64,000 nt of DNA from Aliarcobacter sp. (GCA_028690445.1 JAQVBE010000012.1:1-64000); one strand, 5' to 3'; positions 1 to 64,000 are shown, counted from the first letter of the stretch. Numbers and translations are program-made. The notes: generated by a model not told the origin, from the sequence alone.

Positions 1-49
1 TTCCATGGTAAGGAAGAGGTTATCGGTTCAACTCCGATTGCGAGCACCA
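1..49 (+). tRNA. tRNA-Thr (anticodon GGT), 3' part
   Basis: The window starts inside a tRNA. The 3' half of the anticodon arm is visible as loop ATGGTAA closed by TTCC/GGAA, which places anticodon GGT. It is followed by a T arm with stem ATCGG/CCGAT around loop TTCAACT, then acceptor strand TGCGAGC, discriminator A and an encoded CCA at 47-49. GGT reads ACC threonine codons. The 5' half, including the D arm, lies outside the window, so the acceptor stem cannot be checked. Confidence 0.9.
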
Positions 50-109
50 CTGGATTTCTATTTTTATATTTAATTTACTAGTGATAATCAGACGATAATT
101 TGATTTATT

Positions 110-147
110 AAAACTCTTTGAAATTATATTTTAAAGAGTTTCTTTTT
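110..147. terminator. Hairpin between tRNA-Thr and feoB
   Basis: AAACTCTTT (111-119) pairs with AAAGAGTTT (133-141) around an AT-rich 13-nt loop, and TCTTTTT follows on the + strand. It lies between the tRNA end and the convergent feoB stop codon, so it could end transcription from both sides. Confidence 0.5.
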
Positions 148-152
148 AGATT

Positions 153-2261
153 CTATGTTATTATTATTTTTGATATATTGTAGGTAAAGAAAGATAATAA
201 CCAAGCACTTATTGTTGTGAAAATAAACAAGTAAGCTAGATATTTCCAGTTTCCGGCCTCTCTTACAAAAACCATTGATGCAGCTAAACAAGGCAGATAA
301 ATCATAACAAAAACTATAAAAGATATTGCAGATTCAATTGTTATATTACTTTTTATTTTTTCCATTAAACTAGATGATGATTCATCATTTTCACTTCCTA
401 ATCCATACAAAATAGATAGTGTTGAAATTACTATTTCTTTTGCAGCTAAACCTGTTTCTAGGGCTACTGTCATTTTCCAATCAAATCCTAAAGGTTGAAA
501 TAATGCTTCTGAATATTTACCAATATACCCTAAATAAGAATGTTCTAAATTATATTGAGATAGTTCATTTTTTAGAGTAGTTTTTTCATCAGTGTTCATT
601 GTCAATTCTATTTTTTCGTTATATGAGTGTTCAATGTCTAAATGTTTTGGATAATTACTTGCAAACCAAATTAATAATGAAGCTGCTAATATATATGTTC
701 CTGCTTTTTTTAGATACATTTTTGCTTGATTTGAAACTGTATGATAAATAAGTCTAAATGAAGGCAATCTGTATTTTGGCATTTCCATAACAAAAGGTTC
801 ATCTTCACTTTTAAATACAACAATTTTTAAAACCTTAGCTGCAATTAATCCAAAAAATGCTCCTGATATATATATTAAAAATAAGATATTTCCTGCATTA
901 CTTTCAGAGAAAAAAGCTCCAACAAAAAGTACATATATTGGTAATCTTGCACCACAAGACATAAATCCAATAATAAATAGCGTTAAAAGTCTATCTCTTT
1001 CATTTTTTAAAGTTCTTGCTGCCATATATGCAGGAACAGAACACCCAAAACCAGTAACTAAAGGAATAAATGATTTTCCATGTAAGCCAAATTTATGGAA
1101 AAAACCATCTAATAAAAAAGCTACTCTACTCATATATCCTGTTGTTTCAAGAAGTGCTATTCCAAAAAAGAGTATTACAATATTTGGTAAAAATAAAACT
1201 ACTGAACTAACTCCTGAAATTGCTCCATCTGCAATTATTGATGAAAATTCGTTATCTCCTAGAAACTCTTTTGTATTATCTATAATTGCTGTAAAAAATG
1301 AATCAATTATTTCCATAGGTATATTTCCAATAGTAAAAGTTAATTGAAATAAACCCCACATAAAAAATAGAAAAATTGGTAATCCAAAAAATTTATGAAT
1401 TAAAATAGCATCAAATCTTTCTGTTAAAGTAGTTGTATTTATGTTTTTTTGTTTAACAGTTTCTATTACTGCACCTTTTGCAAAGGCAAATCTCTCTTCA
1501 TTAAAAATATCTTTGATATTTTTTGAATTAAAATGAATAAATAAATGTTCAAATGCTTCGCTTAAGATAGGTTGGATTTTTATCCAAATTGGTTCATCAT
1601 GAAATTGTTTATATGTATTTTTGTTCTCTTTTAAAAGACCCAATGAAATTTGTCTATAAGTTTTATTTGTCTCATATTTATTTTCTTCTAAAATTCTAGA
1701 AATATTTTCAATTTCTTCTTCTATTACGCCTGAAAAGAAAAATTTGCTTGGAATTTTTTGACTTTGAAATTTTAAAAGTATTTCATCTAATAATTTTGTT
1801 ATTCCACTTTTTTTCGCAGCACTTGTTTTTATACAAGGTTTACCAAGAATTTTACTTAATTGTATTTCATCTATTAAAATAGATTCTTTTTCTGCTTCAT
1901 CGCTCATATTTAAAGCAATTATCATTTTTTTATCTAAAGTTAAAAGTTCTGCTGTTAAAAGAAGATTCCTTTGTAAATTTGTTGAATCAAGAACATTTAA
2001 GATGATGTCATATTTTTCGTTATTTAGAAAATCTTTTGTAACTTTCTCTTCAATAGTATAATCATTTAAAGAATAAGCACCAGGAAGATCAACAATTTCA
2101 ATATGAAAGTTTTTATAATCAAAGAATACTTGCTCTTTTGAAACAGTTACTCCTGAAAAATTTCCAACTTTTAATCTTGCATTTGAAATTGAATTAATAA
2201 GCATTGACTTACCAACATTTGGTTGGCCTACTAAAGCTATTTTAATAGTATTTTTAATCAC
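153..2261 (-). CDS. feoB: Ferrous iron transporter FeoB
   Basis: FeoB is the inner-membrane Fe(II) uptake protein with a cytosolic G-protein domain. The P-loop GQPNVGKS is at residues 12-19, DLPG (G3) at 58-61 and NMSD (G4) at 118-121. Many hydrophobic segments from about residue 285 onward form the transport domain with the usual two Gate-like halves. The length of 702 aa is normal. The start is GTG at 2261, chosen because it overlaps the feoA stop by 8 bp, as expected for translational coupling; an in-frame ATG would remove the G domain. It forms a feoAB operon facing fur across a shared 142-bp region, so Fur control is likely but inferred. No feoC is present. Confidence 0.97.
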   Translation of the reverse strand: MIKNTIKIALVGQPNVGKSMLINSISNARLKVGNFSGVTVSKEQVFFDYKNFHIEIVDLPGAYSLNDYTIEEKVTKDFLNNEKYDIILNVLDSTNLQRNLLLTAELLTLDKKMIIALNMSDEAEKESILIDEIQLSKILGKPCIKTSAAKKSGITKLLDEILLKFQSQKIPSKFFFSGVIEEEIENISRILEENKYETNKTYRQISLGLLKENKNTYKQFHDEPIWIKIQPILSEAFEHLFIHFNSKNIKDIFNEERFAFAKGAVIETVKQKNINTTTLTERFDAILIHKFFGLPIFLFFMWGLFQLTFTIGNIPMEIIDSFFTAIIDNTKEFLGDNEFSSIIADGAISGVSSVVLFLPNIVILFFGIALLETTGYMSRVAFLLDGFFHKFGLHGKSFIPLVTGFGCSVPAYMAARTLKNERDRLLTLFIIGFMSCGARLPIYVLFVGAFFSESNAGNILFLIYISGAFFGLIAAKVLKIVVFKSEDEPFVMEMPKYRLPSFRLIYHTVSNQAKMYLKKAGTYILAASLLIWFASNYPKHLDIEHSYNEKIELTMNTDEKTTLKNELSQYNLEHSYLGYIGKYSEALFQPLGFDWKMTVALETGLAAKEIVISTLSILYGLGSENDESSSSLMEKIKSNITIESAISFIVFVMIYLPCLAASMVFVREAGNWKYLAYLFIFTTISAWLLSFFTYNISKIIIT

Positions 2262-2478
2262 GTTTAACCTCTATTTTTGCAGCTTCATTCAATCTTAAAG
2301 CTATTTTAGATTGATTTACTTTTATTTCTATTGTACTTTTAGTTAATGTAAACTCGACAATAGTTACTTTAATGCCTTTACTTATTCCAAAAGAGTAAAG
2401 TCTATCTTTTAGAATTTCATCACAATTTATAGCTGTGATAGTTGCACTTTCATTAATTTTTAGTTGATTTAATGTCAT
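2254..2478 (-). CDS. feoA: FeoA family protein
   Basis: This 74-aa SH3-like FeoA-type protein helps FeoB-dependent ferrous iron uptake in the cytoplasm. The family pattern is visible: an N-terminal MTLNQL opening, a central L..RLYSFGISKG..V segment, and a C-terminal ALRLNEAAKIEVK stretch in place of the usual ALR..EA..I.V. Its last 8 bp overlap the feoB GTG start, so the two are almost surely cotranscribed. It is the first gene of the operon and faces fur. Confidence 0.93.
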   Translation of the reverse strand: MTLNQLKINESATITAINCDEILKDRLYSFGISKGIKVTIVEFTLTKSTIEIKVNQSKIALRLNEAAKIEVKRD

Positions 2479-2536
2479 AAATGAGCCTTGATAAGAGTAA
2501 TAACCGTTATTATAATCTAATTAACCTTTCTTCCTT

Positions 2537-2550
2537 TTGATACTTATCAA
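2537..2550. promoter_or_regulatory. Dyad in the feoA-fur intergenic region, candidate Fur site
   Basis: TTGATACTTATCAA is a perfect 6-2-6 palindrome between the divergent feoAB and fur genes. It resembles the TGATAAT half-sites of Fur boxes. A second weaker dyad, AATAACCGTTATT, lies closer to feoA (about 2498-2512). Fur binding is inferred from gene context. Confidence 0.4.
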
Positions 2551-2620
2551 GAAAGTATATTTGTAATTTTTGTTAACTTTGGATATACTAGTTTTTATTA
2601 AATTTTAAGGGTGTATTTTA

Positions 2621-3070
2621 ATGTTAAGTGAAAATAATAATGAGAAAATTATTGAAGAATTAAAAAAAATTGTTAAACAAAAAGGATTAAAATATACTGA
2701 ACAAAGGGAAATAGTTCTTAGTATTTTATTACATGCACAAGAGCATTTAACTGCAGAAGAAGTGTATAATGAGATTAAAAAGAGATATTCTGATTCAAAT
2801 ATTGGGATAGCTACTGTTTATAGAGCACTTAGTTTCTTAGAGGAAGTAGATTTGATTACTTCTATTACTTTTGGAACCGATGGTAAGAAATATGAAAGTA
2901 ATGCAAAATCTCATCATGATCATTTAATTTGCACAAATTGCGGGAAAATTATTGAATTTATGGATGATGAAATTGAAAAAAGACAAGATAAAATTGCTAA
3001 AAAAAATAAATTTAAAATAGTTAGTCATTCTATGCAACTATATGGAACTTGCGAAACTTGTCAAGGATAA
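2621..3070 (+). CDS. fur: Ferric uptake regulator Fur
   Basis: This 149-aa Fur-family metalloregulator normally represses iron-uptake genes when loaded with Fe(II). It has an N-terminal winged helix, including TEQREIVLSILLHAQEHLTAEEVY and IGIATVYRALSFLEE. The metal-binding HHDH motif follows at about residues 98-101, then the CTNC and CETC pairs typical of a structural zinc site. It diverges from feoAB, and the operon on its far side has a Fur-like box, so assignment to Fur rather than PerR or Zur rests on both sequence and context. A second, more Zur-like paralogue is at 37.4 kb. Confidence 0.93.
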   Translation: MLSENNNEKIIEELKKIVKQKGLKYTEQREIVLSILLHAQEHLTAEEVYNEIKKRYSDSNIGIATVYRALSFLEEVDLITSITFGTDGKKYESNAKSHHDHLICTNCGKIIEFMDDEIEKRQDKIAKKNKFKIVSHSMQLYGTCETCQG

Positions 3071-3101
3071 ATTAAGATTTAATCTTAATTTATCCCTTTT
3101 T
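3065..3101. terminator. Strong terminator hairpin after fur
   Basis: GGATAAATTAAGATT (3065-3079) and its exact complement (3081-3095) form a long stem that includes the fur stop codon, followed by CTTTTTC. The convergent flavodoxin gene ends at 3104, so the hairpin can serve both strands. Confidence 0.8.
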
Positions 3102-3103
3102 CA

Positions 3104-3601
3104 TTATAAAATATCTTCTTTTATATTTTGAACCCAATCTTGAATTCTTTTATCTGTTAATTCACTTTGATTATCTTCATCAATAACTAATCCAACGAAA
3201 TTATTGTCAATTTGAGCTTTTGAAGCATCATGATGATAACCTTCTATTGAAGTAAATCCAATAACTTTGGCTCCTAATGCAACTACTTGTTTGTATATTT
3301 CACCTAAAGCACTACAAAATTCATCACTATAACTTTCTTGATCTCCTAAACCAAAAAGAGCAATAGTTTTATTCGATAAATCTAATTTACAAAAATCTAC
3401 CCAAGCATCTTCCCAATCATCATTTAATTCTCCATCTCCCCATGTAGAACCACCTAAAATAACTTTATCATATCCATTGATTTTATCAACTTTTGTATTT
3501 GCTAAATTAAATACTTCTATTTCTCCCAATGCTGCTGAAATTTTACTTGCTACTTCATCAGAATTTCCTGTGCTACTTGCATAAAATATTGCTGTTGACA
3601 T
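3104..3601 (-). CDS. fldA: Flavodoxin (long-chain type)
   Basis: Flavodoxin carries electrons on FMN and often replaces ferredoxin when iron is scarce. The phosphate-binding loop of the FMN site is YASSTGNSDEVA at residues 7-18. The flavin-stacking regions are GGSTWGDGELNDDWED and GLGDQESYSDEF, the second matching the long-chain class. The 165-aa length is typical. It is the last gene of a (-) operon that begins at the microprotein near 4.79 kb and has a Fur-like box upstream, which fits iron-starvation expression. Function is firm; the symbol follows the common family name. Confidence 0.93.
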   Translation of the reverse strand: MSTAIFYASSTGNSDEVASKISAALGEIEVFNLANTKVDKINGYDKVILGGSTWGDGELNDDWEDAWVDFCKLDLSNKTIALFGLGDQESYSDEFCSALGEIYKQVVALGAKVIGFTSIEGYHHDASKAQIDNNFVGLVIDEDNQSELTDKRIQDWVQNIKEDIL

Positions 3602-3621
3602 TTTATTCTCCTAATTGTTTT

Positions 3622-4383
3622 TTATTTTTTTATAATAGAGCGAAAAGAGTAAGGAATTGCTTTAATTTGATACTCTTTATTTTTTAGTTCATCTACAAAA
3701 ACAGGAATTTGTTTAGTAAACTCACTATTTTTTGGATAAGCTAAATATATTTGAAAATATTCACCTTTTTTTATTGATTTGATTGCATCTTCTAATTCAT
3801 CTTTGATATTTGGCTTTTTAACTTCTATATCTTTCCATGATGTATATATTTTTAATCCTATAAAATCTTTTGATTTTATACAAATTGAATCACCCAAATC
3901 TATAACTATTTTATCCCTATGAAGTTTTTTTATTTTTTTTAAAACAAATTCATGAAATAGTAAATGTTTATCAATAAGTAGTTGCATTTTATTATTTATA
4001 AAACACTGTGATATAAGTTTTGCAACAGGAAGTAAATTTTTATTTGAAATTAATAAAAGATTTTTATTATTTGGATTTAAATAATTATTAATAATTTTTG
4101 TTGAATGTACACATAATTTGAAATTATATAGATTTTGTTTTTTAGGTACTTTGACAAAATTAAAAGGCATTAGATTTGCTATTTTATTAGAAAATGCATC
4201 TTTCAAAGAGTATTTTGCAAATTTTACTTGTTCATATTTTGTAAAATTACAAGTACATTTAAGAATATTATTACTTAAACTTAAAAATAGTTGTCGTAAT
4301 CTAATGACAGAATTAAATTCGTCAAAATCCTTTGGCAAATACTCTTTTGTTTCATAAAAACCTATGAAGTTATTGCTTAACAT
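3622..4383 (-). CDS. Uncharacterised protein in Fur-linked flavodoxin operon
   Basis: I do not recognise this 253-aa protein. I place the start at the ATG at 4383, because it overlaps the stop of the DUF2325 gene as TAATG and has an AGGAAA element upstream; a longer reading from 4422 would run into that gene. The protein is basic, with no clear membrane segment. It has a CTCNF motif near residue 43 and a lone Cys in the KLCVHSTK segment. The gene lies between the DUF2325 gene and flavodoxin, so a role in iron limitation or iron-sulfur stress is plausible but inferred only from the operon. Confidence 0.75.
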   Translation of the reverse strand: MLSNNFIGFYETKEYLPKDFDEFNSVIRLRQLFLSLSNNILKCTCNFTKYEQVKFAKYSLKDAFSNKIANLMPFNFVKVPKKQNLYNFKLCVHSTKIINNYLNPNNKNLLLISNKNLLPVAKLISQCFINNKMQLLIDKHLLFHEFVLKKIKKLHRDKIVIDLGDSICIKSKDFIGLKIYTSWKDIEVKKPNIKDELEDAIKSIKKGEYFQIYLAYPKNSEFTKQIPVFVDELKNKEYQIKAIPYSFRSIIKK

Positions 4384-4712
4384 TACAAGTTTCCTGTACA
4401 GTTTGCATAACAATTTGAACAATCTTTTATGCCCATTATTTTTACATATTCTTCATATACGCAAGAAATAGATCTTTTAGTACAGATAAACGGGATATTT
4501 TTCTTTTTTGCTTCATTTTTATATTTAAGCATTGTATTATGATTTAAAAATGACGTAATCATTAAAATACAATCAGTATCTTGTGGAACTTTTTTCTTTG
4601 GAGCAGAAGATTTTTTTCTTGCATCCCAATGATTTATAGTTTTTGCGCCCAAACTTTCTAACATAGAAGATATTTGTGAAATTTGATCTCCACCAATTAT
4701 TAATATACTCAT
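4383..4712 (-). CDS. DUF2325 domain protein
   Basis: This 109-aa protein starts MSILIIGGDQ, a Rossmann-like beta strand and glycine turn typical of DUF2325 proteins, followed by HWDARKK and CILMITSFLNHNTM. Its C-terminal third is rich in Cys (CTKRSISC and DCSNCYANC), suggesting metal or redox chemistry. I chose the ATG at 4712, which has AAGGG upstream, over a longer reading from 4739 that overlaps the preceding microprotein. It couples by stop/start overlap to the next gene. The function of the family is not established. Confidence 0.8.
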   Translation of the reverse strand: MSILIIGGDQISQISSMLESLGAKTINHWDARKKSSAPKKKVPQDTDCILMITSFLNHNTMLKYKNEAKKKNIPFICTKRSISCVYEEYVKIMGIKDCSNCYANCTGNL

Positions 4713-4726
4713 TTTAAACCCTTTTT

Positions 4727-4792
4727 TTAACAAGTACAACCGGTTGGTTTTACTAAGTCATTTTTATTTTTTGTTTCAAAACAATTATTCAT
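4727..4792 (-). CDS. 21-aa Cys-containing microprotein, first gene of the iron operon
   Basis: This short reading frame begins with ATG at 4792 behind an AAGGATTTGA ribosome-binding site. It encodes 21 residues starting MNNCFE and ending KPTGCTC, with three Cys, two of them in a CxC pair at the very C terminus. Its stop is 15 bp before the DUF2325 start, and the Fur-like box lies 12-32 bp upstream of its start, so it is the first cistron of the transcript. It could be a real metal-binding microprotein or a leader peptide. I know no family for it. Confidence 0.55.
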   Translation of the reverse strand: MNNCFETKNKNDLVKPTGCTC

Positions 4793-4803
4793 TTCAAATC
4801 CTT

Positions 4804-4824
4804 TATATTGATAATCATTATTGA
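4804..4824. promoter_or_regulatory. Fur box-like operator of the flavodoxin operon
   Basis: TTGATAATCATTATTGA (4808-4824) matches 14 of 16 positions of the inner part of the classical GATAATGATAATCATTATC Fur consensus. It sits just upstream of the microprotein start on the (-) strand, next to a TATTAT (-10-like) element at 4825-4830. Two more dyads lie further upstream: 4842-4860 (7-5-7) and 4863-4884 (AATTATCA/TGATAATT). Confidence 0.7.
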
Positions 4825-4952
4825 AATAATACATTAAGAAATCTTAATTTAATATTAAGAATAATTATCAAATTTGTGATAATTCAAATAAATTGGTTTT
4901 TTATGATTTTATGGATTGAATAAAGAATATAAATAAAAGGGAAAGAATGAAT

Positions 4953-4971
4953 AACTAGGAAAATCCTAGTT
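4953..4971 (-). terminator. Hairpin after the transglycosylase-like gene
   Basis: AACTAGGA and TCCTAGTT form an 8-bp stem with an AAA loop, 8 bp past the stop codon of the gene at 4979-5476. The T-run after it on the (-) strand is weak (TATTCATTCTTT). Confidence 0.45.
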
Positions 4972-4978
4972 AAAAATA

Positions 4979-5476
4979 TTATACATCAACTTTTTTAAGT
5001 TCTCGTATAATTGTAGCTATATCTTTTGAATATTGTTTTGCAGCATCGCTGTTATATTTCCACCCACCATTGTAACTACTCCAAACTTTCGACCAATTAT
5101 TATTGTGGACTTTTTGCCAGTAGCTAAGTTCTTCTATTGCATTTTTTGTTGCAAATTGAAAATCTGAAATTAATTTCATTGCAAAAACATTTCTATTCCA
5201 TGAAGTATCAGGTGCATTTTCTCTGTTAATAACAGTTTTTATATTGGCTTGATATAAACCATAATCTTTTGTATCTACATTTACTAGGTATTTACCCAAT
5301 CCAGATTCTTTAATTGCAATTGCCATTAAAGAGTAACTTAAACCGTTTTCTTTACCATGTGCTTTTATCTCTTTTAGCGTTTTTATTTCTTGTGGTGTTA
5401 GGTTATTAATGTCAAAATCTGATGCAAAAACATTAGATATTAATAATAGAGTAATTAAAATAACTTTTAATCTCAT
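4979..5476 (-). CDS. Lytic transglycosylase-like SLT domain protein
   Basis: This 165-aa protein begins with a signal peptide (hydrophobic residues 4-17, cleavage probable after VFAS). A compact SLT/lysozyme-like domain follows. The likely catalytic Glu is E57 in KESGLGKY, and DYGLYQAN (71-78) matches the GLMQ motif region of the family. WSSYNGG near residue 131 fits the YNGG/AYN motif of the fold. It probably cleaves peptidoglycan in the periplasm. It is shorter than housekeeping enzymes such as Slt or MltD and is monocistronic, which fits a small specialised wall-remodelling enzyme. Confidence 0.8.
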   Translation of the reverse strand: MRLKVILITLLLISNVFASDFDINNLTPQEIKTLKEIKAHGKENGLSYSLMAIAIKESGLGKYLVNVDTKDYGLYQANIKTVINRENAPDTSWNRNVFAMKLISDFQFATKNAIEELSYWQKVHNNNWSKVWSSYNGGWKYNSDAAKQYSKDIATIIRELKKVDV

Positions 5477-5639
5477 TGTCTTCTCCTTTGTTTTTTCTTA
5501 AATAAAGCTGGGAAGTATACTTTAAAAGAGACTAATTGTCAAATATTGCTATGATTTACTTGTTTTAGGGAGCTAATTAATATATTATTTAGTTTTCAAT
5601 CATTATAATTCCAAAAAAATTTAACATGAAAAAAAGACA

Positions 5640-5849
5640 TTGGAAAAAAAAGAATTTAAAAAAATAATTAAAGAAATAGGTTTTTCTTCTCAAGGAAAAT
5701 TCGCAGAAGAAATAGGTGTAAAAGCTACTACTTTTACAACATATAAAGTGATTCCAACACATATAAAAAGAATTACAAAATTAGCATTATTAGCTAAACA
5801 AAATGGAGTGAGTTTAGAAGAAATAAGAAATTCACTAAAAGTAGATTAG
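5640..5849 (+). CDS. Small helix-turn-helix-like protein
   Basis: This 69-aa protein reads from a TTG at 5640. An ATG at 5626 is out of frame. The segment SSQGKFAEEIGVKATTFTTYK has the pattern of an HTH (KFAEEIGV-turn-TTFTTYK), then a helical tail with LALLAKQNGVSLEEI. The start is weakly supported, with only an A-rich GA-containing leader. A similar small protein with the same MEK.-FK..-K opening is at 16162-16380. It is probably a DNA-binding regulator of unknown target; nothing phage-like surrounds it. Confidence 0.65.
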   Translation: MEKKEFKKIIKEIGFSSQGKFAEEIGVKATTFTTYKVIPTHIKRITKLALLAKQNGVSLEEIRNSLKVD

Positions 5850-5868
5850 AGAAATAATCTCTAATCTA
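5842..5868. terminator. Hairpin between HTH gene and nitrilase-fold gene
   Basis: TAGATTAGAGA (5842-5852) pairs perfectly with TCTCTAATCTA (5858-5868) around AATAA. It overlaps the HTH stop codon and precedes the convergent stop at 5876. T-runs are short, so termination strength is uncertain. Confidence 0.5.
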
Positions 5869-5875
5869 TAAAAAA

Positions 5876-6595
5876 TTATATATCTAACCCAATATTTATA
5901 TAAGCTCTTACTTTTTTTATTTCATTTTTATCAAAAATATCTTCAATAATCTCTTTTGAATCATCTTTTTTTACAATTCCAAATGGATTTATAATTGCAC
6001 TTCCTTTTCCCATGTTTTCATCTGCACTATTACAAGCAATTACAAAACATTGATTTACAAGTGCAAGGGCTTTTGAGATTGATTCATAGTGGTCTTTCCT
6101 TTTTAATCCCCACATTGCTGGATTTAAAATAATATCAGCACCTTTTACTTTTTCCCAAAGTTGTGGGAATCTTAGTTCAAAACAGATTAATATGGCTATT
6201 TTGATACCGTTAACCTCTATTATTTTTATATCTTCTTCATTCCCTTCACTAAAATATTCAAGTTCATTTCCAAGTGGGAAAAGTTTTACTTTTGATTGGG
6301 TGTGAATGATTTGAAGATTATTAAATATATATAAAGTGTTGAAAAATTTATTTTCTTTTTTTGTAATAAATGTTAAAGCGATAGTTTTATCTTTACTTAA
6401 CTCTTTTATCTCTTCTATAGCTTTTTGGCTGAATTGTGCAGCTTCTTCCATCTTATCATAAGAAAATCCACTCAGAGCTAGTTCTGGTGCTAATATAAGA
6501 GACTTCACTTCACATAAATTTATTAAATTTTTTAAGTGAGTTAGATTTTCTTGAAAATTCTCTGTTGTTTTAATTTGTAATGCTATTAATTTCAT
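5876..6595 (-). CDS. Carbon-nitrogen hydrolase (nitrilase superfamily)
   Basis: This cytoplasmic amidase-type enzyme has 239 aa. The Glu-Lys-Cys triad is readable: E38 in APELALSGF, K104 in SKVKLFP and C138 in LICFELRFP. The substrate cannot be told from sequence; omega-amidase (NIT2/YafV-like) or a damaged-metabolite amidase is possible. The start overlaps the end of the phosphohexomutase gene by 26 bp, so the two are cotranscribed, with ogt at the head of the operon. Confidence 0.85.
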   Translation of the reverse strand: MKLIALQIKTTENFQENLTHLKNLINLCEVKSLILAPELALSGFSYDKMEEAAQFSQKAIEEIKELSKDKTIALTFITKKENKFFNTLYIFNNLQIIHTQSKVKLFPLGNELEYFSEGNEEDIKIIEVNGIKIAILICFELRFPQLWEKVKGADIILNPAMWGLKRKDHYESISKALALVNQCFVIACNSADENMGKGSAIINPFGIVKKDDSKEIIEDIFDKNEIKKVRAYINIGLDI

Positions 6596-7988
6596 TTATT
6601 ACCTCATTTATTAGATTATCAACTGCATTTTTATAACTCATTGCTGTTGCGTAAGTTGTAGCTTCATATTTTGTCATAATTAGGGCATTTGTATTTGAAG
6701 CTCTAATTAATGCCCAACCATATTCAAAATTTATTCTAAGTCCATCTATTTTTAGAATATCTTTGATTATTGGAAAACCTCTTTGAATTTGATTTAATTT
6801 TTCTTCTATTTTTTTTATGATTAAAAATTTATTTTTTTCAGTAATTTTAATCTCTATATTTTCACTTGTGTAAACTTTTGGAAGTTTATCCAGCTCAAAA
6901 TCTAAATTTATCCCTTTGTATAAAAGCTCTAAAACTCTAAAAGTTGCATAAATAGCATCATCAAAACCATAATATCTATCATTGAAAAAGATATGTCCTG
7001 AAACTTCAGCTGCTAAATCAGCATTTAATTCTTTTAGTTTTAATCTTAAATTTGAATAACCTGTTTTATCCATAATTGTTTTTGTTTTATGATTTAGTTC
7101 ATCAAAAATATTTTGTGAATATGTAACTTCTCCAATAATAACTGGATTTTTCATAGTTTTTGAAAAAAGTAGGGCTAACATATCCCCTTTTATATTATAT
7201 TTTTGAGTTAAAACAGCAATTCTATCAGCATCTCCATCATAAGCAAATCCTAAATTACAGTCGTCTTTTAGAAGAGTTTTTAAATCTACTAGGTTTTTTT
7301 CATTCGTTGGGTCTGGATGATGATTCGGAAATTCTCCATCAGGAGTTAAATGTAACCCTTGGTAATTTAGATTTAATTTATCTAATATTTCACATAAAAC
7401 AGTATTTGCAACACCATTTCCACAATCAAGAGCAAAAGAAATTTTAAAATCTTTTAGGCGTGAAAATTGATTTACCATATAATCCACATATAATTTTTTT
7501 GCATCAATTTCTATAAAATCTAAGTTTAATGGGATTTCTATATTTTGATTTTCTAAAATTTTATAATATAAAGCTAAAAGTTCATCTCCAAAAAATGGAT
7601 TATTATTTATAGTGATTTTAAAACCATTATATTTTTTTGAATTATGACTTCCTGTTATCATAATTGAAGCAGTTGGTTTTATAGTTTGATTATTTATTTG
7701 ATACTCTTGATACGAAGCAAAATAATTTACGCCAGTTGCTACAAGTCCAATATTTAAAACTTTACAACCTGATTGATTTAATCCAGAGATTAAAGCTTCA
7801 AATAATATATTTGAGTGAGTTCTTACATCATAACCTACAATTATATAAGGAGGATTTTGTGTATTTTTTCTTTTTTCTTTTATTGTTAAACCTAAAAAAT
7901 ATCCAATTAACTTAGAATTTGAAGAGTTTAAATCCTCGTTTATAATACCTCTAATATCGTATTGTCTAAAAATAGTTTTACTTATCAT
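6570..7988 (-). CDS. Phosphomannomutase/phosphoglucomutase family protein
   Basis: This 472-aa alpha-D-phosphohexomutase interconverts hexose 1- and 6-phosphates for surface sugar synthesis. The phosphoserine loop is TGSHNSKKYNG with S114; the usual form is TASHNP. The Mg-binding loop is DGDADR at 251-256, and sugar-specificity and phosphate-binding regions follow (EVSGH and RASNTNALI). DIRG near the N terminus is typical of the PMM/PGM class (AlgC/ManB). Mannose versus glucose preference cannot be decided. It overlaps ogt by 11 bp upstream and the nitrilase-like gene downstream. Confidence 0.92.
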   Translation of the reverse strand: MISKTIFRQYDIRGIINEDLNSSNSKLIGYFLGLTIKEKRKNTQNPPYIIVGYDVRTHSNILFEALISGLNQSGCKVLNIGLVATGVNYFASYQEYQINNQTIKPTASIMITGSHNSKKYNGFKITINNNPFFGDELLALYYKILENQNIEIPLNLDFIEIDAKKLYVDYMVNQFSRLKDFKISFALDCGNGVANTVLCEILDKLNLNYQGLHLTPDGEFPNHHPDPTNEKNLVDLKTLLKDDCNLGFAYDGDADRIAVLTQKYNIKGDMLALLFSKTMKNPVIIGEVTYSQNIFDELNHKTKTIMDKTGYSNLRLKLKELNADLAAEVSGHIFFNDRYYGFDDAIYATFRVLELLYKGINLDFELDKLPKVYTSENIEIKITEKNKFLIIKKIEEKLNQIQRGFPIIKDILKIDGLRINFEYGWALIRASNTNALIMTKYEATTYATAMSYKNAVDNLINEVINEINSITN

Positions 7989-8511
7989 TGTTTTCTAACT
8001 TTAATAAAAATTCTTTTTTTTCAACACCACCTGTATAACCGCTTAGTTTTCCTGAGCTTGCAATTACTCTATGACATGGAACAATTATAGATATCATATT
8101 TTGTCCATTTGCGTTTGCAACAGCTCTAAATGCTTTTTCATTTTCTATTTTTATGGCTTGTTCTTTATAACTAATTGTTTTTCCGTAGGGAATATTTAAT
8201 AACTCTTTCCAAACTTTTATTTGAAAAGGTGTTCCAACTAATTGTAATGGAATTTCAAAAGTTGTTCTTTTTTTATTGAAATATTCATTTAGTTGAGCTT
8301 TTAAAATATCAAATATTTCGCTATTTCCAGGAATTACATCAGCATTTAATGTTTTTTTTAATTTATCAATATGTGCTTCAATATCATAAGGTGTAAAAAA
8401 ATAAAGTAAAACTAAACCTTTTTTTGAAGCGGCCGCAAACATCCCGCCAATAGGGGTTGAAAATGTTGTTGTAGTAATTATTTCTTTTGTTTGTGTTTTA
8501 TATTCTCTCAT
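7978..8511 (-). CDS. ogt: Methylated-DNA--protein-cysteine methyltransferase
   Basis: This suicide repair protein takes alkyl groups from O6-alkylguanine. The acceptor is C146 in VPCHRVI, followed by SGKLSGYTGGVEKK, and the HTH-like recognition region is upstream (IPYGKTISYKEQA). At 177 aa it has the Ogt/MGMT layout with no Ada-type N-terminal regulatory domain. It is the first gene of the three-gene overlapping (-) operon. A rare GCGGCCGC octamer occurs in its coding region near 8432. Confidence 0.95.
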   Translation of the reverse strand: MREYKTQTKEIITTTTFSTPIGGMFAAASKKGLVLLYFFTPYDIEAHIDKLKKTLNADVIPGNSEIFDILKAQLNEYFNKKRTTFEIPLQLVGTPFQIKVWKELLNIPYGKTISYKEQAIKIENEKAFRAVANANGQNMISIIVPCHRVIASSGKLSGYTGGVEKKEFLLKLENNDK

Positions 8512-8554
8512 ATCGGAATTTTATCATAACTCTAATATTTTTGTTTTAAACTTT

Positions 8555-8696
8555 ACTCTTGTTGGTTATTTAATATTATCAAATAATATCGGAAATTTTT
8601 AATGGATATTTAACTGTTGAGAATAGTGAAATAAAATATTTAAACAAAGAATATTTTGGTGCAAAATTTAAAATAATAATTCCATCTAACTCATAA
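8555..8696 (+). pseudogene. Decayed C-terminal fragment of a histidine kinase
   Basis: From 8580 to 8696 one frame reads QIISEIFNGYLTVENS and later FGAKFKIIIP before a stop. This is the usual end of a HATPase domain (..IIEE.F.G.L.VEN....GA.F.I.LP). Just upstream, in a different frame (8555-8590), TLVGYLILSNN resembles the TGIGLYLSKM box that should precede it. So the end of a kinase gene seems to survive with a frameshift and without its 5' part. It sits directly before an intact regulator/kinase pair. The call rests on motif reading only. Confidence 0.5.
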
Positions 8697-8719
8697 TAAT
8701 ATATAAGATATAATCTTGA

Positions 8720-9400
8720 ATGTTAAAAAATATTAATAAAAATATAAAAATTTTATATGTTGAAGATGATGAGATTGCAAGAGAAAATGGTATTGAGTAT
8801 TTGCAAAATTTTTTTGAGCAAATTTATGAAGCAAGTGATGCAATTATTGCTTTGCAATTATATGAAAAATATAAACCAGATATTATAATCACAGATATTC
8901 GAATGCCTAAACTAAATGGTTTAGAATTTGTAAAAAGAATTAGACAAAAAGATAAAAAAACTCAAATTATAATTATCACAGCCTTTTGTGATAAAGATTA
9001 TTTATTAAAAGCAATAGAGTTAGGATTGGTTAAATATTTAGTAAAGCCTGTATGTGAAAAAGAATTTGAAGAAGCTTTGTTTTTATGTGTTAATAGTTTA
9101 CAAAATAATGAATCAAATATTATAAAATTGGATGAAAACTCATATTTTGATATTTTCAATAAAAATTTATTGATAAATGAAGAAATTATAAAATTAAGAA
9201 CAAAAGAAATTTTATTTTTAGAATTACTTATCAAAAATAAAAATAGATATGTAAGTTATGAAGAGATTGAAAATTATGTTTGGAGCGATAGTGTTATGAC
9301 AAAAGATGCTTTAAAAACATTAGTTAAAAATATCAAAATAAAAATTTCAAAAGATTTGATTTTAAATCTTACAAATAGTGGTTATAAAATAGATGTTTGA
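8720..9400 (+). CDS. Response regulator, receiver plus winged-helix output
   Basis: The 226-aa protein has an N-terminal receiver with the acidic pocket at E15-D17, the phospho-acceptor D59 in ITDIRMP and the conserved K109 in YLVKP. The C-terminal part (about 140-226), with TKEILFLELLIKNKNRYVSYEEIENYVW, matches an OmpR-like winged helix, so it should bind DNA. It overlaps the next gene by 8 bp, and that kinase is its likely partner. The regulon is unknown. Confidence 0.9.
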   Translation: MLKNINKNIKILYVEDDEIARENGIEYLQNFFEQIYEASDAIIALQLYEKYKPDIIITDIRMPKLNGLEFVKRIRQKDKKTQIIIITAFCDKDYLLKAIELGLVKYLVKPVCEKEFEEALFLCVNSLQNNESNIIKLDENSYFDIFNKNLLINEEIIKLRTKEILFLELLIKNKNRYVSYEEIENYVWSDSVMTKDALKTLVKNIKIKISKDLILNLTNSGYKIDV

Positions 9401-10709
9401 TATAAATTTAGTTCTATTTTATGGAATTACTTTTGGAATTTTAATAATGAGTATTTTATATACTTTTATTAGATATATCTATTCAAAAGAAATATTTTAT
9501 ATAAGTTACTGTTTTATGCAGGTTTTTTCTTTGATTTATATTATAGGTTATAGCAAACTTTTTGAAATAAATCATTTTATCCAAGAATTGGCTTTAGTAA
9601 TTGCGAGTTTAAGTGCCATGTTGTTTGCTATAAATTATTATGAGGGTAGATTTTTTCCAAAAATTACAAACTATAAAGAGTTGATAATTAGTACTTTATT
9701 ATTAAATATAGTTATTTTAACGGCTTTTTATCATTATATGTTATTTGAATATTTACCTTATACTATTATTTATGGAATTTTATTTATTTCGATTATTTTT
9801 AATTTAAAAGAAGGTTTTAAACCAACGCTTATTTATGTTATTGGTTGGTCAATTTTTTGTATTTTACTTTTTGTTTTTAATTTTAAGGCTTTTTATAATC
9901 AAAATGGATATTTTGATTTAGTTTTATTGGTTTTTGCAATGGAAGCTATGCTTTTTACAATTTCCATTGCATACAAATATAATGATTTAAAAAATAAAAA
10001 TCAGAATTTTGAAAAAATGGTAATACAACAATCAAAGTTTGTAAAATCAGGGGAAATGATAGCTAATATAACTCACCAATTTAGACAACCTTTGAATAAT
10101 ATTTCATATATATTGATAAATTTAAAAAAGAAGTTTGAAAATAAAATTTTGGATGAAATATATTTTGATAAAAAAATTGAGCAGCTAAATTCTCAAGTTT
10201 TATTTTTATCAAAAACAATAGATGATTTTAAAGAGTTCTATACAAAATCAAAGGAAAAAGAGATTTTTATGGTAAAAGATGCCATAAATAATTCAATTAC
10301 AATATTAAGTGCAGATTTAAAAACTCATAATATTGATTTGAAAATAAGCTTTGAAACCTTTGAAGATATTAAAATATTTGGTGTAAAGAGTGAACTTTCT
10401 CAAGTTTTAATAGCAATTATTTCAAACTCTATTGATGCATTAAAAAATAAAAATAATCCTAAAATAAGGATTAATATTTTTTCAAATAATGCTGAGGTAA
10501 TAATTTCTTTAGAAGATAATGCAAGTGGAATAAAACCAAAAAATCTAAAAAAGATTTTTGAACCATATTTTTCTACAAAGGAAGAAGGAACGGGAATTGG
10601 ACTTTATTTATCGAAAATGATAATTGAAGAGAGTTTTTCTGGAAAAATTTTAGTCGAAAATCAAAAAGAGGGAGTTCTCTTTTCCCTCTTTATTGAAAAA
10701 ACTTTTTAG
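9393..10709 (+). CDS. Membrane sensor histidine kinase
   Basis: The 438-aa protein starts with about seven hydrophobic segments up to roughly residue 193, a 7TM-type sensor without an obvious large periplasmic domain. The transmitter follows, with phospho-acceptor H228 in THQFRQPLNN, N box SNSIDALKNKNNP, G1 LEDNASGIK and G2 GTGIGLYLSK. All catalytic boxes look intact. The ATG at 9393 lies inside the end of the response-regulator gene, giving a coupled two-component pair. The signal is unknown. Confidence 0.9.
   Translation: MFDINLVLFYGITFGILIMSILYTFIRYIYSKEIFYISYCFMQVFSLIYIIGYSKLFEINHFIQELALVIASLSAMLFAINYYEGRFFPKITNYKELIISTLLLNIVILTAFYHYMLFEYLPYTIIYGILFISIIFNLKEGFKPTLIYVIGWSIFCILLFVFNFKAFYNQNGYFDLVLLVFAMEAMLFTISIAYKYNDLKNKNQNFEKMVIQQSKFVKSGEMIANITHQFRQPLNNISYILINLKKKFENKILDEIYFDKKIEQLNSQVLFLSKTIDDFKEFYTKSKEKEIFMVKDAINNSITILSADLKTHNIDLKISFETFEDIKIFGVKSELSQVLIAIISNSIDALKNKNNPKIRINIFSNNAEVIISLEDNASGIKPKNLKKIFEPYFSTKEEGTGIGLYLSKMIIEESFSGKILVENQKEGVLFSLFIEKTF
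10665..10691 (-). terminator. Probable ccoG terminator inside the kinase 3' end
   Basis: AAAGAGGG and CCCTCTTT form an 8-bp stem 15 bp beyond the ccoG stop codon on the (-) strand, with TTTTTGATTTT after it in that direction. It overlaps the last codons of the convergent histidine kinase gene. Confidence 0.5.
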
Positions 10710-12031
10710 TTCTTTGGATAGAAAAAAGCAATTTGTCTTTTTATTTTTATTTTTTCATCATCTTTTGTAAAGATTTCTATTGAAATATTTGATGGTTTAT
10801 TTTTTAATTTTTTAAAATCTTCTGTAGTTTCTAAAATAAGAATTCTTTTAGTTTTTTCTGCTGCTTTTAAATCAAAACTATCAAATCTTTTTATTCTAAA
10901 GTTTTTATTATCAACTAATCTAATATCAAAAGTATAATTTTTGTCTTGAGTATTATGAATAGTTAAAATATAGTTATTTGAGATAACTCCATTTTCTTTA
11001 ATACTATAAAGTTCTGTTGTTTTATTTACATTTACTAAAAAGTTTTCTTTTTCTAGGGAGAAATAAAATGCTAAGAATATACATAAAAATAGTGATACAA
11101 AATATGTTATATTTTTTTTAGTAAAAATTGAAACAACTTGTTTGTTGATAACTTTATTTGTACTTCCCCAATTTATTAAAGATTCTTTATTTAGTTTTCC
11201 CATAACAATTGAACAAGCATCACTACATTCAAGGCAATTTATACACTCAACTTGTAAACCTTTTCTAATATCTATATGTGTTGGACAAATTTTCACACAA
11301 GCTTCACAGGTTGTACACTCTTCGTTTTTACTCCAATCTTTTACTTTAAAGATTGACTTAACACTATTTTCATAAACTTTTCCACCACGATTAAAATCGT
11401 AAGTTACTTGTTTTGTATCATCATCATATAAAACAGATTGGATTCTTGAATATGGACAAATATAAACACAAAAGTTTTCTTTCATAAAAACAATATCATA
11501 AACCAAAAATAGGGCAAGAGATAATATAAATATAATCATAAAACTATGTTCTAATGGATTTTGAATATAAACAAAAAAATCTTCAGGTGGTATAAAATAA
11601 AGCATAAAATTTGTTGAGATAATTAAAGTGATAATAAACCATAAAATAATTGCGATATATTTTTTAATTTGATTTGATTTATTATTGTAGTCAATCTCTT
11701 TTTGTTTATTTTTTATTCTTCTTAAATCAAGAATTGTACTTTCAATTAAATCCCTATAAATAACTCTAAATATAGTTTGAGGACAGCTCCAACCACACCA
11801 AATTCTTCCAAACATTGAAGTCATAGCAAAAATTCCTATGAATAAAAACATAAGTAAAAATGGCATAACATAAAGTTCACTAACACTATAAATACTACCT
11901 AAAAAATGAAATTGTAATTTGTCAAAAGACAATAACAATAAATGATTATTATTTACAGTTATAAATGGAATTAACATTATAAATAGTGTTAATGAAAAGT
12001 AAACAAAATATCTTTTTTTAGAATAAGACAT
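10706..12031 (-). CDS. ccoG: Cytochrome c oxidase accessory protein CcoG (FixG/RdxA family)
   Basis: This polytopic membrane ferredoxin supports cbb3-type oxidase assembly, probably by copper handling. CGWSCPQ is at residues 79-85 and CVYICPYSR after the third membrane segment. Two 4Fe-4S clusters are shown by CTTCEACVKICP and CINCLECSDAC. A further membrane segment at about 298-318 precedes a periplasmic Ig-like C-terminal domain, as in the family. The 441-aa length is normal. No ccoNOPQ genes are in the window, so it is unlinked from the oxidase here. Confidence 0.93.
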   Translation of the reverse strand: MSYSKKRYFVYFSLTLFIMLIPFITVNNNHLLLLSFDKLQFHFLGSIYSVSELYVMPFLLMFLFIGIFAMTSMFGRIWCGWSCPQTIFRVIYRDLIESTILDLRRIKNKQKEIDYNNKSNQIKKYIAIILWFIITLIISTNFMLYFIPPEDFFVYIQNPLEHSFMIIFILSLALFLVYDIVFMKENFCVYICPYSRIQSVLYDDDTKQVTYDFNRGGKVYENSVKSIFKVKDWSKNEECTTCEACVKICPTHIDIRKGLQVECINCLECSDACSIVMGKLNKESLINWGSTNKVINKQVVSIFTKKNITYFVSLFLCIFLAFYFSLEKENFLVNVNKTTELYSIKENGVISNNYILTIHNTQDKNYTFDIRLVDNKNFRIKRFDSFDLKAAEKTKRILILETTEDFKKLKNKPSNISIEIFTKDDEKIKIKRQIAFFYPKN

Positions 12032-12149
12032 ATAAAACTCCTTTTGTTTTTTTTATAATATGGGAAAAAGGTGTTCATTTGGTGTTTTTATTTTGAGAAA
12101 TTAATTAGATAAGCTGTATAATTCGCTCAATTTAACGAAGGATTAAAAA

Positions 12150-12791
12150 GTGGGAAAATCAAAATATATCTTTGGATTTTTATTGTTTGGAATGGCTAGT
12201 TTATTTGCACAGACAAATAGATATGATGTAAAATCAGCTATTGTAGAGTATGCAATTGCAGGTTCTGGTGAAGTAATGGGAAATAAAGCTTCATTAAGTG
12301 GAAGTAGTAAGTTATACTTTAAGAATTTTGGTGAAGTTGAATTATCTGAAGAAAAAATAGTTCAAGCTGCAAATGGGGAAGAGGAAGAAGAACATAGTAT
12401 TACAAAAATAGTTGGAAATAAGAAATACAATGTTGATTTTAATGAAAAAATTATTTATCAACAAGAGATGGTAATAGAAGAAGAAAATCCATTATTAAAT
12501 CTAAAAGATAGTGATACATTGATTTCAATGGGAGCTAAAAAAGTTGGAGCAGAGTCGATTCTTGGATATAAATGTGATATTTGGCAATTAGGTGAAGATA
12601 AAATCTGGATTTATAATACTGTTCCATTAAAATTTATTAGTAAATCTTTAGGCCTTGTTCAAATTCAAGAAGCTAAATTAGCTGTATTTAATGTAGATAT
12701 TAAAGATGATAAATTTAAGTTGCCATCTTATCCAGTAAAAGTAGTTGATGATGTATTAAATATTGGTCCTGAGGGTGAGCAAGACAACTAA
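12150..12791 (+). CDS. Secreted protein of unknown function
   Basis: This 213-aa protein starts at GTG (12150), placed 6 bp after an AAGGA element. Residues 1-20 form a signal peptide ending at LFAQ. The mature part is acidic and beta-rich, with repeated short strands (YDVKSAIVEYAIAGSGEV, ESILGYKCDIWQLGEDKIWIY, VPLKF). This layout resembles periplasmic or outer-membrane-anchored DUF4412-like proteins, but I cannot name a family. Two hairpins follow its stop. It is monocistronic. Confidence 0.75.
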   Translation: MGKSKYIFGFLLFGMASLFAQTNRYDVKSAIVEYAIAGSGEVMGNKASLSGSSKLYFKNFGEVELSEEKIVQAANGEEEEEHSITKIVGNKKYNVDFNEKIIYQQEMVIEEENPLLNLKDSDTLISMGAKKVGAESILGYKCDIWQLGEDKIWIYNTVPLKFISKSLGLVQIQEAKLAVFNVDIKDDKFKLPSYPVKVVDDVLNIGPEGEQDN

Positions 12792-12795
12792 GAGA

Positions 12796-12829
12796 AAGTA
12801 TGAAAAGTAAATTTTAACTTTTCATACTT
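12796..12829 (+). terminator. Terminator hairpin after the secreted protein gene
   Basis: AAGTATGAAAAGT (12796-12808) pairs perfectly with ACTTTTCATACTT (12817-12829) around an AT loop, just after the stop at 12791. Confidence 0.7.
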
Positions 12830-12836
12830 AATTTAT

Positions 12837-12870
12837 AAAACCTAAGAGTTTAAAGCTTTTAGGTTTTTTT
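12837..12870 (+). terminator. Second terminator hairpin, overlapping the GH17 gene end
   Basis: AAAACCTAAGAG and CTTTTAGGTTTT pair with one G-T wobble around TTTAAAG and are followed by a T-run. The stem includes the last codons of the convergent GH17-like gene. Confidence 0.65.
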
Positions 12871-14776
12871 CTTTACATAAAACAATGATAGTTAAAATAA
12901 ATGCAATAGAACCCACATAAGTATTAAACATCATGATAGAGAAAATAGAAGCAAATAGTGAGACTAAGATAAACTTCTTATTATTTATGAATAAAGAAAG
13001 AATAGCAATACAAATTGCAATAATTCCAAATACTCCAATATATCCTAAATATCCCACTTGGTTTTTAAATCCACAAAGTAAAGTATTATCATTTAAATGA
13101 CATTGAGCAATAATATTTTTATCTGCAATAACTCCATATCTTAGAGAAACAGAAAAAATAAAGAATATAACAACATATTTAATTATATTTTTTAATTCAC
13201 TAAATGAGCTATTTTTACTTCCTTGAAATAAAATATAAGTAAAAATTAAAGCAATAATAATCCAAATATTAGAGAAGATATTTAAAGAACCTTCATTATA
13301 AAACGAAATTATAGAAGTTATTAAAAGAACTATAAATGATAATTTTTCAAATGCTTTAAATTCCATATTTGCAAATCTTCCACTGTAAAGTAAAACGAAA
13401 GAAATAGCTGAAATAGTAAAAATATATATTTCAAAATTTCTATATCTTCCTTCAAATGCAAGGATTATTGTTGAAATTAATACAAAAATAAATGAAGAAT
13501 AAAATAATACCATTGGTAAAGTATCTGTGTTAAATACTTTGTTTGTTAATATTTCTCTAATTCCAACAATTTTAGGCTTAGATTTTTTTGCAATATTTAA
13601 AAGTACAAAATAATAGATAGCAAGATGAGTTAATAAAACCAATGTTGCCCAAACAACTTCTCCATTTGATCTAACTGTAATATTAAATTGCTCCATTTGA
13701 AGCATATATAAAATTGCAAAAATTGTATTTATAAAACTAAATAAAACTACTCTTTTTGTAGAAATATTTGAATTTTTTAATAAAAATGAAAAACCAAAAA
13801 TAAGTAATAAAGAACCAAAACCTAAATATTTATAGTTTGGAAAATTAGAGACATCTCCTGTAAAAACATTTTTATCAAGTCTATCTTTATCAAATAAACC
13901 CCAGAATCCTCCAACAGCACCTTCACTTATTCTTTTCCAAGGTTGATCAAAAGCTTCGATAATATTGTAATTCCAACCTTTTTCTTCAGCTAATTTTACA
14001 AATTCTCTTACAAAAATAGCTTGATTTGTTTTACTAGGAAGTGCATCTTCTCTCATTCTTCCTTCCGATGGCCAACCTGTTTCACCAATTAAAATATTTG
14101 AAGTTTTTAAAATACCTTCAACTTCATGTCTTACAGCAGCAAGATGCTTAATTGCAGATGTAATTTCCATTGGATCATCTTCCCAATAAGGTAAAATATG
14201 AATAGTTACGAAATCAGTTACTTCTTTGATTTTTGGATATTTAAGCCAATATTCCCAAACATCAGCATACGTAACTTGAGTATCAGGAAGTGCTGCTTTT
14301 ACTTCTTTTATATATTCATAAAGTTTTACATCAGATAAATCACCTCTTAATAAAGCTTCATTTCCAACAATAACTGCTCTAACAATATCTTTATTTTCAG
14401 TTGCAAGTTTGATTAAAGTATTGATTTCTAATCTTGTTGGTTTTTCATCGCCATTTACCCATGCACCCATAAGCATTTTTAGATTATTTTCCCTAGCAAT
14501 TTTAGGAATCATTTCTAACCCAACAGTTGAATAAGTTCTAATACAATCCGTATATTTTGAAAGTAATTGTAAATCTTTTCTTACTAAATCTTCTGAGATT
14601 ACTAAACCTTTGTCCATCATAAAAGGTGAATCATTTTTTCCAAAAGGAGCGTATGATACACACTGAAGTTTTGAAAAAGTATTTGAATTATCTTTTAAAA
14701 CAAATCCTGCTCCTAAAATGTACCAAAAAAGTACAACTGCAACTAGACTTGCTAGAGTTAATGATATTTTCTTCAT
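12842..14776 (-). CDS. Membrane-anchored GH17-like beta-glucan enzyme
   Basis: This 644-aa protein has an N-terminal membrane anchor (residues 5-26), then an extracytoplasmic TIM-barrel domain to about residue 310. The probable acid/base is E140 in VGNEALLRGD and the probable nucleophile E232 in GETGWPSEGR, both in the expected GH17 positions. The rest (about 315-640) holds around ten hydrophobic segments, with no cytoplasmic glycosyltransferase motif seen. GH17-like proteins in Gram-negatives act on beta-1,3-glucans as hydrolases or transglycosylases. The multi-membrane C-terminal half suggests coupling to export, which is inference. Confidence 0.8.
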   Translation of the reverse strand: MKKISLTLASLVAVVLFWYILGAGFVLKDNSNTFSKLQCVSYAPFGKNDSPFMMDKGLVISEDLVRKDLQLLSKYTDCIRTYSTVGLEMIPKIARENNLKMLMGAWVNGDEKPTRLEINTLIKLATENKDIVRAVIVGNEALLRGDLSDVKLYEYIKEVKAALPDTQVTYADVWEYWLKYPKIKEVTDFVTIHILPYWEDDPMEITSAIKHLAAVRHEVEGILKTSNILIGETGWPSEGRMREDALPSKTNQAIFVREFVKLAEEKGWNYNIIEAFDQPWKRISEGAVGGFWGLFDKDRLDKNVFTGDVSNFPNYKYLGFGSLLLIFGFSFLLKNSNISTKRVVLFSFINTIFAILYMLQMEQFNITVRSNGEVVWATLVLLTHLAIYYFVLLNIAKKSKPKIVGIREILTNKVFNTDTLPMVLFYSSFIFVLISTIILAFEGRYRNFEIYIFTISAISFVLLYSGRFANMEFKAFEKLSFIVLLITSIISFYNEGSLNIFSNIWIIIALIFTYILFQGSKNSSFSELKNIIKYVVIFFIFSVSLRYGVIADKNIIAQCHLNDNTLLCGFKNQVGYLGYIGVFGIIAICIAILSLFINNKKFILVSLFASIFSIMMFNTYVGSIAFILTIIVLCKEKNLKALNS

Positions 14777-14802
14777 ATTTTATTTATTTCCTAATTTTAA
14801 GA

Positions 14803-16035
14803 TTATCTAATTTGACCTTGTCCATAGATCTTGTATTTAAATGTTGTTAAGTCATTTATTCCCATTGGTCCTCTTGAATGAAGTTTATTTGTCGATATCC
14901 CAACTTCAGCACCTAAACCAAAAGCTCCTCCATCTGTAAATCTTGTACTTGCATTTGCATAAACACATGCAGCATCAACTTCAGCTAAAAATTTATTTAC
15001 AGTTGAGTAATTTTCACTTAAAATGGCTTCTGAGTGACCAGAACCATGTCTTTGAATATGAGTAATTGCCTCATCTACATTTTTTACAAGTTTAATGTTT
15101 AAAATATTAGCTAAATATTCAGTATCATAATCTTCAAGTGTTACTGGAATTGCTCTTATATATTTTAGAGTTTCACTACAACCTTTTAAAATTGTTCCTT
15201 GTTCTGCAAATGCATCTTCAAGTCCAGTTAGTATATATGGTGCAATATCTTCATGAACTAAAAGAGTTTCCATAGAATTACAAGCACTTGGTCTTTGACA
15301 TTTTGCATTTATTGCAATATCAATAATTTTTGCCGGTGCTGCATCTTTATCTACATAAATATGACAAATACCTTTATCATGTTTTATAACGGGAATTGAA
15401 GAATTTTCACTTACAAATTTTATAAGTGCTTCTCCACCTCTTGGAACGATTAAATCAACATATTTATCTTGTTTTATAAGTTTTGCTACACCTTCTCTAC
15501 TTGAATCAGGTAATAGTGAAATAGCTTGTTCTGGAAGTTTATTTTTTGATAAAACTTCTTTCAAAACAACAGCTATTGCTTTGTTTGAATGCTCAGCTTC
15601 TTTTCCACCTTTTAAAACACATACATTTCCACTTTTAAAACAAAGTGCCGCTGTGTCACTTGTAACATTTGGTCGGCTTTCATAAATAATACCAATTACA
15701 CCAATTGGTATTGATACTTTTTGGATATTTAATCCAGATTCAGTAACCCAACCATCAAGTATTCTTCCTACAGGTTCACTTTGTGATGCTATTTGTCTAA
15801 TTGCATCTGACATTTCTTGAACTCTTGTTCCTGTTAAAAGTAATCTATCTTGTAATGCTTCACTTAAATTATTAACCCTTGCATCAATCATATCTTTTTC
15901 ATTATGTGTGATTATAAAATCACAGTGATTTATTAAAGCATCAGCCATTTCATTTAAAACTTTGTTTTTAACAGCAGTACTTAGGTTTGCAATAGTTCGG
16001 CTAGATTTTTTAGCTTCTTCTAAAAATGCTTGCAT
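14803..16035 (-). CDS. proA: Gamma-glutamyl phosphate reductase ProA
   Basis: This NADPH-dependent enzyme of proline synthesis makes glutamate 5-semialdehyde. It has 410 aa, the usual length. The catalytic cysteine is C252 in QRPSACNS. Other landmarks are IGVIGIIYESRPNVT, LKGGKEAEHSN, the PRGG loop, and the C-terminal TRFTDGGAFGLGAEVGIST followed by LHSRGPMG. proB is not adjacent, so the pathway is split in this genome. The GH17-like gene follows 26 bp downstream on the same strand and may be cotranscribed. Confidence 0.97.
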   Translation of the reverse strand: MQAFLEEAKKSSRTIANLSTAVKNKVLNEMADALINHCDFIITHNEKDMIDARVNNLSEALQDRLLLTGTRVQEMSDAIRQIASQSEPVGRILDGWVTESGLNIQKVSIPIGVIGIIYESRPNVTSDTAALCFKSGNVCVLKGGKEAEHSNKAIAVVLKEVLSKNKLPEQAISLLPDSSREGVAKLIKQDKYVDLIVPRGGEALIKFVSENSSIPVIKHDKGICHIYVDKDAAPAKIIDIAINAKCQRPSACNSMETLLVHEDIAPYILTGLEDAFAEQGTILKGCSETLKYIRAIPVTLEDYDTEYLANILNIKLVKNVDEAITHIQRHGSGHSEAILSENYSTVNKFLAEVDAACVYANASTRFTDGGAFGLGAEVGISTNKLHSRGPMGINDLTTFKYKIYGQGQIR

Positions 16036-16161
16036 AATAATTCCTATTAATTAATTTATAAATTTATTTTTTACTATTAGGCACAAATTTGAAAAACATA
16101 TAAAATACCTAACATAATAATGGTCGAGTATTTTATGTATAATCTCCTTAAATAAGGCTTT

Positions 16162-16380
16162 TTACTGACAAATTCCACTATCTTTTAATAACTCTTTTAT
16201 CTGGTTACATTTTTTATTATCAATATAAAGGTTTAACCATGACTCAACCCAATATGGAATATTTCGTCCATTATTTCCCCATGAATTTACACTTTGATAT
16301 TTTAAACCTAAATATTGCGAAAAGGTTCGTTTATTAAAATCAGCCTTTTTTAATAATTGTTTGAAACTTTCTTTTTCCAT
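16162..16380 (-). CDS. Small helix-turn-helix-like protein
   Basis: I start this 72-aa protein at the ATG at 16380, which has TGGAG upstream; the longer reading from 16476 adds 32 hydrophobic residues without a ribosome-binding site. The core NKRTFSQYLGLKYQSVNSWGNNGRNIPYWVES looks like a Cro/CI or bacteriophage-repressor-type HTH. Its opening, MEKESFKQLLKKADF, parallels that of the protein at 5640. The target is unknown and no phage genes are nearby. Confidence 0.7.
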   Translation of the reverse strand: MEKESFKQLLKKADFNKRTFSQYLGLKYQSVNSWGNNGRNIPYWVESWLNLYIDNKKCNQIKELLKDSGICQ

Positions 16381-16509
16381 TTTTCTCCACCAAATAATAT
16401 GCAAAAGTATATCATAAAATAATTTATAATATATAAATACATATATATTTAAGTTAATTGTTATTTGTAATTGCATATAATTTAGGATAGAAAAAATGAG
16501 GAATCTAAA

Positions 16510-16623
16510 ATGAAAATAAAAGCATTTTTAACAAGTGGTAGATTTAGAATTATTAATGTGTTTAAAATTGATGATATGAAAAGTATCACTGCTTCATATC
16601 CTAGATGGGAATATATTTTATAA
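16510..16623 (+). CDS. Small hypothetical protein, 37 aa
   Basis: A short frame starts with ATG at 16510 behind GAGGAATC at good spacing, and ends at 16623. The product begins MKIKAFLTSGRF and ends YPRWEYIL; it is basic, soluble and rich in aromatic residues. It lies alone between the (-) HTH gene and the (+) pair at 16.7 kb. The strong ribosome-binding site is the main support; I know no family. Confidence 0.4.
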   Translation: MKIKAFLTSGRFRIINVFKIDDMKSITASYPRWEYIL

Positions 16624-16686
16624 ATATCCTATAAATTTATAGTTATTATTTCATTAATGTATAAATGTTAGAATAAACAAAAATTA

Positions 16687-17013
16687 ATGGAAAATATAAT
16701 GGGAATCAAAGATAAATTAAAAGAAAACTCTAGTAAGTTATTAAATCTTGCAAGTGAAAATGCTACAAAAGCATTTGATTATCCAAAAATCAAAAGTCAG
16801 CAAATAAAAGATGCAATAAACCTAAAAATCCGAGAAAAAGCGATATTAGCTACAAAAGCTAGACTTGTTGAAAATTATAAAACATTTGATGATTATAGTG
16901 ATGAACAATTGGAAATTATAATTGCAGATGAAGAGCGAAAAATAGTTGATGATTTAAAAACAAAATCCCTTGTAGTAGCACTTGCAGCTCTTGGGCTTAA
17001 TTTTTTCATATAG
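16687..17013 (+). CDS. Hypothetical protein, helical
   Basis: This 108-aa protein is mostly charged helix, with a short hydrophobic C terminus (SLVVALAALGLNFFI) that may act as a membrane tail. Two starts are possible: ATG at 16687 or ATG at 16699 (MGIKDK). The second has GGAAAA about 6 bp upstream and may be the true one. The gene is followed after 9 bp by a membrane protein gene, so the two probably work together at the inner membrane. No known family is recognised. Confidence 0.7.
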   Translation: MENIMGIKDKLKENSSKLLNLASENATKAFDYPKIKSQQIKDAINLKIREKAILATKARLVENYKTFDDYSDEQLEIIIADEERKIVDDLKTKSLVVALAALGLNFFI

Positions 17014-17022
17014 AGTTTTGAA

Positions 17023-17427
17023 ATGTTTAAACAAGTTAAATCTGCACTTTTTTGGTACTACCTATTTAAGTTTAGAAGAAGGGTAATTTTAATAGTTTTA
17101 CTTTTGATAATTGCTTCTTTTGCAAATGCAATTTATGGTGATGTTGTTGAATATTTAAAATTAAAAGATAAATTAGATTACTTAGAAATTGCACTTATCT
17201 CAAAATGGTTTATAATTATTTTTAATATAGTTTTTTCAATTTATCTTATTTTGACAATGTTTAAAAAAGAAGAGAATATTGAAGAAAGAAGTCTGAAAAA
17301 AGAGAAAAAAGTAGAATCAAAGCAGATAGAACAACCTAAAAAAGAAGAAAAGTTTACCCAAAGAGAAAAAAAGTTTTTATACAAAAAAACTCTTAAAACA
17401 AATGTTGATTTATTAGTAGAAAAGTAG
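17023..17427 (+). CDS. Hypothetical membrane protein with charged tail
   Basis: The 134-aa product has two membrane segments (about residues 17-36 and 59-80). A highly charged Lys/Glu-rich cytoplasmic tail from about residue 83 looks like a coiled or disordered segment. Only 9 bp separate it from the preceding gene, and a GAAATG context gives the start. The layout suggests a small two-protein membrane assembly, but no function can be assigned. Confidence 0.7.
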   Translation: MFKQVKSALFWYYLFKFRRRVILIVLLLIIASFANAIYGDVVEYLKLKDKLDYLEIALISKWFIIIFNIVFSIYLILTMFKKEENIEERSLKKEKKVESKQIEQPKKEEKFTQREKKFLYKKTLKTNVDLLVEK

Positions 17428-17495
17428 AAGATTAAATTTTTTTACAATTTTAAATAGGTATAAATTAATAAAAGAAAACTTAAAAGATTCTAATG

Positions 17496-17580
17496 TGGTG
17501 CGGTTAGCGAGATTTGAACTCGCACACCCATAGGGCACTACCACCTCAAGGTAGCGTGTCTACCGTTCCACCATAACCGC
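17496..17580 (-). tRNA. tRNA-Leu (anticodon GAG)
   Basis: Read on the (-) strand, the gene begins GCGGTTATGG and ends with an encoded CCA. The anticodon arm is CTACC-TTGAGGT-GGTAG, giving anticodon GAG. A long variable arm (TGCCCTATGGGTG), typical of class II tRNA-Leu, follows. The T arm contains GTTCAAATC, and the acceptor stem pairs GCGGTTA with TAACCGC. Confidence 0.95.
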
Positions 17581-17592
17581 ACACTTTATAAT

Positions 17593-17628
17593 TAAAAAAA
17601 GGTCAAGAAGAAAACTTCCTGACCTTTA
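17593..17628 (-). terminator. atpE terminator
   Basis: GGTCAAGAAG (17601-17610) and CTTCCTGACC (17615-17624) form a 10-bp stem with one A-C mismatch and an AAAA loop. In the (-) direction it is followed by a run of seven T, as expected for a factor-independent terminator of atpE. Confidence 0.8.
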
Positions 17629-17657
17629 GAGTTTTATTAAATCTGTAGATTTAAAGA

Positions 17658-17972
17658 TTACCCTAAAAATGGATTTGCATATAATGCAATCATTGCAACA
17701 ACAAGTGCATAAATAACTTGAGCTTCGATCATCGCTAAAGCAATGAACATAGTAGTCATTAATTTTCCACCTAAACCTGGGTTTCTAGCAGTACCAGCAA
17801 TAGTTGCAGCAGCAGTATTACCCATACCAATAGCACCACCAAGTGCAGCAAGACCTAATCCAATTCCAGCAGCTACTACAGAGTAAGCTTTTAAAGTTTG
17901 GTTAGCAACTTCACCATCAGCAGCAAATGCAACAGCAGCAATAGCTAACATTAAAAGAACGATTTTTTTCAT
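17658..17972 (-). CDS. atpE: ATP synthase F0 subunit c
   Basis: This 104-aa c-ring subunit has two long hydrophobic helices. The glycine-rich helix 1 includes GLGLAALGGAIGMGNTAAATIAG. The polar loop ARNPG follows, and the proton-carrying Glu is in MIEAQVIYALV of helix 2. The first 18 residues (MKKIVLLML..AFA) look like a cleavable leader, which makes the protein longer than the usual 70-80 aa. It stands alone rather than in the atp operon, with its own structured leader and terminator. Confidence 0.96.
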   Translation of the reverse strand: MKKIVLLMLAIAAVAFAADGEVANQTLKAYSVVAAGIGLGLAALGGAIGMGNTAAATIAGTARNPGLGGKLMTTMFIALAMIEAQVIYALVVAMIALYANPFLG

Positions 17973-17998
17973 TCTAGATCCTTATATTTTATTAGTTT

Positions 17999-18038
17999 CA
18001 AAGTCCGTTCGGCTTGCGTATCCCTACTTAACACTTTG
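17999..18038 (-). promoter_or_regulatory. Structured 5' leader of atpE
   Basis: On the (-) strand, CAAAGT and ACTTTG enclose a GC-richer segment containing GGGATACGCAAGCCGAACGG, about 27-66 bp before the atpE start. This stands out from the AT-rich surroundings and could fold in the mRNA leader. Its role is unknown. Confidence 0.4.
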
Positions 18039-18147
18039 TTGGCAGTGATTATATACAAATAAAAATAAAATAAAGCTAAAAATTTCTATTTTCTTTTTAT
18101 TTACCAAAGTTTGATAAAATGAGCATAATTATTGAAAAAGGTTACAA

Positions 18148-20232
18148 ATGAAAAAAATATTTTTATCTATTAGTCTGCTAATTATTCTATTTTTAGGAGC
18201 AATTTATGGATTATTATTTACAAAATTTGGGAACAATATATTTTCATCATATATTGAAAATAAAGTTAATTTAGATCAGAAAGATGTCAAATTAAAGGTA
18301 AATAATTTTACATTAACTTCAAATTATTTAAATTTTGATGCATCAATAAATGATAACTCTAAAATAAATATATCAGGTGATTTATCTATTTTCAAAAAAA
18401 GTGTAGATTTAAAATATGATATAAAAATTAATGATTTATCAACTTTGAAGAACTTAACCAAACAAGAATTTAAAGGTCCCTTCGTTACTAATGGAATTTT
18501 TATTGGAAATGAAGACGAAGCAATCATTCAAGGAACATCTGATATTGCACAAAGTCAAACTAAATATTATTTTAACTTAGAAGATTTTGAGCCAAGAAAT
18601 ATAAATGTTCAAATAAAAAATGCAAAAATTGAAGATATATTAACTTTACTAAATAAACCAATATATGCAAAGGGTGATTTAAATATTTTAGCTGATATAA
18701 AAAATACAAATATTTCAAATTTAGATGGAATGATTGTTTCTAAAATATCTAATGGAAAAATTGATAATGAAGTTATAAATAAAGAGTTTAATCAGGCTTT
18801 AGTTTCACCAATTAGTTTTAACAGTGAAATAAGTACTCTTTTATTTCCAAATAAAGCTGAAATTAAAACTGATATAACAAGTTCTTTAGTAAATATTATT
18901 ATGAATAAAACAGTAGTTAATTTAGCAAAAAATGAAATTGAATCAGATTATAAAATTGATATTAAAAATTTAAGTAAATTTGAGGGAATCATTGCAAAAA
19001 AATTAAATGGTGAATTCACAACAAAAGGTAATTTAAAAGCATTTGATGAAACAATTAATATTGATGGTGATTCAGATTTCTTTGATAGTGTTATAAAATA
19101 TAATACAAACTTGACAAATTTTAAACCTTCATATATTAAATTTTCTGTTGAAAATGCAAAATTAGAGAAATTATTTCAAATGCTAAATGAACCTATTTAT
19201 GCACTTGGTGATTTTAATATTCAAGGTGAAGTAAAAAATGCCAATATTAAAAGTTTAGATGGAAATATCAGCTCAAAAATCACTAATGCCACAATCGTAA
19301 ATGAAGTTACAAATACAGTATTTAAACAAGATATAAAAGAAAAAGTTAATTTTGATTTAAATATTGATACAAATTTAATTCTTAATCAAGCTGTATCAAA
19401 AGCAAAATTACATACAACAATCGGAAACTTAACATCACAAAATAGTGTTTATAATTTTATGGAAGATTCATTTAATAGTGATTATTTATTAAATATTCCA
19501 GCTTTAGAGAAGTTAAATAATATTTTAAATATGAATTTAAGAGGAAAAATTGATATAAATGGAGAAATAGCTAAAAAAGAAGACTCTCTTTTATTAAATG
19601 GAAAATCAAATACTTTAGGTGGAACTTTTGATTTTGATTTGAATAATTATAAATTAAATGCAAATTTAAAAAATATTGATGTTCAAGAATTATCTTATAT
19701 GTTAGATTATTCAAAAATAATTGATTCAAAAGCAAATTTTGTTTTAGATTATGATTTATTATATAAAAAAGGTGACTTAGTTGGAAAACTTATAAATGGA
19801 CATTTATTAGAAAATAATTTCACACTTTTACTTAGCCAATTAGGAAAATTTGATTTAAGCAAAGAAGTTTATGAAACACTTGATATAAATAGTCAAATTG
19901 ATAATAGGGTTTTAACATCTGATTTAATTATGAAAAGTGTAAATACACAAATTGATATTAAAGATTCTATGTTGGATTTAGAACAAAAATTAATTGATGC
20001 AAAAATTGATGCAAAAATTAAAGATAAAAAATATGAAATAGAAGTAAAAGGTGAAACATCTAATCCTAAAATTTCTTTGAATACAAAAGATTTATTGATA
20101 GAAAAACTCGATAAACAACTTGAAAAGAAAAGAGATAAAATTGAGGAAAAACTAAATAAAGTTTTAGGTGGAAATGCGGATGATAATAAAACTAAAGAAC
20201 TTATTAATAATCTCAAATTACTAATAAAATAG
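18148..20232 (+). CDS. AsmA-like large periplasmic protein
   Basis: The 694-aa protein has one N-terminal membrane anchor (residues 4-24). A long repetitive beta-rich body follows, of the kind seen in AsmA/TamB-like bridge proteins that move lipids between membranes. Internal repeats are clear: LLNKPIYAKGDLNI (about 170) recurs as MLNEPIYALGDFNI (about 350), each followed by LDG..SKI and later a DYKIDIKNL or LLNIPAL unit. A charged coiled tail closes it. Membership in the AsmA-like group is inferred from layout and repeats; no catalytic motif is seen. It is monocistronic. Confidence 0.6.
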   Translation: MKKIFLSISLLIILFLGAIYGLLFTKFGNNIFSSYIENKVNLDQKDVKLKVNNFTLTSNYLNFDASINDNSKINISGDLSIFKKSVDLKYDIKINDLSTLKNLTKQEFKGPFVTNGIFIGNEDEAIIQGTSDIAQSQTKYYFNLEDFEPRNINVQIKNAKIEDILTLLNKPIYAKGDLNILADIKNTNISNLDGMIVSKISNGKIDNEVINKEFNQALVSPISFNSEISTLLFPNKAEIKTDITSSLVNIIMNKTVVNLAKNEIESDYKIDIKNLSKFEGIIAKKLNGEFTTKGNLKAFDETINIDGDSDFFDSVIKYNTNLTNFKPSYIKFSVENAKLEKLFQMLNEPIYALGDFNIQGEVKNANIKSLDGNISSKITNATIVNEVTNTVFKQDIKEKVNFDLNIDTNLILNQAVSKAKLHTTIGNLTSQNSVYNFMEDSFNSDYLLNIPALEKLNNILNMNLRGKIDINGEIAKKEDSLLLNGKSNTLGGTFDFDLNNYKLNANLKNIDVQELSYMLDYSKIIDSKANFVLDYDLLYKKGDLVGKLINGHLLENNFTLLLSQLGKFDLSKEVYETLDINSQIDNRVLTSDLIMKSVNTQIDIKDSMLDLEQKLIDAKIDAKIKDKKYEIEVKGETSNPKISLNTKDLLIEKLDKQLEKKRDKIEEKLNKVLGGNADDNKTKELINNLKLLIK

Positions 20233-20252
20233 AGTTCTAAACTCTATTTTAT
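20228..20252. terminator. Terminator after the AsmA-like gene
   Basis: AATAGAGTT and AACTCTATT form a perfect 9-bp stem around CTA and are followed by TTATTATTT. The stem overlaps the stop codon at 20230-20232. Confidence 0.7.
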
Positions 20253-20307
20253 TATTTCAAAATAAAAATGTTTTCAAAATGAAGTGATAGTTTAAAATTT
20301 ATCTGTT

Positions 20308-20625
20308 TTAAAGACCTAAATATATAATCCCATCTTCAATTTTAGTTTCATAAATACCAGTACAGCCAGAGTCATTTCCCAAAGCTTTTCCACTTGATAA
20401 ATCTATTTCCCAATTATGTAAAGGGCAAGTTACTTGTTTATCATGAACTAAGCCATCGCTAAGTTTTCCTTTTTTATGTGGGCAAATATTATTTATTGCA
20501 AAAATTGAACCATCTCTTGTTTTAAAAATAGCGATTTCAATTTCACTAATTTTAACTTTTCTTGAACCCATGAAAGGGATATTTTCAAGAGTTGTGATTT
20601 TGTACCATTTTTTTGTATTTGACAT
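20308..20625 (-). CDS. nirD: Nitrite reductase small subunit NirD
   Basis: This 105-aa Rieske-type subunit belongs to cytoplasmic NADH-dependent nitrite reductase. The 2Fe-2S ligands are in CPHKKGKLSDG and CPLHNWEIDLSSG. It follows nirB directly (2 bp gap), so the two are cotranscribed and together reduce nitrite to ammonium. Confidence 0.92.
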   Translation of the reverse strand: MSNTKKWYKITTLENIPFMGSRKVKISEIEIAIFKTRDGSIFAINNICPHKKGKLSDGLVHDKQVTCPLHNWEIDLSSGKALGNDSGCTGIYETKIEDGIIYLGL

Positions 20626-20627
20626 TT

Positions 20628-23099
20628 TTATATTTCCTTTGCTTCAAAACTAAAAGAATCTTCTGGGTTTATTACTATTGGATTAAATTCTTTTGTAAAT
20701 CCCTCTTCAATTGCTTTTGCCCATGGATCAACTTGTGCTGATTTTTGTGATATTTCAAATTTGTTTGCATAATATGAGACTTTTTGTTTATCTAACATCA
20801 CATCTTTTACATATTGTAAACCAGTTCGTTCAACCCAATGAGCTGTTCTTTCTAAATAATAGGCATCTTCTCTATAAAATTGCATAAAAGCTTTTACATA
20901 AGTTAGTAATTGCTCATCTGTTTCAACTTTACAAAGAAAATCTGTAACTCGCACTTTTATACCACCATTTCCAGCAATTGAAATTTCCCAACCAGAATCA
21001 ACTCCAATGATTCCTAAATCTTTGATAGTAGCCTCCGCACAATTTCTTGGACATCCTGAAACTGCAATTTTAAATTTATGTGGAGTCCAAGAACCCCATG
21101 TGAGTTTTTCAATAATTACACCCATATTCATAGAATCCTGAGTTCCAAATCTACACCAAACATTTCCTACACAAGTTTTTACAGTTCTTAAACCTTTTGC
21201 ATAGGCTTGACCTGATACAAAACCACAATCATTTAAGTCTTTCCACATAGGTTCAAGTTGTTCTTTTTTAACTCCCAACATATCAAGTCTTTGACCACCT
21301 GTAAATTTAACAGTTGGAACATCGTATTTCACTGCAATATCTGCAATATCTTTTAACTCTTGTGGACTTGTAAGTCCTCCCCAAATCCTAGGAATGACAG
21401 AATAAGTTCCATCTTTTTGAATATTTGCAAATATTCGGTCGTTTACTAAGGCACTTCTTCTATCATTTTTGTATTTATCATCGTTATATTTTACAAGTAG
21501 ATAATAATTTATAGCAGGTCTGCATTTTGAACAACCATCGGCAGTTTTCCAATCTAAGCTTTTAAAAACATTATAAACAGTTTCAAATTCCCCATCATCA
21601 ATAGTTTTTTTAATATCTTTATGTCCAAGTATTGTACAAGAACAAATTCCTTCTTCACTGGCTTTATATTCATCACCTAAAGTATTTATTAAAATTTGTT
21701 CAACCAAACCTAAACATGAACCACATGAAGCTCCAGCTTTCGTGCATGATTTTACATCGCTTAGAGATTTTAAATCTTTTTCTTTGATTGCTTTTACAAT
21801 ATCACCTTTACAAACTCCATTACACCCGCAAACTTCTTCATCATCACTCATAGAATTTATATCATTTCCACCATGACCTGAATCACCTGAATCACCTGAA
21901 AGTGCTGATTTTCCAAATAAGATTTTTGTTCTTAAATCTGAAATATCTGTATGCTCTTTTAGAAGTTTTAAATACCAAGAAGCATCGTTTGTATCGCCAT
22001 AAAGTACAATTCCTATGATTTTATTCTCATAAATTACAAGTTTCTTGTAAATTCCAGCTCTTTCATCTAATAAAATCAAATCCTCAGTTGTTACATCTCC
22101 TAAATAATCACCAGCAGAAAATAAATCAACGCCTGAAATTTTAAGTCTAGTTGATAAAGTAGAGCCTTCATAACCATCAGTCTTTTTGTTTGCTAAAACT
22201 TTTGCTAAAACTTTTGCTTGTTCATAAAGTGGGGAAACTAATCCATAAGTATTTCCATCGTGTTCAACACATTCTCCAATTGCAAAAATAGAATCATCAG
22301 AAGTTTTTAGGAAATCATCTACAAGAATTCCTTTATTACAATTTAGTGAAGCATCAAGAGCTAATTTTGTGTTTGGAATAATTCCCGTTGCAAAAACAAC
22401 TAAGTTTGATTCAACACAAACTCCATCTGTAAACTCTACTTTTTCAACAATTCCATCTCCTGAAATCTCTTTTATAGTTGTGTTTAGTTTAAATTCAATT
22501 CCATATTTTTCAAGATTTCTTTGAAGTAATTTTCCACCAGTTGAGTCAAGTTGTTGTGATAAAATTGAGCCACTTCTGTGAACTAAAATAGTTTTAATTC
22601 CATGTTTTGCAATTCCATAAGCAGCTTCAAGTCCAAGAAGTCCACCACCAACTACAACGGCAGTTTTATCTTTTCTAATAGTGCTAATAATTGCATCAAC
22701 ATCGGCTTTTGTTCTAAATGCAATTACATTTTCTAAGTCACTTCCTTTTGTTTTTGGAATAAAGGCAGTCGAACCTGTTGCTATTAGAAGTTTGTCGTAA
22801 GACTCTATTTTTCCACTTTCACTTTTGATAGTTTTATTTGTTTTATCAATTGATACAATTTTATCGCCTTTGTGTAAAGTGATATTGTTTTGTTCATACC
22901 ATAATAAATGATTTATGATTGTATCTTCAAAAGTTTTTTCAGTTGAAAGTATATAAGATAACATGATTCTATTATAGTTTACATGTGGCTCTTCACCATA
23001 AATAGTTATGTCATATTTATCTTTGTTTATTTCTAAAAGGTCTTCGATGGTTCGAAGTCCACTCATCCCATTTCCGATTACTACTAGTTTTTCTTTCAC
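20628..23099 (-). CDS. nirB: Nitrite reductase large subunit NirB
   Basis: NirB is the siroheme flavoprotein that reduces nitrite to ammonium with NADH. The 823-aa protein has an N-terminal FAD/NAD(P) reductase domain (VIGNGMSGLRTIEDL; GGGLLGLEAAYG). Next comes a BFD-like 2Fe-2S domain (CGCNGVCKG and CTKAGASCGSCLG), then the sulfite/nitrite reductase half-domains. The 4Fe-4S/siroheme ligands lie in CVGNVWCRFG and SGCPRNCAEA. A Ser/Gly-rich SGDSGDSGHGGND linker sits before the BFD domain. The upstream dyad at 23166-23180 recurs before the nitrate reductase and transporter genes, suggesting a shared regulon. Confidence 0.96.
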   Translation of the reverse strand: MKEKLVVIGNGMSGLRTIEDLLEINKDKYDITIYGEEPHVNYNRIMLSYILSTEKTFEDTIINHLLWYEQNNITLHKGDKIVSIDKTNKTIKSESGKIESYDKLLIATGSTAFIPKTKGSDLENVIAFRTKADVDAIISTIRKDKTAVVVGGGLLGLEAAYGIAKHGIKTILVHRSGSILSQQLDSTGGKLLQRNLEKYGIEFKLNTTIKEISGDGIVEKVEFTDGVCVESNLVVFATGIIPNTKLALDASLNCNKGILVDDFLKTSDDSIFAIGECVEHDGNTYGLVSPLYEQAKVLAKVLANKKTDGYEGSTLSTRLKISGVDLFSAGDYLGDVTTEDLILLDERAGIYKKLVIYENKIIGIVLYGDTNDASWYLKLLKEHTDISDLRTKILFGKSALSGDSGDSGHGGNDINSMSDDEEVCGCNGVCKGDIVKAIKEKDLKSLSDVKSCTKAGASCGSCLGLVEQILINTLGDEYKASEEGICSCTILGHKDIKKTIDDGEFETVYNVFKSLDWKTADGCSKCRPAINYYLLVKYNDDKYKNDRRSALVNDRIFANIQKDGTYSVIPRIWGGLTSPQELKDIADIAVKYDVPTVKFTGGQRLDMLGVKKEQLEPMWKDLNDCGFVSGQAYAKGLRTVKTCVGNVWCRFGTQDSMNMGVIIEKLTWGSWTPHKFKIAVSGCPRNCAEATIKDLGIIGVDSGWEISIAGNGGIKVRVTDFLCKVETDEQLLTYVKAFMQFYREDAYYLERTAHWVERTGLQYVKDVMLDKQKVSYYANKFEISQKSAQVDPWAKAIEEGFTKEFNPIVINPEDSFSFEAKEI

Positions 23100-23352
23100 T
23101 TTGAATCCTTTAATCTCTGTTGATTAAATTATTCCATAAAGTTTTATTTTGTGATTAGAAAATATGTATATAAAATATTCACTTTAACTTAACTTTTAAT
23201 TAGAGTTAAAACTATATATTTATTATACTAACAAATTGGCTATTAAATCTTATTTTAATACTTAAAAATACATTAATAATTAATTGACTCAAATCAAGAC
23301 AATTATTGTCCTATTTAAATATACTTCCCAATATAATTAATAAAGGATAAAT
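23100..23352. promoter_or_regulatory. Divergent nirB / chemoreceptor control region
   Basis: No gene is seen in this AT-rich 253-bp gap. Toward nirB it holds TGTATATAAAATATTCA (23165-23181), identical over 17 bp to the narK upstream region. Toward the chemoreceptor it holds TTGACTCAAATCAA (23284-23297), which fits an FNR/CRP-like TTGAT-N4-ATCAA with one mismatch, and directly after it the perfect dyad GACAATTATTGTC (23298-23310). Confidence 0.6.
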
Positions 23353-24762
23353 ATGTTTAATTTAAAATCATTGTATTTAAGAATGACAATCGTTCATTAC
23401 ATAGGAATAATAATACTTCCTCTGAATGCGTTTTTATTTACTTCAAATAGTATTGCTCAAATAGTTCAAGTAGTTATTGCACTTGCACTTATTATTCATG
23501 AGTTAGATGAGAGAAAAAATGGAAAATTATTATCACAAGAATTAGTAAAATTTCTTAAAAATATGGACAATAAAAATGTAAGTTTAGAAATAAATACTTC
23601 AATGGCAAGTGAATATTCACAAATAAAAGATGTAATAGACCAAAGAGAAGTAGGATTATTAAAAAAAGAAAATGAAGAATTACTTTTAATTCAAGAAGCA
23701 AAAATGGTAATGGATAAGATAAAACATGGTCTTTACTCAGATATTATAACTTCAACGACTTCAAACAAATCTCTCGAAGAGTTTAAACAAGGTGTTAATG
23801 AAATGATAGTTGAGACAAGAGGGCATTTTTCAAATGTAAATAATATTTTAAATGAATACACAAATTATGATTATAGAAATGAATTAAAACTTGAGGGGAT
23901 TACAAAAGAGGGTGAATTTAAACTCTTAGTGGATTCTGTTAATAAATTAAAAAATGCCATTACTCAAATGTTATTGGAAAATAAAACAAATGGAGTTGCT
24001 CTTCAAAACACATCTGAAGTTTTATTAAATAATGTAGATAAACTTAACCAATCTTCAAATGAAGCAGCACAGAGTTTAAAAAATACATCAAGTGTTTTAG
24101 AAAAAATTACTCAAAATGTAGATAAAACTTCAGTGCAAACAAAACAAATGTCAAATCTTGCAAATGCTGTAACGGTTTCTGCAACTGATGGTTTAAATTT
24201 AGCTTTTAAAACAACAACTGCAATGGATGAAATAAATGAAAAAGTAAGTGCAATAAATGAATCTATCACAATTATTGATCAAATTGCATTTCAAACAAAT
24301 ATTCTTTCTTTAAATGCAGCAGTAGAAGCAGCAACAGCAGGAGAAGCAGGGAAAGGTTTTGCGGTAGTTGCACAAGAAGTTAGAAATCTTGCAAATAATA
24401 GTACACAAGCTGCCCGTGAAATTAAAAATCTTGTTGAATCTGCAAATATAAAAGCGAATGAGGGAAAAACAATAGCCAATAATATGATTCAAGGTTATAC
24501 TACTTTAAACAGTGATATTAATAAAACTATTGAATTAATAGGTGATGTTTCAAGTGCTTCAAAAGAGCAACAAATAGGAATTATACAAATAAACGATGCA
24601 ATAAATATACTTGAAAAACAAGTTGAAGCAAATGCTGAGGTTTCTTTACAAGCTAATAATATTGCAGTTAAAACATCAAATATTGCTAATAAAATTGTAG
24701 ATAATGCTAATCAAAAAGAGTTTGAAGGAAAAGATAGTATTAATTGTAAAAGATGTAATTAA
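23353..24762 (+). CDS. Methyl-accepting chemotaxis protein
   Basis: The 469-aa receptor has two closely spaced membrane segments at its N terminus (about residues 10-28 and 32-47), with almost no periplasmic sensor between them. A cytoplasmic region and the signalling domain follow. The hairpin tip reads [20 protein letters not shown] (about 310-329). A sensor without a periplasmic domain suggests detection of an internal or membrane signal. The globin-EAL gene starts 24 bp downstream, so they probably form an operon under the FNR-like element upstream. The C terminus ends in CKRCN, an unusual Cys pair. Confidence 0.88.
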
Positions 24763-24785
24763 TATAATAATGAAAAGAGAAAATT

Positions 24786-25997
24786 ATGGATTTAAACTAT
24801 AAAGAAATAAGTAATTTAAATGAAAGAAATTATAAAAAATTATTAAAAAATTACAAATTTAACCAAGAAGATGCTACTTCTTTAAAAAGCTTAAAAAACA
24901 TGGCAAATAATTACTCAAAAGAGTTATTAGATGGATTTTATGAGTTTATTTTTGAATTTGACCATGCCAAAATGTTTTTACATAATAAAGAGATTTTAAC
25001 AAGACATGAAAGAGGAATAAAAAATTGGTATTTAAATCTTTTTTGTGGTTTATATGATGAAAGTTATTTTGAAAAGCTAAATATTATTAGTGAAATTCAT
25101 GTTCGTATTGGTTTACCTGCACATTATGTAAATGCTGCGTTTAGTTATGTTCGAGGTTTTTTAAAAAAGATTTTAATAAAAGAAGAAAAATATGAATTTT
25201 TATGTTCAGTTGATAAAATAATTGATATTAATTTGGACATTTTAACTATTGCGTATAGAGAAGAAGAACAAAGTAAACTTGTAGATAATATTGTTTTTTT
25301 AAAAAATGTAGTTGATAGTTCAAATATAGAACCTTATTTTCAAGCGATTTATGATGCAAAAACTATGAAAATAAATAAATATGAATCTTTAATGAGATTG
25401 ATTGACCCAAAAAGTAAAGAAGTATTTTCTGTATTTCCTTTTTTACAAACGGCTAAAAAAATAAAATCGTATGAAAAAATGATGACCATTATGCTTTCAA
25501 AAACATTTAAAACTTTTTGTCATTTGGATATTGAGTTTAGTATAAATCTATGTTATGAAGATATTTCAAATGAATCATTTAGAAATTTTATTTATGAAAA
25601 AATTTCTAGTTGTAGTAAACCAAAAAATATTATTTTTGAAATACTAGAATCAGATTTTATAGAAGATTTTAATATAGTAAAAGATTTTGCTACATATGTT
25701 AGAATCTTTGGTTGTAAAATTGCCATAGATGATTTTGGAAGTGGCTATTCAAGTATGGAAAATATTTTAAAATTAAACCCAGAAATTATCAAAATAGATG
25801 GTTCTTTAATAAAAAATATTGACATTTCACAAGAATCAAAAACAATTGTAAAAAATATTGTAAATATGGCAAAAGAATTAAATGCAAAAACCGTTGCTGA
25901 ATATGTTCACTCAAAAGAGGTTTTTGATATTGTAAAGAGTTTAGATATTGACTATTTACAAGGATTTTATTTAGCTGAACCTAAAGCTTTTTCATAA
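24786..25997 (+). CDS. Globin-coupled EAL-domain phosphodiesterase
   Basis: This 403-aa protein joins an N-terminal globin-coupled sensor domain (about 1-165) to an EAL domain (about 180-400). The probable proximal heme ligand is H105 in SEIHVRIGLPAHY, matching the H..IGL.P pattern of DosC-type sensors. The EAL domain has ESLMR in place of EALxR, FEILE, IDDFGSGYSS, KIDGSLI and the end motif LQGFYLAEP, so c-di-GMP hydrolysis is likely. It would couple oxygen or nitric oxide to c-di-GMP. It follows the chemoreceptor gene and ends at a hairpin. Confidence 0.85.
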   Translation: MDLNYKEISNLNERNYKKLLKNYKFNQEDATSLKSLKNMANNYSKELLDGFYEFIFEFDHAKMFLHNKEILTRHERGIKNWYLNLFCGLYDESYFEKLNIISEIHVRIGLPAHYVNAAFSYVRGFLKKILIKEEKYEFLCSVDKIIDINLDILTIAYREEEQSKLVDNIVFLKNVVDSSNIEPYFQAIYDAKTMKINKYESLMRLIDPKSKEVFSVFPFLQTAKKIKSYEKMMTIMLSKTFKTFCHLDIEFSINLCYEDISNESFRNFIYEKISSCSKPKNIIFEILESDFIEDFNIVKDFATYVRIFGCKIAIDDFGSGYSSMENILKLNPEIIKIDGSLIKNIDISQESKTIVKNIVNMAKELNAKTVAEYVHSKEVFDIVKSLDIDYLQGFYLAEPKAFS

Positions 25998-26003
25998 TTT
26001 TAT

Positions 26004-26042
26004 AAGGTTGTATCATGACACACTAGCATAATACAACTTTTT
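26004..26042 (+). terminator. Terminator after globin-EAL gene
   Basis: GTTGTAT (26007-26013) and ATACAAC (26031-26037) pair, with an inner ATG/CAT extension, and TTTTT follows on the + strand. It precedes the convergent end of the nitrate reductase gene at 26051. Confidence 0.6.
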
Positions 26043-26050
26043 AAAATCTC

Positions 26051-28039
26051 TTAAACTCTCTCAACCCTAACAGCACTATGATTATAATCAGGTTGCAGTG
26101 ATTCTTTATCGTATAAATCGTGTGTTAGGTAGTTTATATTTCTATTACTAATTGGCATAAAAATTGTGTCGATTCTTATGTCTTTAGTCAAAATTGCTTT
26201 TGATTCTATTGTTCCTCTTATTGATGAAATCTTAATATTATCTCCATCTTGGATTCCAAATTGTTTTGCGTTTATTGGGTGAATTTCGCAAAAATTTAGC
26301 TCTTTATATTTCAAAAGTGTTCTTGGAAGATTTGTTTTTGTTCCTGTGTGCCATTGGTCTCTGGTTCTTCCTGTTAGAAGTGTTAATGGATATTTTAGGT
26401 TTGTTTTTTCACTTAAAAGTTTGTTTTCCACAAAAAATAGATTTGCTTTTTTGTCTTTTGTTAGAAACTCTCTATTTTCTCTGATTTTTTCTCCCCAAAT
26501 AAATGGCTCTTTTGACAAGTTATCATAAGAAGCTTCATAGATATTTAGGTGTGGATTTAGTTTTGTCATCTCTTGATACTCTTCAAAAATCTCTTTTGTT
26601 GATTCAAAATTAAAGGCTTCTTTGTAACCTAATTTTTGAGCTATAAGCTGGAAAATTTCCCAGTCTGGTTTACAATCAATTGAAGTTCTTGTTAGTTTTT
26701 CTTGTTTTGTGATGGTTCTATCTAGGTTTGTTTGAGTTCCCTCTTTTTCTCCCCATGGAGCTGCTGGAAGTCTGATATGGGCGAATTTTGCTGTTTCAGA
26801 GTTTTCATAAGCATTTATTTCCACAACCATTGGGATTTTTTTCATTAATTCTTCCATTTTATTTCTATTTGGAAGATGATAAATTGGGTCTGTGTGGCAA
26901 ATAATCAAAACATCAAGATTTGCTTCAAGCATTTGAGTGGCTGTTAATCCAACTACATTTGAAACTTTTGTTGTTTTCCAAAATTCATTTACTTTTTTGA
27001 TTGACTCTTTATCAAATCCTAAATGAACCGCCAACATTGTTGAAAGTCCTCCAACTTCTCTTCCTCCCATTGCATTTGGCTGACCAGTTAGTGAAAAAGG
27101 ACCATTTCCTTTTGTGAATATTTTTCCAGTTAAAAGGTGAGTGTTTATGATTGAAAGGTTTTTATCAACACCTTGAGATGATTGATTTATTCCCATTGTC
27201 CAAGCTGTTATGATATTTTTATTCTCTTTATACATCTGCCAAAACTCTTCAAATTGCTCTACACTTAGACCCGTTCTTTTTAGCATTTTTGTAACAGGGA
27301 TTCTTTTGAATTTGTTTTTTAATAGGTCATAATTATTTACATTTTCTTCCACAAATTTTTCATCAACTAAACCCTCATCAATAATTCTTTTTGAAACTAA
27401 ATTCCAAAAGTCAATATCACTTCCAACTTTTATTGGAAGATACAAATCAGCAATTTTTGCAGTGTCTGTGAATCTTGGGTCAATTACAATAATTTTTAAT
27501 CCTTGTTTTTTTGCAGTTTTGATTCTATTATGAAAAACAACATGGGCTTCTGCTGTATTTGCTCCCACTAAAATAAGTAAATTTGCATCATGGACATCAT
27601 TCATTCTTACTGGAACATAATCAGCTCCTAAAGATTTTTTATAGGCAACAACTGCACTTGACATACAAGTTCGGCTGTTTGTATCTACATTATTAGTTCC
27701 AATAAAACCTTTCATTAGTTTATTGGCAATATAATAATCTTCAGTTAAAAGCTGACCTGAAAGATAAAATCCTACTTTTTCTTTTGGAGAGTTTGTGATT
27801 TTTGTAGCGATTTTATTTATTACATTACTCCAAGAAGTATCTTTGTATTCATTGGTTACTTCATCTCTTATTTGAGGTCTTAATAATCTTGTTGGAGTTT
27901 GAACGCTTATTAATTCTGAAATACCTTTTGAACAAAGTTTTCCTTCATTTGTTGGATATGTTACATCTCCAATTAACTTATCTTTGTCAAATTCTAATCC
28001 ACATCCCACACCACAATATCCACATACTGACTTAATCAT
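26051..28039 (-). CDS. Assimilatory-type nitrate reductase catalytic subunit
   Basis: This 662-aa bis-MGD molybdoenzyme should reduce nitrate to nitrite in the cytoplasm. The N-terminal 4Fe-4S motif is CGYCGVGCGLEFD with a fourth Cys in GKLCSKG. TNSRTCMSSAV, PRFTDTAKIADLYL, TWMG-like AWTMGINQSSQG, and GQPNAMGGREVGGL follow. The C-terminal cofactor region is LLTGRTRDQWHTGTKT. There is no twin-arginine signal, which supports the assimilatory NasC/NarB/NasA class over periplasmic NapA. Gene names for this enzyme differ among bacteria, so none is given. A near copy of the nitrate-region dyad lies at 28119-28133. Confidence 0.9.
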   Translation of the reverse strand: MIKSVCGYCGVGCGLEFDKDKLIGDVTYPTNEGKLCSKGISELISVQTPTRLLRPQIRDEVTNEYKDTSWSNVINKIATKITNSPKEKVGFYLSGQLLTEDYYIANKLMKGFIGTNNVDTNSRTCMSSAVVAYKKSLGADYVPVRMNDVHDANLLILVGANTAEAHVVFHNRIKTAKKQGLKIIVIDPRFTDTAKIADLYLPIKVGSDIDFWNLVSKRIIDEGLVDEKFVEENVNNYDLLKNKFKRIPVTKMLKRTGLSVEQFEEFWQMYKENKNIITAWTMGINQSSQGVDKNLSIINTHLLTGKIFTKGNGPFSLTGQPNAMGGREVGGLSTMLAVHLGFDKESIKKVNEFWKTTKVSNVVGLTATQMLEANLDVLIICHTDPIYHLPNRNKMEELMKKIPMVVEINAYENSETAKFAHIRLPAAPWGEKEGTQTNLDRTITKQEKLTRTSIDCKPDWEIFQLIAQKLGYKEAFNFESTKEIFEEYQEMTKLNPHLNIYEASYDNLSKEPFIWGEKIRENREFLTKDKKANLFFVENKLLSEKTNLKYPLTLLTGRTRDQWHTGTKTNLPRTLLKYKELNFCEIHPINAKQFGIQDGDNIKISSIRGTIESKAILTKDIRIDTIFMPISNRNINYLTHDLYDKESLQPDYNHSAVRVERV

Positions 28040-28243
28040 AGTTTTTCCTATTCGTAATAATTATTTGTATATATATTTTTATTATATAAAGGAATTAATG
28101 TAAATATAAGAAATAATTGTATTAAAAATATACAATAAGCTAAATTCCAAGTAAATATTTTTTAAAATAATTTTTAATTAAGATATAAGTTATATATATA
28201 TTTTTTTATGATATAACTATTACTTTAATAATCAAGGATTAAA
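28040..28243. promoter_or_regulatory. Divergent nitrate reductase / RR-PAS-EAL control region
   Basis: No gene is visible in these 204 bp. GTATTAAAAATATAC (28119-28133) matches 13 of 15 positions of the GTATATAAAATATAC dyad found in this region and lies 80 bp upstream of the nitrate reductase start. A looser GTATATATATTTTTA lies at 28067-28081. Confidence 0.5.
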
Positions 28244-30241
28244 ATGAATGTTGAAAAGTTAGAAGAAATTAGTTCATTATGTAAATCACTCAATCTACTT
28301 TATGTAGTAAGAGATAAAAACAGTGTAAATAATAATTTAAAATATTTTGAAAGCTTCTTTAACGAAGTAACATTTATGGATAATGGACTTGAAGCATTAA
28401 AAGAGTTTGATAAAAATAAATACTCAGTAGTAATTACAGATATAGAAACCCCCTATTTAAACGGCTTTGACTTAATAGAAAAAATTAAAAATATCGAAAA
28501 AAATATAATAACGATTATTTATACCTCAAACGAAGATAGAGAGAGTTTTTTTAAAACAATTCAACTAAAAATAGATGGTTATTTAATGCCTCCTTTTGAT
28601 GAAAATAATTTTTTAGAAATTATAAATAGATCAATAGATAGTTGTAGAGATAAAAAACTCCAAATAGAAAATAAAAAAAAGAATTTTAAAATTCAAAAGC
28701 AATATACAGACTTAGTTGATAGAAGTGCAATTATCTCAAAAACTGATAAAAATGGAATAATAACTTTTGTAAATGATAATTTTTGTAGGACATCAGAATA
28801 TTTAAAAGAAGAATTAATAGGAAAAAGTCATAACATAATTAGACATCCAGATAATTCTGCGGAAGTTTATGAAGATTTATGGAATACCATAAAAAATAAA
28901 AAACTTGAATGGTCGGGAGTTATAAAAAATCTAACAAAAAGTGGTAAAACTTATTATATAAAATCAACAATCAAACCAATATTAGATGCAAATGGAGATA
29001 TTCTTGAATATGTGAGCGTTAGAAGTAATGTAAATACTATTATGAGTGATAAAAAGCATTTAATTGATAAAATTGAATCAAATAATTTATTTTTATTAAT
29101 TTTCATACAAATAGAAGATTTTGATATTCTTGATAGATTTTATAATATTTTAACCGTTGATAAAATCGAAAAAATGTTTGCTTTTAGTATGTTATCTTAT
29201 TTGCCAAATTCTTATACTTTTGAAAATATTTATAATATAGGAAATGGAAGATTCGCGCTTTTAGCTGATTTTTTTGATTTTACTTCATCACAAACAAATA
29301 TAAATGAATATCTTGAAGTTTTTGCAAAAAATATTAAAAAATCAATTTTAAATGTTGATGATATAGAGTATGACCTAAACATAGTAGTTAGTTATTCTTT
29401 TGGAAAAGAGCATTTATATGAAGATGCGAAATGTGGACTTGATGAAGCAATGAATAAGAAAATGCATATTAAATATGCAAATGATTCTTCAATAAAAGAA
29501 CATATAGAAGCTAAAAAAAATATGGAAATTATTAAAATGGTAAAAATTGCCCTTGATAATTATAAAATAGTTTCATATTTTCAACCAATAATTAATAATA
29601 AAACAAAAGAGATAGAAAAATATGAATCTTTAGTTCGACTTGTGGACGAAGATGGAAATGTATTATCTCCTTACTCTTTTTTAGATATTTCTAAAAAAGG
29701 AAGTTATTATAATAAAATTACTCATCGTGTTTTGGAAAATTCATTTAAAATTTTAGAACATATAAGTACAAAAATTTCTATAAATCTTTCATCTTTAGAT
29801 ATTGAAAAAGAGGAAACAAGAGTTAAACTTTATTCTCTTTTGGAAGAATATAAAAAGGATTCTTCAAGAATTGTTTTTGAACTACTTGAAGATGAAGATG
29901 TAAAAGATTTTACGGTTATAAAAAGTTTTATAAAAAGAGTAAAAAAATTAGGCGTTATGATTGCAATAGATGATTTTGGTGCTGGATATTCAAATTTTGA
30001 GAGATTATTGGAGTTTGAACCTGATATTTTAAAAATTGATGGAAGTTTAGTTAAAAATATTGCTACTGATACTTATAGCAGAAATATTGTTGAAACAATA
30101 GTTACTTTTGCAAAAAAACAAAATATTATTACAATAGCTGAATTTGTTGAAAATGAAGAGATTTTTAATATTTTAAATGAGATGGGTGTTGATTATTCTC
30201 AAGGTTATTATTTTGGTGAACCTAAGAAGATATATATTTAA
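28244..30241 (+). CDS. Receiver-PAS-GGDEF-EAL signalling protein
   Basis: The 665-aa protein has four domains: receiver (about 15-130), PAS (about 165-265), GGDEF (about 275-410) and EAL (about 430-665). The receiver keeps the phospho-acceptor D66 (ITDIETPY), but the conserved Lys of the LxKP motif is Pro116 (YLMPPF) and the acidic pair is reduced to RDKN. The GGDEF signature is replaced by GNGRF, so cyclase activity is unlikely. The EAL part keeps ESLVR, FELLE, AIDDFGAGYSN and QGYYFGEP and should be an active phosphodiesterase. It diverges from the nitrate reductase gene. Confidence 0.88.
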   Translation: MNVEKLEEISSLCKSLNLLYVVRDKNSVNNNLKYFESFFNEVTFMDNGLEALKEFDKNKYSVVITDIETPYLNGFDLIEKIKNIEKNIITIIYTSNEDRESFFKTIQLKIDGYLMPPFDENNFLEIINRSIDSCRDKKLQIENKKKNFKIQKQYTDLVDRSAIISKTDKNGIITFVNDNFCRTSEYLKEELIGKSHNIIRHPDNSAEVYEDLWNTIKNKKLEWSGVIKNLTKSGKTYYIKSTIKPILDANGDILEYVSVRSNVNTIMSDKKHLIDKIESNNLFLLIFIQIEDFDILDRFYNILTVDKIEKMFAFSMLSYLPNSYTFENIYNIGNGRFALLADFFDFTSSQTNINEYLEVFAKNIKKSILNVDDIEYDLNIVVSYSFGKEHLYEDAKCGLDEAMNKKMHIKYANDSSIKEHIEAKKNMEIIKMVKIALDNYKIVSYFQPIINNKTKEIEKYESLVRLVDEDGNVLSPYSFLDISKKGSYYNKITHRVLENSFKILEHISTKISINLSSLDIEKEETRVKLYSLLEEYKKDSSRIVFELLEDEDVKDFTVIKSFIKRVKKLGVMIAIDDFGAGYSNFERLLEFEPDILKIDGSLVKNIATDTYSRNIVETIVTFAKKQNIITIAEFVENEEIFNILNEMGVDYSQGYYFGEPKKIYI

Positions 30242-30250
30242 AAATATTTT

Positions 30251-31879
30251 TTACGAAAATAATTTTAAATATAAAATAAAATTCAGAATTAATAAAAAAT
30301 AAAATCCAAATTTGTAGAATAATAAGGGATCTTTTTTTAATAAAGGAGTTCTTTTTTCAAAAAAAGGTTTTACTTTTTGAGGGTATTCAAGCTCAAATCT
30401 CATATATGAATAGTTTGAGTATCTTAAATCTTCATCTACACTTATTGCCCTTAATATAATACTTTCAAACCATGCTGGAATATTATTATTTAATTTTTGA
30501 GGTTTTTTTGCAACACCAAAAGTAGGGTTTTGAAAAGGTTCTATTTCTCCATAAGGATACTTTCCACACAAAGCTTCATATAGAGTAACTCCAATTGAAA
30601 AAATTTCTGTTTTTTCATTTATTGCATTTCCTGTAAATCTTTCTGGTGCTAAATAAGAAGGAGTTCCAGCAGTAGAGGCAATTGAAAATATTTCAGTGAT
30701 TGAACCAAAATCAATTATTTTAAAAATTCTTTTTCCATCTCGTTGTATTACTATTATGTTTTCAGGTTTTATATCTGCATGAACTAGATTAAACTTTAAA
30801 AGATATTCTTCCATAGAAATAAGAGTTTTTGCTAACAGTATTGTTTCATCAATAGATAAATTTCTTTTTTTGAGATATTGTTTTAGATTTATTCCGTCTA
30901 ATTTTGTCATTAGATAATATCTTGCACTTCTTTGTTTTGGAACAAATGATTTTGGAAAAAATCCAGCTTTTAATCTTTTTGCATTCCATACTTCTTTTAT
31001 ATATAAATCTAATATTTCATCATTTTCTATTGCTTCATAGGGTGCAAATTTTATTACATATTCTTGAGTATTTTTTATACAAATCCAAGTTCTATTATTT
31101 TGAATTAAAGAGTGAGTTAATAAATATCCATCAATAATATCACCTTTTTTTAATTTCTCAGGAATCTCAAGTTTTAAGTTTTTCATTGATTCTATATAAT
31201 CAGTATCTAAAACTTCTAAAATTACAGCACTCGTATCATCAGGAAGATTATCATCAACTAAAGAACTGGCATTTTTAACTAATTGATATGCTCCATTTGA
31301 GATATTTTTTGACAAAATATCATTATTCATCAAAGAATATAAACCATCACTACACATTAAAATCTTGTCATCTTTTTGAATATTATTTTCAAAATAATAT
31401 ATTTCAACATTTGGACAAATTCCCACTGCATTTGATAAAACACTATGCATTCCCTCTTCATTATGGTCGTGGGAAAGTTGATTTAATTTGTCATCTCTTA
31501 ATAAATAAATTCTACTATCACCAGCATTTGCCCCATAAAGACGATTTCCTTTTATCACACAAACAGTTACAGTTGTAATATATTCAGCTCTTTCATACTC
31601 TTGAATAGATTGAGAGTAGAGTATAGAGTTTATCGATTTGATAAACTCTTTTATCGCTTTTTCGATACTCCATACTTTTGGAAGGTTTTTAAAATTATTT
31701 ATTATGTGTGAAGTTACTTTTTTTGCAGCAAGTGCTCCTTGTGTAGCACTTCCTACTCCATCACATAATACAGCAATGGTTAAATCATCAAATTGTTTAA
31801 TTTCGTAAAAATCATCTCCTGTTAATTCTCTTCTTTTTGCAAGACAAAAACCTGAAGTTTTGATATTATTTTTACTCAT
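30251..31879 (-). CDS. PP2C phosphatase - Ser/Thr kinase fusion protein
   Basis: The 542-aa protein starts with a PP2C-type phosphatase domain (about 1-235; motifs LCDGVGSATQGALAA, GANAGDSRIYL, CSDGLYSL, DDTSAVIL). A eukaryotic-like kinase domain (about 248-510) follows, with K in YVIKFAP, catalytic loop HADIKPENIIVI, DFGS, and the APERF activation segment. The C terminus has one membrane segment. The glycine-rich loop is weak. It starts immediately after the stop of the nitrate transporter gene, so the two are translationally linked. Such fusions next to nitrate transporters occur in other Proteobacteria. Control of nitrate uptake by phosphorylation is an inference. Confidence 0.88.
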   Translation of the reverse strand: MSKNNIKTSGFCLAKRRELTGDDFYEIKQFDDLTIAVLCDGVGSATQGALAAKKVTSHIINNFKNLPKVWSIEKAIKEFIKSINSILYSQSIQEYERAEYITTVTVCVIKGNRLYGANAGDSRIYLLRDDKLNQLSHDHNEEGMHSVLSNAVGICPNVEIYYFENNIQKDDKILMCSDGLYSLMNNDILSKNISNGAYQLVKNASSLVDDNLPDDTSAVILEVLDTDYIESMKNLKLEIPEKLKKGDIIDGYLLTHSLIQNNRTWICIKNTQEYVIKFAPYEAIENDEILDLYIKEVWNAKRLKAGFFPKSFVPKQRSARYYLMTKLDGINLKQYLKKRNLSIDETILLAKTLISMEEYLLKFNLVHADIKPENIIVIQRDGKRIFKIIDFGSITEIFSIASTAGTPSYLAPERFTGNAINEKTEIFSIGVTLYEALCGKYPYGEIEPFQNPTFGVAKKPQKLNNNIPAWFESIILRAISVDEDLRYSNYSYMRFELEYPQKVKPFFEKRTPLLKKDPLLFYKFGFYFLLILNFILYLKLFS

Positions 31880-33160
31880 TTAAATTCTTCCACCAGCTTG
31901 AACTCCCCATGTCGTTCTCCATCTTGTTTTAACAAATGAAATTCCTAAAATTGCAATAAATACTACAACCGCAAAAATCATAAACCCAGCACTATATCCA
32001 TCAAATGCACCTTTTGACCAACCAAAAGTTTTAATAAGTGCAGTTCCACCAAGACCTCCTGCACATCCAATAATACCTGTCATAATTCCAATATCTTTAC
32101 CAAATCTTTGAGGAACTAATTGGAAAACAGCACCATTTGCCATACCTAAATGAGCCATTATTAAAAATAGTACAATAATTGCAACATAAAACGGAAGAGT
32201 GTAACTAGCACTAATTATAGCTAATAAACAAACTACTCCATAAAAGAAATATAAAGATTTGATTCCACCTAATTTATCAGCAATAGCTCCACCAACTGGT
32301 CTTAAAATTGCTCCTGCAAAAATACATAAAGCTCCAAAATACCCAGCAGTTACCATTACATTTGGTTCAGCTAATATTCCAAGACCAAAATTGGTCATTT
32401 CAGGTTTATATGTACTCATTAAATATACTTTCATATATCCAGCAAACCCAACAAACCCACCAAAACTAATAGCATAAAAAAGACAAAACCACCATGTATC
32501 TTTATCTTTTAAAAGTTTTCCATAATCTTTCAATTTTTTTGGATTTGATTTATAAATATTAGATGGTGCATCTTTTGCCATAAAAATATAAACAATAAAA
32601 ATAAATAAAGATAATACGGCTCCTACTAAAAATACAGATTGCCATCCCCAAATTTCTGCAATCTTTGGGGCAAAAATAAAGTCAATAACAACCCCGATAT
32701 TTCCAGCACCAGCTAGTCCTAAAACAACACCTTGAAGTTTTGGAGGATACCATTGACCAGCCTGTGGAAGTGCGACTGCAAATGAAGCACCAGCAAAACC
32801 TAAGATAAAAGCAACTGCTAATAATTGCTCATAAGTAATTGTCTCACCTTTGTAATAAGCAAAAAATAATCCTAATATAACTATAAATTGTGAAACTAAA
32901 GCTGTTTTTTTAGCTCCAACTCTATCAACAAAAAAACCTAATACAACTCTTAAGATTGCACCTGCTAGTACAGGAAGAGCAACTAATGTTGCACTTTGGT
33001 CTGCACTCATTATAAAATTCTGAGTTTGTTTCAATGATGCAGCAATTTCAGTTGCTAATGGACCCATCATTGTCCAAACCATAAAACCAAAATCAAAATA
33101 CAAAAATGAAGCTAAAAGTGTTGGCCAATGCCCTTGACCTTTTAATTCTTTTAAAGACAT
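31880..33160 (-). CDS. Nitrate/nitrite transporter (NarK/NasA family, MFS)
   Basis: This 426-aa major facilitator protein has twelve hydrophobic segments. It shows the nitrate-nitrite porter signature twice, as GLAGAGNIGVV after helix 4-5 and GIIGCAGGLGGT near helix 11, and the RVVLGFFVDRVGAKK loop after helix 2. It should import nitrate for the assimilatory reductase encoded nearby. The phosphatase-kinase fusion follows with no gap. Two copies of the nitrate-region dyad lie upstream, at 33229-33243 and 33361-33375. Confidence 0.92.
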   Translation of the reverse strand: MSLKELKGQGHWPTLLASFLYFDFGFMVWTMMGPLATEIAASLKQTQNFIMSADQSATLVALPVLAGAILRVVLGFFVDRVGAKKTALVSQFIVILGLFFAYYKGETITYEQLLAVAFILGFAGASFAVALPQAGQWYPPKLQGVVLGLAGAGNIGVVIDFIFAPKIAEIWGWQSVFLVGAVLSLFIFIVYIFMAKDAPSNIYKSNPKKLKDYGKLLKDKDTWWFCLFYAISFGGFVGFAGYMKVYLMSTYKPEMTNFGLGILAEPNVMVTAGYFGALCIFAGAILRPVGGAIADKLGGIKSLYFFYGVVCLLAIISASYTLPFYVAIIVLFLIMAHLGMANGAVFQLVPQRFGKDIGIMTGIIGCAGGLGGTALIKTFGWSKGAFDGYSAGFMIFAVVVFIAILGISFVKTRWRTTWGVQAGGRI

Positions 33161-33385
33161 CTATAATCTCCTTACCTTTTATTTAATATAATTATAATAT
33201 TAAGAAAGAGTAAGTATTCAATTTATTTGTATATAAAATATTCAATTAATATATTTAATGTATAAACAAGTTTATTTGAATTTTTAAATATATTGTAAGA
33301 AAGAAATAGATTTAAACAGGGAAATATTAGAATTTCTAAATGATATATTAAGTTATAAATGTATATTTTATATACATATTTTGTT
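33161..33385. promoter_or_regulatory. narK-type transporter upstream region with repeated dyads
   Basis: No gene is seen in these 225 bp. TGTATATAAAATATTCA (33228-33244) is identical over 17 bp to 23165-23181 upstream of nirB, and both lie about 67-69 bp from the start codon. GTATATTTTATATAC (33361-33375) is a perfect 6-3-6 dyad of the same type in the other orientation. Confidence 0.6.
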
Positions 33386-35269
33386 TTAAGAGTCTAATTC
33401 AATTGTAATTTCTGTTCCTTTATAATTTTTATTTTTATAATCTACATTTACATTTTTAATTGAGAAAATTCCTTCTAAATTCTTTACGATAATTTCTTCT
33501 GTCATAAAAAGACCAATTCCTGTTCCTTTTGCTTGATGTTTAGTTGTAAAATATGGTTCACAAACTTTATCAATAATTTTTTCATCAATACCACCTGCAT
33601 TGTCGGTTATTTTAATGATAATTTTATTCTCTTCCTTATTTGTAAAAATAAAAATTACCTTTGGTGTATCTTTATTTTCTAGGGCATCTTTTGCATTGTT
33701 TAAAATATTTATCAATGCTTGAATAAGCTCATTTTCATAATTGAATAATTTATAATCATTTATTTCATTAACAAAAGTAATTTCGAGATTTTTAAATTGA
33801 GCAGAAGTTAGTTTAAATAGTTTTTCAAATGTATTTTTTATATTAAAAGCAGTTTTATCTTTGTCTGTTCTAAAGAAGTTTCTAAAATCATCTATAGTAT
33901 CAGATAAATATAAAGCAGAATTTGTGATATTTTGTATTGATTCCTCAAAAGTTTTATCATCAAGAGTATTAAATTCTTTTTGTAATTTCATTCCAGTTGC
34001 AACAGTAGTTATAACAGAAAGAGGTTGTCTCCATTGATGGGCGATATTTCCTAACATTTCACCCATTGCAGCCATTTTCGATTGTTGAGATAAAATATGT
34101 TCTTGTGTATTTATTTCTAATTTATAATTTTGGAATTTTTTTTCTAATAATTTAGAGATATAAATAGAAATAAATAATAGAAGTAAAGTTAATAAGGATG
34201 CAAGAAATAAAATATTTTTAATCTTTTTATTAAATTCTTCATTTAATTCTATACTTTTTTTTTCAATTATTTGGTTTAAATAACCATCATAAAAACCTTT
34301 TCCAATTATCCATTTCCAACTAAATAAACCTTTTACATAACTAGTTTTTCTAAGAGGTATTTCACTATCTATTATTTTGTAATCATAGCTTATAAAACCT
34401 CCACCATTTTTTGACAAATTGAAAATCTCGTCAAATAGTTCGTTTTCTTCTTTACTATCTAATTTTTGAAAAGATTTATCTACAATATTATCTACTTTTT
34501 GAAAAAGAGTTTTTTTATCATAATCTAAAATAAAAAAGTAGTTATTTTCGCTTGATTTTAAATTTGAAATATACTCTAAAAGTTCTTTCTTCATATTTTC
34601 TTCAAAATCTACTACATATTCGCCACTTCCAATAAACCAATCATAAGGCTTAAAATGTACATTAAATCCTATTTTTTTAAAATCTGGTTTACTTGTATCA
34701 TCAGGTTTTGGAAAGTTCCAAGTTAGAAAAGCTTCATCTTTTCCTTGAAGACTTTTTACCATTTCTCTTCCTAAGTAAAAACCATTTGAATCTTGAAAGT
34801 TATAAACATTTTTTCCCTCATTTTCTCTATTTGTAGGTAATAATATACAATCATAATCAAAAGTATAAATAAAAATATAACCCCGTCCATTATTAAACCT
34901 TATATCAACAATGGCATCTTTTATCATTTTGATAATTTCATTCTTTGATTTTGTATCTTTATTTTCATTATAAATTCTAGTAGCAATATTATTTGCTTCA
35001 TAAACTCTTTCTTTAATACTTTGTTTTAATTTCTCTTCAGTTTTTGCTTGGGTTTTAAGAATTAAATTATATAAATTTTCTATTTCTGTTTTTACAAATT
35101 CTTGATTTTTTTCTAAAAATTCATTTTGTATATCTATTTTTTCTTTTTTCAATTCATTTTGTTTGTCAACATATAAAAATAGTGTAATAATTAAAGAAAG
35201 AGTTATAATAAATATTAAAGGTGTAAATTTTATTATATTTATAAGAGACTTTTCATTTTTATAAATCAT
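33386..35269 (-). CDS. Cache-domain sensor histidine kinase
   Basis: The 627-aa kinase has a membrane segment at about 14-30. A large periplasmic region with two Cache-like modules follows (GYIFIYTFDYDCILLP and NENGKNVYNFQDSNG; the second near NNYFFILDYDKKTLF). A second membrane segment is at about 350-370. The transmitter has H in NIAHQWRQPLSV, N box INILNNAKDALENK, G1 ITDNAGGID and G2 GTGIGLFMTE. No response regulator gene adjoins it. The Cache domains suggest a small organic ligand. It is transcribed toward the nitrate transporter gene; a link to nitrate is only positional. Confidence 0.9.
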   Translation of the reverse strand: MIYKNEKSLINIIKFTPLIFIITLSLIITLFLYVDKQNELKKEKIDIQNEFLEKNQEFVKTEIENLYNLILKTQAKTEEKLKQSIKERVYEANNIATRIYNENKDTKSKNEIIKMIKDAIVDIRFNNGRGYIFIYTFDYDCILLPTNRENEGKNVYNFQDSNGFYLGREMVKSLQGKDEAFLTWNFPKPDDTSKPDFKKIGFNVHFKPYDWFIGSGEYVVDFEENMKKELLEYISNLKSSENNYFFILDYDKKTLFQKVDNIVDKSFQKLDSKEENELFDEIFNLSKNGGGFISYDYKIIDSEIPLRKTSYVKGLFSWKWIIGKGFYDGYLNQIIEKKSIELNEEFNKKIKNILFLASLLTLLLLFISIYISKLLEKKFQNYKLEINTQEHILSQQSKMAAMGEMLGNIAHQWRQPLSVITTVATGMKLQKEFNTLDDKTFEESIQNITNSALYLSDTIDDFRNFFRTDKDKTAFNIKNTFEKLFKLTSAQFKNLEITFVNEINDYKLFNYENELIQALINILNNAKDALENKDTPKVIFIFTNKEENKIIIKITDNAGGIDEKIIDKVCEPYFTTKHQAKGTGIGLFMTEEIIVKNLEGIFSIKNVNVDYKNKNYKGTEITIELDS

Positions 35270-35375
35270 ATGAATCCTAGTTTTTAATAATATATTTTAT
35301 CATAAAGTAAATCTTATTAAGATGATTAACATCAATCTCTATATATAATAAATCATTAAAATTTGGAGAGAATAA

Positions 35376-36080
35376 ATGTCAAAAAGAGTATTAATAACAG
35401 GTGGAAATAAAGGAATAGGATTAGCTGTTTCAAGAGCTATGTTAGAGTTTGGATATGAAGTTATTATTGTGGCTCGTGATTTTAATACTTGTCCCATAGT
35501 TGGAGTAAAAAATGTAATAGCTATTGAATATGATTTATCAGATGTAGATGGTTTACCAGAACTTGCAAAAACAGTTGGAAATATTGATATTTTAATTAAT
35601 AATGCTGGTTATATGCAACCAAAATATACTTACAATAACTATCCAAAAGAAGCTCGTGACCATATAATGAATGTGGATTTATATACTCCTATTGAGTTAA
35701 TGAATATTTTTTCTGAGCATATGAAAAAACAAAAATATGGAAGAATTGTAAACACAGCATCAATCGCTGGACAAATTGGACATCCAGATGTTTGGTATGG
35801 AATTGCAAAAGCAGGGTTAATTAATGCTACAAAAATCTATGGAAAAATGTTAGGAGCTTATGGAATAACTGTAAATTGTGTAGCTCCAAGTCCAACAGAA
35901 ACTGATATGCAAAAAGACAATTCAGAAGAGAGAAAAGCAGAATTCAAAAAAACAGTAGCAACTGGAAGATTTGCAACAGCTGAAGAAGTTGCAAAAGCTA
36001 TTGTTTGGTTGGCTACTGATAGTCCTGAGTATATAAATGGGATTTGTTTAGATATAAATAATTGTTCATATCCAAGATAA
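35376..36080 (+). CDS. SDR family oxidoreductase
   Basis: This 234-aa short-chain dehydrogenase/reductase has the cofactor loop GGNKGIGLA (residues 9-17), NNAG at about 77-80, and the Ser-Tyr-Lys catalytic set in TASIAGQIGHPDVWYGIAKAG. The C-terminal PSPTETDM and NGICLDINNC regions fit FabG-like enzymes. The substrate cannot be told. It is monocistronic with a strong terminator shared with nhaA. Confidence 0.88.
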   Translation: MSKRVLITGGNKGIGLAVSRAMLEFGYEVIIVARDFNTCPIVGVKNVIAIEYDLSDVDGLPELAKTVGNIDILINNAGYMQPKYTYNNYPKEARDHIMNVDLYTPIELMNIFSEHMKKQKYGRIVNTASIAGQIGHPDVWYGIAKAGLINATKIYGKMLGAYGITVNCVAPSPTETDMQKDNSEERKAEFKKTVATGRFATAEEVAKAIVWLATDSPEYINGICLDINNCSYPR

Positions 36081-36110
36081 AAGATAGAGTTTAAACTCTA
36101 TCTTTTTTTT
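36080..36110. terminator. Terminator between SDR gene and nhaA
   Basis: AAAGATAGAGTTT (36080-36092) and AAACTCTATCTTT (36093-36105) form a near-perfect inverted repeat, followed by a T-run on the + strand. It overlaps the nhaA stop codon at 36091-36093. Confidence 0.75.
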
Positions 36111-37383
36111 CGCTACTTGCCAAAACTAAAATAACACCTAATATTGCAGCTACAAATGAAGCTGCGAAAATCCCTAATTTCACTGCTGAAATAATAGCTT
36201 CATCTACAAATGCTAAGTGAGTTATAAATATTGACATTGTAAATCCAATACCACCTAAAAATCCAACTGCAATAACTTCAAACCAAGAGATATTATCTGG
36301 TTTTTTGATGATATTTAGTTTTGATAAAAGATAAGTAAATCCCACAATTCCAATTGGTTTTCCTATAAGTAAGCCAAAAACAACTCCTAAAACTATCATT
36401 AAATTTGTTGATACTGTTGAAAAATCCATTAAAACTCCCGCATTTGAAAAAGCAAATAATGGCATAATAAAAAATGCAGACAAACCATGAAGATTATGTT
36501 CTAGTTTTACAAGTGGATTTTGAACTTTATCGTATCCGTGGGCAATACTCTCTAAAGCATCTATTTGATGGTGATTTAAAATTGGAATAGTATCTATGTT
36601 TTTTTCAAACTCATCCACAGATTCTTTTGTTTTTTGAATAAACTCTTGCTCATTGATTTTTGAGCTAATAGGAATTGCAAAAGCTAATAAAACTCCAGCT
36701 ATTGTGGCATGGATTCCGATTTCATGAATAAATACCCATAAAAATATTCCTAAAATTAAATAAGGTAATATTTTTTTTACACCACTATAATTTAAAAACC
36801 AAATTAAAGCGTAAGTAATTCCAGCATGTAAAAAGTATTCAACTTTGATTTCACTTGTATAAACAGTAGCAACAACTAAAACAGCACCTAAGTCATCAAC
36901 AACTGCTAATGCCATTAAAAATAGTTTTAATGATGGATTTACTTTTGTACCTAAAAGCATCAAAATTCCTAAAGCAAAAGCAATATCCGTTGCCATTGGA
37001 ATCCCAAAACCTATAAAATTATCTGGATTTAACGCTACATAAATAAGAGCAGGAACAACCATTCCACCAAGAGCTGCAACTATTGGAAAAGAGGCTTTTG
37101 AAACTGATGATAATTCACCCGTTATCATTTCTCTTTTTATTTCAAGACCAACCATAAGAAAAAATAAAGCCATAAGACCATCATTAATCCAATATGTCAA
37201 AGACATAGAAATAGTTTTATCGCCTAAAGTAATACCCAAAGGCATATGCCATAAATCATAATATTCTTCTCCCAAAGAAGAATTAGCAACAATAACAGCA
37301 GCAATTGTTGCTATAAATAAGATAATCCCACTTAATGCTTCTTTTGATATAAAGTCTTCAATTACTATAAATTTTTTTATCAT
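36091..37383 (-). CDS. nhaA: Na+/H+ antiporter NhaA
   Basis: This 430-aa inner-membrane antiporter exports Na+ or Li+ in exchange for protons. The key paired Asp residues are in ALAVVDDLGAVLVV. The PMATDIAFALG segment, the family LMVGLEIKREMITGEL motif, and the C-terminal GFLGGIGFTMSIFI are all present. It has about twelve hydrophobic segments and a charged central loop near 235-265. It overlaps the upstream Fur-family regulator by 4 bp, so the two are cotranscribed, an unexpected pairing of a metal regulator with a sodium antiporter. Confidence 0.96.
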   Translation of the reverse strand: MIKKFIVIEDFISKEALSGIILFIATIAAVIVANSSLGEEYYDLWHMPLGITLGDKTISMSLTYWINDGLMALFFLMVGLEIKREMITGELSSVSKASFPIVAALGGMVVPALIYVALNPDNFIGFGIPMATDIAFALGILMLLGTKVNPSLKLFLMALAVVDDLGAVLVVATVYTSEIKVEYFLHAGITYALIWFLNYSGVKKILPYLILGIFLWVFIHEIGIHATIAGVLLAFAIPISSKINEQEFIQKTKESVDEFEKNIDTIPILNHHQIDALESIAHGYDKVQNPLVKLEHNLHGLSAFFIMPLFAFSNAGVLMDFSTVSTNLMIVLGVVFGLLIGKPIGIVGFTYLLSKLNIIKKPDNISWFEVIAVGFLGGIGFTMSIFITHLAFVDEAIISAVKLGIFAASFVAAILGVILVLASSEKKDRV

Positions 37384-37760
37384 ATTTTTTCCTTACTTAG
37401 ACAAGTTTTACAAACACCTTTGATAATAATATTTTCAATTTTATATTCAGGAAGATTGAGTTCGAGTTTTTCATGAATACATTCGATTCTTGAACAAGAC
37501 GAACAAATAAAGTGAGAATGTTGATTTTTTTTGATTTCAAAATATCTTTTTTTGTCATTTGATTCAAAAGAATTTATAATATTTTCTTCTTCGAAAATAG
37601 TTATATTCCTATAAAAAGTGGCTTTATCCATAGAAATAAAATCTTTCATATCTTCGTATGATAAGGGCTTATTTGAGTTAATCATAATTTCTAGAATTGA
37701 TTTTCTAGCAGTAGTTAACTTGATATTTGTAATGTCTGTTAAGTTATTTATTTTATCCAT
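37380..37760 (-). CDS. Fur-family metalloregulator, probably Zur-like
   Basis: The 126-aa protein has a winged-helix N-terminal half (ISMDKATFYRNITIFEEENI). The C-terminal half holds metal and zinc ligands: HSHFICSSCSRIECIHE and the closing CKTC pair. It diverges from znuA across about 119 bp that contain two copies of a palindrome, so zinc-responsive repression of znuA-nicO is the simplest reading. Separating Zur from Fur or PerR by sequence alone is not certain. Confidence 0.82.
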   Translation of the reverse strand: MDKINNLTDITNIKLTTARKSILEIMINSNKPLSYEDMKDFISMDKATFYRNITIFEEENIINSFESNDKKRYFEIKKNQHSHFICSSCSRIECIHEKLELNLPEYKIENIIIKGVCKTCLSKEKI

Positions 37761-37798
37761 AGTATTTATTATAGCAATTTATATTTAAAATTAGTTTT

Positions 37799-37812
37799 AC
37801 AACTAAGTTGCA
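37799..37812. promoter_or_regulatory. Candidate Zur operator, copy 1
   Basis: ACAACTAAGTTGCA shares the core CAACTAAGTTGCA with copy 2, 45 bp away. The core is a near-perfect inverted repeat centred on one A. It lies 39 bp upstream of the regulator start. Confidence 0.55.
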
Positions 37813-37843
37813 TTAAAGAATTAATTAATTAGAATTCTCAAAT

Positions 37844-37857
37844 CGCAACTAAGTTGC
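37844..37857. promoter_or_regulatory. Candidate Zur operator, copy 2
   Basis: GCAACTAAGTTGC (37845-37857) is a perfect 6-1-6 inverted repeat 23 bp upstream of the znuA start codon, overlapping where its promoter should be. Confidence 0.6.
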
Positions 37858-37879
37858 AGAAATAGAATAGGACTTAATC

Positions 37880-38761
37880 TTGAAAAAAATATTGTTTTTA
37901 TGTATTGCATTTATTAGTATATTAAATGCTTCGAAACCTGAACTAACAGTAAATATTTTACCTCAAAAATATTTTGTAGAAAAAATAGTAAAAGATAAAT
38001 TTGAAATAAATGTTATGGTAAAACCAGGAAGTTCGCCACATAATTATGAACCAAAACCATCGCAAATGAAATCTTTGGTTAATTCAAAAGCTTATTTCCT
38101 TGTTGGAGATCCTTTTGAACAAGCTTGGATGGAAAAGTTTAAACAAAATGCAAAAAATACCTTATTTGTGGATACTACAAAAGGAATTGAAAAAATTGAA
38201 ATGGAAGAACATGACCATCATGATGATTCTACTGAAGAGGCAAAACATGATAACCATGAAAAACATGACCATTCAGGTTTAGACCCACATGTTTGGCTAG
38301 ACCCTGTTTTAGTTAAAACTCAAGCAAAAAATATTTATGAAGCTATGGTTGAAATAGATTCACAAAATAGTGATTTTTATAAAACAAATTATGAAGAATT
38401 TGTAAAAGAGTTAGATACTTTAGATGAAAATATTAAAACAATATTAAGTCCATATAAGGACAAAGCATTTATGGTATTTCACCCATCTTGGGGATATTTT
38501 GCAAAAAGATATGATTTAGAACAAATTTCTATTGAAATAGAAGGAAAAGAGCCAAAACCAAATGAATTAGTTGAATTAATTGAAGAAGCAAAAAAATATG
38601 ATATAAAAATTGTTTTTGTAGCCCCACAATTTTCACAAAAAAGTGCTAAAACAATTTCTAAAAATATCAATGCAAATGTAGTTGCTATTGATCCTATATC
38701 TGCTAATTGGAAAGAAAGTATGTTAGATACTGCAAACCAAATAGCAAATAGCTATAAATGA
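37880..38761 (+). CDS. znuA: Zinc ABC transporter substrate-binding protein ZnuA-like
   Basis: The 293-aa periplasmic metal-binding protein starts at TTG (37880) behind AGGA and has a signal peptide (LFLCIAFISILNAS). It has cluster A-1 features: the PHNYEPKPSQM site near residue 55, the His-rich loop at about 113-137 (EEHDHHDDSTEEAKHDNHEKHDHSG), the DPHVWLDP site and HPSWGYFAKRYDL. A His-rich loop favours zinc over manganese. No znuB or znuC follows; instead a NicO-type membrane gene overlaps its end by 4 bp, which is unusual. Confidence 0.9.
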   Translation: MKKILFLCIAFISILNASKPELTVNILPQKYFVEKIVKDKFEINVMVKPGSSPHNYEPKPSQMKSLVNSKAYFLVGDPFEQAWMEKFKQNAKNTLFVDTTKGIEKIEMEEHDHHDDSTEEAKHDNHEKHDHSGLDPHVWLDPVLVKTQAKNIYEAMVEIDSQNSDFYKTNYEEFVKELDTLDENIKTILSPYKDKAFMVFHPSWGYFAKRYDLEQISIEIEGKEPKPNELVELIEEAKKYDIKIVFVAPQFSQKSAKTISKNINANVVAIDPISANWKESMLDTANQIANSYK

Positions 38762-40200
38762 TAAGATATTTTTTAATATTATTATTTCTAAAGAGCATCC
38801 TTTTTGGATGCTCTTTATGTTCTATTTATACACCAAAAACACATATTTCAATCCAAATAAAAGCAGATAAAGAAAATATTAAAACACTAAAAGTAAATTG
38901 GGTTTTTGCAAATGAATTTACAAAAGAATTATTACAAATATATGATACAAATTTAAATGTAACTTTTGATGAAAAAGAGTTATCTATCATTGAAACTGCT
39001 TTAACTGATTACTTAAAACCAAAGAATTTTATAACTTCTATTTCTTATGACAAACAAATAAATGAAGAATCAAATACTTTTGAAATAAAAGATTACAAAA
39101 TGAGTTACAAAAACTCAATTTTGAGTTTTGAATATAATATTGATTTGAACTATAAAATCTATGATAAAAATATTTTATATATAAAAATAATAGATGATGA
39201 AAATTATTTTGATATTGTATTTGAAGATAAAAAACAATTAATGTATATTCCGTATAAAATTTTAAAAACTACAAATATGAATGATGTTAGTTTTTTAATA
39301 GATGCACCAACTTTAATATCAAAACAGGAGAAGACTAAAGAAGAAATTGTTGAAGAAAAAATAGAAAGCAAAGAAATTAAAGAAGAAAAAATTGCTGAAA
39401 AAACTCCAATAATATTAGAAAAATTTACAAATAAAATAAAAAAATATTTAATTGATGTACAAAATGGTGACTATTTAGCTTTAGTTTTTTTACTTATGGC
39501 TTCATTTATTTATGGGGTTATTCATGCTTTTGGACCAGGTCATGGAAAAGCTTTGGCATTTTCATATTTTAGCTCTCAAAAAAGCTCTTTCTTTGAAGCT
39601 TTTGTTATCTCTTTAGTTACGGCTTTTATTCATATACTTGGAGCTTTATTAATAGTATTATTTTCTGTTTTTATTTTACAAAGTGTTTTAAATAGATTTA
39701 TAGAAGATTCCATTTTATATATAACAAGTTTTTCAGCTTTGATTATTATGTTTTTAGCTTTATATATTTTATATAGAAAACTAAGTAAAAAATTATGCTC
39801 TTGTTGTTGTAGTGTGGATTTAAAAACTATTAATCTTACAGCAGTTTCTTCAAATATAAATTTTGTAAAAGCAGTTTCGAATAAACCTGTAATTATTCCA
39901 ATTAGGAGTAAAAAACAAGATTTGATTTTTATATTAACTGCTGGGATTATTCCTTGTCCTGGGACGGTTCTACTTTTTGTTTATGCCTTTTTATTAAAAA
40001 CGTATTTTGCTGTAATACTTGCAAGTATTAGTATAAGTCTAGGTATGGCTTTTGTCCTTTTTGTTTCTTCATTTTTAGGAGTTTCCTTAAATAAAGCTTC
40101 TCAAAAATCGGCAAAATTGGTAAATATTTTAGAAATTGCTTCTCCAATTTTTATGTTTATTTTGGGATTATTACTTTTTCTAAATGCAAATAAATTCTAA
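38758..40200 (+). CDS. DUF1007-NicO fusion membrane metal transporter
   Basis: The 480-aa protein has a signal segment ending near the first CSLC, a periplasmic DUF1007-like region (about 25-175), and a charged Lys/Glu linker (about 195-235). A NicO/RcnA-type transporter domain with about six membrane segments follows, with the metal motif HAFGPGHGK at 256-264 and a Cys cluster CSCCCS in a cytoplasmic loop. NicO members usually move nickel or cobalt. Coupling to znuA and the zinc-type regulator suggests zinc, by context. The start overlaps the znuA stop. An 11-bp perfect hairpin lies in codons 11-20. Confidence 0.82.
   Translation: MIRYFLILLFLKSILFGCSLCSIYTPKTHISIQIKADKENIKTLKVNWVFANEFTKELLQIYDTNLNVTFDEKELSIIETALTDYLKPKNFITSISYDKQINEESNTFEIKDYKMSYKNSILSFEYNIDLNYKIYDKNILYIKIIDDENYFDIVFEDKKQLMYIPYKILKTTNMNDVSFLIDAPTLISKQEKTKEEIVEEKIESKEIKEEKIAEKTPIILEKFTNKIKKYLIDVQNGDYLALVFLLMASFIYGVIHAFGPGHGKALAFSYFSSQKSSFFEAFVISLVTAFIHILGALLIVLFSVFILQSVLNRFIEDSILYITSFSALIIMFLALYILYRKLSKKLCSCCCSVDLKTINLTAVSSNINFVKAVSNKPVIIPIRSKKQDLIFILTAGIIPCPGTVLLFVYAFLLKTYFAVILASISISLGMAFVLFVSSFLGVSLNKASQKSAKLVNILEIASPIFMFILGLLLFLNANKF
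38790..38816 (+). promoter_or_regulatory. Intragenic hairpin at the znuA-nicO junction
   Basis: AAAGAGCATCC and GGATGCTCTTT form a perfect 11-bp stem with loop TTTTT, about 30 bp after the nicO start. There is no T-run after it. It could attenuate, stabilise or segment the znuA-nicO mRNA. Confidence 0.55.
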
Positions 40201-40210
40201 GTTTTGTTTA

Positions 40211-40765
40211 TCAAATTATCTTTATCATATGATGATATTGATGGTTTGATACTTCTAAAATAGTATTTTTTTTAAATCCTATTTTTTTATATAAAGCAAG
40301 TGCTTTTAGATTTTTGAAATCCACTAAAAGTGAAACTTTTTCAAATCCTACATTTTTAGCCTCTTTTTCAATAAATGCAAAAAACTCTTTTGCAATACCT
40401 TTTCCTTGAAATTCTTCAGAAACACTAACTGTATCAATATAAAATTCATCTTCAAAACACTCTTTATCAAAAGAATCTCTAAAAATATTTTTAGAAGAAA
40501 GATGTTTTAAAATTGGTGCATCTAATTTTTTTATATCATTTGAATTATAAGCAAGGATTAATCCTACTGTTTGATTTTCTTTTTCATAAATCCAAATATT
40601 TTTATAACTTAATCTATTTATATCCATAGTTATATATTTATCCAAAGTTTCTAGGATTTTTGATTTCTCATTTTCACCTGTTAGAGTGTTTGCTATATGA
40701 TGAATTGCATCTAAAATAAGTGTTGATATATTTGTAATATTATGTTTTTGTGCCTGTTTTATCAT
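40211..40765 (-). CDS. GNAT family N-acetyltransferase
   Basis: The 184-aa protein has the acetyl-CoA binding pattern VSEEFQGKGIAKEFFAFIEKEA (Q/R-x-x-G-x-A form) near residue 125 and the C-terminal KALALYKKIGFKKN segment typical of GNAT enzymes. The substrate is unknown. It ends 10 bp from the convergent nicO gene with no hairpin between them, and starts 20 bp after (on the other side) the end of the CheA-like gene, with which it is codirectional. Confidence 0.85.
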   Translation of the reverse strand: MIKQAQKHNITNISTLILDAIHHIANTLTGENEKSKILETLDKYITMDINRLSYKNIWIYEKENQTVGLILAYNSNDIKKLDAPILKHLSSKNIFRDSFDKECFEDEFYIDTVSVSEEFQGKGIAKEFFAFIEKEAKNVGFEKVSLLVDFKNLKALALYKKIGFKKNTILEVSNHQYHHMIKII

Positions 40766-40784
40766 TCTGATTTTTTAATTAGAT

Positions 40785-41867
40785 TTATGAATTTTCAATA
40801 ATACTTTTAACATCAATTATAATTCCAATACTTCCATCACCTCTTACTGTTGCTCCTGCAACACTATCAACTTTTTTAAAGTTAGTTTCTATTGCTTTTA
40901 AAACTACTTGTTGTTGCTGTAAAAATTCATCTATAAAAAGGGCTGCTTTTTGTGTTCCTGATTTTACGATTATTAAAATACCTTGGCTTAAATCTTGTGT
41001 TTTTGGAACAATATGTAAAAATTCATATAATCTAATGATTGGTATAAATTCATCTCTTAACATAAGTAAAGCAGAGCTTCCATCACCTACTAGTTTTATC
41101 ATCTCTTTTTTTGGCTGAATTGATTCAACTATTGATGATGTTGGTAAAATAAAAATATTATCTCCAATTTTTATATTTAAACCATCTAAAATTGAATGGG
41201 TTAAAGGAACTGTAATTGTAAGAGAAAATCCTTCTTCTAAATCACTTTTTATTTCTATATTACCATTTAATTTTTCTACATTTTCTTTTATTTTATAGAC
41301 GTCTTTTAATTGATTATCTTCTGTTATTTTTGGAAAATCTTCTTCAAAATCCAATTCATCTTTATCAAATCCTTTTCCATCATCTTCTATACAAAATGAC
41401 ATTTGTCCATTTAATTGTTGAGCTATTATTTTTAAAATAGCTTCTGGATTTTTATCTTTTGCAACTCTCTCTTCTTTTGTTTCTATTCCATAAAGAACAC
41501 TATTTGTAATCAAAGTTTTAATAGATAAATCTAAATGTTCAATTAAAGATTTATCTACTTTTGTTTCAGTACCAATTATTTGTAATTTAATTGATTTATT
41601 TGAAGGTAATATTTCTTGGATAATATCATTATAAATTGTGTACATACTTTCGAATTTTATCATTCTTATATCTGTTGCATAATCTTGTAATTCAACAATA
41701 TATCTTTGAAAAAGATTGATTTTTTCAAGTAGATTTTTTTTCTCTTCACTATTAGGTAAGTTTTCAACACTTTGAGACATCATTGAGTTTGTAATTACTA
41801 AATCACCAACTTTATTTAAAAGTTTTTCTAGCTTTTGTAAATCTACGGTTACATTTGAACTAATCAT
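40785..41867 (-). CDS. CheA-like protein lacking HPt and ATP lid
   Basis: The 360-aa protein reads as CheA dimerisation region (1-70), HATPase-like domain (about 85-215) and CheW-like domain (about 220-355). The N-terminal HPt and P2 domains are missing, so there is no phosphorylatable His. The N box keeps N122 (TLITNSVLYGIE) and G1 keeps DDGKGFD (162-168). Where CheA has GRGVGMDVV, the sequence reads TEDNQLKDVYKIK, so the ATP-lid glycines are absent. It is therefore probably a non-catalytic scaffold. It ends a three-gene operon with a soluble chemoreceptor and a PAS protein. Confidence 0.82.
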   Translation of the reverse strand: MISSNVTVDLQKLEKLLNKVGDLVITNSMMSQSVENLPNSEEKKNLLEKINLFQRYIVELQDYATDIRMIKFESMYTIYNDIIQEILPSNKSIKLQIIGTETKVDKSLIEHLDLSIKTLITNSVLYGIETKEERVAKDKNPEAILKIIAQQLNGQMSFCIEDDGKGFDKDELDFEEDFPKITEDNQLKDVYKIKENVEKLNGNIEIKSDLEEGFSLTITVPLTHSILDGLNIKIGDNIFILPTSSIVESIQPKKEMIKLVGDGSSALLMLRDEFIPIIRLYEFLHIVPKTQDLSQGILIIVKSGTQKAALFIDEFLQQQQVVLKAIETNFKKVDSVAGATVRGDGSIGIIIDVKSIIENS

Positions 41868-41892
41868 CTATTTGCCTTTGAATATTAAATTT

Positions 41893-42282
41893 TTATTTCA
41901 TAGTCCGATATAATCTAACTGCTGCATCAATTTCTTCAGTTGAAGCTTTTCTTCTACAAGAAAGATAACCTTTCCCTCCATCACAAGATTCAAAGGGATA
42001 AACTGTTGCAAATACCCAGTAATATCCACCTGTTTTAGTTGCATTTTTTACATATCCAGTCCAAATTTCATTTTTTTGTACAGTGTCCCATAAAGATTTA
42101 AATGCTAATTTTGGCATATCCTTATGTCTTACCATATTATGTGGTTTTCCAATTAATTCATCTATTGTATATTCTGCAATTTTACAAAAATCTTCATTTG
42201 CAAAAAGAATATTTCCTTTTGCATCAGTTTCACTAACTAAAAATGCATAATCATCTAATATTGTTTCTTGTCCTGCTGACAT
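41893..42282 (-). CDS. PAS domain protein, Aer/CetB-like
   Basis: The 129-aa protein is a single Aer-type PAS domain. Key segments are GNILFANEDFCKIAEYTIDELIGKPHNMVRHKDMP, SLWDTVQKNEIWTGYVKNATKTGGYYWVFATVYP and CRRKAS near the end. Aer and CetB domains of this type bind FAD and sense redox state; the cofactor here is inferred. It has no membrane segment or HAMP. It sits between the soluble receptor gene (11 bp upstream) and the CheA-like gene (25 bp downstream). Confidence 0.88.
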   Translation of the reverse strand: MSAGQETILDDYAFLVSETDAKGNILFANEDFCKIAEYTIDELIGKPHNMVRHKDMPKLAFKSLWDTVQKNEIWTGYVKNATKTGGYYWVFATVYPFESCDGGKGYLSCRRKASTEEIDAAVRLYRTMK

Positions 42283-42293
42283 AATTATTTCCC

Positions 42294-43529
42294 TTAGTTA
42301 AATTTTTTATTATTTGCATCATTCACTAATTGTTTAGCTAATGATTCAACGTCTATAGATATTTGTGTTGTTTGATTTGCTTCATTTGCATTTTCTTGAG
42401 TTACTCTATCAAGTAATGATATTGCATCATTAATTTGTTCAATTCCAAGCATTTGCTCTTTTGAAGCAGAACTCACATCTTCAATGATATGAATAGTTTC
42501 TGAAATAATTTCATTTAATTTTTCATAACCACTAATCATTGAATCTGATATATCTTTCCCTTGTTTGGCTTTTAGATTTGCATCTTCTACAAGATTTTTA
42601 ATCTCTTTTGCAGCATCAGCACTTCTATTTGCAAGATTTCGCACTTCTGCTGCAACAACAGCAAATCCACGCCCAGCTTCTCCTGCAGTTGCTGCTTCAA
42701 CGGCTGCATTTAATGAAAGAATATTTGTTTGAAATGCTATTTGATCAATAATATTTATAGCTTCAGTTATTGCAGCAACTTTTTTATGAATTTCTTCCAT
42801 TGAAGAACCTGTTTGTTTTGCTAAAATTTGACCATCAAAAACTGATTTTTTAACATTTTGTCCAAGTTCTGACATTTTTGAAGCGTTAATCGTATTATTT
42901 CTTGTAATTGAAGTAATTTCTTCAACGGCTGCTGCTGTTTCTTCAAGTGAAGCGGCTTGTTCATTAGCTTTAGTGGCTAAATTATTCATTGAAATATTCA
43001 TTTTATGAGAACTTTCTTGTAAACTTTCTCCAGTATTTAAATTATTTTTTGCATTAGAACTTAAAGATTTTCCAAGAGTATTAATACTTGTCATTACAGA
43101 AAGCATTCTAGCTTTTAATATTGGGTCAATATCTATTTTAGGTCTGAAATCATCAGTTGCATAAGATTGTAAAGTTGATTCTAATTTAATCATCTTATCT
43201 TCAAGTGAATCAAGCATTTGATTTAGTGTTTTTTTAAGTGTAAAAATCATTGGATTTTTTGTATTTGATTTAATCCTACATCTAAAAATACCTTGATTTA
43301 CTTTATCCGTTGTTAATACTATCTCACCAATTACATTTATGTCAGATTTTATTGCACTATCAGTTTCTCTTATTTTTTCATTCCATTTAGAAAAGAGAGC
43401 ATCAAGCTCTTTGTTACCAGTTTTTTCAATATAATTGAAATTATTCTGTTTATATTGAGTAAACTCAATATATTGTCGGAAATACTCGTCAATTAACTTA
43501 AGTTGATTTTTAGATACGTGTCCAAACAT
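42294..43529 (-). CDS. Soluble methyl-accepting chemotaxis protein
   Basis: The 411-aa receptor has no membrane segment. The N-terminal part (about 1-125) is helical with no recognised sensor; the rest is the MCP signalling domain, with tip [20 protein letters not shown] and methylation-region helices around it. It is the first gene of an operon with a PAS protein and a CheA-like protein, so the PAS protein probably provides sensing. Energy or redox taxis is inferred by analogy with CetA/CetB. Confidence 0.87.
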   Translation of the reverse strand: MFGHVSKNQLKLIDEYFRQYIEFTQYKQNNFNYIEKTGNKELDALFSKWNEKIRETDSAIKSDINVIGEIVLTTDKVNQGIFRCRIKSNTKNPMIFTLKKTLNQMLDSLEDKMIKLESTLQSYATDDFRPKIDIDPILKARMLSVMTSINTLGKSLSSNAKNNLNTGESLQESSHKMNISMNNLATKANEQAASLEETAAAVEEITSITRNNTINASKMSELGQNVKKSVFDGQILAKQTGSSMEEIHKKVAAITEAINIIDQIAFQTNILSLNAAVEAATAGEAGRGFAVVAAEVRNLANRSADAAKEIKNLVEDANLKAKQGKDISDSMISGYEKLNEIISETIHIIEDVSSASKEQMLGIEQINDAISLLDRVTQENANEANQTTQISIDVESLAKQLVNDANNKKFN

Positions 43530-43640
43530 TGAATTTTTACCTTTTTAATTAGTATTGTCATTATCATATAATAATAATACCAAATATTTATTAATTAAAG
43601 TCAATGATTTTTTATTTAAAAAGGAAAATTAGAGTATTTC

Positions 43641-45137
43641 CTAGATATTTATTTTTTCAAATTCTTTTATAATGTCTTCTATATTTTCAATTCCCACAGA
43701 AATACGAAGAAGATTTATAGGAAGTCCTATTTCTTTTAAAAATTCATTTCCACTTTTTGATATTACTAAATCATAATGAGCTAAATAAGTATATGGCATT
43801 AAAAGTGTAAATTCAGTCCCAAGACTTGGCCCTTTTGCAAAGTTTAGTTTGTCATAAACTTCTTTGAAATCTTTTTTAAAGGTAACTGATATTATTCCTG
43901 TTAAAGAATTCTCATCAATCATTAATTTTTTATAATTTGAAGCATATTTTGAACTTAAACAATAAAAAATTTCATCAATAAATGAAGCTTTTTTGAAATA
44001 TTCAACTAAAGCTTTTGTATTTTCTGAAATAGTTTTTATTCTATTCTTATAATCTTTTATTTGGAAAGCTAATCTTTGAATATCTTTTATATAAGGTTCA
44101 TCTGCATGTTTGAAAAATTCTTGAGAAATCATAGATATTTTAGAGTTTTCATTTAAAATAATAGCTCCCATTAAAACATCAGCATTTCCACAAGCAAACT
44201 TTGTTAAAGATTCCACATAAATATCAGCATAAGGTTTCAAATCTAAATTAAAAGGTGTTGCAAAAGTTGCATCTATTACTAAAACAATATTATATTTTAA
44301 ACAAAGACTTTTTAATCTAGGTAAATCTACTGTTTGAAGTAGGGGATTTGTTGGGATTTCTGTAACAATTGCCGAAATTGTATTTCCCTGAGTTTTTAAA
44401 TAATCTTCAAGTAAATTTAAATCATTTATATCATAAAAGATTTTATTTTCTTCAAAATAGTGTTCAACAATATTCATAGTATCAAGATATAACCAACCAA
44501 GTTGGATTAGTTTATTTTTACCATTTTTATTTTGAATAGTCTTTAAACCTCTTAAGGCACAATAAACAGCATTCATTCCAGAAGGAGTTAAAGAAATATT
44601 TTTTGTTGGTTGATTATAAGCTTTTGCTAAATTTGAAATTAAAACTTCTTTTGCAATAGTTTTATCTTCAAGTTCTTCTTGATGTTTTTGTTTTAAAATT
44701 CCTACTTCAAATAAATAATCTTCTGCTAATCTTGAAGATAAATTATATCCCACATGTTGAATAAACTTTAAAACTTTTTTAATTTGTGTTGTTCCATTTT
44801 GAACTAAAATAATTCCAAAAGGTTCATTTATATCAATTTTATTATGAATAAAATATTTATTACTTACAACTTCAACAGCTTTTTGTGAACTTAATAAAAC
44901 AACTTCATAAGCATCACTGATTTTATATTTTTCTTTTATATAAATTGAAAGAAGTTTTAAATATGGGTGCATAACAAATCTTGGATATGCACTTTTTATT
45001 TTTTTTAAAATTTGTGGAGTTTGTTCTTCATAATCTATTACATCTTGTAAAAAAGGCATAGATACAGAAACGGCATGTATATTATTTAAAGGCAGAGTTT
45101 CTCCACATGGAATAAAATTAAAAATACTTTCTTTCAT
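43641..45137 (-). CDS. Cys/Met metabolism PLP-dependent enzyme, N-terminally extended
   Basis: This 498-aa protein belongs to the cystathionine gamma-synthase-like fold-type I family. PLP-region motifs are SLTPSGMNAVYCALRG, TEIPTNPLLQTVDLPRL, VIDATFATPF and the lysine segment ESLTKFACGNADV. An additional N-terminal region of about 150 aa precedes the catalytic core, as in some plant-like and fungal cystathionine synthases. It follows a shorter paralogue by 11 bp in the same operon. The reaction (synthase, lyase or sulfhydrylase) cannot be fixed. Confidence 0.8.
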   Translation of the reverse strand: MKESIFNFIPCGETLPLNNIHAVSVSMPFLQDVIDYEEQTPQILKKIKSAYPRFVMHPYLKLLSIYIKEKYKISDAYEVVLLSSQKAVEVVSNKYFIHNKIDINEPFGIILVQNGTTQIKKVLKFIQHVGYNLSSRLAEDYLFEVGILKQKHQEELEDKTIAKEVLISNLAKAYNQPTKNISLTPSGMNAVYCALRGLKTIQNKNGKNKLIQLGWLYLDTMNIVEHYFEENKIFYDINDLNLLEDYLKTQGNTISAIVTEIPTNPLLQTVDLPRLKSLCLKYNIVLVIDATFATPFNLDLKPYADIYVESLTKFACGNADVLMGAIILNENSKISMISQEFFKHADEPYIKDIQRLAFQIKDYKNRIKTISENTKALVEYFKKASFIDEIFYCLSSKYASNYKKLMIDENSLTGIISVTFKKDFKEVYDKLNFAKGPSLGTEFTLLMPYTYLAHYDLVISKSGNEFLKEIGLPINLLRISVGIENIEDIIKEFEKINI

Positions 45138-45148
45138 TTTCTCTTTTT

Positions 45149-46300
45149 CTACTTTATAGCTTGTTCTATATCTTTTATTAAATCTTCTACACTTTCTAAT
45201 CCAATAGAAAATCTAACTGTACTATCACTTATTCCAATAGCTTTTAATTCTTCTTTGGAAAAACTTGCGTGAGAAATTTTTGCAGGAATTTCAACTCTAC
45301 TATCAGGACTTCCAAAAGAGCATTTTTCACCAAATATTTTTGTATTTTCTATGAATTTCTCAGCTAATTCAACACTTGTAAAATCAACACAAAAAACACT
45401 AGGAATATATTTCATCTGTTTTTTTGCTAACTCATATTGAGGATGAGATTCTAATGCTGGGTGAGTTACACTTTTTATATATGCTTGTTTTTCTAAATAT
45501 TTTGAAATAAAAATAGAATTTTTTTCATGTTCAATCATTCTAATTTTTAAAGTTGGAATTCCAAGACTAATTAAAAAAACATCCATTGGATTTTGACTTC
45601 TTCCGTGAGCATTTGCGTAATAATGAATTTGTTGTGATAACTCTTTTGTTTTTGCAACTATTGCTCCAGCCACAACACTTCCATGACCTGAAATATATTT
45701 TGTAGTTGAAAATAAAGAGAAATCAGCTCCTAAATCTAAAGGTCTTTGAGAAATAAAAGTTGCAAGTGAATTATCAACTGCAAATAAAGCATTATATTTA
45801 TGAGAAAGATTTGCAACAGCTTCTAAATCAATAATTTTAAGTCCAGGATTTGTTGGACTTTCACATAAAACTAAATCTATAGGATTTACTGTTAGGATAT
45901 GTTCTAACATTTCAAAATCTAAGAAATTTGCAAAATGAACAGTAATATTGTATTTTTCTTTAAAGATTTTTAAAAGTCTAAATGTTCCACCGTAACAATC
46001 AGCTTCTACTAGTATATGAGAGTTTGCTTTTAAAACAGTTTCAAATAAAAGTGATACGCAAGCAATTCCTGTATGGGTACAAACACAACCAGCTCCACCT
46101 TCAACATGTGTGAAAAGATTTTCTAAAACTTCTCTTGTTGGGTTGTCACTTCTTGTATAATCATAAATCTTATCGCCAGTTTGTTTTTTTAAATCAAATG
46201 TTCCCGTATTGTATATTGGAAAATGTGAAGCGCCCGTAATATCATCAAAAGGTGCAAATTTTGAAATATGGCATAAAGATGTTTCTATTTGTTCACTCAT
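45149..46300 (-). CDS. Cystathionine gamma-synthase/lyase family PLP enzyme
   Basis: I start this 383-aa protein at the ATG at 46300 (MSEQIETS), which has AGGAT upstream; 8 more residues are possible from 46324. It has YDYTRSDNPTREVLE, CTHTGIACVSLLFE, ESPTNPGLKIIDL, AVDNSLATF and the PLP lysine in STTKYISGHGS. These fit MetB or a related O-acyl-homoserine-using enzyme in methionine/cysteine exchange. The larger paralogue follows immediately. Confidence 0.88.
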   Translation of the reverse strand: MSEQIETSLCHISKFAPFDDITGASHFPIYNTGTFDLKKQTGDKIYDYTRSDNPTREVLENLFTHVEGGAGCVCTHTGIACVSLLFETVLKANSHILVEADCYGGTFRLLKIFKEKYNITVHFANFLDFEMLEHILTVNPIDLVLCESPTNPGLKIIDLEAVANLSHKYNALFAVDNSLATFISQRPLDLGADFSLFSTTKYISGHGSVVAGAIVAKTKELSQQIHYYANAHGRSQNPMDVFLISLGIPTLKIRMIEHEKNSIFISKYLEKQAYIKSVTHPALESHPQYELAKKQMKYIPSVFCVDFTSVELAEKFIENTKIFGEKCSFGSPDSRVEIPAKISHASFSKEELKAIGISDSTVRFSIGLESVEDLIKDIEQAIK

Positions 46301-46408
46301 AATTATCCTAAACTTTTTTTGCAACTATATCTAAACTCTTATTAATAAAATCTCCAAAATTATGCTATAACTTCATATGCAATTTAATTTTTTTAGGAGT
46401 ATTAACTA

Positions 46409-46576
46409 ATGATGAGATTTGCTTTATTAATTATTCTTATAATTTTGTTTCAAGGATGCGCAACTTGGATGGGAATTAAAAAAGATAGTAACGATGCATG
46501 GAAAGTTACTAAAGATACTTCAGGAAAGGCTTATGATTCCACAAAAAAGGCTATTCATGAAGCAACAGAAGATTAA
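46409..46576 (+). CDS. Small lipoprotein at the head of the dlt operon
   Basis: A 55-aa frame starts at ATG 46409 (or the adjacent ATG at 46412) behind TTAGGAG. A hydrophobic segment ends in the lipobox LFQGC, with Cys17 as the probable lipidation site. The mature part is about 39 residues and charged (KKDSNDAWKVTKDTSGKA), similar in layout to entericidin-type lipoproteins. The dltC start is 38 bp downstream on the same strand, so it may be the first gene of the dlt operon. Confidence 0.7.
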   Translation: MMRFALLIILIILFQGCATWMGIKKDSNDAWKVTKDTSGKAYDSTKKAIHEATED

Positions 46577-46614
46577 TTTATATACTAAACTTTAAAAAAC
46601 AGTAAGGGGAAACA

Positions 46615-46848
46615 ATGGAAATAACAAAAAGAATAAAACCACTAGTGGAAGAAATTATATTTAAAGAAGTTGGAAATGATGACCCTTTATATACTTCAAA
46701 TTTAATTGATAGTATGGGAACAGTTGATTTAGCAATGATGCTAGAAGAAGAGTTTAGTATAAAAATCGATGTTAGAGATATTATTGAAAGTAATTTTGAT
46801 AGTATAAATAAATTAGCTACTTATATAAAGAGTAGGATAAGTGAATAA
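46615..46848 (+). CDS. dltC: D-alanyl carrier protein DltC-like
   Basis: This 77-aa acyl-carrier-type protein has the phosphopantetheine site S33 in LIDSMGTVDLAMMLEEEF and a strong AAGGGG ribosome-binding site. In dlt systems DltA loads D-Ala onto it and DltB passes it on. It overlaps dltD by 8 bp. The four dlt partners downstream support DltC over a fatty-acid ACP. Confidence 0.9.
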   Translation: MEITKRIKPLVEEIIFKEVGNDDPLYTSNLIDSMGTVDLAMMLEEEFSIKIDVRDIIESNFDSINKLATYIKSRISE

Positions 46849-47977
46849 ATTTTTTGTAAATATTTATGCTTTTTTTATTGCATTAGTAGTGGTTATATCA
46901 TTACTTTATGTTAGTAAAAATCAAATTTTAAATTATTATGCAATTCCTTTACAAGATTCACTACAAAGAACTACTAGCCTACAAGATGACTTAGAAAGTG
47001 GTAAGATTATAGTTTTTGGTTCTTCTGAGTTAGTAATGTATCCAGACTTGAAGTTTTTACCTCAAAATTATTTTAATAATGAATTAAAATTACCATTAAG
47101 AGTTCAAGGAAATGAAGGGCAACAAGATTTTGTAATAATGTCTCAATTAGCAGCCTGTGATAATGAAAAGGTAAGAGAAAATGCAAGAGTAGTAGTTCTT
47201 TTATCTCCTAGTTGGTTTAGTGGTTCTAGTGATAATGGCTTAACTATGCCTAAATTTTTGGAGTATATGTATCCAGGAATGATGAATAAGCTTTATTTTC
47301 AAAGTGAAGCGGATGATAAATATAAAATTTTTGTTAGTGACTATATTAAAAATAATATCACTTATATAAAAAATCCAAATTTTCTGTATGAATATTCTTA
47401 TGCTGTAGTAAAAAAGAATTATTTTAATGATACGATTAGAAAAATAATAATCGAAAGTTTTGATAATAAAGATCCAGATCCAGAACTTATCAAATATAAA
47501 AAACCAATACTTAATTATGATAATTTAAAAGTAGAAGCGGTTAATAATACAGCTCCTGTTACGAATAATAGTTATGGAATTAATGATGAATATTTCACAA
47601 AATATATTCAACCAGAAATTGATAAAAATAATTTTCCTTTTGGTATTTCTATTCCTGAATTAAGTGAAAATGAAGAGTATCATGATTTATTAGTTTTACT
47701 TGATTTTTTAAAAGATTATAAAATTAAACCTTTATTTGTAATGCAGGATTTACATCCTTATGCTTTTTCAAATAATAGAGAAGAAATGAATAAACTTATG
47801 TTATTAATAAAATCAAAAGTTGAAGGATATGGTTATAAATATTTTGATAAATGGACATATAAAAAAGAAGATTATAAAATAGGGGCTTTAACTGATATTG
47901 TACATCCAGGTGAATTGGGTTGGGTTGATATTAATCAGAAAATTATTGAGCATTTTATGACAAAAGAGGAAAAATAA
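46841..47977 (+). CDS. dltD: DltD-like D-alanyl transfer protein
   Basis: The 378-aa protein has one N-terminal membrane anchor (about 7-25) and a periplasmic SGNH-like domain. The probable nucleophile is S61 or S62 in VFGSSEL, with the Asp-His pair in DIVHPGELGW near the C terminus. In Gram-positives DltD finishes D-Ala transfer to teichoic acid; here the acceptor is unknown. It sits between dltC and the dltX-like gene. Confidence 0.9.
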   Translation: MNKFFVNIYAFFIALVVVISLLYVSKNQILNYYAIPLQDSLQRTTSLQDDLESGKIIVFGSSELVMYPDLKFLPQNYFNNELKLPLRVQGNEGQQDFVIMSQLAACDNEKVRENARVVVLLSPSWFSGSSDNGLTMPKFLEYMYPGMMNKLYFQSEADDKYKIFVSDYIKNNITYIKNPNFLYEYSYAVVKKNYFNDTIRKIIIESFDNKDPDPELIKYKKPILNYDNLKVEAVNNTAPVTNNSYGINDEYFTKYIQPEIDKNNFPFGISIPELSENEEYHDLLVLLDFLKDYKIKPLFVMQDLHPYAFSNNREEMNKLMLLIKSKVEGYGYKYFDKWTYKKEDYKIGALTDIVHPGELGWVDINQKIIEHFMTKEEK

Positions 47978-47978
47978 G

Positions 47979-48119
47979 ATGAATTATTTTTTTAGAACTT
48001 TTGTAATATATTTACTATTGATTATAGGCTTTTCATTCATTATAATAGATCAAAATATTGATGATTTAAGTGGACAAGATGTTGAATCAACTGTAGAATT
48101 TGTGTACGAGGCTTTTTAA
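47979..48119 (+). CDS. dltX: DltX-like small membrane protein
   Basis: This 46-aa gene lies between dltD and dltB. It starts with ATG at 47979 behind GAGGAAAA and its stop overlaps the dltB start as TAATG. One membrane helix (about residues 6-23) is followed by a short polar tail ending FVYEAF. This matches the FxYxxF C-terminal motif of Gram-positive DltX (for example FIYNEF), whose Tyr is reported to carry D-Ala between DltB and DltD. Position, size, topology and motif all agree. Confidence 0.85.
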   Translation: MNYFFRTFVIYLLLIIGFSFIIIDQNIDDLSGQDVESTVEFVYEAF

Positions 48120-49255
48120 TGTATCATATATTACCATTTTCAGGACTTTATTTTTTTATTATAATTTTTGGTTTTATTATATTTTTACATTTATTTAAAA
48201 ATATTTTAAATAAAATTATTTCATTTAAAATGATATTGTTTATAGCAATTATAATATATACTTATTTTTGTATTCCACATTCAGAAAAAATTCTATTTTT
48301 TCTGACTTATGTTTATGGTGTGTATTGGATTTATATAAAAAATAAATATCAAAGTACATTGCTTCCTATGATAATTATTGCTTTACCTATGATTCTTCAT
48401 AAGTTTGATATAAACCCTATTTTTAAAGTTATTGGTATTTCGTATATTACATTTAGAACTATTCAAGCAATGGTAGATAGCCATAATTATGGAAAATTAT
48501 CTTTTATTGAATTTACTTCATTTTTATTATTTCCAACAACACTTTTAGCTGGTCCAATTGATAGATCATATAGATTTCAAGAAGATTTACAAAAAGGCTA
48601 TGAAAATTTAACTTTTACTAATATTGGAAAAGGCTGGGATATTTTATTAGTTGGTGTGTTGTTTAAATTTATTTTTGCAGAATGTGTAAATAAATTTTGG
48701 CTTATACCTATTGATGAAAATAGTGTGCATCTTTTAGATATGATGAATAGTGCATATTCTTATACAACTTATCTTTTCTTTGATTTTGCGGGATATAGTG
48801 CAATGGCTGTTGGTTTGAGTATTATGATGGGAATAACAGTTCCTATGAATTTTAATCATCCATATTTAGCTCCTAATCCACAAGATTTTTGGAGAAGATT
48901 TCATATTACTTTGGGTTCTTGGCTAACAGATTATTTCTTTAAACCTTTATACAAATATTTACATAACTTTAATATTTTAAAAGGGAAAAGATTACTAATT
49001 CAAAATTTAGCGATAATAGCCACTTTTTTACTTATGGGAATGTGGAATGGGTTTACTTGGTATTTTATATTTAGTGGATTTTTATTTGGTATTTATTCAG
49101 CAATTCATAACATATATGTAGTTTATGTCAAAAAAGGTGGATATGATTATTTTACGATTTTCCCGGATATTATATCTTTAAATTTAAAACGATTTTTGAT
49201 GATAAACGGTGCAGTTTTAGCACTTTATTTTTTTAGTGGGAGAGTTCCTATATGA
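48119..49255 (+). CDS. dltB: DltB-like MBOAT acyltransferase
   Basis: The 378-aa MBOAT protein has about ten hydrophobic segments and the conserved FWRRFHITLGSWLTDYFFKPLY block. It should take D-Ala from DltC across the membrane. The MBOAT motif usually written GxWHG reads MGMWNGFTW here, so the usually invariant His is Asn (codon AAT). The earlier His of RRFHITL is kept. Start and stop overlap its neighbours dltX and dltA, showing tight coupling. Confidence 0.88.
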   Translation: MYHILPFSGLYFFIIIFGFIIFLHLFKNILNKIISFKMILFIAIIIYTYFCIPHSEKILFFLTYVYGVYWIYIKNKYQSTLLPMIIIALPMILHKFDINPIFKVIGISYITFRTIQAMVDSHNYGKLSFIEFTSFLLFPTTLLAGPIDRSYRFQEDLQKGYENLTFTNIGKGWDILLVGVLFKFIFAECVNKFWLIPIDENSVHLLDMMNSAYSYTTYLFFDFAGYSAMAVGLSIMMGITVPMNFNHPYLAPNPQDFWRRFHITLGSWLTDYFFKPLYKYLHNFNILKGKRLLIQNLAIIATFLLMGMWNGFTWYFIFSGFLFGIYSAIHNIYVVYVKKGGYDYFTIFPDIISLNLKRFLMINGAVLALYFFSGRVPI

Positions 49256-50688
49256 GATTTGATTTAGAATTATTAGAGTTTGTTGAGTGTAACAAAGATT
49301 CGCAAAAAGTGGCTATTAGTGCAAGTGACAAAGATTTAACTTGGAATGAATTTAAAGATGAAGTTGAGAAACTTAAACTTGAAATTTCAAAATATAATCT
49401 TCCAAAAGGGCATCCCGTAGTTATTTATGGGCACAAAGAAGCTAGTTTTATTGTAAGTATGACAGCTTGCATGAGTTTGGGATTACCATATATCCCTGTT
49501 GATACTATTTATCCAAAAGAAAGACTTAATAAAATTGTGAATATATTAAGTTCGGCTCTTATAATTTATACTATTGAAAACAAGATGGAAGTTAATACAA
49601 ATAATATAAATACAAGTTACCATTTAGATGATTCAATAATTTATATTATATTTACGTCAGGAAGTACAGGTGAACCAAAAGGTGTTCAAATTACTAAAAA
49701 TTCAATATTAGATTTTAAAGATTGGCTAGAAACAGATTTTAAATTTAATGATAATTCAATTTTTATGAATCAAGCACCTTTTAGTTTTGATTTATCAGTA
49801 TATGAAGTAATTGGATTTTTATTATTTGGAGGAACTATTATTTTAAATAGTAGAGAATTATTAGAAAATCACCTTGAATATTTTGAGAGATTGAAAAAAT
49901 ATAATTGTAATACTTGGGTTTCAACACCTTCTTTTATTAGTAAATATTTACTTTCTTCTGAATTTGTTAGTAGTAATATCGAAACATTAAATAGCTTTTT
50001 ATTTTGTGGAGAAGTTTTGCCCTCAGCTACAGTAAAAAGAATAAAAAATAATTTTCCTGATTCTAAAGTTTTTAATACTTATGGTCCAACAGAAGCTACA
50101 GTTGCTACAACTTTGATAGAAATCACTTCTGAAATAATTGATAAATATTCAAAAAGTTTACCAGTTGGATATGTAAAGAAAAATACAATAATAAATTTAT
50201 TAGATAGAGATAGTGAAAATGTTGGAGAAATAGAAATAGTTGGAGATAATGTTTCTATTGGATATTTCAAAAATGAAGAGTTAAATGCTCAAAAATTTGA
50301 ACCAAAATATGAAAAAAGAAGTTTTAGAACAGGTGATTTCGGATATTTTGAAGATAATATGTTGTTTTTTGCAAATAGAAAAGATGAACTTATAAAACTT
50401 CATGGATTTAGAATTGAACTTGGAGAAATTGATAAAGAGTTTACTAATAATAAAGAAGTAGTGGATGCTATTACAATTCCTTTAAAAAGAGGAACAGAAG
50501 TTATAAAATTAATTACTTTTATTATTTTAAATAAAGATATTAATATTAATACTTTAAAAGATGAAATATCAGCTGTACTTCCATATTATATGGTACCTTC
50601 TGACATAGTAAAACTAGAAAAGTTCCCATATAATTCAAATCATAAAATTGATAAAAATGAATTAATTAATATATATAAAAGTCTATAA
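49252..50688 (+). CDS. dltA: D-alanine--carrier protein ligase DltA
   Basis: The 478-aa adenylate-forming enzyme activates D-Ala with ATP and loads DltC. Motifs in order are IIFTSGSTGEPKGVQIT, the NTYGPTEATVA segment, RTGDFG, and RKDELIKLHGFRIELGEI, with the catalytic Lys near the end (NSNHKIDKNEL). Its length is close to known DltA proteins. It overlaps dltB by 4 bp and is followed after 13 bp by a small gene of unknown role. Confidence 0.92.
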   Translation: MRFDLELLEFVECNKDSQKVAISASDKDLTWNEFKDEVEKLKLEISKYNLPKGHPVVIYGHKEASFIVSMTACMSLGLPYIPVDTIYPKERLNKIVNILSSALIIYTIENKMEVNTNNINTSYHLDDSIIYIIFTSGSTGEPKGVQITKNSILDFKDWLETDFKFNDNSIFMNQAPFSFDLSVYEVIGFLLFGGTIILNSRELLENHLEYFERLKKYNCNTWVSTPSFISKYLLSSEFVSSNIETLNSFLFCGEVLPSATVKRIKNNFPDSKVFNTYGPTEATVATTLIEITSEIIDKYSKSLPVGYVKKNTIINLLDRDSENVGEIEIVGDNVSIGYFKNEELNAQKFEPKYEKRSFRTGDFGYFEDNMLFFANRKDELIKLHGFRIELGEIDKEFTNNKEVVDAITIPLKRGTEVIKLITFIILNKDININTLKDEISAVLPYYMVPSDIVKLEKFPYNSNHKIDKNELINIYKSL

Positions 50689-50701
50689 AAAAGGATTACT
50701 C

Positions 50702-51070
50702 GTGAGAAAAGTTGTATTAAAACCTAAAGAAATAAGAAAGTTTGGCTTATATTGTCCTTTTACAAATGAAAAATTAGATAATGAAGATAATTCTTTTGAA
50801 ATATATGAAGGTGCAGGAAAGTATTTATTTTCATTATGTGAAGATTGTTTGTTTTATGATGTTGGGAATAATGATGAGCTTGAAAAAAACTGGGAAAATT
50901 CTGCAAGTGAAACAGTTGAAAAATTTGTTGAAAGTTATCCAGATAAAAATATTTTGATAATTGAGGTATTAATCGCTAGTGAAAGTTATTTTTATGGATT
51001 TTTAAATGAAGACAATATTGAATTAAGTGATGAAGAAATTGAAAAAAGATTTATTAAAGAGAATAAATAA
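50702..51070 (+). CDS. Hypothetical protein at the end of the dlt operon
   Basis: This 122-aa soluble acidic protein starts at GTG (50702) behind AAGGA. It has CPFTNEKL near residue 18 and CEDCLFYD near 47, a C...CxxC arrangement that may bind zinc. The gene follows dltA by 13 bp, so it is probably cotranscribed, but I do not recognise a family and no D-alanylation role is shown. Confidence 0.7.
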   Translation: MRKVVLKPKEIRKFGLYCPFTNEKLDNEDNSFEIYEGAGKYLFSLCEDCLFYDVGNNDELEKNWENSASETVEKFVESYPDKNILIIEVLIASESYFYGFLNEDNIELSDEEIEKRFIKENK

Positions 51071-51140
51071 TTTTTTCATTCTTTATCTTTAACTTCACGG
51101 AAGTTTGGTAGGAATATTGTAATTTATATATTTTGTATAA

Positions 51141-51176
51141 TTTTACTTATAACTTTTATTTTAGTTATAAGTAAAA
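51141..51176. terminator. Long AT hairpin between dlt operon and yaeQ
   Basis: TTTTACTTATAACT (51141-51154) and AGTTATAAGTAAAA (51163-51176) form a perfect 14-bp stem around an 8-nt T-rich loop, between convergent genes ending at 51070 and 51181. Confidence 0.6.
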
Positions 51177-51180
51177 GAAT

Positions 51181-51711
51181 CTAAAATAAGATATTTTGAG
51201 TAATAACCATATCTTTGTCAGAGCTAATTAAAGATAGTTCCGTATCACTAATATTACATTGTAAATTCATACTTCTTTGTGTTAATTCTTCTATCTCTTC
51301 ATCCATATTTAAATTAATAATAGATAAATTTTTAAATCTACTAAGATTATTCTCAATTTTTTTAAACCAAGGTAACGCCATATTTTCTTGGTATGTATAA
51401 ATAATTACTTTATTAGAAGTTCCACAAGCTTTTTTGATTCGTTTTTCATCAGGTTGCCCTAAATCAATCCATAGTTTTATGCTTCCATCTAAATCTTTTT
51501 CCCACAAATCAGGTTCATCATCTTGAGATATCCCTCTACAAAATACCAAATTATCACTTGCATTTAATGTAAATGCAACAACTCGTGCCATTAATCGTAA
51601 GTGTGTTTCTGAAGGATGTAGTGCAAGTGTAAAATTATGTTCATTATAGTAGTTTGTATCCATATTTGCAATGTTTAAAAATGCTTTATAGATTGTTGCT
51701 TTTGTAGCCAT
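51181..51711 (-). CDS. yaeQ: YaeQ family protein
   Basis: I start this 176-aa protein at the ATG at 51711 (MATKATIYKA), which has AAGGA upstream; a start at 51738 would add nine residues. The family landmarks are ATIYKAFLNIANMDTNYY, LALHPSETHLRLMARVVAF, RGISQDDEPDLW and WIDLGQPDEKRI. YaeQ has a PD-(D/E)XK-like fold of unsettled function. It is monocistronic. Confidence 0.9.
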   Translation of the reverse strand: MATKATIYKAFLNIANMDTNYYNEHNFTLALHPSETHLRLMARVVAFTLNASDNLVFCRGISQDDEPDLWEKDLDGSIKLWIDLGQPDEKRIKKACGTSNKVIIYTYQENMALPWFKKIENNLSRFKNLSIINLNMDEEIEELTQRSMNLQCNISDTELSLISSDKDMVITQNILF

Positions 51712-51759
51712 TTGATTCCTTGTATTTTCTGTATTCAAAAATTTTCCCTAAAAATAGAT

Positions 51760-52476
51760 TTATTTTGCTTTTCGTCGTAATTCTTCTAAAAGATCAATTT
51801 GAATTTCTTGGATTTGAGCCAATCGTTCCCATTGATGTGAAAGAAGATGATCCATTTTTTCGTGAAGTTGTCGTATTTCAAGTTCTGCTTTTAAATTAAC
51901 TTGATAATCGTATTGAGATCTTAATCTGTCTTTTGCTTCTTGTCGGTTTTGGCTCATCATAATTATTGGTGCTTGAATAGCGGCAAGGCAAGAAAGTAGT
52001 AAATTTAATAAAATAAAAGGATAAGGATCTATTGGTTTCCAAAATATAACAGTAGCATTTACACTTATCCAAATAATTAAAAATAGTGCAAAAAATCCCA
52101 TAAATTTCCAACTTCCACCAAAACTTGCAATTTTATCTGCAACTTTTTCACCATTTGACCATTCGTGATCTAATGTTGTATCTGAAGTTCTTGAGATAAG
52201 TTCATGTTGTTTCATAGTTTCTAGTACATTTAGTTCAAGTGCAGTTAATTCACCTTTTTCTGATTCAAGTAAGGTATGAATATATTTATTTTGATAAAGA
52301 TGTAAATCATTTCTACAAATTTCTGATGATTCATTCCAATTTGGAATATCTTTTTGTATCAGTGTATAAATTCCCTCTCGAATAATTCCAGCATTTATAA
52401 TCTCAGTATTTTTAAAATCTTTTTGACAAACTGAGCATTTATGTAATTTTTCCAAAGTTGTCCTTTTTCTATGCAT
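51760..52476 (-). CDS. DUF1003 membrane protein
   Basis: The 238-aa protein has a short N-terminal segment with CSVC and a later lone Cys (EICRNDL). DUF1003 hallmarks follow: VADKIASFGGSWKFMGFF opening the first membrane helix, then DPYPFILLNLLLSCLAAIQAPIIMMSQNRQ across the second. The C-terminal 60 residues are a predicted coiled coil. The family is widespread and uncharacterised. yaeQ lies downstream on the same strand with a 48-bp gap. Confidence 0.85.
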   Translation of the reverse strand: MHRKRTTLEKLHKCSVCQKDFKNTEIINAGIIREGIYTLIQKDIPNWNESSEICRNDLHLYQNKYIHTLLESEKGELTALELNVLETMKQHELISRTSDTTLDHEWSNGEKVADKIASFGGSWKFMGFFALFLIIWISVNATVIFWKPIDPYPFILLNLLLSCLAAIQAPIIMMSQNRQEAKDRLRSQYDYQVNLKAELEIRQLHEKMDHLLSHQWERLAQIQEIQIDLLEELRRKAK

Positions 52477-52635
52477 TTTAGAATTCGTATAGTAACTAAG
52501 ATTTACAAAAAAAGAGTTTTTATAGAAATCTTCATATCTTCTATATTAAATATTGCAAATTGACATATTATAAGTAGCATTTTTTTTTATAATGTATACT
52601 TCCAAATAATAAAATCCAACAATAAAAAGTTTTAA

Positions 52636-53907
52636 ATGTTTATTCACCTTGATTTAGATTGTTTTTTTGTTTCAGCTCATAGAACTATTGATGATAGTTT
52701 ATTTCACATTCCAGTTGCGGTTGGAGGAAGAAGTAATGTTAATATTTTTTCTTCAAAAAAAGAGATTAGAAAAATATCTTCAAATAGTGGTGCATTTGTA
52801 AGTTCCATTCTTACAAATGAGGGAATGAAAAGTTTTAAAGAGTATTTTGTAGATGAAAATGGAAAAATAAGAGGAATAATTACAACGTCATCTTATGAAG
52901 CAAGAGCTTTTGGAGTAAAAACAGCCATGAGTGTAAATGAAGCTTTATCTTTATGCCCTCATTTAAAAATGTTGGCACCAAATTATCCCTTGTATCATGA
53001 TTTATCAAATAGATTAAAAGAGCTTTTAATAAAAGAACTTCCTTTGGTGGAGCAGTATTCTATAGATGAATTTTTTGGAGATGTAAGTGGCTATATTGAT
53101 GAACATGAAATTGTTGAGTTTGCTTATTATCTAAAGAAAAAGATATTTGATGAGTTGAAATTACCCATCTCAATAGGAATATCAAATACAAAATATCTTT
53201 CAAAACTAATAACAGAATACGCAAAACCAGATGGTGTAAAATATGTAAGTGTTGATAATATCGCAAATTTTACAAGAGATATTCCAATTAAAGAGTTTCC
53301 TGGAATTGGAAAAGCTTTTCAAGAAAAACTCAAAGGTTATGGAATAAAAACACTAGGAGACATTAAAAAAAATCAAAAGCTTTTTTATTCATGGCAAAAA
53401 TCTGGTATTGATTTATATAATCGTGTTTGTGGAATAAGAGATAATAAATTAACTTTTGAAAGGGAAAAAAAATCAATTGGAATAGGTCGAACATTTGATG
53501 TGATTTTTGATAGAGAAGAACTAAAAAGAAGAGTTATGATACTTTGTCGGTATTTGTGTTTTTTAGTAAAAAAAGAAGGAGTAAATCCGCTAACTTATTC
53601 TATAGAAATAAAATATGAGTATAAAATAAAATCCAAAGATTATATAAATGTGAATAGAATTTTTAATGAAATGGATTTTAAAAATGAAATGGTAAAGCTT
53701 TTTGAACAAACAGATAATCATAAAACCCATGGAATAATACAGTTAAATATTACAGTTTCAAACTTTGCAAAAATAAATGACTATACTTATAATCTTTTTG
53801 AATATGAAGCTGATATAAAAAAAAGAGCTTTGACCAATCAGATGCAAAAATTAAGAAGTAAATATGGGATTGATATTATTAAAAGTGGATTTGAGATTAA
53901 AGAATAA
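52636..53907 (+). CDS. Y-family DNA polymerase (Pol IV-like) with insertion
   Basis: This 423-aa translesion polymerase has the palm acidic residues D6 and D8 in HLDLDCFFVSAH and the YSIDEFFGDVS active-site block, then the LP.SIGIS.TKYLSKL and FPGIGKAFQEKL helix-hairpin region. Between VAVGG (27-31) and RGIITTSSYEAR (79-90) it has about 43 more residues than E. coli DinB. No beta-clamp motif could be assigned with confidence. It may be better named a DinB/UmuC-family member than dinB. Confidence 0.88.
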   Translation: MFIHLDLDCFFVSAHRTIDDSLFHIPVAVGGRSNVNIFSSKKEIRKISSNSGAFVSSILTNEGMKSFKEYFVDENGKIRGIITTSSYEARAFGVKTAMSVNEALSLCPHLKMLAPNYPLYHDLSNRLKELLIKELPLVEQYSIDEFFGDVSGYIDEHEIVEFAYYLKKKIFDELKLPISIGISNTKYLSKLITEYAKPDGVKYVSVDNIANFTRDIPIKEFPGIGKAFQEKLKGYGIKTLGDIKKNQKLFYSWQKSGIDLYNRVCGIRDNKLTFEREKKSIGIGRTFDVIFDREELKRRVMILCRYLCFLVKKEGVNPLTYSIEIKYEYKIKSKDYINVNRIFNEMDFKNEMVKLFEQTDNHKTHGIIQLNITVSNFAKINDYTYNLFEYEADIKKRALTNQMQKLRSKYGIDIIKSGFEIKE

Positions 53908-53909
53908 GT

Positions 53910-53945
53910 AAAAGATTTAAGTAGAAAAATCTACCTAAATCTTTT
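53910..53945. terminator. Bidirectional terminator between polymerase and PiT genes
   Basis: AAAAGATTTA-A-GTAGA and TCTAC-C-TAAATCTTTT form a 15-bp stem with one mismatch and an AAAA loop between convergent genes ending at 53907 and 53956. Confidence 0.8.
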
Positions 53946-53955
53946 ATGGTTTGAA

Positions 53956-55446
53956 CTAACCAATTTTTGTAATATAATTTAAACCAATATAAATACCAGC
54001 ACCCATTAAAGCTGTAACAGGTAATGTAAAAAGCCATGCAAGTAAAATTGTATTAATTGTTTTTTTCTGAACTCCACCATCAGGTTCAGCAACCATAGTC
54101 CCAGCAACAGCACTTGAAACAATATGAGTTGTACTAACTGGTGCATGAGCAAAGTTTGCTAATAAAATAGTTATCATTGCCATTGCTTGAGAAACTGCAC
54201 CTTGCATATGATTGATTGGTTTAGAACCAATTTTTTCACCAATAGTATGAACAACTCTTTTATAACCTATCATTGTTCCAATACCTATCATTAAAGCAAC
54301 AGCTATAATAACCCAATAAGGTACATATTCAGTAGATGTAATCATTTGTTTTCTTTGATCTGCAATATAGTCAGATTTGTCTTTATCTATTGATTTATAA
54401 GCTCTTTCAACTTGTCCAAAGAAGTTATCTGAACATAAAACAGCTGTATGAATTTTCCATCTATCATTTTCTGTAAGTTCAGAATATGATTTTAAACCAT
54501 CTAATTTTGTAGAAATTTCAAGAGTTGTGTTATATACATGATTAACATCACACTCTGAAATTGAATTTTCTATTTTTAAAGCACTGATAAGTTGCTTTTC
54601 ATTTAAAAGTTTTGTAAGAGTATCATTGTTATCTGCGTAGAATTTTGCTAAGTTTGCTGCACTATCTCTAGTTTGCATAATTTTATATTGATGAGCTTCC
54701 ATATTTAAAGCATAATAAGTTGGTAAAATCCCAATAAGAATAATCATAATAAGACCTATACCTTTTTGCCCATCATTAGAACCATGTGCAAAACTAACTC
54801 CTGCTCCTGTTGCTATGATTCCTGTTCTCATCCAAAAATTGGGTTTCTTTTTTTTATCTCCAGTTGGTGATTTAAAAAACTTTGGATTTTTTACAACTTT
54901 TCGTGAGAGTTTCATAATCAAAAATGCTAATCCAAATCCTAAAAGTGGAGAAACAGCTAACGCAGTTAAAATTCCATAAACAACTTTCCAATTTAAACTT
55001 TGTGAAAAAGTAAATCCATGCATCATTCCAAAAGCAACACTAACACCTACTAATGAACCAATTAGCGAATGTGAACTAGAAACTGGTAAACCAAAATACC
55101 ATGTTCCAAAATTCCAAATAAGCGCAGAAAGTAATAATGAAAAAATCATTACTAACGTAGCATTTTGGTCAGAAGATACCATAATATCAAGTGGTAGTAA
55201 ATGTACAATTACATAAGCAACACCAATTCCACCGAGGATTACACCAATAAAGTTCATAATTCCAGCCATAATAACTGAGTATCCTGGTTTCATAGAATTA
55301 GTATATATAATCATAGCAACAGCATTTGCTGTATCATGAAAACCGTTAATCATTTCATAAAATAATGCAATACCCAATGACAAAAGTAATAGTCCAATTG
55401 TAAAGTTATCGATATTATTTAAAGCATCCCATAAAACAGACATCAA
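53956..55446 (-). CDS. PiT-family inorganic phosphate transporter
   Basis: The 496-aa protein has two copies of the PiT signature: MINGFHDTANAVAMII near the N terminus and the VSFAHGSNDGQKGIGLI copy. The C-terminal APVSTTHIVSSAVAGTM matches the family repeat, as does LPVSSSHSLIGSLVG earlier. A long central hydrophilic loop (about 255-370) separates the two membrane halves. It should import phosphate as a metal complex with protons or sodium. The start may be either of two adjacent ATGs. Confidence 0.93.
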   Translation of the reverse strand: MMSVLWDALNNIDNFTIGLLLLSLGIALFYEMINGFHDTANAVAMIIYTNSMKPGYSVIMAGIMNFIGVILGGIGVAYVIVHLLPLDIMVSSDQNATLVMIFSLLLSALIWNFGTWYFGLPVSSSHSLIGSLVGVSVAFGMMHGFTFSQSLNWKVVYGILTALAVSPLLGFGLAFLIMKLSRKVVKNPKFFKSPTGDKKKKPNFWMRTGIIATGAGVSFAHGSNDGQKGIGLIMIILIGILPTYYALNMEAHQYKIMQTRDSAANLAKFYADNNDTLTKLLNEKQLISALKIENSISECDVNHVYNTTLEISTKLDGLKSYSELTENDRWKIHTAVLCSDNFFGQVERAYKSIDKDKSDYIADQRKQMITSTEYVPYWVIIAVALMIGIGTMIGYKRVVHTIGEKIGSKPINHMQGAVSQAMAMITILLANFAHAPVSTTHIVSSAVAGTMVAEPDGGVQKKTINTILLAWLFTLPVTALMGAGIYIGLNYITKIG

Positions 55447-55572
55447 TCCATCCTCAAATTTAAAAGCTAAAAAGTTGAATATTATATCCTAGTTTAACTT
55501 TTAAAACTTTATAACTAAATATAAAGCTTTTTAAGCCTAGAATTCAAATTCAATAAAATTAAAGGATATTTC

Positions 55573-55881
55573 ATGGCATATATTTTACAAGTAGATTTTC
55601 CACATGATGGAATTTTTGGTGAAGAGTTTTCAAAAGCTTTTATTGATTTAGCAAATGATATATCACAAGAAGCTGGTTTGATTTGGAAAATTTGGACTGA
55701 AAATGAAACTACAAAAGAAGCAGGTGGAATTTATCTATTTTCAAATGAAAATGATGCAAAAAGATATTTAGAAAAACATACTCTTAGACTTGAATCTTTT
55801 GGATATAAAAATATAAGAGGAAAAATTTTTAAAGTAAACGAAGCACTAAGTTTTATTACAAATGCGAATTTTTTAAAATAA
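55573..55881 (+). CDS. YdhR-like putative monooxygenase
   Basis: The 102-aa protein resembles the YdhR family of small dimeric alpha/beta-barrel proteins: the ILQVDFPH start, GLIWKIWTENE, EAGGIYLFSNENDAKRYLEKH and the RLESFGYKNIRGKIF end all fit. Activity as a monooxygenase is only a family guess. It is monocistronic and ends at a hairpin shared with the convergent gene. Confidence 0.85.
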   Translation: MAYILQVDFPHDGIFGEEFSKAFIDLANDISQEAGLIWKIWTENETTKEAGGIYLFSNENDAKRYLEKHTLRLESFGYKNIRGKIFKVNEALSFITNANFLK

Positions 55882-55904
55882 AAAAGGGCAAAGCCCTTTT
55901 TTTT
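55881..55904. terminator. Bidirectional terminator
   Basis: AAAAAGGGC-AAA-GCCCTTTTT with flanking A and T runs forms a classical terminator for both converging genes (ends at 55881 and 55903). Confidence 0.85.
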
Positions 55905-56871
55905 AATCAGCTAATAAAGTTCTATAAAACTCTCTATAATTTGTGTCTTTTTCATCTCTGGCTTTCATAGCAGCTCTTGGATGTTCATTTAATTGACCAG
56001 TTAACATATATGGAATACTATATCCCCAATCTAACTCTTTTTCAAGTGGAACAATGAATTCTTCAATAAATTTTAATACAGGCATTAGTTTATATTTTGG
56101 ATTTTTTAAGAACCCAATTAATAATTCAAGGGGACAATTTCCCGCACCTCTTCCAAATCCTGAAATAGTAACATCAAGGAAACTAGCTCCATAAATCATT
56201 GATTCTAAAGTATTTGCATAAGCTAACTGAAGATTATTGTGAGCATGAATTCCTATTTGTTTTCCAGAATCAACAGCCACTTTTAAATATTTTTCTGTTA
56301 ATTTTTTGATTTGTTCAGGATAAAAAGAACCAAAACTATCTGCTATATAAATAACATCAACAGGAGTTTTTGCTAATTGTGCTAATACTTCATCTAGTTC
56401 ATCATCAAATGATTTTGAAATTGCCATAATATTTACAGTTGTTTCATAACCTTTTTCATGGGCATCTTGAATTAATTCAATAGCTGCTGGAATTTGGTGA
56501 ATATATGTTGCAATTCTTATCATATCAACAACACTTTCAGATTTTGGTCTAAGTTCTTCTTTTAAACTTCTTCCAATATCACTCATAACAGCAATTTTCA
56601 TATTTGTTTTATTTTCACCAACAATTCTTCTAATATCTTCTTCTTTACAGAAATTCCAAGGACCATATTCATCTTCACTCATAATTGTAGGTGATACATT
56701 TTTCCCGATTTCCATATAATCAACACCAGCAGCTAAACAAGCTTCATAATGTGCTTTTACAAATTCATCAGTAAAATGGTAGTTATTTACTAATCCCCCA
56801 TCTCTTATAGTACAATCAAAAACTTTTATGTCTTCTCTAACTGTTAGTATTGAACCTTTTTTTTCAATCAT
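55903..56871 (-). CDS. DRE-TIM metallolyase, aldolase catalytic domain protein
   Basis: The 322-aa TIM-barrel protein has the DRE motif as FDCTIRDGG (residues 18-26) and the metal-binding HAHNN later (GIHAHNNLQLAYAN), followed by GFGRGAGNCPLELL. This fits the HMG-CoA lyase/4-hydroxy-2-oxovalerate aldolase superfamily. No LeuA-type regulatory domain is present. Such genes often occur in surface-sugar or side-chain clusters, but nothing of that kind is adjacent. The substrate is unknown. Confidence 0.85.
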   Translation of the reverse strand: MIEKKGSILTVREDIKVFDCTIRDGGLVNNYHFTDEFVKAHYEACLAAGVDYMEIGKNVSPTIMSEDEYGPWNFCKEEDIRRIVGENKTNMKIAVMSDIGRSLKEELRPKSESVVDMIRIATYIHQIPAAIELIQDAHEKGYETTVNIMAISKSFDDELDEVLAQLAKTPVDVIYIADSFGSFYPEQIKKLTEKYLKVAVDSGKQIGIHAHNNLQLAYANTLESMIYGASFLDVTISGFGRGAGNCPLELLIGFLKNPKYKLMPVLKFIEEFIVPLEKELDWGYSIPYMLTGQLNEHPRAAMKARDEKDTNYREFYRTLLAD

Positions 56872-56938
56872 TATTGTTCCTTGTTCTTTCTTCTTAATAA
56901 TTACCCATATAATATCTAAAAGGCACTCAAATCAATCT

Positions 56939-57757
56939 TTAATAAGATTTCATTGCTAAAACTTCTTCTATTTTATTATAAGAATAAAATTCAAAATTTT
57001 TATTTTTTATTTTAATTGCATAAACAGCCATTCTATCAGCTAGTTCATTTCCCTCAATTCCTGTATGACCTCTTACATGATTTATTTCAATTTTATCTTT
57101 TAATTGCAAAAATAAATTATGAGACTCTTTTATTAGTTCAAGATTTTTAATTTCTCCACCTTTTTTACTCCAACCATTAGCTTTCCAACCAAATGCCCAA
57201 ACTGTAATACAATCAATTGCATATTTTGAATCTGAAAAAATAGAGATAATATTATCACTACTTGTTTGTTTTGCAATTACTAAAGCTTGATGAAGTGCAT
57301 TTAATTCAGCAATATTATTTGTTCCTTCTTCCTCATAAGCTCCATAAAGTAAAACAGGATTTTTTTCGTTTGAGTAAATCGCCAATCCACTTCCAGCATT
57401 TCCAGGATTTCCAGAACATGCACCATCACAATAGATTCTTATATGTTCTTCATTTTCATTTATTTGAATTTTTTCTTCGGTTTCAACTTTTGGAAGTTCA
57501 TAAACTGATTTTGGTTTTATATTGTTGAATTCTAAAACCATATGATAATTTTTGATGATTTGCTCTTGTGCTTTTTGTGATAAATCACCCTTTAAAAGCA
57601 TAAGTAAATTCATATCATTTTTTGAAACTTCTTTATCTAAAGCTTGATTTTTCCAGTTTTCTTCACTTGGATAATCTAAACTCAAAATTTTAAATTGTTC
57701 TTTATTTAATGTATCTTTATGGGAAATTAATTGAATAAAATTATTGTCTATTTTCAT
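56939..57757 (-). CDS. rnhA: Ribonuclease HI with N-terminal extension
   Basis: The 272-aa protein ends in an RNase H domain with D111 (YCDGACSGNPG), E151 (NNIAELNAL), D176 (IFSDSKYA) and D241 (GNELADRMA), the complete metal-binding set. It also has the HVRGHTGIEGN loop. The first ~100 residues are an extra helical, charged region not found in the usual ~155-aa RnhA. The domain should cut RNA in RNA/DNA hybrids. The extension has no recognised fold. Confidence 0.92.
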   Translation of the reverse strand: MKIDNNFIQLISHKDTLNKEQFKILSLDYPSEENWKNQALDKEVSKNDMNLLMLLKGDLSQKAQEQIIKNYHMVLEFNNIKPKSVYELPKVETEEKIQINENEEHIRIYCDGACSGNPGNAGSGLAIYSNEKNPVLLYGAYEEEGTNNIAELNALHQALVIAKQTSSDNIISIFSDSKYAIDCITVWAFGWKANGWSKKGGEIKNLELIKESHNLFLQLKDKIEINHVRGHTGIEGNELADRMAVYAIKIKNKNFEFYSYNKIEEVLAMKSY

Positions 57758-57991
57758 ATATTATTATCTTTATATTTTTTAATTTAAAAAGAATTGTACT
57801 TAAATATACTATAGCCCTTGCTTTTATTTTTTTATTCTGTTAGACTGTATGCACTAAAGATGAATCGAGTTTCATCTGTTATTTGCCTTTTATTGATTAC
57901 CCACAGCGTTAATATTACTCATTTAGACAACAAGCTCATTTTTATCTTTTTAATAACTTCATTAAATTGAAGAAAAAAAAGGAAAAACAAT
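57758..57991. other. Intergenic stretch with hairpin, possible small RNA
   Basis: No gene is evident here. AGATGAA (57858-57864) pairs with TTCATCT (57871-57877) around TCGAGT, inside a locally less AT-rich stretch (about 57842-57950). TATACTATA at about 57807 could act as a promoter. A small RNA or long 5' leader for the gene at 57992 is possible. Confidence 0.3.
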
Positions 57992-58138
57992 ATGTCAATT
58001 ACACATATAAAAACAAACAAAAAAATCGAAGTTTTATTAAGACTTTTAGAAAATAATGAAAGTTTAGAGGACGCAAGTTCAAAAGCTGGATTAAATATTG
58101 AAAAAACAAGATTATTAATAAATAACAAAAAAAGCTAA
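57992..58138 (+). CDS. Small HTH-like hypothetical protein, 48 aa
   Basis: A frame with AAGGA upstream starts at ATG 57992 and ends at 58138. The product, about half helix, reads KIEVLLRLLENNESLEDASSKAGL, then NIEKTRLLINN, which looks like a minimal helix-turn-helix (as in Sigma-like or MerR-like half-domains). A longer frame exists on the opposite strand, but it lacks a ribosome-binding site. No family is recognised. Confidence 0.5.
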   Translation: MSITHIKTNKKIEVLLRLLENNESLEDASSKAGLNIEKTRLLINNKKS

Positions 58139-58249
58139 TCCCTTGAAAAATTATTTTATCCAGAGAAGTCTTATTTTTACTTGATTATAATTATTACTAA
58201 TAAAATATTATTTTGGTATCATTACAGAAAATAAAGAGATGGAGATGTT

Positions 58250-60484
58250 ATGCTTTCAAAATTATCAATAAAACAAAAATTGATTTTAATAATGTTAATA
58301 CCGCTTATTGTTGTTATATTATTAGCAGCAAAACTGGCGATAGACTCATTTAGTTCTTCTAAAAATTTACAATCATTGGATAACGTAGTTATTCTTTCTA
58401 TAAAAATTGGAAATTTAGTTCATGAAACACAAAAAGAAAGGGGAATGACAGCTGGATTTTTGGGTAGTAAAGGTGAAAAGTTTAGTACAGAACTTTTAGC
58501 GCAAAGATTAGTTGTTGATGAAAAACAAAAAGAAGTAAATGGATTTTTAACAACATTTGATAAAAATGCTTATAGTGAAGAATTCTTAGAAAATCTAAAC
58601 AATGGTCTTAAAAAACTTCAAGATTTACCAAATATTAGAACTGGTGTTAGTGCTTTTAGTATAAATGCTGCAGTTGCGATTGATTATTATACTGATACAA
58701 ATAAATTGTTATTAAACGTAATTGCAACTATTACAAAATTATCAAATAGTAGTGCTAAAGTATCTCAAGAATTAGTATCTTATATGAACTTTTTATTGTC
58801 AAAAGAGAGAGCTGGAATCGAAAGAGCAGTTGGAACTAATACTTTTGCAAAAAATAGTTTTGGAGAGGGAATGAAAGCTAAGTTTTATACCTTAGTTGCT
58901 GAACAAAATGCATATATGGATTCATTTTTAAAAGTAAGTAGTTTAACTATGGCTGATTTTTATAAAAAAACTTTTCAAGCTGATTCTATAAATGAAGTTG
59001 AAAAAATGAGAAAAGTAGCTTTATATAGTGATCTTGACTCAAATTTTAATATTGATGCAAATGTTTGGTTCAAACAAATAACTGAAAAAATTAATATTCT
59101 AAAGAAAATCGAAGATTATATTTCACAAAGTTTATCAGATACAATTGGTTCAGAAATGCATAATGCTAGTCAAAATATGATTATCTTTGGATTATTAAGT
59201 GCTTTTGGTGTAGCTTTAACTATGATTTTAGCAAGAACAATTGCGTTTACTATTTTAATTGATGTTGATTCTGTAAAAAAAGGTGTTGAAAACTTTTTTG
59301 CCTTTATAAATTTTGAAAAAGATGATATTGAACTTATCAATGTTAAATCAAATGATGAATTAGGAATGATGTCAAAAATTATAAATAAAAATATTGAAGA
59401 TACAAAAATAAATATCCAAAAAGACAGAGCTTTAATTGCTGATACAATTAGAGTTACAAATGAGATTAATAAAGGTCATTTAAACTGCAAAATTGAACTT
59501 GACTCAAATAATCCTTCATTAAATGAACTAAAAAATATTATAAATGAAATGTTAGGAACATTAAATAGCAATATTTCAAATATTTTAAATGTTTTAACTT
59601 CTTATTCTAAACTAGATTTCAGATCAAATATAGCTCCAAATAATCTTGAAGGTATTATAAAAGAATTAGAAAAAGATGTAAATATTTTAGGTGAAGTTAT
59701 CACTCAAACTCTAATGGAAAACAAAAGAACAGGAATAATTTTAAGTTCTAATGCAAATACATTAACTCAAAATATGCAAGGAATTGCAAGTGCTGCAAAT
59801 TCTCAAGCAGCATCACTTGAAGAAACAGCAGCATCACTTGAAGAGATAACTTCGAATATTACAAACAACACTCAAACAGCTATAAAAATGGCAAATTTTG
59901 GGAATAAAGTTAAAGAATCAATTACTTTAGGACAAGAACTAGCAAATAAAACAGTTCTTTCAATGGAAGATATAAATTCTCAAACAACAGCAATTAGTGA
60001 AGCAATTACAATTATTGATCAAATTGCATTCCAAACAAATATTCTTTCTTTAAATGCAGCCGTTGAAGCAGCAACTGCTGGTGAAGCTGGAAAAGGTTTT
60101 GCAGTTGTTGCAGGAGAAGTGCGAACACTTGCAAGTAGAAGTGCAGAAGCTGCTAAACAAATAAAAGATTTAGTTCAAAATGCTCAAATAAAAACTCAAG
60201 AAGGTAAAGATATTGCTTCTGATATGATAGATGGATATTTAGAATTAAACAAAAATATATCAACAACTTTAGAGTTGATAGAGAATGTTACAACAGCAAG
60301 TAAAGAACAATCAGCAGGTATGGTTCAAATAAATGATGCTGTTAATAATCTTGACCAAATAACACAAATAAATGCTCAAAATGCTTCTCAAGCTAATGAA
60401 ATTGCTCAAAAAACACTTGAAATATCAAATACGATAATTACTCAAGCTGATGCAAAAGAGTTCAATGGAAAAAATTCGTTTTAA
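58250..60484 (+). CDS. NIT-domain methyl-accepting chemotaxis protein
   Basis: The 744-aa receptor has membrane segments at about 9-27 and 308-328, enclosing a periplasmic helical domain. The [15 protein letters not shown] motif (about 60) and the second ERAG block ([12 protein letters not shown]) fit the NIT (nitrate- and nitrite-sensing) domain. A HAMP-like region and the MCP signalling domain with [20 protein letters not shown] follow. Chemotaxis to nitrate or nitrite is the family-based expectation and fits the nitrate assimilation genes at 20-33 kb. Confidence 0.9.
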
Positions 60485-60489
60485 AATTT

Positions 60490-60528
60490 AACAAAGAGTA
60501 AAAGAGCTAATCTCTTTTTCTCTTTGTT
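60490..60528. terminator. Bidirectional terminator after NIT-MCP
   Basis: AACAAAGAGTAAAAGAG (60490-60506) pairs with CTCTTTTTCTCTTTGTT (60512-60528) with one T-T mismatch around CTAAT. It lies between convergent genes ending at 60484 and 60531. Confidence 0.8.
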
Positions 60529-60530
60529 AT

Positions 60531-60764
60531 TTATTCTTCTTCTTTATGTCGTCTTCCATTAAAAGTTAAAACAGTATCTAGTTTTATTTGCTCTTTTGTA
60601 GTTAAAATCAAATATTCAATACCATCAATTACACTCATAGTTTCTATCAAACCTTTTAGAGTCTTTTTTTCATCATTTTCTAAATAAACAATAGTTGAAG
60701 GAATATTTCTTTTCATTGCTACATTTAGCTGGTCAAAAAATTCACATGAAATTGGAGTGTACAT
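60531..60764 (-). CDS. Rof/YaeO-like Rho-binding antiterminator
   Basis: The 77-aa protein resembles E. coli YaeO/Rof: YTPISCEFFDQLNVAM (YaeO has YQPINCDDYDNLELAC), then DEKKTLKGLIE, GIEYLIL and KLDTVLTFNGRRH, matching EYLVV..LRLDKITSF. Rof inhibits Rho-dependent termination by blocking RNA loading. The likeness is by eye over the whole length. It is followed closely (15 bp) on its upstream side by the DUF2721 gene, so the two may share a transcript. Confidence 0.7.
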   Translation of the reverse strand: MYTPISCEFFDQLNVAMKRNIPSTIVYLENDEKKTLKGLIETMSVIDGIEYLILTTKEQIKLDTVLTFNGRRHKEEE

Positions 60765-60779
60765 ATTCGGTTTTTCCTT

Positions 60780-61253
60780 TTATGGTATATAACTTTTTTT
60801 ACTTTTTATAAAAGAAGTTGTATAAAAAATTTCTCTTAAAAATAAAAATAAAGAGATAATCAAACAAAACATTGCTGCAATAAAAAGTGCAACAATAAAA
60901 AAAGAGTCTTTAAATTCAAAGATAGCACTTAAAAACATTGTTACAATAACTAATGCAATTAATAAACCTGTACTTGTACAAAAAAGTATAGCAAGGTTTG
61001 TATTTTTCATTCTCATTGTAAGAAATTTTCTTCTTAGTTTAAGTTTTAAAATATCTTCATCTTTATTATGAGTGAGTTGATGTTCGTCTTCATATTTATC
61101 TAACTTATCAACTTTATCAATAATTCTTGAAAGTCTTCCTGTAAAAACATTTAATAACCCAGCTACACCTGCTAGTAAAAATACTGGAGCCACAGAGAGT
61201 TGAATTAGTTGTGAAACGCTATTTACGCTATTTGCTTCTATCATTGTGAACAT
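60780..61253 (-). CDS. DUF2721 membrane protein
   Basis: The 157-aa protein has an N-terminal membrane segment with QLSVAPVFLLAGVAGLLNVFTGRLSRIIDK, typical of DUF2721. A charged helix and two more membrane segments (about 83-105 and 113-137) follow. The start could be either ATG 61253 or 61244. Function is unknown. It lies 15 bp upstream of the Rof-like gene on the same strand. Confidence 0.85.
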   Translation of the reverse strand: MFTMIEANSVNSVSQLIQLSVAPVFLLAGVAGLLNVFTGRLSRIIDKVDKLDKYEDEHQLTHNKDEDILKLKLRRKFLTMRMKNTNLAILFCTSTGLLIALVIVTMFLSAIFEFKDSFFIVALFIAAMFCLIISLFLFLREIFYTTSFIKSKKSYIP

Positions 61254-61266
61254 TATATTTTCTTCT

Positions 61267-61371
61267 TTATTTTATATTACATTTTCTAAATTTACATCTG
61301 AAAAATTTGATAAGCATATAAACAAAAAATAAAACAATAGCAATTTCAAATATCTTGTATAATATTTCCAA
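61267..61371 (-). CDS. Possible 34-aa single-span membrane protein
   Basis: Between the DUF302 and DUF2721 genes a TTG-started frame encodes MEILYKIFEIAIVLFFVYML followed by a basic Cys-containing tail (KFFRCKFRKCNIK). One membrane helix with a positive C-terminal tail is a plausible small membrane protein. The ribosome-binding site is not clear, so the call is weak. Confidence 0.3.
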   Translation of the reverse strand: MEILYKIFEIAIVLFFVYMLIKFFRCKFRKCNIK

Positions 61372-61379
61372 AATATGCT

Positions 61380-61757
61380 CTATTTTATTTCGTCAATTAT
61401 TTCTAATAATTGTTCTTGAACTTCTTGTGCTAGTTCAATTAAATCGGGATTTATATCATCAACCAATTGAACTAACGAGTTCATAGCTATCATAGTTTCT
61501 CCATCTTGTGTGTAAACAGAGATTTTACAAGGCATGATAATTGAAAGTGACATATCTTCACTTAAAAACTTTTCAGCAACGATAGGATTACAAATATCAA
61601 CTATTTGACACTCATTTCCTAAATCAATACCTTTTGATTTTAAAGTCTCTTTTACATTGTGAATATGTTGAATTCCGTATTTATATTTTGAAGCAACTTC
61701 TTTTAAAGAATCGATAACTTCTTGAACACTTTTGTTTGTAACTTCCATATATTGCAT
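61380..61757 (-). CDS. DUF302 domain protein
   Basis: The 125-aa cytoplasmic protein has the DUF302 pattern: VQEVIDSLKEVASKYKYGIQHIHNVKETLKSKG, QIVDICNPIVAEKFLSED and LSIIMPCKISVYTQDGETMIA. A good AAGGAA site precedes the ATG at 61757. The family has conserved Cys residues (C61-type ICNP and MPCKI) and an unknown role. It follows ycaO by 45 bp on the same strand. Confidence 0.85.
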   Translation of the reverse strand: MQYMEVTNKSVQEVIDSLKEVASKYKYGIQHIHNVKETLKSKGIDLGNECQIVDICNPIVAEKFLSEDMSLSIIMPCKISVYTQDGETMIAMNSLVQLVDDINPDLIELAQEVQEQLLEIIDEIK

Positions 61758-61802
61758 ATAATTTCCTTTGCTAATTTATTAATTTTTATTGATTATAACT
61801 AA

Positions 61803-63428
61803 TTAGTTTTTATAAAAAGCCAATTTTTTCACTTCTAACTTATCAAACATTGATAACATATTGTAATAATCTTTATGTAAAGTTCTATTTATTAAATAAC
61901 CATTTCCTTCAAGAATATCAACTGCTTTTTGGATTTTTTCTTTTCCATAAACATTATATAAAGCAGTTTCATAATTTTCCCATTCAAAACCGTCATTTTG
62001 CATTCTGATTAATTGAGCTACTAAATGACCAAATTTATTGTTTGAGAATTCCAAAATCTCTAAAGCATCATCATACTCTTCTAAAAGAAGTAACATTTGA
62101 GCTTTAAAATCTCCCATTGTGAAGTTTTCTTCAAAAATTACACCAATATATAGTTGCATATTTAAAGAATCATCTAAACTATCAACTGTGTCTAAAATCT
62201 CATTTACATCGTATTTTTCAAAGTTTAAAACCATATCACGGATTAGTTTTCCATTGTTTTTATTGTTATAAACCATATCATCAAGTGGATAAACTTCTGA
62301 GAAATTTGGAACAATCATTTGGCAAGAATAAAAGTCTAAATATGTATATTCTCTTACATACATTTCTCTGTTTTGAGATTTTAAAATATCAAGTAAAAAT
62401 GCGTATTCCTCATCACTTCCATTCCCTTCATATTTCCAAGGAGAGTATTTAAAGCTTTTTTTAGCACTTAAAAATGGGAAACCTAATTTTCCATTTGAAT
62501 CAATAAAGTGAGCTTCTAAGTTAAAACTATCAGCTACCAAACTCATGTCAAAAGTTGGAATTTCAAAGGCATCAAGATTTGTTAAATCTCTTCCTTGCAT
62601 AAGTTCTGTCATTGTTCTCTCAAGACTCACTTCTAAAATAGGGTGAGCTCCAAAAGATACAAATAAAGTATTGTTTTTTGTGTTTATTAGTGAAATTGCA
62701 GTTACAGGGAAAACTCCACCTAAAGAGGCATCTAAAATCTCTATTATGTAACCTAAATCTCTTAAAGTTTGAGCATCTTTATAAACTTTTGGAAATGATT
62801 TTACAACTTCATCTGGAAACTGTGGAAGTGCATAACCCTCTTTGATAATAGCGATTTTTGCATATCTTTCAAATATTTCACTTAAAGCTTGAACTTTTGC
62901 TTCGTTCGCTGTATTTCCAGTTGCTAAACCGTTGCTTACAAATAAGTTACTTAAAATATTTATTGGAATATATGTTTTTTCTTTTGTTGATTCTTTGATA
63001 AATGGTAATGCCACAATTTTGTCCATATAATCGCTGTTGAAATCCACTAAATCTTTGTCTTCAAGTTCACCATTTGCACTATAAATTTCTTTTAATTCAG
63101 GGTTTAAATAATCTCCTCCAAAATCAAAAGCAACTTCGTCTGGGTAATATTTTCTATTTGGTAAATGGAAATCTATAAAAAAGTTGTTAGTTTGTAATCT
63201 TTCGATATATTCTCCATAAGCACTAGCTATTGAAGCATCTGAGATTGTTCCTTTTCCATTTGAATAGATATGATTTGGTGCTTCATTTGAAGCTAAGTTT
63301 ACTGAAAAGCAGTTTTCTAAAGGGTGTTTTTCTTGTGAAAAAGATGCTTCACAACCTACATCTTTTAATACAGCTTTCATTTTTAAAATTGATTGTTCTA
63401 CGGGAGAGTTTTTTGATAATAAATTCAT
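61803..63428 (-). CDS. ycaO: YcaO-domain protein (RimO accessory factor type)
   Basis: The 541-aa protein has the YcaO core: SNGKGTISDASIASAYGEYIERLQTN with the E.E ATP-binding pattern, then TGNTANEAKVQALSEIFERYAK, and a C-terminal helical extension. Length and layout match E. coli YcaO, reported to assist RimO methylthiolation of ribosomal protein S12. No peptide precursor or partner cyclodehydratase gene is nearby, so a RiPP role is unlikely. Start ATG at 63428. Confidence 0.88.
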   Translation of the reverse strand: MNLLSKNSPVEQSILKMKAVLKDVGCEASFSQEKHPLENCFSVNLASNEAPNHIYSNGKGTISDASIASAYGEYIERLQTNNFFIDFHLPNRKYYPDEVAFDFGGDYLNPELKEIYSANGELEDKDLVDFNSDYMDKIVALPFIKESTKEKTYIPINILSNLFVSNGLATGNTANEAKVQALSEIFERYAKIAIIKEGYALPQFPDEVVKSFPKVYKDAQTLRDLGYIIEILDASLGGVFPVTAISLINTKNNTLFVSFGAHPILEVSLERTMTELMQGRDLTNLDAFEIPTFDMSLVADSFNLEAHFIDSNGKLGFPFLSAKKSFKYSPWKYEGNGSDEEYAFLLDILKSQNREMYVREYTYLDFYSCQMIVPNFSEVYPLDDMVYNNKNNGKLIRDMVLNFEKYDVNEILDTVDSLDDSLNMQLYIGVIFEENFTMGDFKAQMLLLLEEYDDALEILEFSNNKFGHLVAQLIRMQNDGFEWENYETALYNVYGKEKIQKAVDILEGNGYLINRTLHKDYYNMLSMFDKLEVKKLAFYKN

Positions 63429-63563
63429 TTGATTTTTGTTCTTTCTTTGTATTATTTTTATTTGTTAGATTCATAGTATAGCCAAAAAAAATATATTCCA
63501 AGAATAGGGCATAAATATTAGCTACAATACGCAATCAATTCAAAAAAATATAAAGGTTTATAA

Positions 63564-63992
63564 ATGGCAAAAGGTAAAAAAACAATAATCAAAGAGATTA
63601 AAAAAATAGATGATGAAATATTATTAATAAATGGAAAAGAGTATGTAATTGTTGAAGATACAGAAAATATCGAAACAGCAACAACAATGAAAATCTCATC
63701 AAATGGAAATAGAATTTTAAGATTTGAAGATGAAAAGAAAAAAGCAACAATAGATGTAAAAAGAGATATTGAAATAGTTAAATATTCATTCAAAGACGCA
63801 AGTGTTGCCAAAAAATTTGCAAAAGGTTACGACAAAACAGTAATCACACCAGATGACAAAAGAGAAGAGATAGGAAATGCAAGTTCATTTGTAAAAGCTA
63901 GAAAAATCATAAATACATATATCTCAAAAGATGGTGTGAATTTTGACCCAAAAAATGGTAAAACTACATTTTATGTGACGGAAGAAGCGTAA
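63564..63992 (+). CDS. Hypothetical protein, Lys-rich
   Basis: This complete 142-aa protein has no recognised family. It is Lys-rich, soluble and beta-strand rich, with a glycine turn in INGKEYVIVEDT and a C-terminal YVTEEA. The start ATG follows an AAGG site at about 8 bp. It diverges from ycaO across 135 bp. What follows it is outside the window. Confidence 0.7.
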   Translation: MAKGKKTIIKEIKKIDDEILLINGKEYVIVEDTENIETATTMKISSNGNRILRFEDEKKKATIDVKRDIEIVKYSFKDASVAKKFAKGYDKTVITPDDKREEIGNASSFVKARKIINTYISKDGVNFDPKNGKTTFYVTEEA

Positions 63993-64000
63993 AATATATT

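Follow-up and report, generated by a model that had tools for sequence, protein, structure and literature searches.

The closest described relatives of the locus presented here include the dltXABCD operons of the Bacillota (Listeria, Staphylococcus, Bacillus). These share with it DltA, DltB, DltC, DltD and DltX, the FxYxxF tail, the DltD triad and the DltB fold, but their genes run X-A-B-C-D instead of C-D-X-B-A, their DltX proteins stay within a Pfam model past which ours has diverged, and their DltB active site is His-His-Tyr where ours is His-Asn-Ser. Teichoic acids are not expected in a Gram-negative bacterium. Pandin 2016 is said to have already written the operon of soft-rot bacteria as dltDXBAC, which makes the occurrence of dltX in a Gram-negative bacterium no novelty in itself. 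The PatAB system of peptidoglycan O-acetylation also combines an MBOAT, an SGNH protein and an acyl-tyrosine shuttle in an FxYxxF motif, but differs in that the motif is fused to the MBOAT, acetyl-CoA is the donor and the essential His315 is present. That DltX and PatA work by an acyl-tyrosine shuttle is established (PMC12148441). In DltB, residue H336 has been called invariant and shares the active site with H289 and Y345, while in other MBOATs a histidine at position 336 is paired with Asn or Asp at position 289 (PMC11035591). This histidine is described as a general base in MBOATs (PMC8316800), it is required in Gram-positive DltB, and PatA auto-acetylation requires its equivalent (PMC12148441). 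The sole exception named up to 2016 is HHATL, which has Leu at that position and is doubted as an enzyme (PMC5831804).

Dlt systems with a non-teichoic acceptor have also been reported from Gram-negative bacteria. Antimicrobial-peptide resistance is ascribed to the dlt genes of Dickeya (PMC3544676; Pandin 2016 as cited in PMC5541007) and to the dra locus of Bordetella (Taneja 2013 as cited in PMC9410548); the latter, compared here by description alone, adds D-alanine to an outer-membrane component (as cited in PMC9410548). The original prediction for our locus, which proposed a new use of the Dlt system, was therefore anticipated in this respect, and what appears to be new is a His-to-Asn change in DltB. 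The dlt operons of Dickeya, Pectobacterium and Photorhabdus resemble ours in that their DltBs fall in a common clade with this Asn, and in having a DltX-type gene between dltD and dltB, with tails that read FEYQKF/FEYQQF or YEYQQF; dltC is last in Dickeya and Pectobacterium and first in Photorhabdus, as in our locus, and Dickeya and Pectobacterium DltA have Ile at the Cys269 position. The dlt operons in Bacteroidota metagenome-assembled genomes (MAGs) share the order C-D-X-B-A, have DltX tails reading FVYQQF/FIYQQF and encode the closest DltBs outside the genus (40-48% identity); to our knowledge, no function has been described for them.

The dlt locus and its DltX-type microprotein

The window, a 64,000-nucleotide stretch of Aliarcobacter sp. 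DNA (GCA_028690445.1 JAQVBE010000012.1:1-64000), encodes DltA, DltB, DltC and DltD together, as expected of a Dlt system, with the genes dltC-dltD-dltX-dltB-dltA spanning 46615-50688 on the plus strand. Among named genomes, those with the most similar DltBs are an Aliarcobacter MAG (98% identical) and Arcobacter caeni (96%). All seven genes that had been predicted are in place, from a lipoprotein gene upstream (46409-46576) to a Cys protein gene downstream (50702-51070), both on the strand of the operon.

The dltX equivalent (47979-48119, plus strand) encodes 46 amino acids with one membrane helix and the tail FVYEAF, in which Tyr43 is the putative shuttle residue. As predicted, it has a ribosome-binding site of its own, the Shine-Dalgarno-like AGAGGA (47965-47970, plus strand) located 8 bases 5′ of the ATG, and overlaps dltB, by a single base (TAATG). 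Relatives have an AGGA/AAGG-type sequence at a similar distance before dltX. In Aliarcobacter, TTG is the start codon of roughly every second dltX copy, which lets gene callers miss these copies easily.

Within the family, the 46-aa gene was found in 19 of 104 genomes searched, all of one genus. These carriers coincide with the 20 genomes that have a true dltB, as in the twentieth the contig stops inside dltX with the tail still visible; the gene is hence present in 19/19 Aliarcobacter genomes whose DNA covers the site. Every copy in the genus lies between dltD and dltB and ends in FVYEAF or FVYEEF, and a pooled pN/pS of 0.16 (pS 0.29, pN 0.05) shows that substitutions are mostly synonymous, indicating purifying selection. 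Presence in 19 genomes, mostly synonymous substitutions and a tail kept in each copy together argue that the open reading frame is coding.

Beyond the genus, a DltB alignment scan with one genome per species gave 80 named loci, from Aliarcobacter, Bacteroidota, a Chlorobiota MAG, a Bdellovibrionales MAG, Photorhabdus and many Enterobacterales, which a Klebsiella plasmid locus brings to 81. Four of these could not be assessed because a contig end cuts off the DNA upstream of dltB. In the others, which cover Campylobacterota, Bacteroidota, Chlorobiota, Bdellovibrionota and Enterobacterales, dltD and dltB always have a short ORF ending in [FY]xYxxF directly between them (77/77). Such a tail is not a product of chance, since among 14,393 short ORFs in the 81 loci 79 end this way and only five of them lie outside the dltD-dltB slot. 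Both the Gram-positive-like tail and the conserved gene position in related genomes, as well as the more general proposal of a dlt operon with dltX in a Gram-negative bacterium, are thereby borne out: full Dlt pathway genes occur with a DltX-type microprotein whose tail and position are conserved across Gram-negative phyla.

The search against DltX profiles that the original prediction had called for went the other way. PF12459, the Pfam DltX family, does not match the window protein at E values up to 1, nor three of its Gram-negative relatives at E values up to 10, while matching three Gram-positive DltX controls at 1e-14 to 1e-16. NCBIfam gave no useful match to the 46-aa protein, and is uninformative here as it missed two Gram-positive DltX controls too; nothing useful matched in the PDB, and BLASTP of one Gram-positive DltX against one from Bacteroidota returned no real similarity. 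Size, single helix and tail are nevertheless those of Gram-positive DltX, and the protein has what identifies a functional equivalent, namely a length of about 40-50 amino acids, one membrane helix, a C-terminal FxYxxF and a gene encoded with the dlt genes. We therefore name it a DltX equivalent and not a member of PF12459. Judged by tail, size, single helix and gene position, its identification as a DltX-like shuttle is well supported. Gram-negative DltX-type genes slip past the Pfam model; they appear in annotations as hypothetical proteins or can be overlooked.

An asparagine in place of the invariant DltB histidine

dltB (48119-49255, plus strand) encodes an MBOAT D-alanyltransferase that matches PF03062 (MBOAT) at E=5e-13 and the DltB model TIGR04091 at E=4e-65, the latter under its curated cut-off. 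Its AlphaFold model (mean pLDDT 90) has the MBOAT fold, with the DltB structure 8jem as the best match (Z 40.4, rmsd 2.7 Å, 371 residues aligned) and PORCN behind it at Z 28. The Gram-negative sequences group in the DltB tree as a single clade (support 97/97) adjoining Gram-positive DltB, and both together are set apart from other MBOATs (100/100).

Aligned to Streptococcus thermophilus DltB (6bug), the window protein reads MGMWNG for MGFWHG, and the replaced residue is H336. The window DltB thus lacks the invariant transmembrane-helix histidine of DltB and other MBOATs, and has Asn310 instead (AAT codon at 49046-49048, plus strand). In an alignment of 105 sequences, Asn occupies this position in 87/87 distinct Gram-negative DltBs, a sample made up of sequences with at least one of two search patterns (PQDFWRRF and PMNFNHP, neither of which covers Asn310 or Ser319) and exclusive of Bordetella DltB; His occupies it in 6/6 Gram-positive DltBs and 12/12 PatA/AlgI-type MBOATs. 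Both AAT and AAC codons are seen at the Asn310 position. The second active-site residue, at the H289 position, is His in all 105 sequences (His262 in the window). The Y345 position is Ser throughout the 87 Gram-negative DltBs (Ser319 in the window), and the H349 position is Phe in 84 of them. A W288-to-Phe site lies within the pattern PQDFWRRF, and retrieving loci with this pattern biases the conservation seen there.

Among the sampled sequences, the His-to-Asn change is limited to the Gram-negative clade, and we regard this as firm. Misalignment was ruled out as its cause, since no gaps are needed to align MGxW[H/N]G and the fold is in agreement. His330, present in 86 of the 87 Gram-negative DltBs, was considered and rejected as a compensating histidine: PatA/AlgI-type MBOATs have it too, beside their catalytic histidine. 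The missing catalytic histidine had gone unnoticed in the original prediction and is the most unusual feature of the locus; a literature search, with most subscription papers outside its reach, found no report of the change. MBOATs such as PORCN, ACAT1 and DGAT1 have the usual pair, Asn-His, which appears to have been swapped to His-Asn in Gram-negative DltB.

The replacement could be chemically unimportant in an otherwise ordinary Dlt system, with Asn310 giving the hydrogen bond of H336, the base unmoved and the change fixed by drift in one ancestor. The single clade, which allows for a single event, and the intact state of all partners fit such drift, yet the histidine is required in both Gram-positive DltB and PatA (PMC12148441) and is described as the general base of MBOATs (PMC8316800), and the co-occurrence of Asn in 87/87 sequences with Tyr345-to-Ser in 87/87 and His349-to-Phe in 84/87 looks coordinated. 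We consider this explanation possible, though rather doubtful. In Gram-positive DltB the m-AMSA site lies between H289, H336 and Y345, which suggests that Gram-negative DltB may respond differently to this compound.

Partner proteins and a proposed pathway

The proteins encoded around DltB keep their catalytic residues. DltC (46615-46848, plus strand) is a carrier protein with its phosphopantetheine site at Ser33 in LIDSMG (PF00550, E=6e-7; DltC model, E=7e-8), and the DS[IM] motif is kept in nearly all relatives that a simple pattern search could place. DltD (46841-47977, plus strand, GTG start) is a D-alanyl transferase of SGNH type (PF04914, E=4.8e-51) and has a single membrane helix at its N terminus. 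Its triad of Ser62, Asp352 and His355 is invariant in 31 Gram-negative DltDs and aligns with that of the solved DltDs 6o93 and 7dxm, and a structure search with its model returns DltD structures first. DltA (49252-50688, plus strand), a predicted D-alanine-activating ligase whose match to the DltA model (E=3.5e-128) is, like that of DltB, under the cut-off, has Cys252, Asp180 and Lys465 where Bacillus cereus DltA has C269, D197 and K492 (alignment to 3fcc), which we take to be the D-alanine recognition residues seen in DltA structures.

Cys fills the C269 position in Aliarcobacter, Photorhabdus and some Bacteroidota; Enterobacterales other than Photorhabdus have Ile there and the remaining Bacteroidota have Met, Ala, Leu or Ile. 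The activated amino acid may hence differ between lineages. For part of the clade, one could accordingly envisage transfer of an amino acid other than D-alanine, given the Ile, Met, Ala or Leu of most Enterobacterales and many Bacteroidota; Cys, Asp and Lys are however kept in the DltA of the window, Aliarcobacter and Photorhabdus, and we consider such a transfer unlikely. We are similarly skeptical that the DltBs in question serve as a membrane scaffold, catalytically dead or altered, with acyl transfer taking another route or involving another acyl group. HHATL, the only His-less MBOAT named in a review and one doubted as an enzyme (PMC5831804), offers a parallel for such a scaffold, but a conserved DltX tyrosine, DltD triad, DltC serine and DltA would then be useless, and the dltB mutant of Dickeya has a strong phenotype.

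As the partners' catalytic residues are intact, we read DltB as an active, rewired enzyme that uses His262 as base. The locus probably encodes a complete D-alanylation pathway with a rewired DltB active site. The genes and their order, their conservation, the triad and motif residues, the fold and, among the sequences sampled, the clade-limited His-to-Asn change are observed directly, whereas we infer that the enzymes are active, what His262 does, and what the acceptor and physiology would be. DltA would load DltC with D-alanine, and DltB would carry the D-alanyl group through the inner membrane onto the tail residue Tyr43 of the DltX-type protein, with His262 (equivalent to H289) most likely acting as the base that activates this tyrosine and Asn310 positioning the substrate. 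DltX would then pass the group to Ser62 of DltD, which would esterify a glycan of the periplasm or outer membrane, for instance LPS core or capsule, and the D-alanyl esters would lower the negative surface charge.

The dltB mutant of Dickeya is polymyxin-sensitive (PMC3544676), and in the tree Dickeya DltBs, sampled from members other than D. dadantii, the species with the mutant phenotype, fall in the Asn clade. By analogy, Asn-type DltB is thus probably functional. A dltD mutant of D. dadantii is described, in the passage citing it, as having wild-type resistance (Pandin 2016 as cited in PMC5541007), which fits poorly with a simple linear pathway. Whether a whole clade of working MBOATs has dispensed with the invariant histidine, moving the base to the H289 position (His262) and using a separate DltX-type tyrosine shuttle, we hold to be evenly balanced. 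A deeply conserved His-less MBOAT set beside intact DltX, DltD, DltC and DltA allows a direct test of which active-site histidine, of the two, serves as base in MBOAT-SGNH polymer acylation.

Genomic setting and distribution

The original prediction had counted the lipoprotein and the Cys protein among the parts of the system, and had named the lipoprotein as a possible D-alanine acceptor. Their positions hold and their membership does not. In the window, as in the three relatives nearest to it, both flank the operon on its strand, as system components might, but they are genus-wide (27/31 and 19/31 genomes, respectively), occur in genomes without dlt and lie away from dlt in some genomes that carry it. 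At the dlt-free site of relatives, moreover, the genes run metB-metC-lipoprotein-YkuD L,D-transpeptidase-Cys protein, so that both flank an L,D-transpeptidase gene there and adjacency to dlt gives the lipoprotein no candidacy as acceptor. Membership of the two proteins is thus largely refuted, and a lipoprotein acceptor is most improbable. By this comparison, dlt occupies the former place of the YkuD gene in the window lineage, by replacement or insertion.

DltD is present in 12 of 397 sampled Campylobacterota genomes, all of the window's genus, and within that phylum the operon therefore looks acquired by the genus. Across the named loci, the order C-D-X-B-A is found in Aliarcobacter, Bacteroidota, Bdellovibrionales and Photorhabdus, and D-X-B-A-C in Enterobacterales other than Photorhabdus. 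The dlt locus of Chryseobacterium sp. 18061 (CACSKA010000011.1) groups within the Enterobacterales, apart from Bacteroidota, reflecting either a recent transfer or a contaminant contig.

Plasmids carry dlt genes as well. Three Klebsiella/Enterobacter plasmids (NZ_CP041250, NZ_CP063883, NZ_CP071862), two of them typed as conjugative, share a near-identical dltD accompanied by a DltX-type gene, and NZ_CP041250 has a complete D-X-B-A-C operon amid IS elements; this operon has no near match among E. coli genomes. On the Ligilactobacillus murinus plasmid NZ_AP025729, a lone dltB (3462-4870), with no further dlt gene in the stretch read around it, follows a bactofencin A family bacteriocin gene, and may be an immunity gene.
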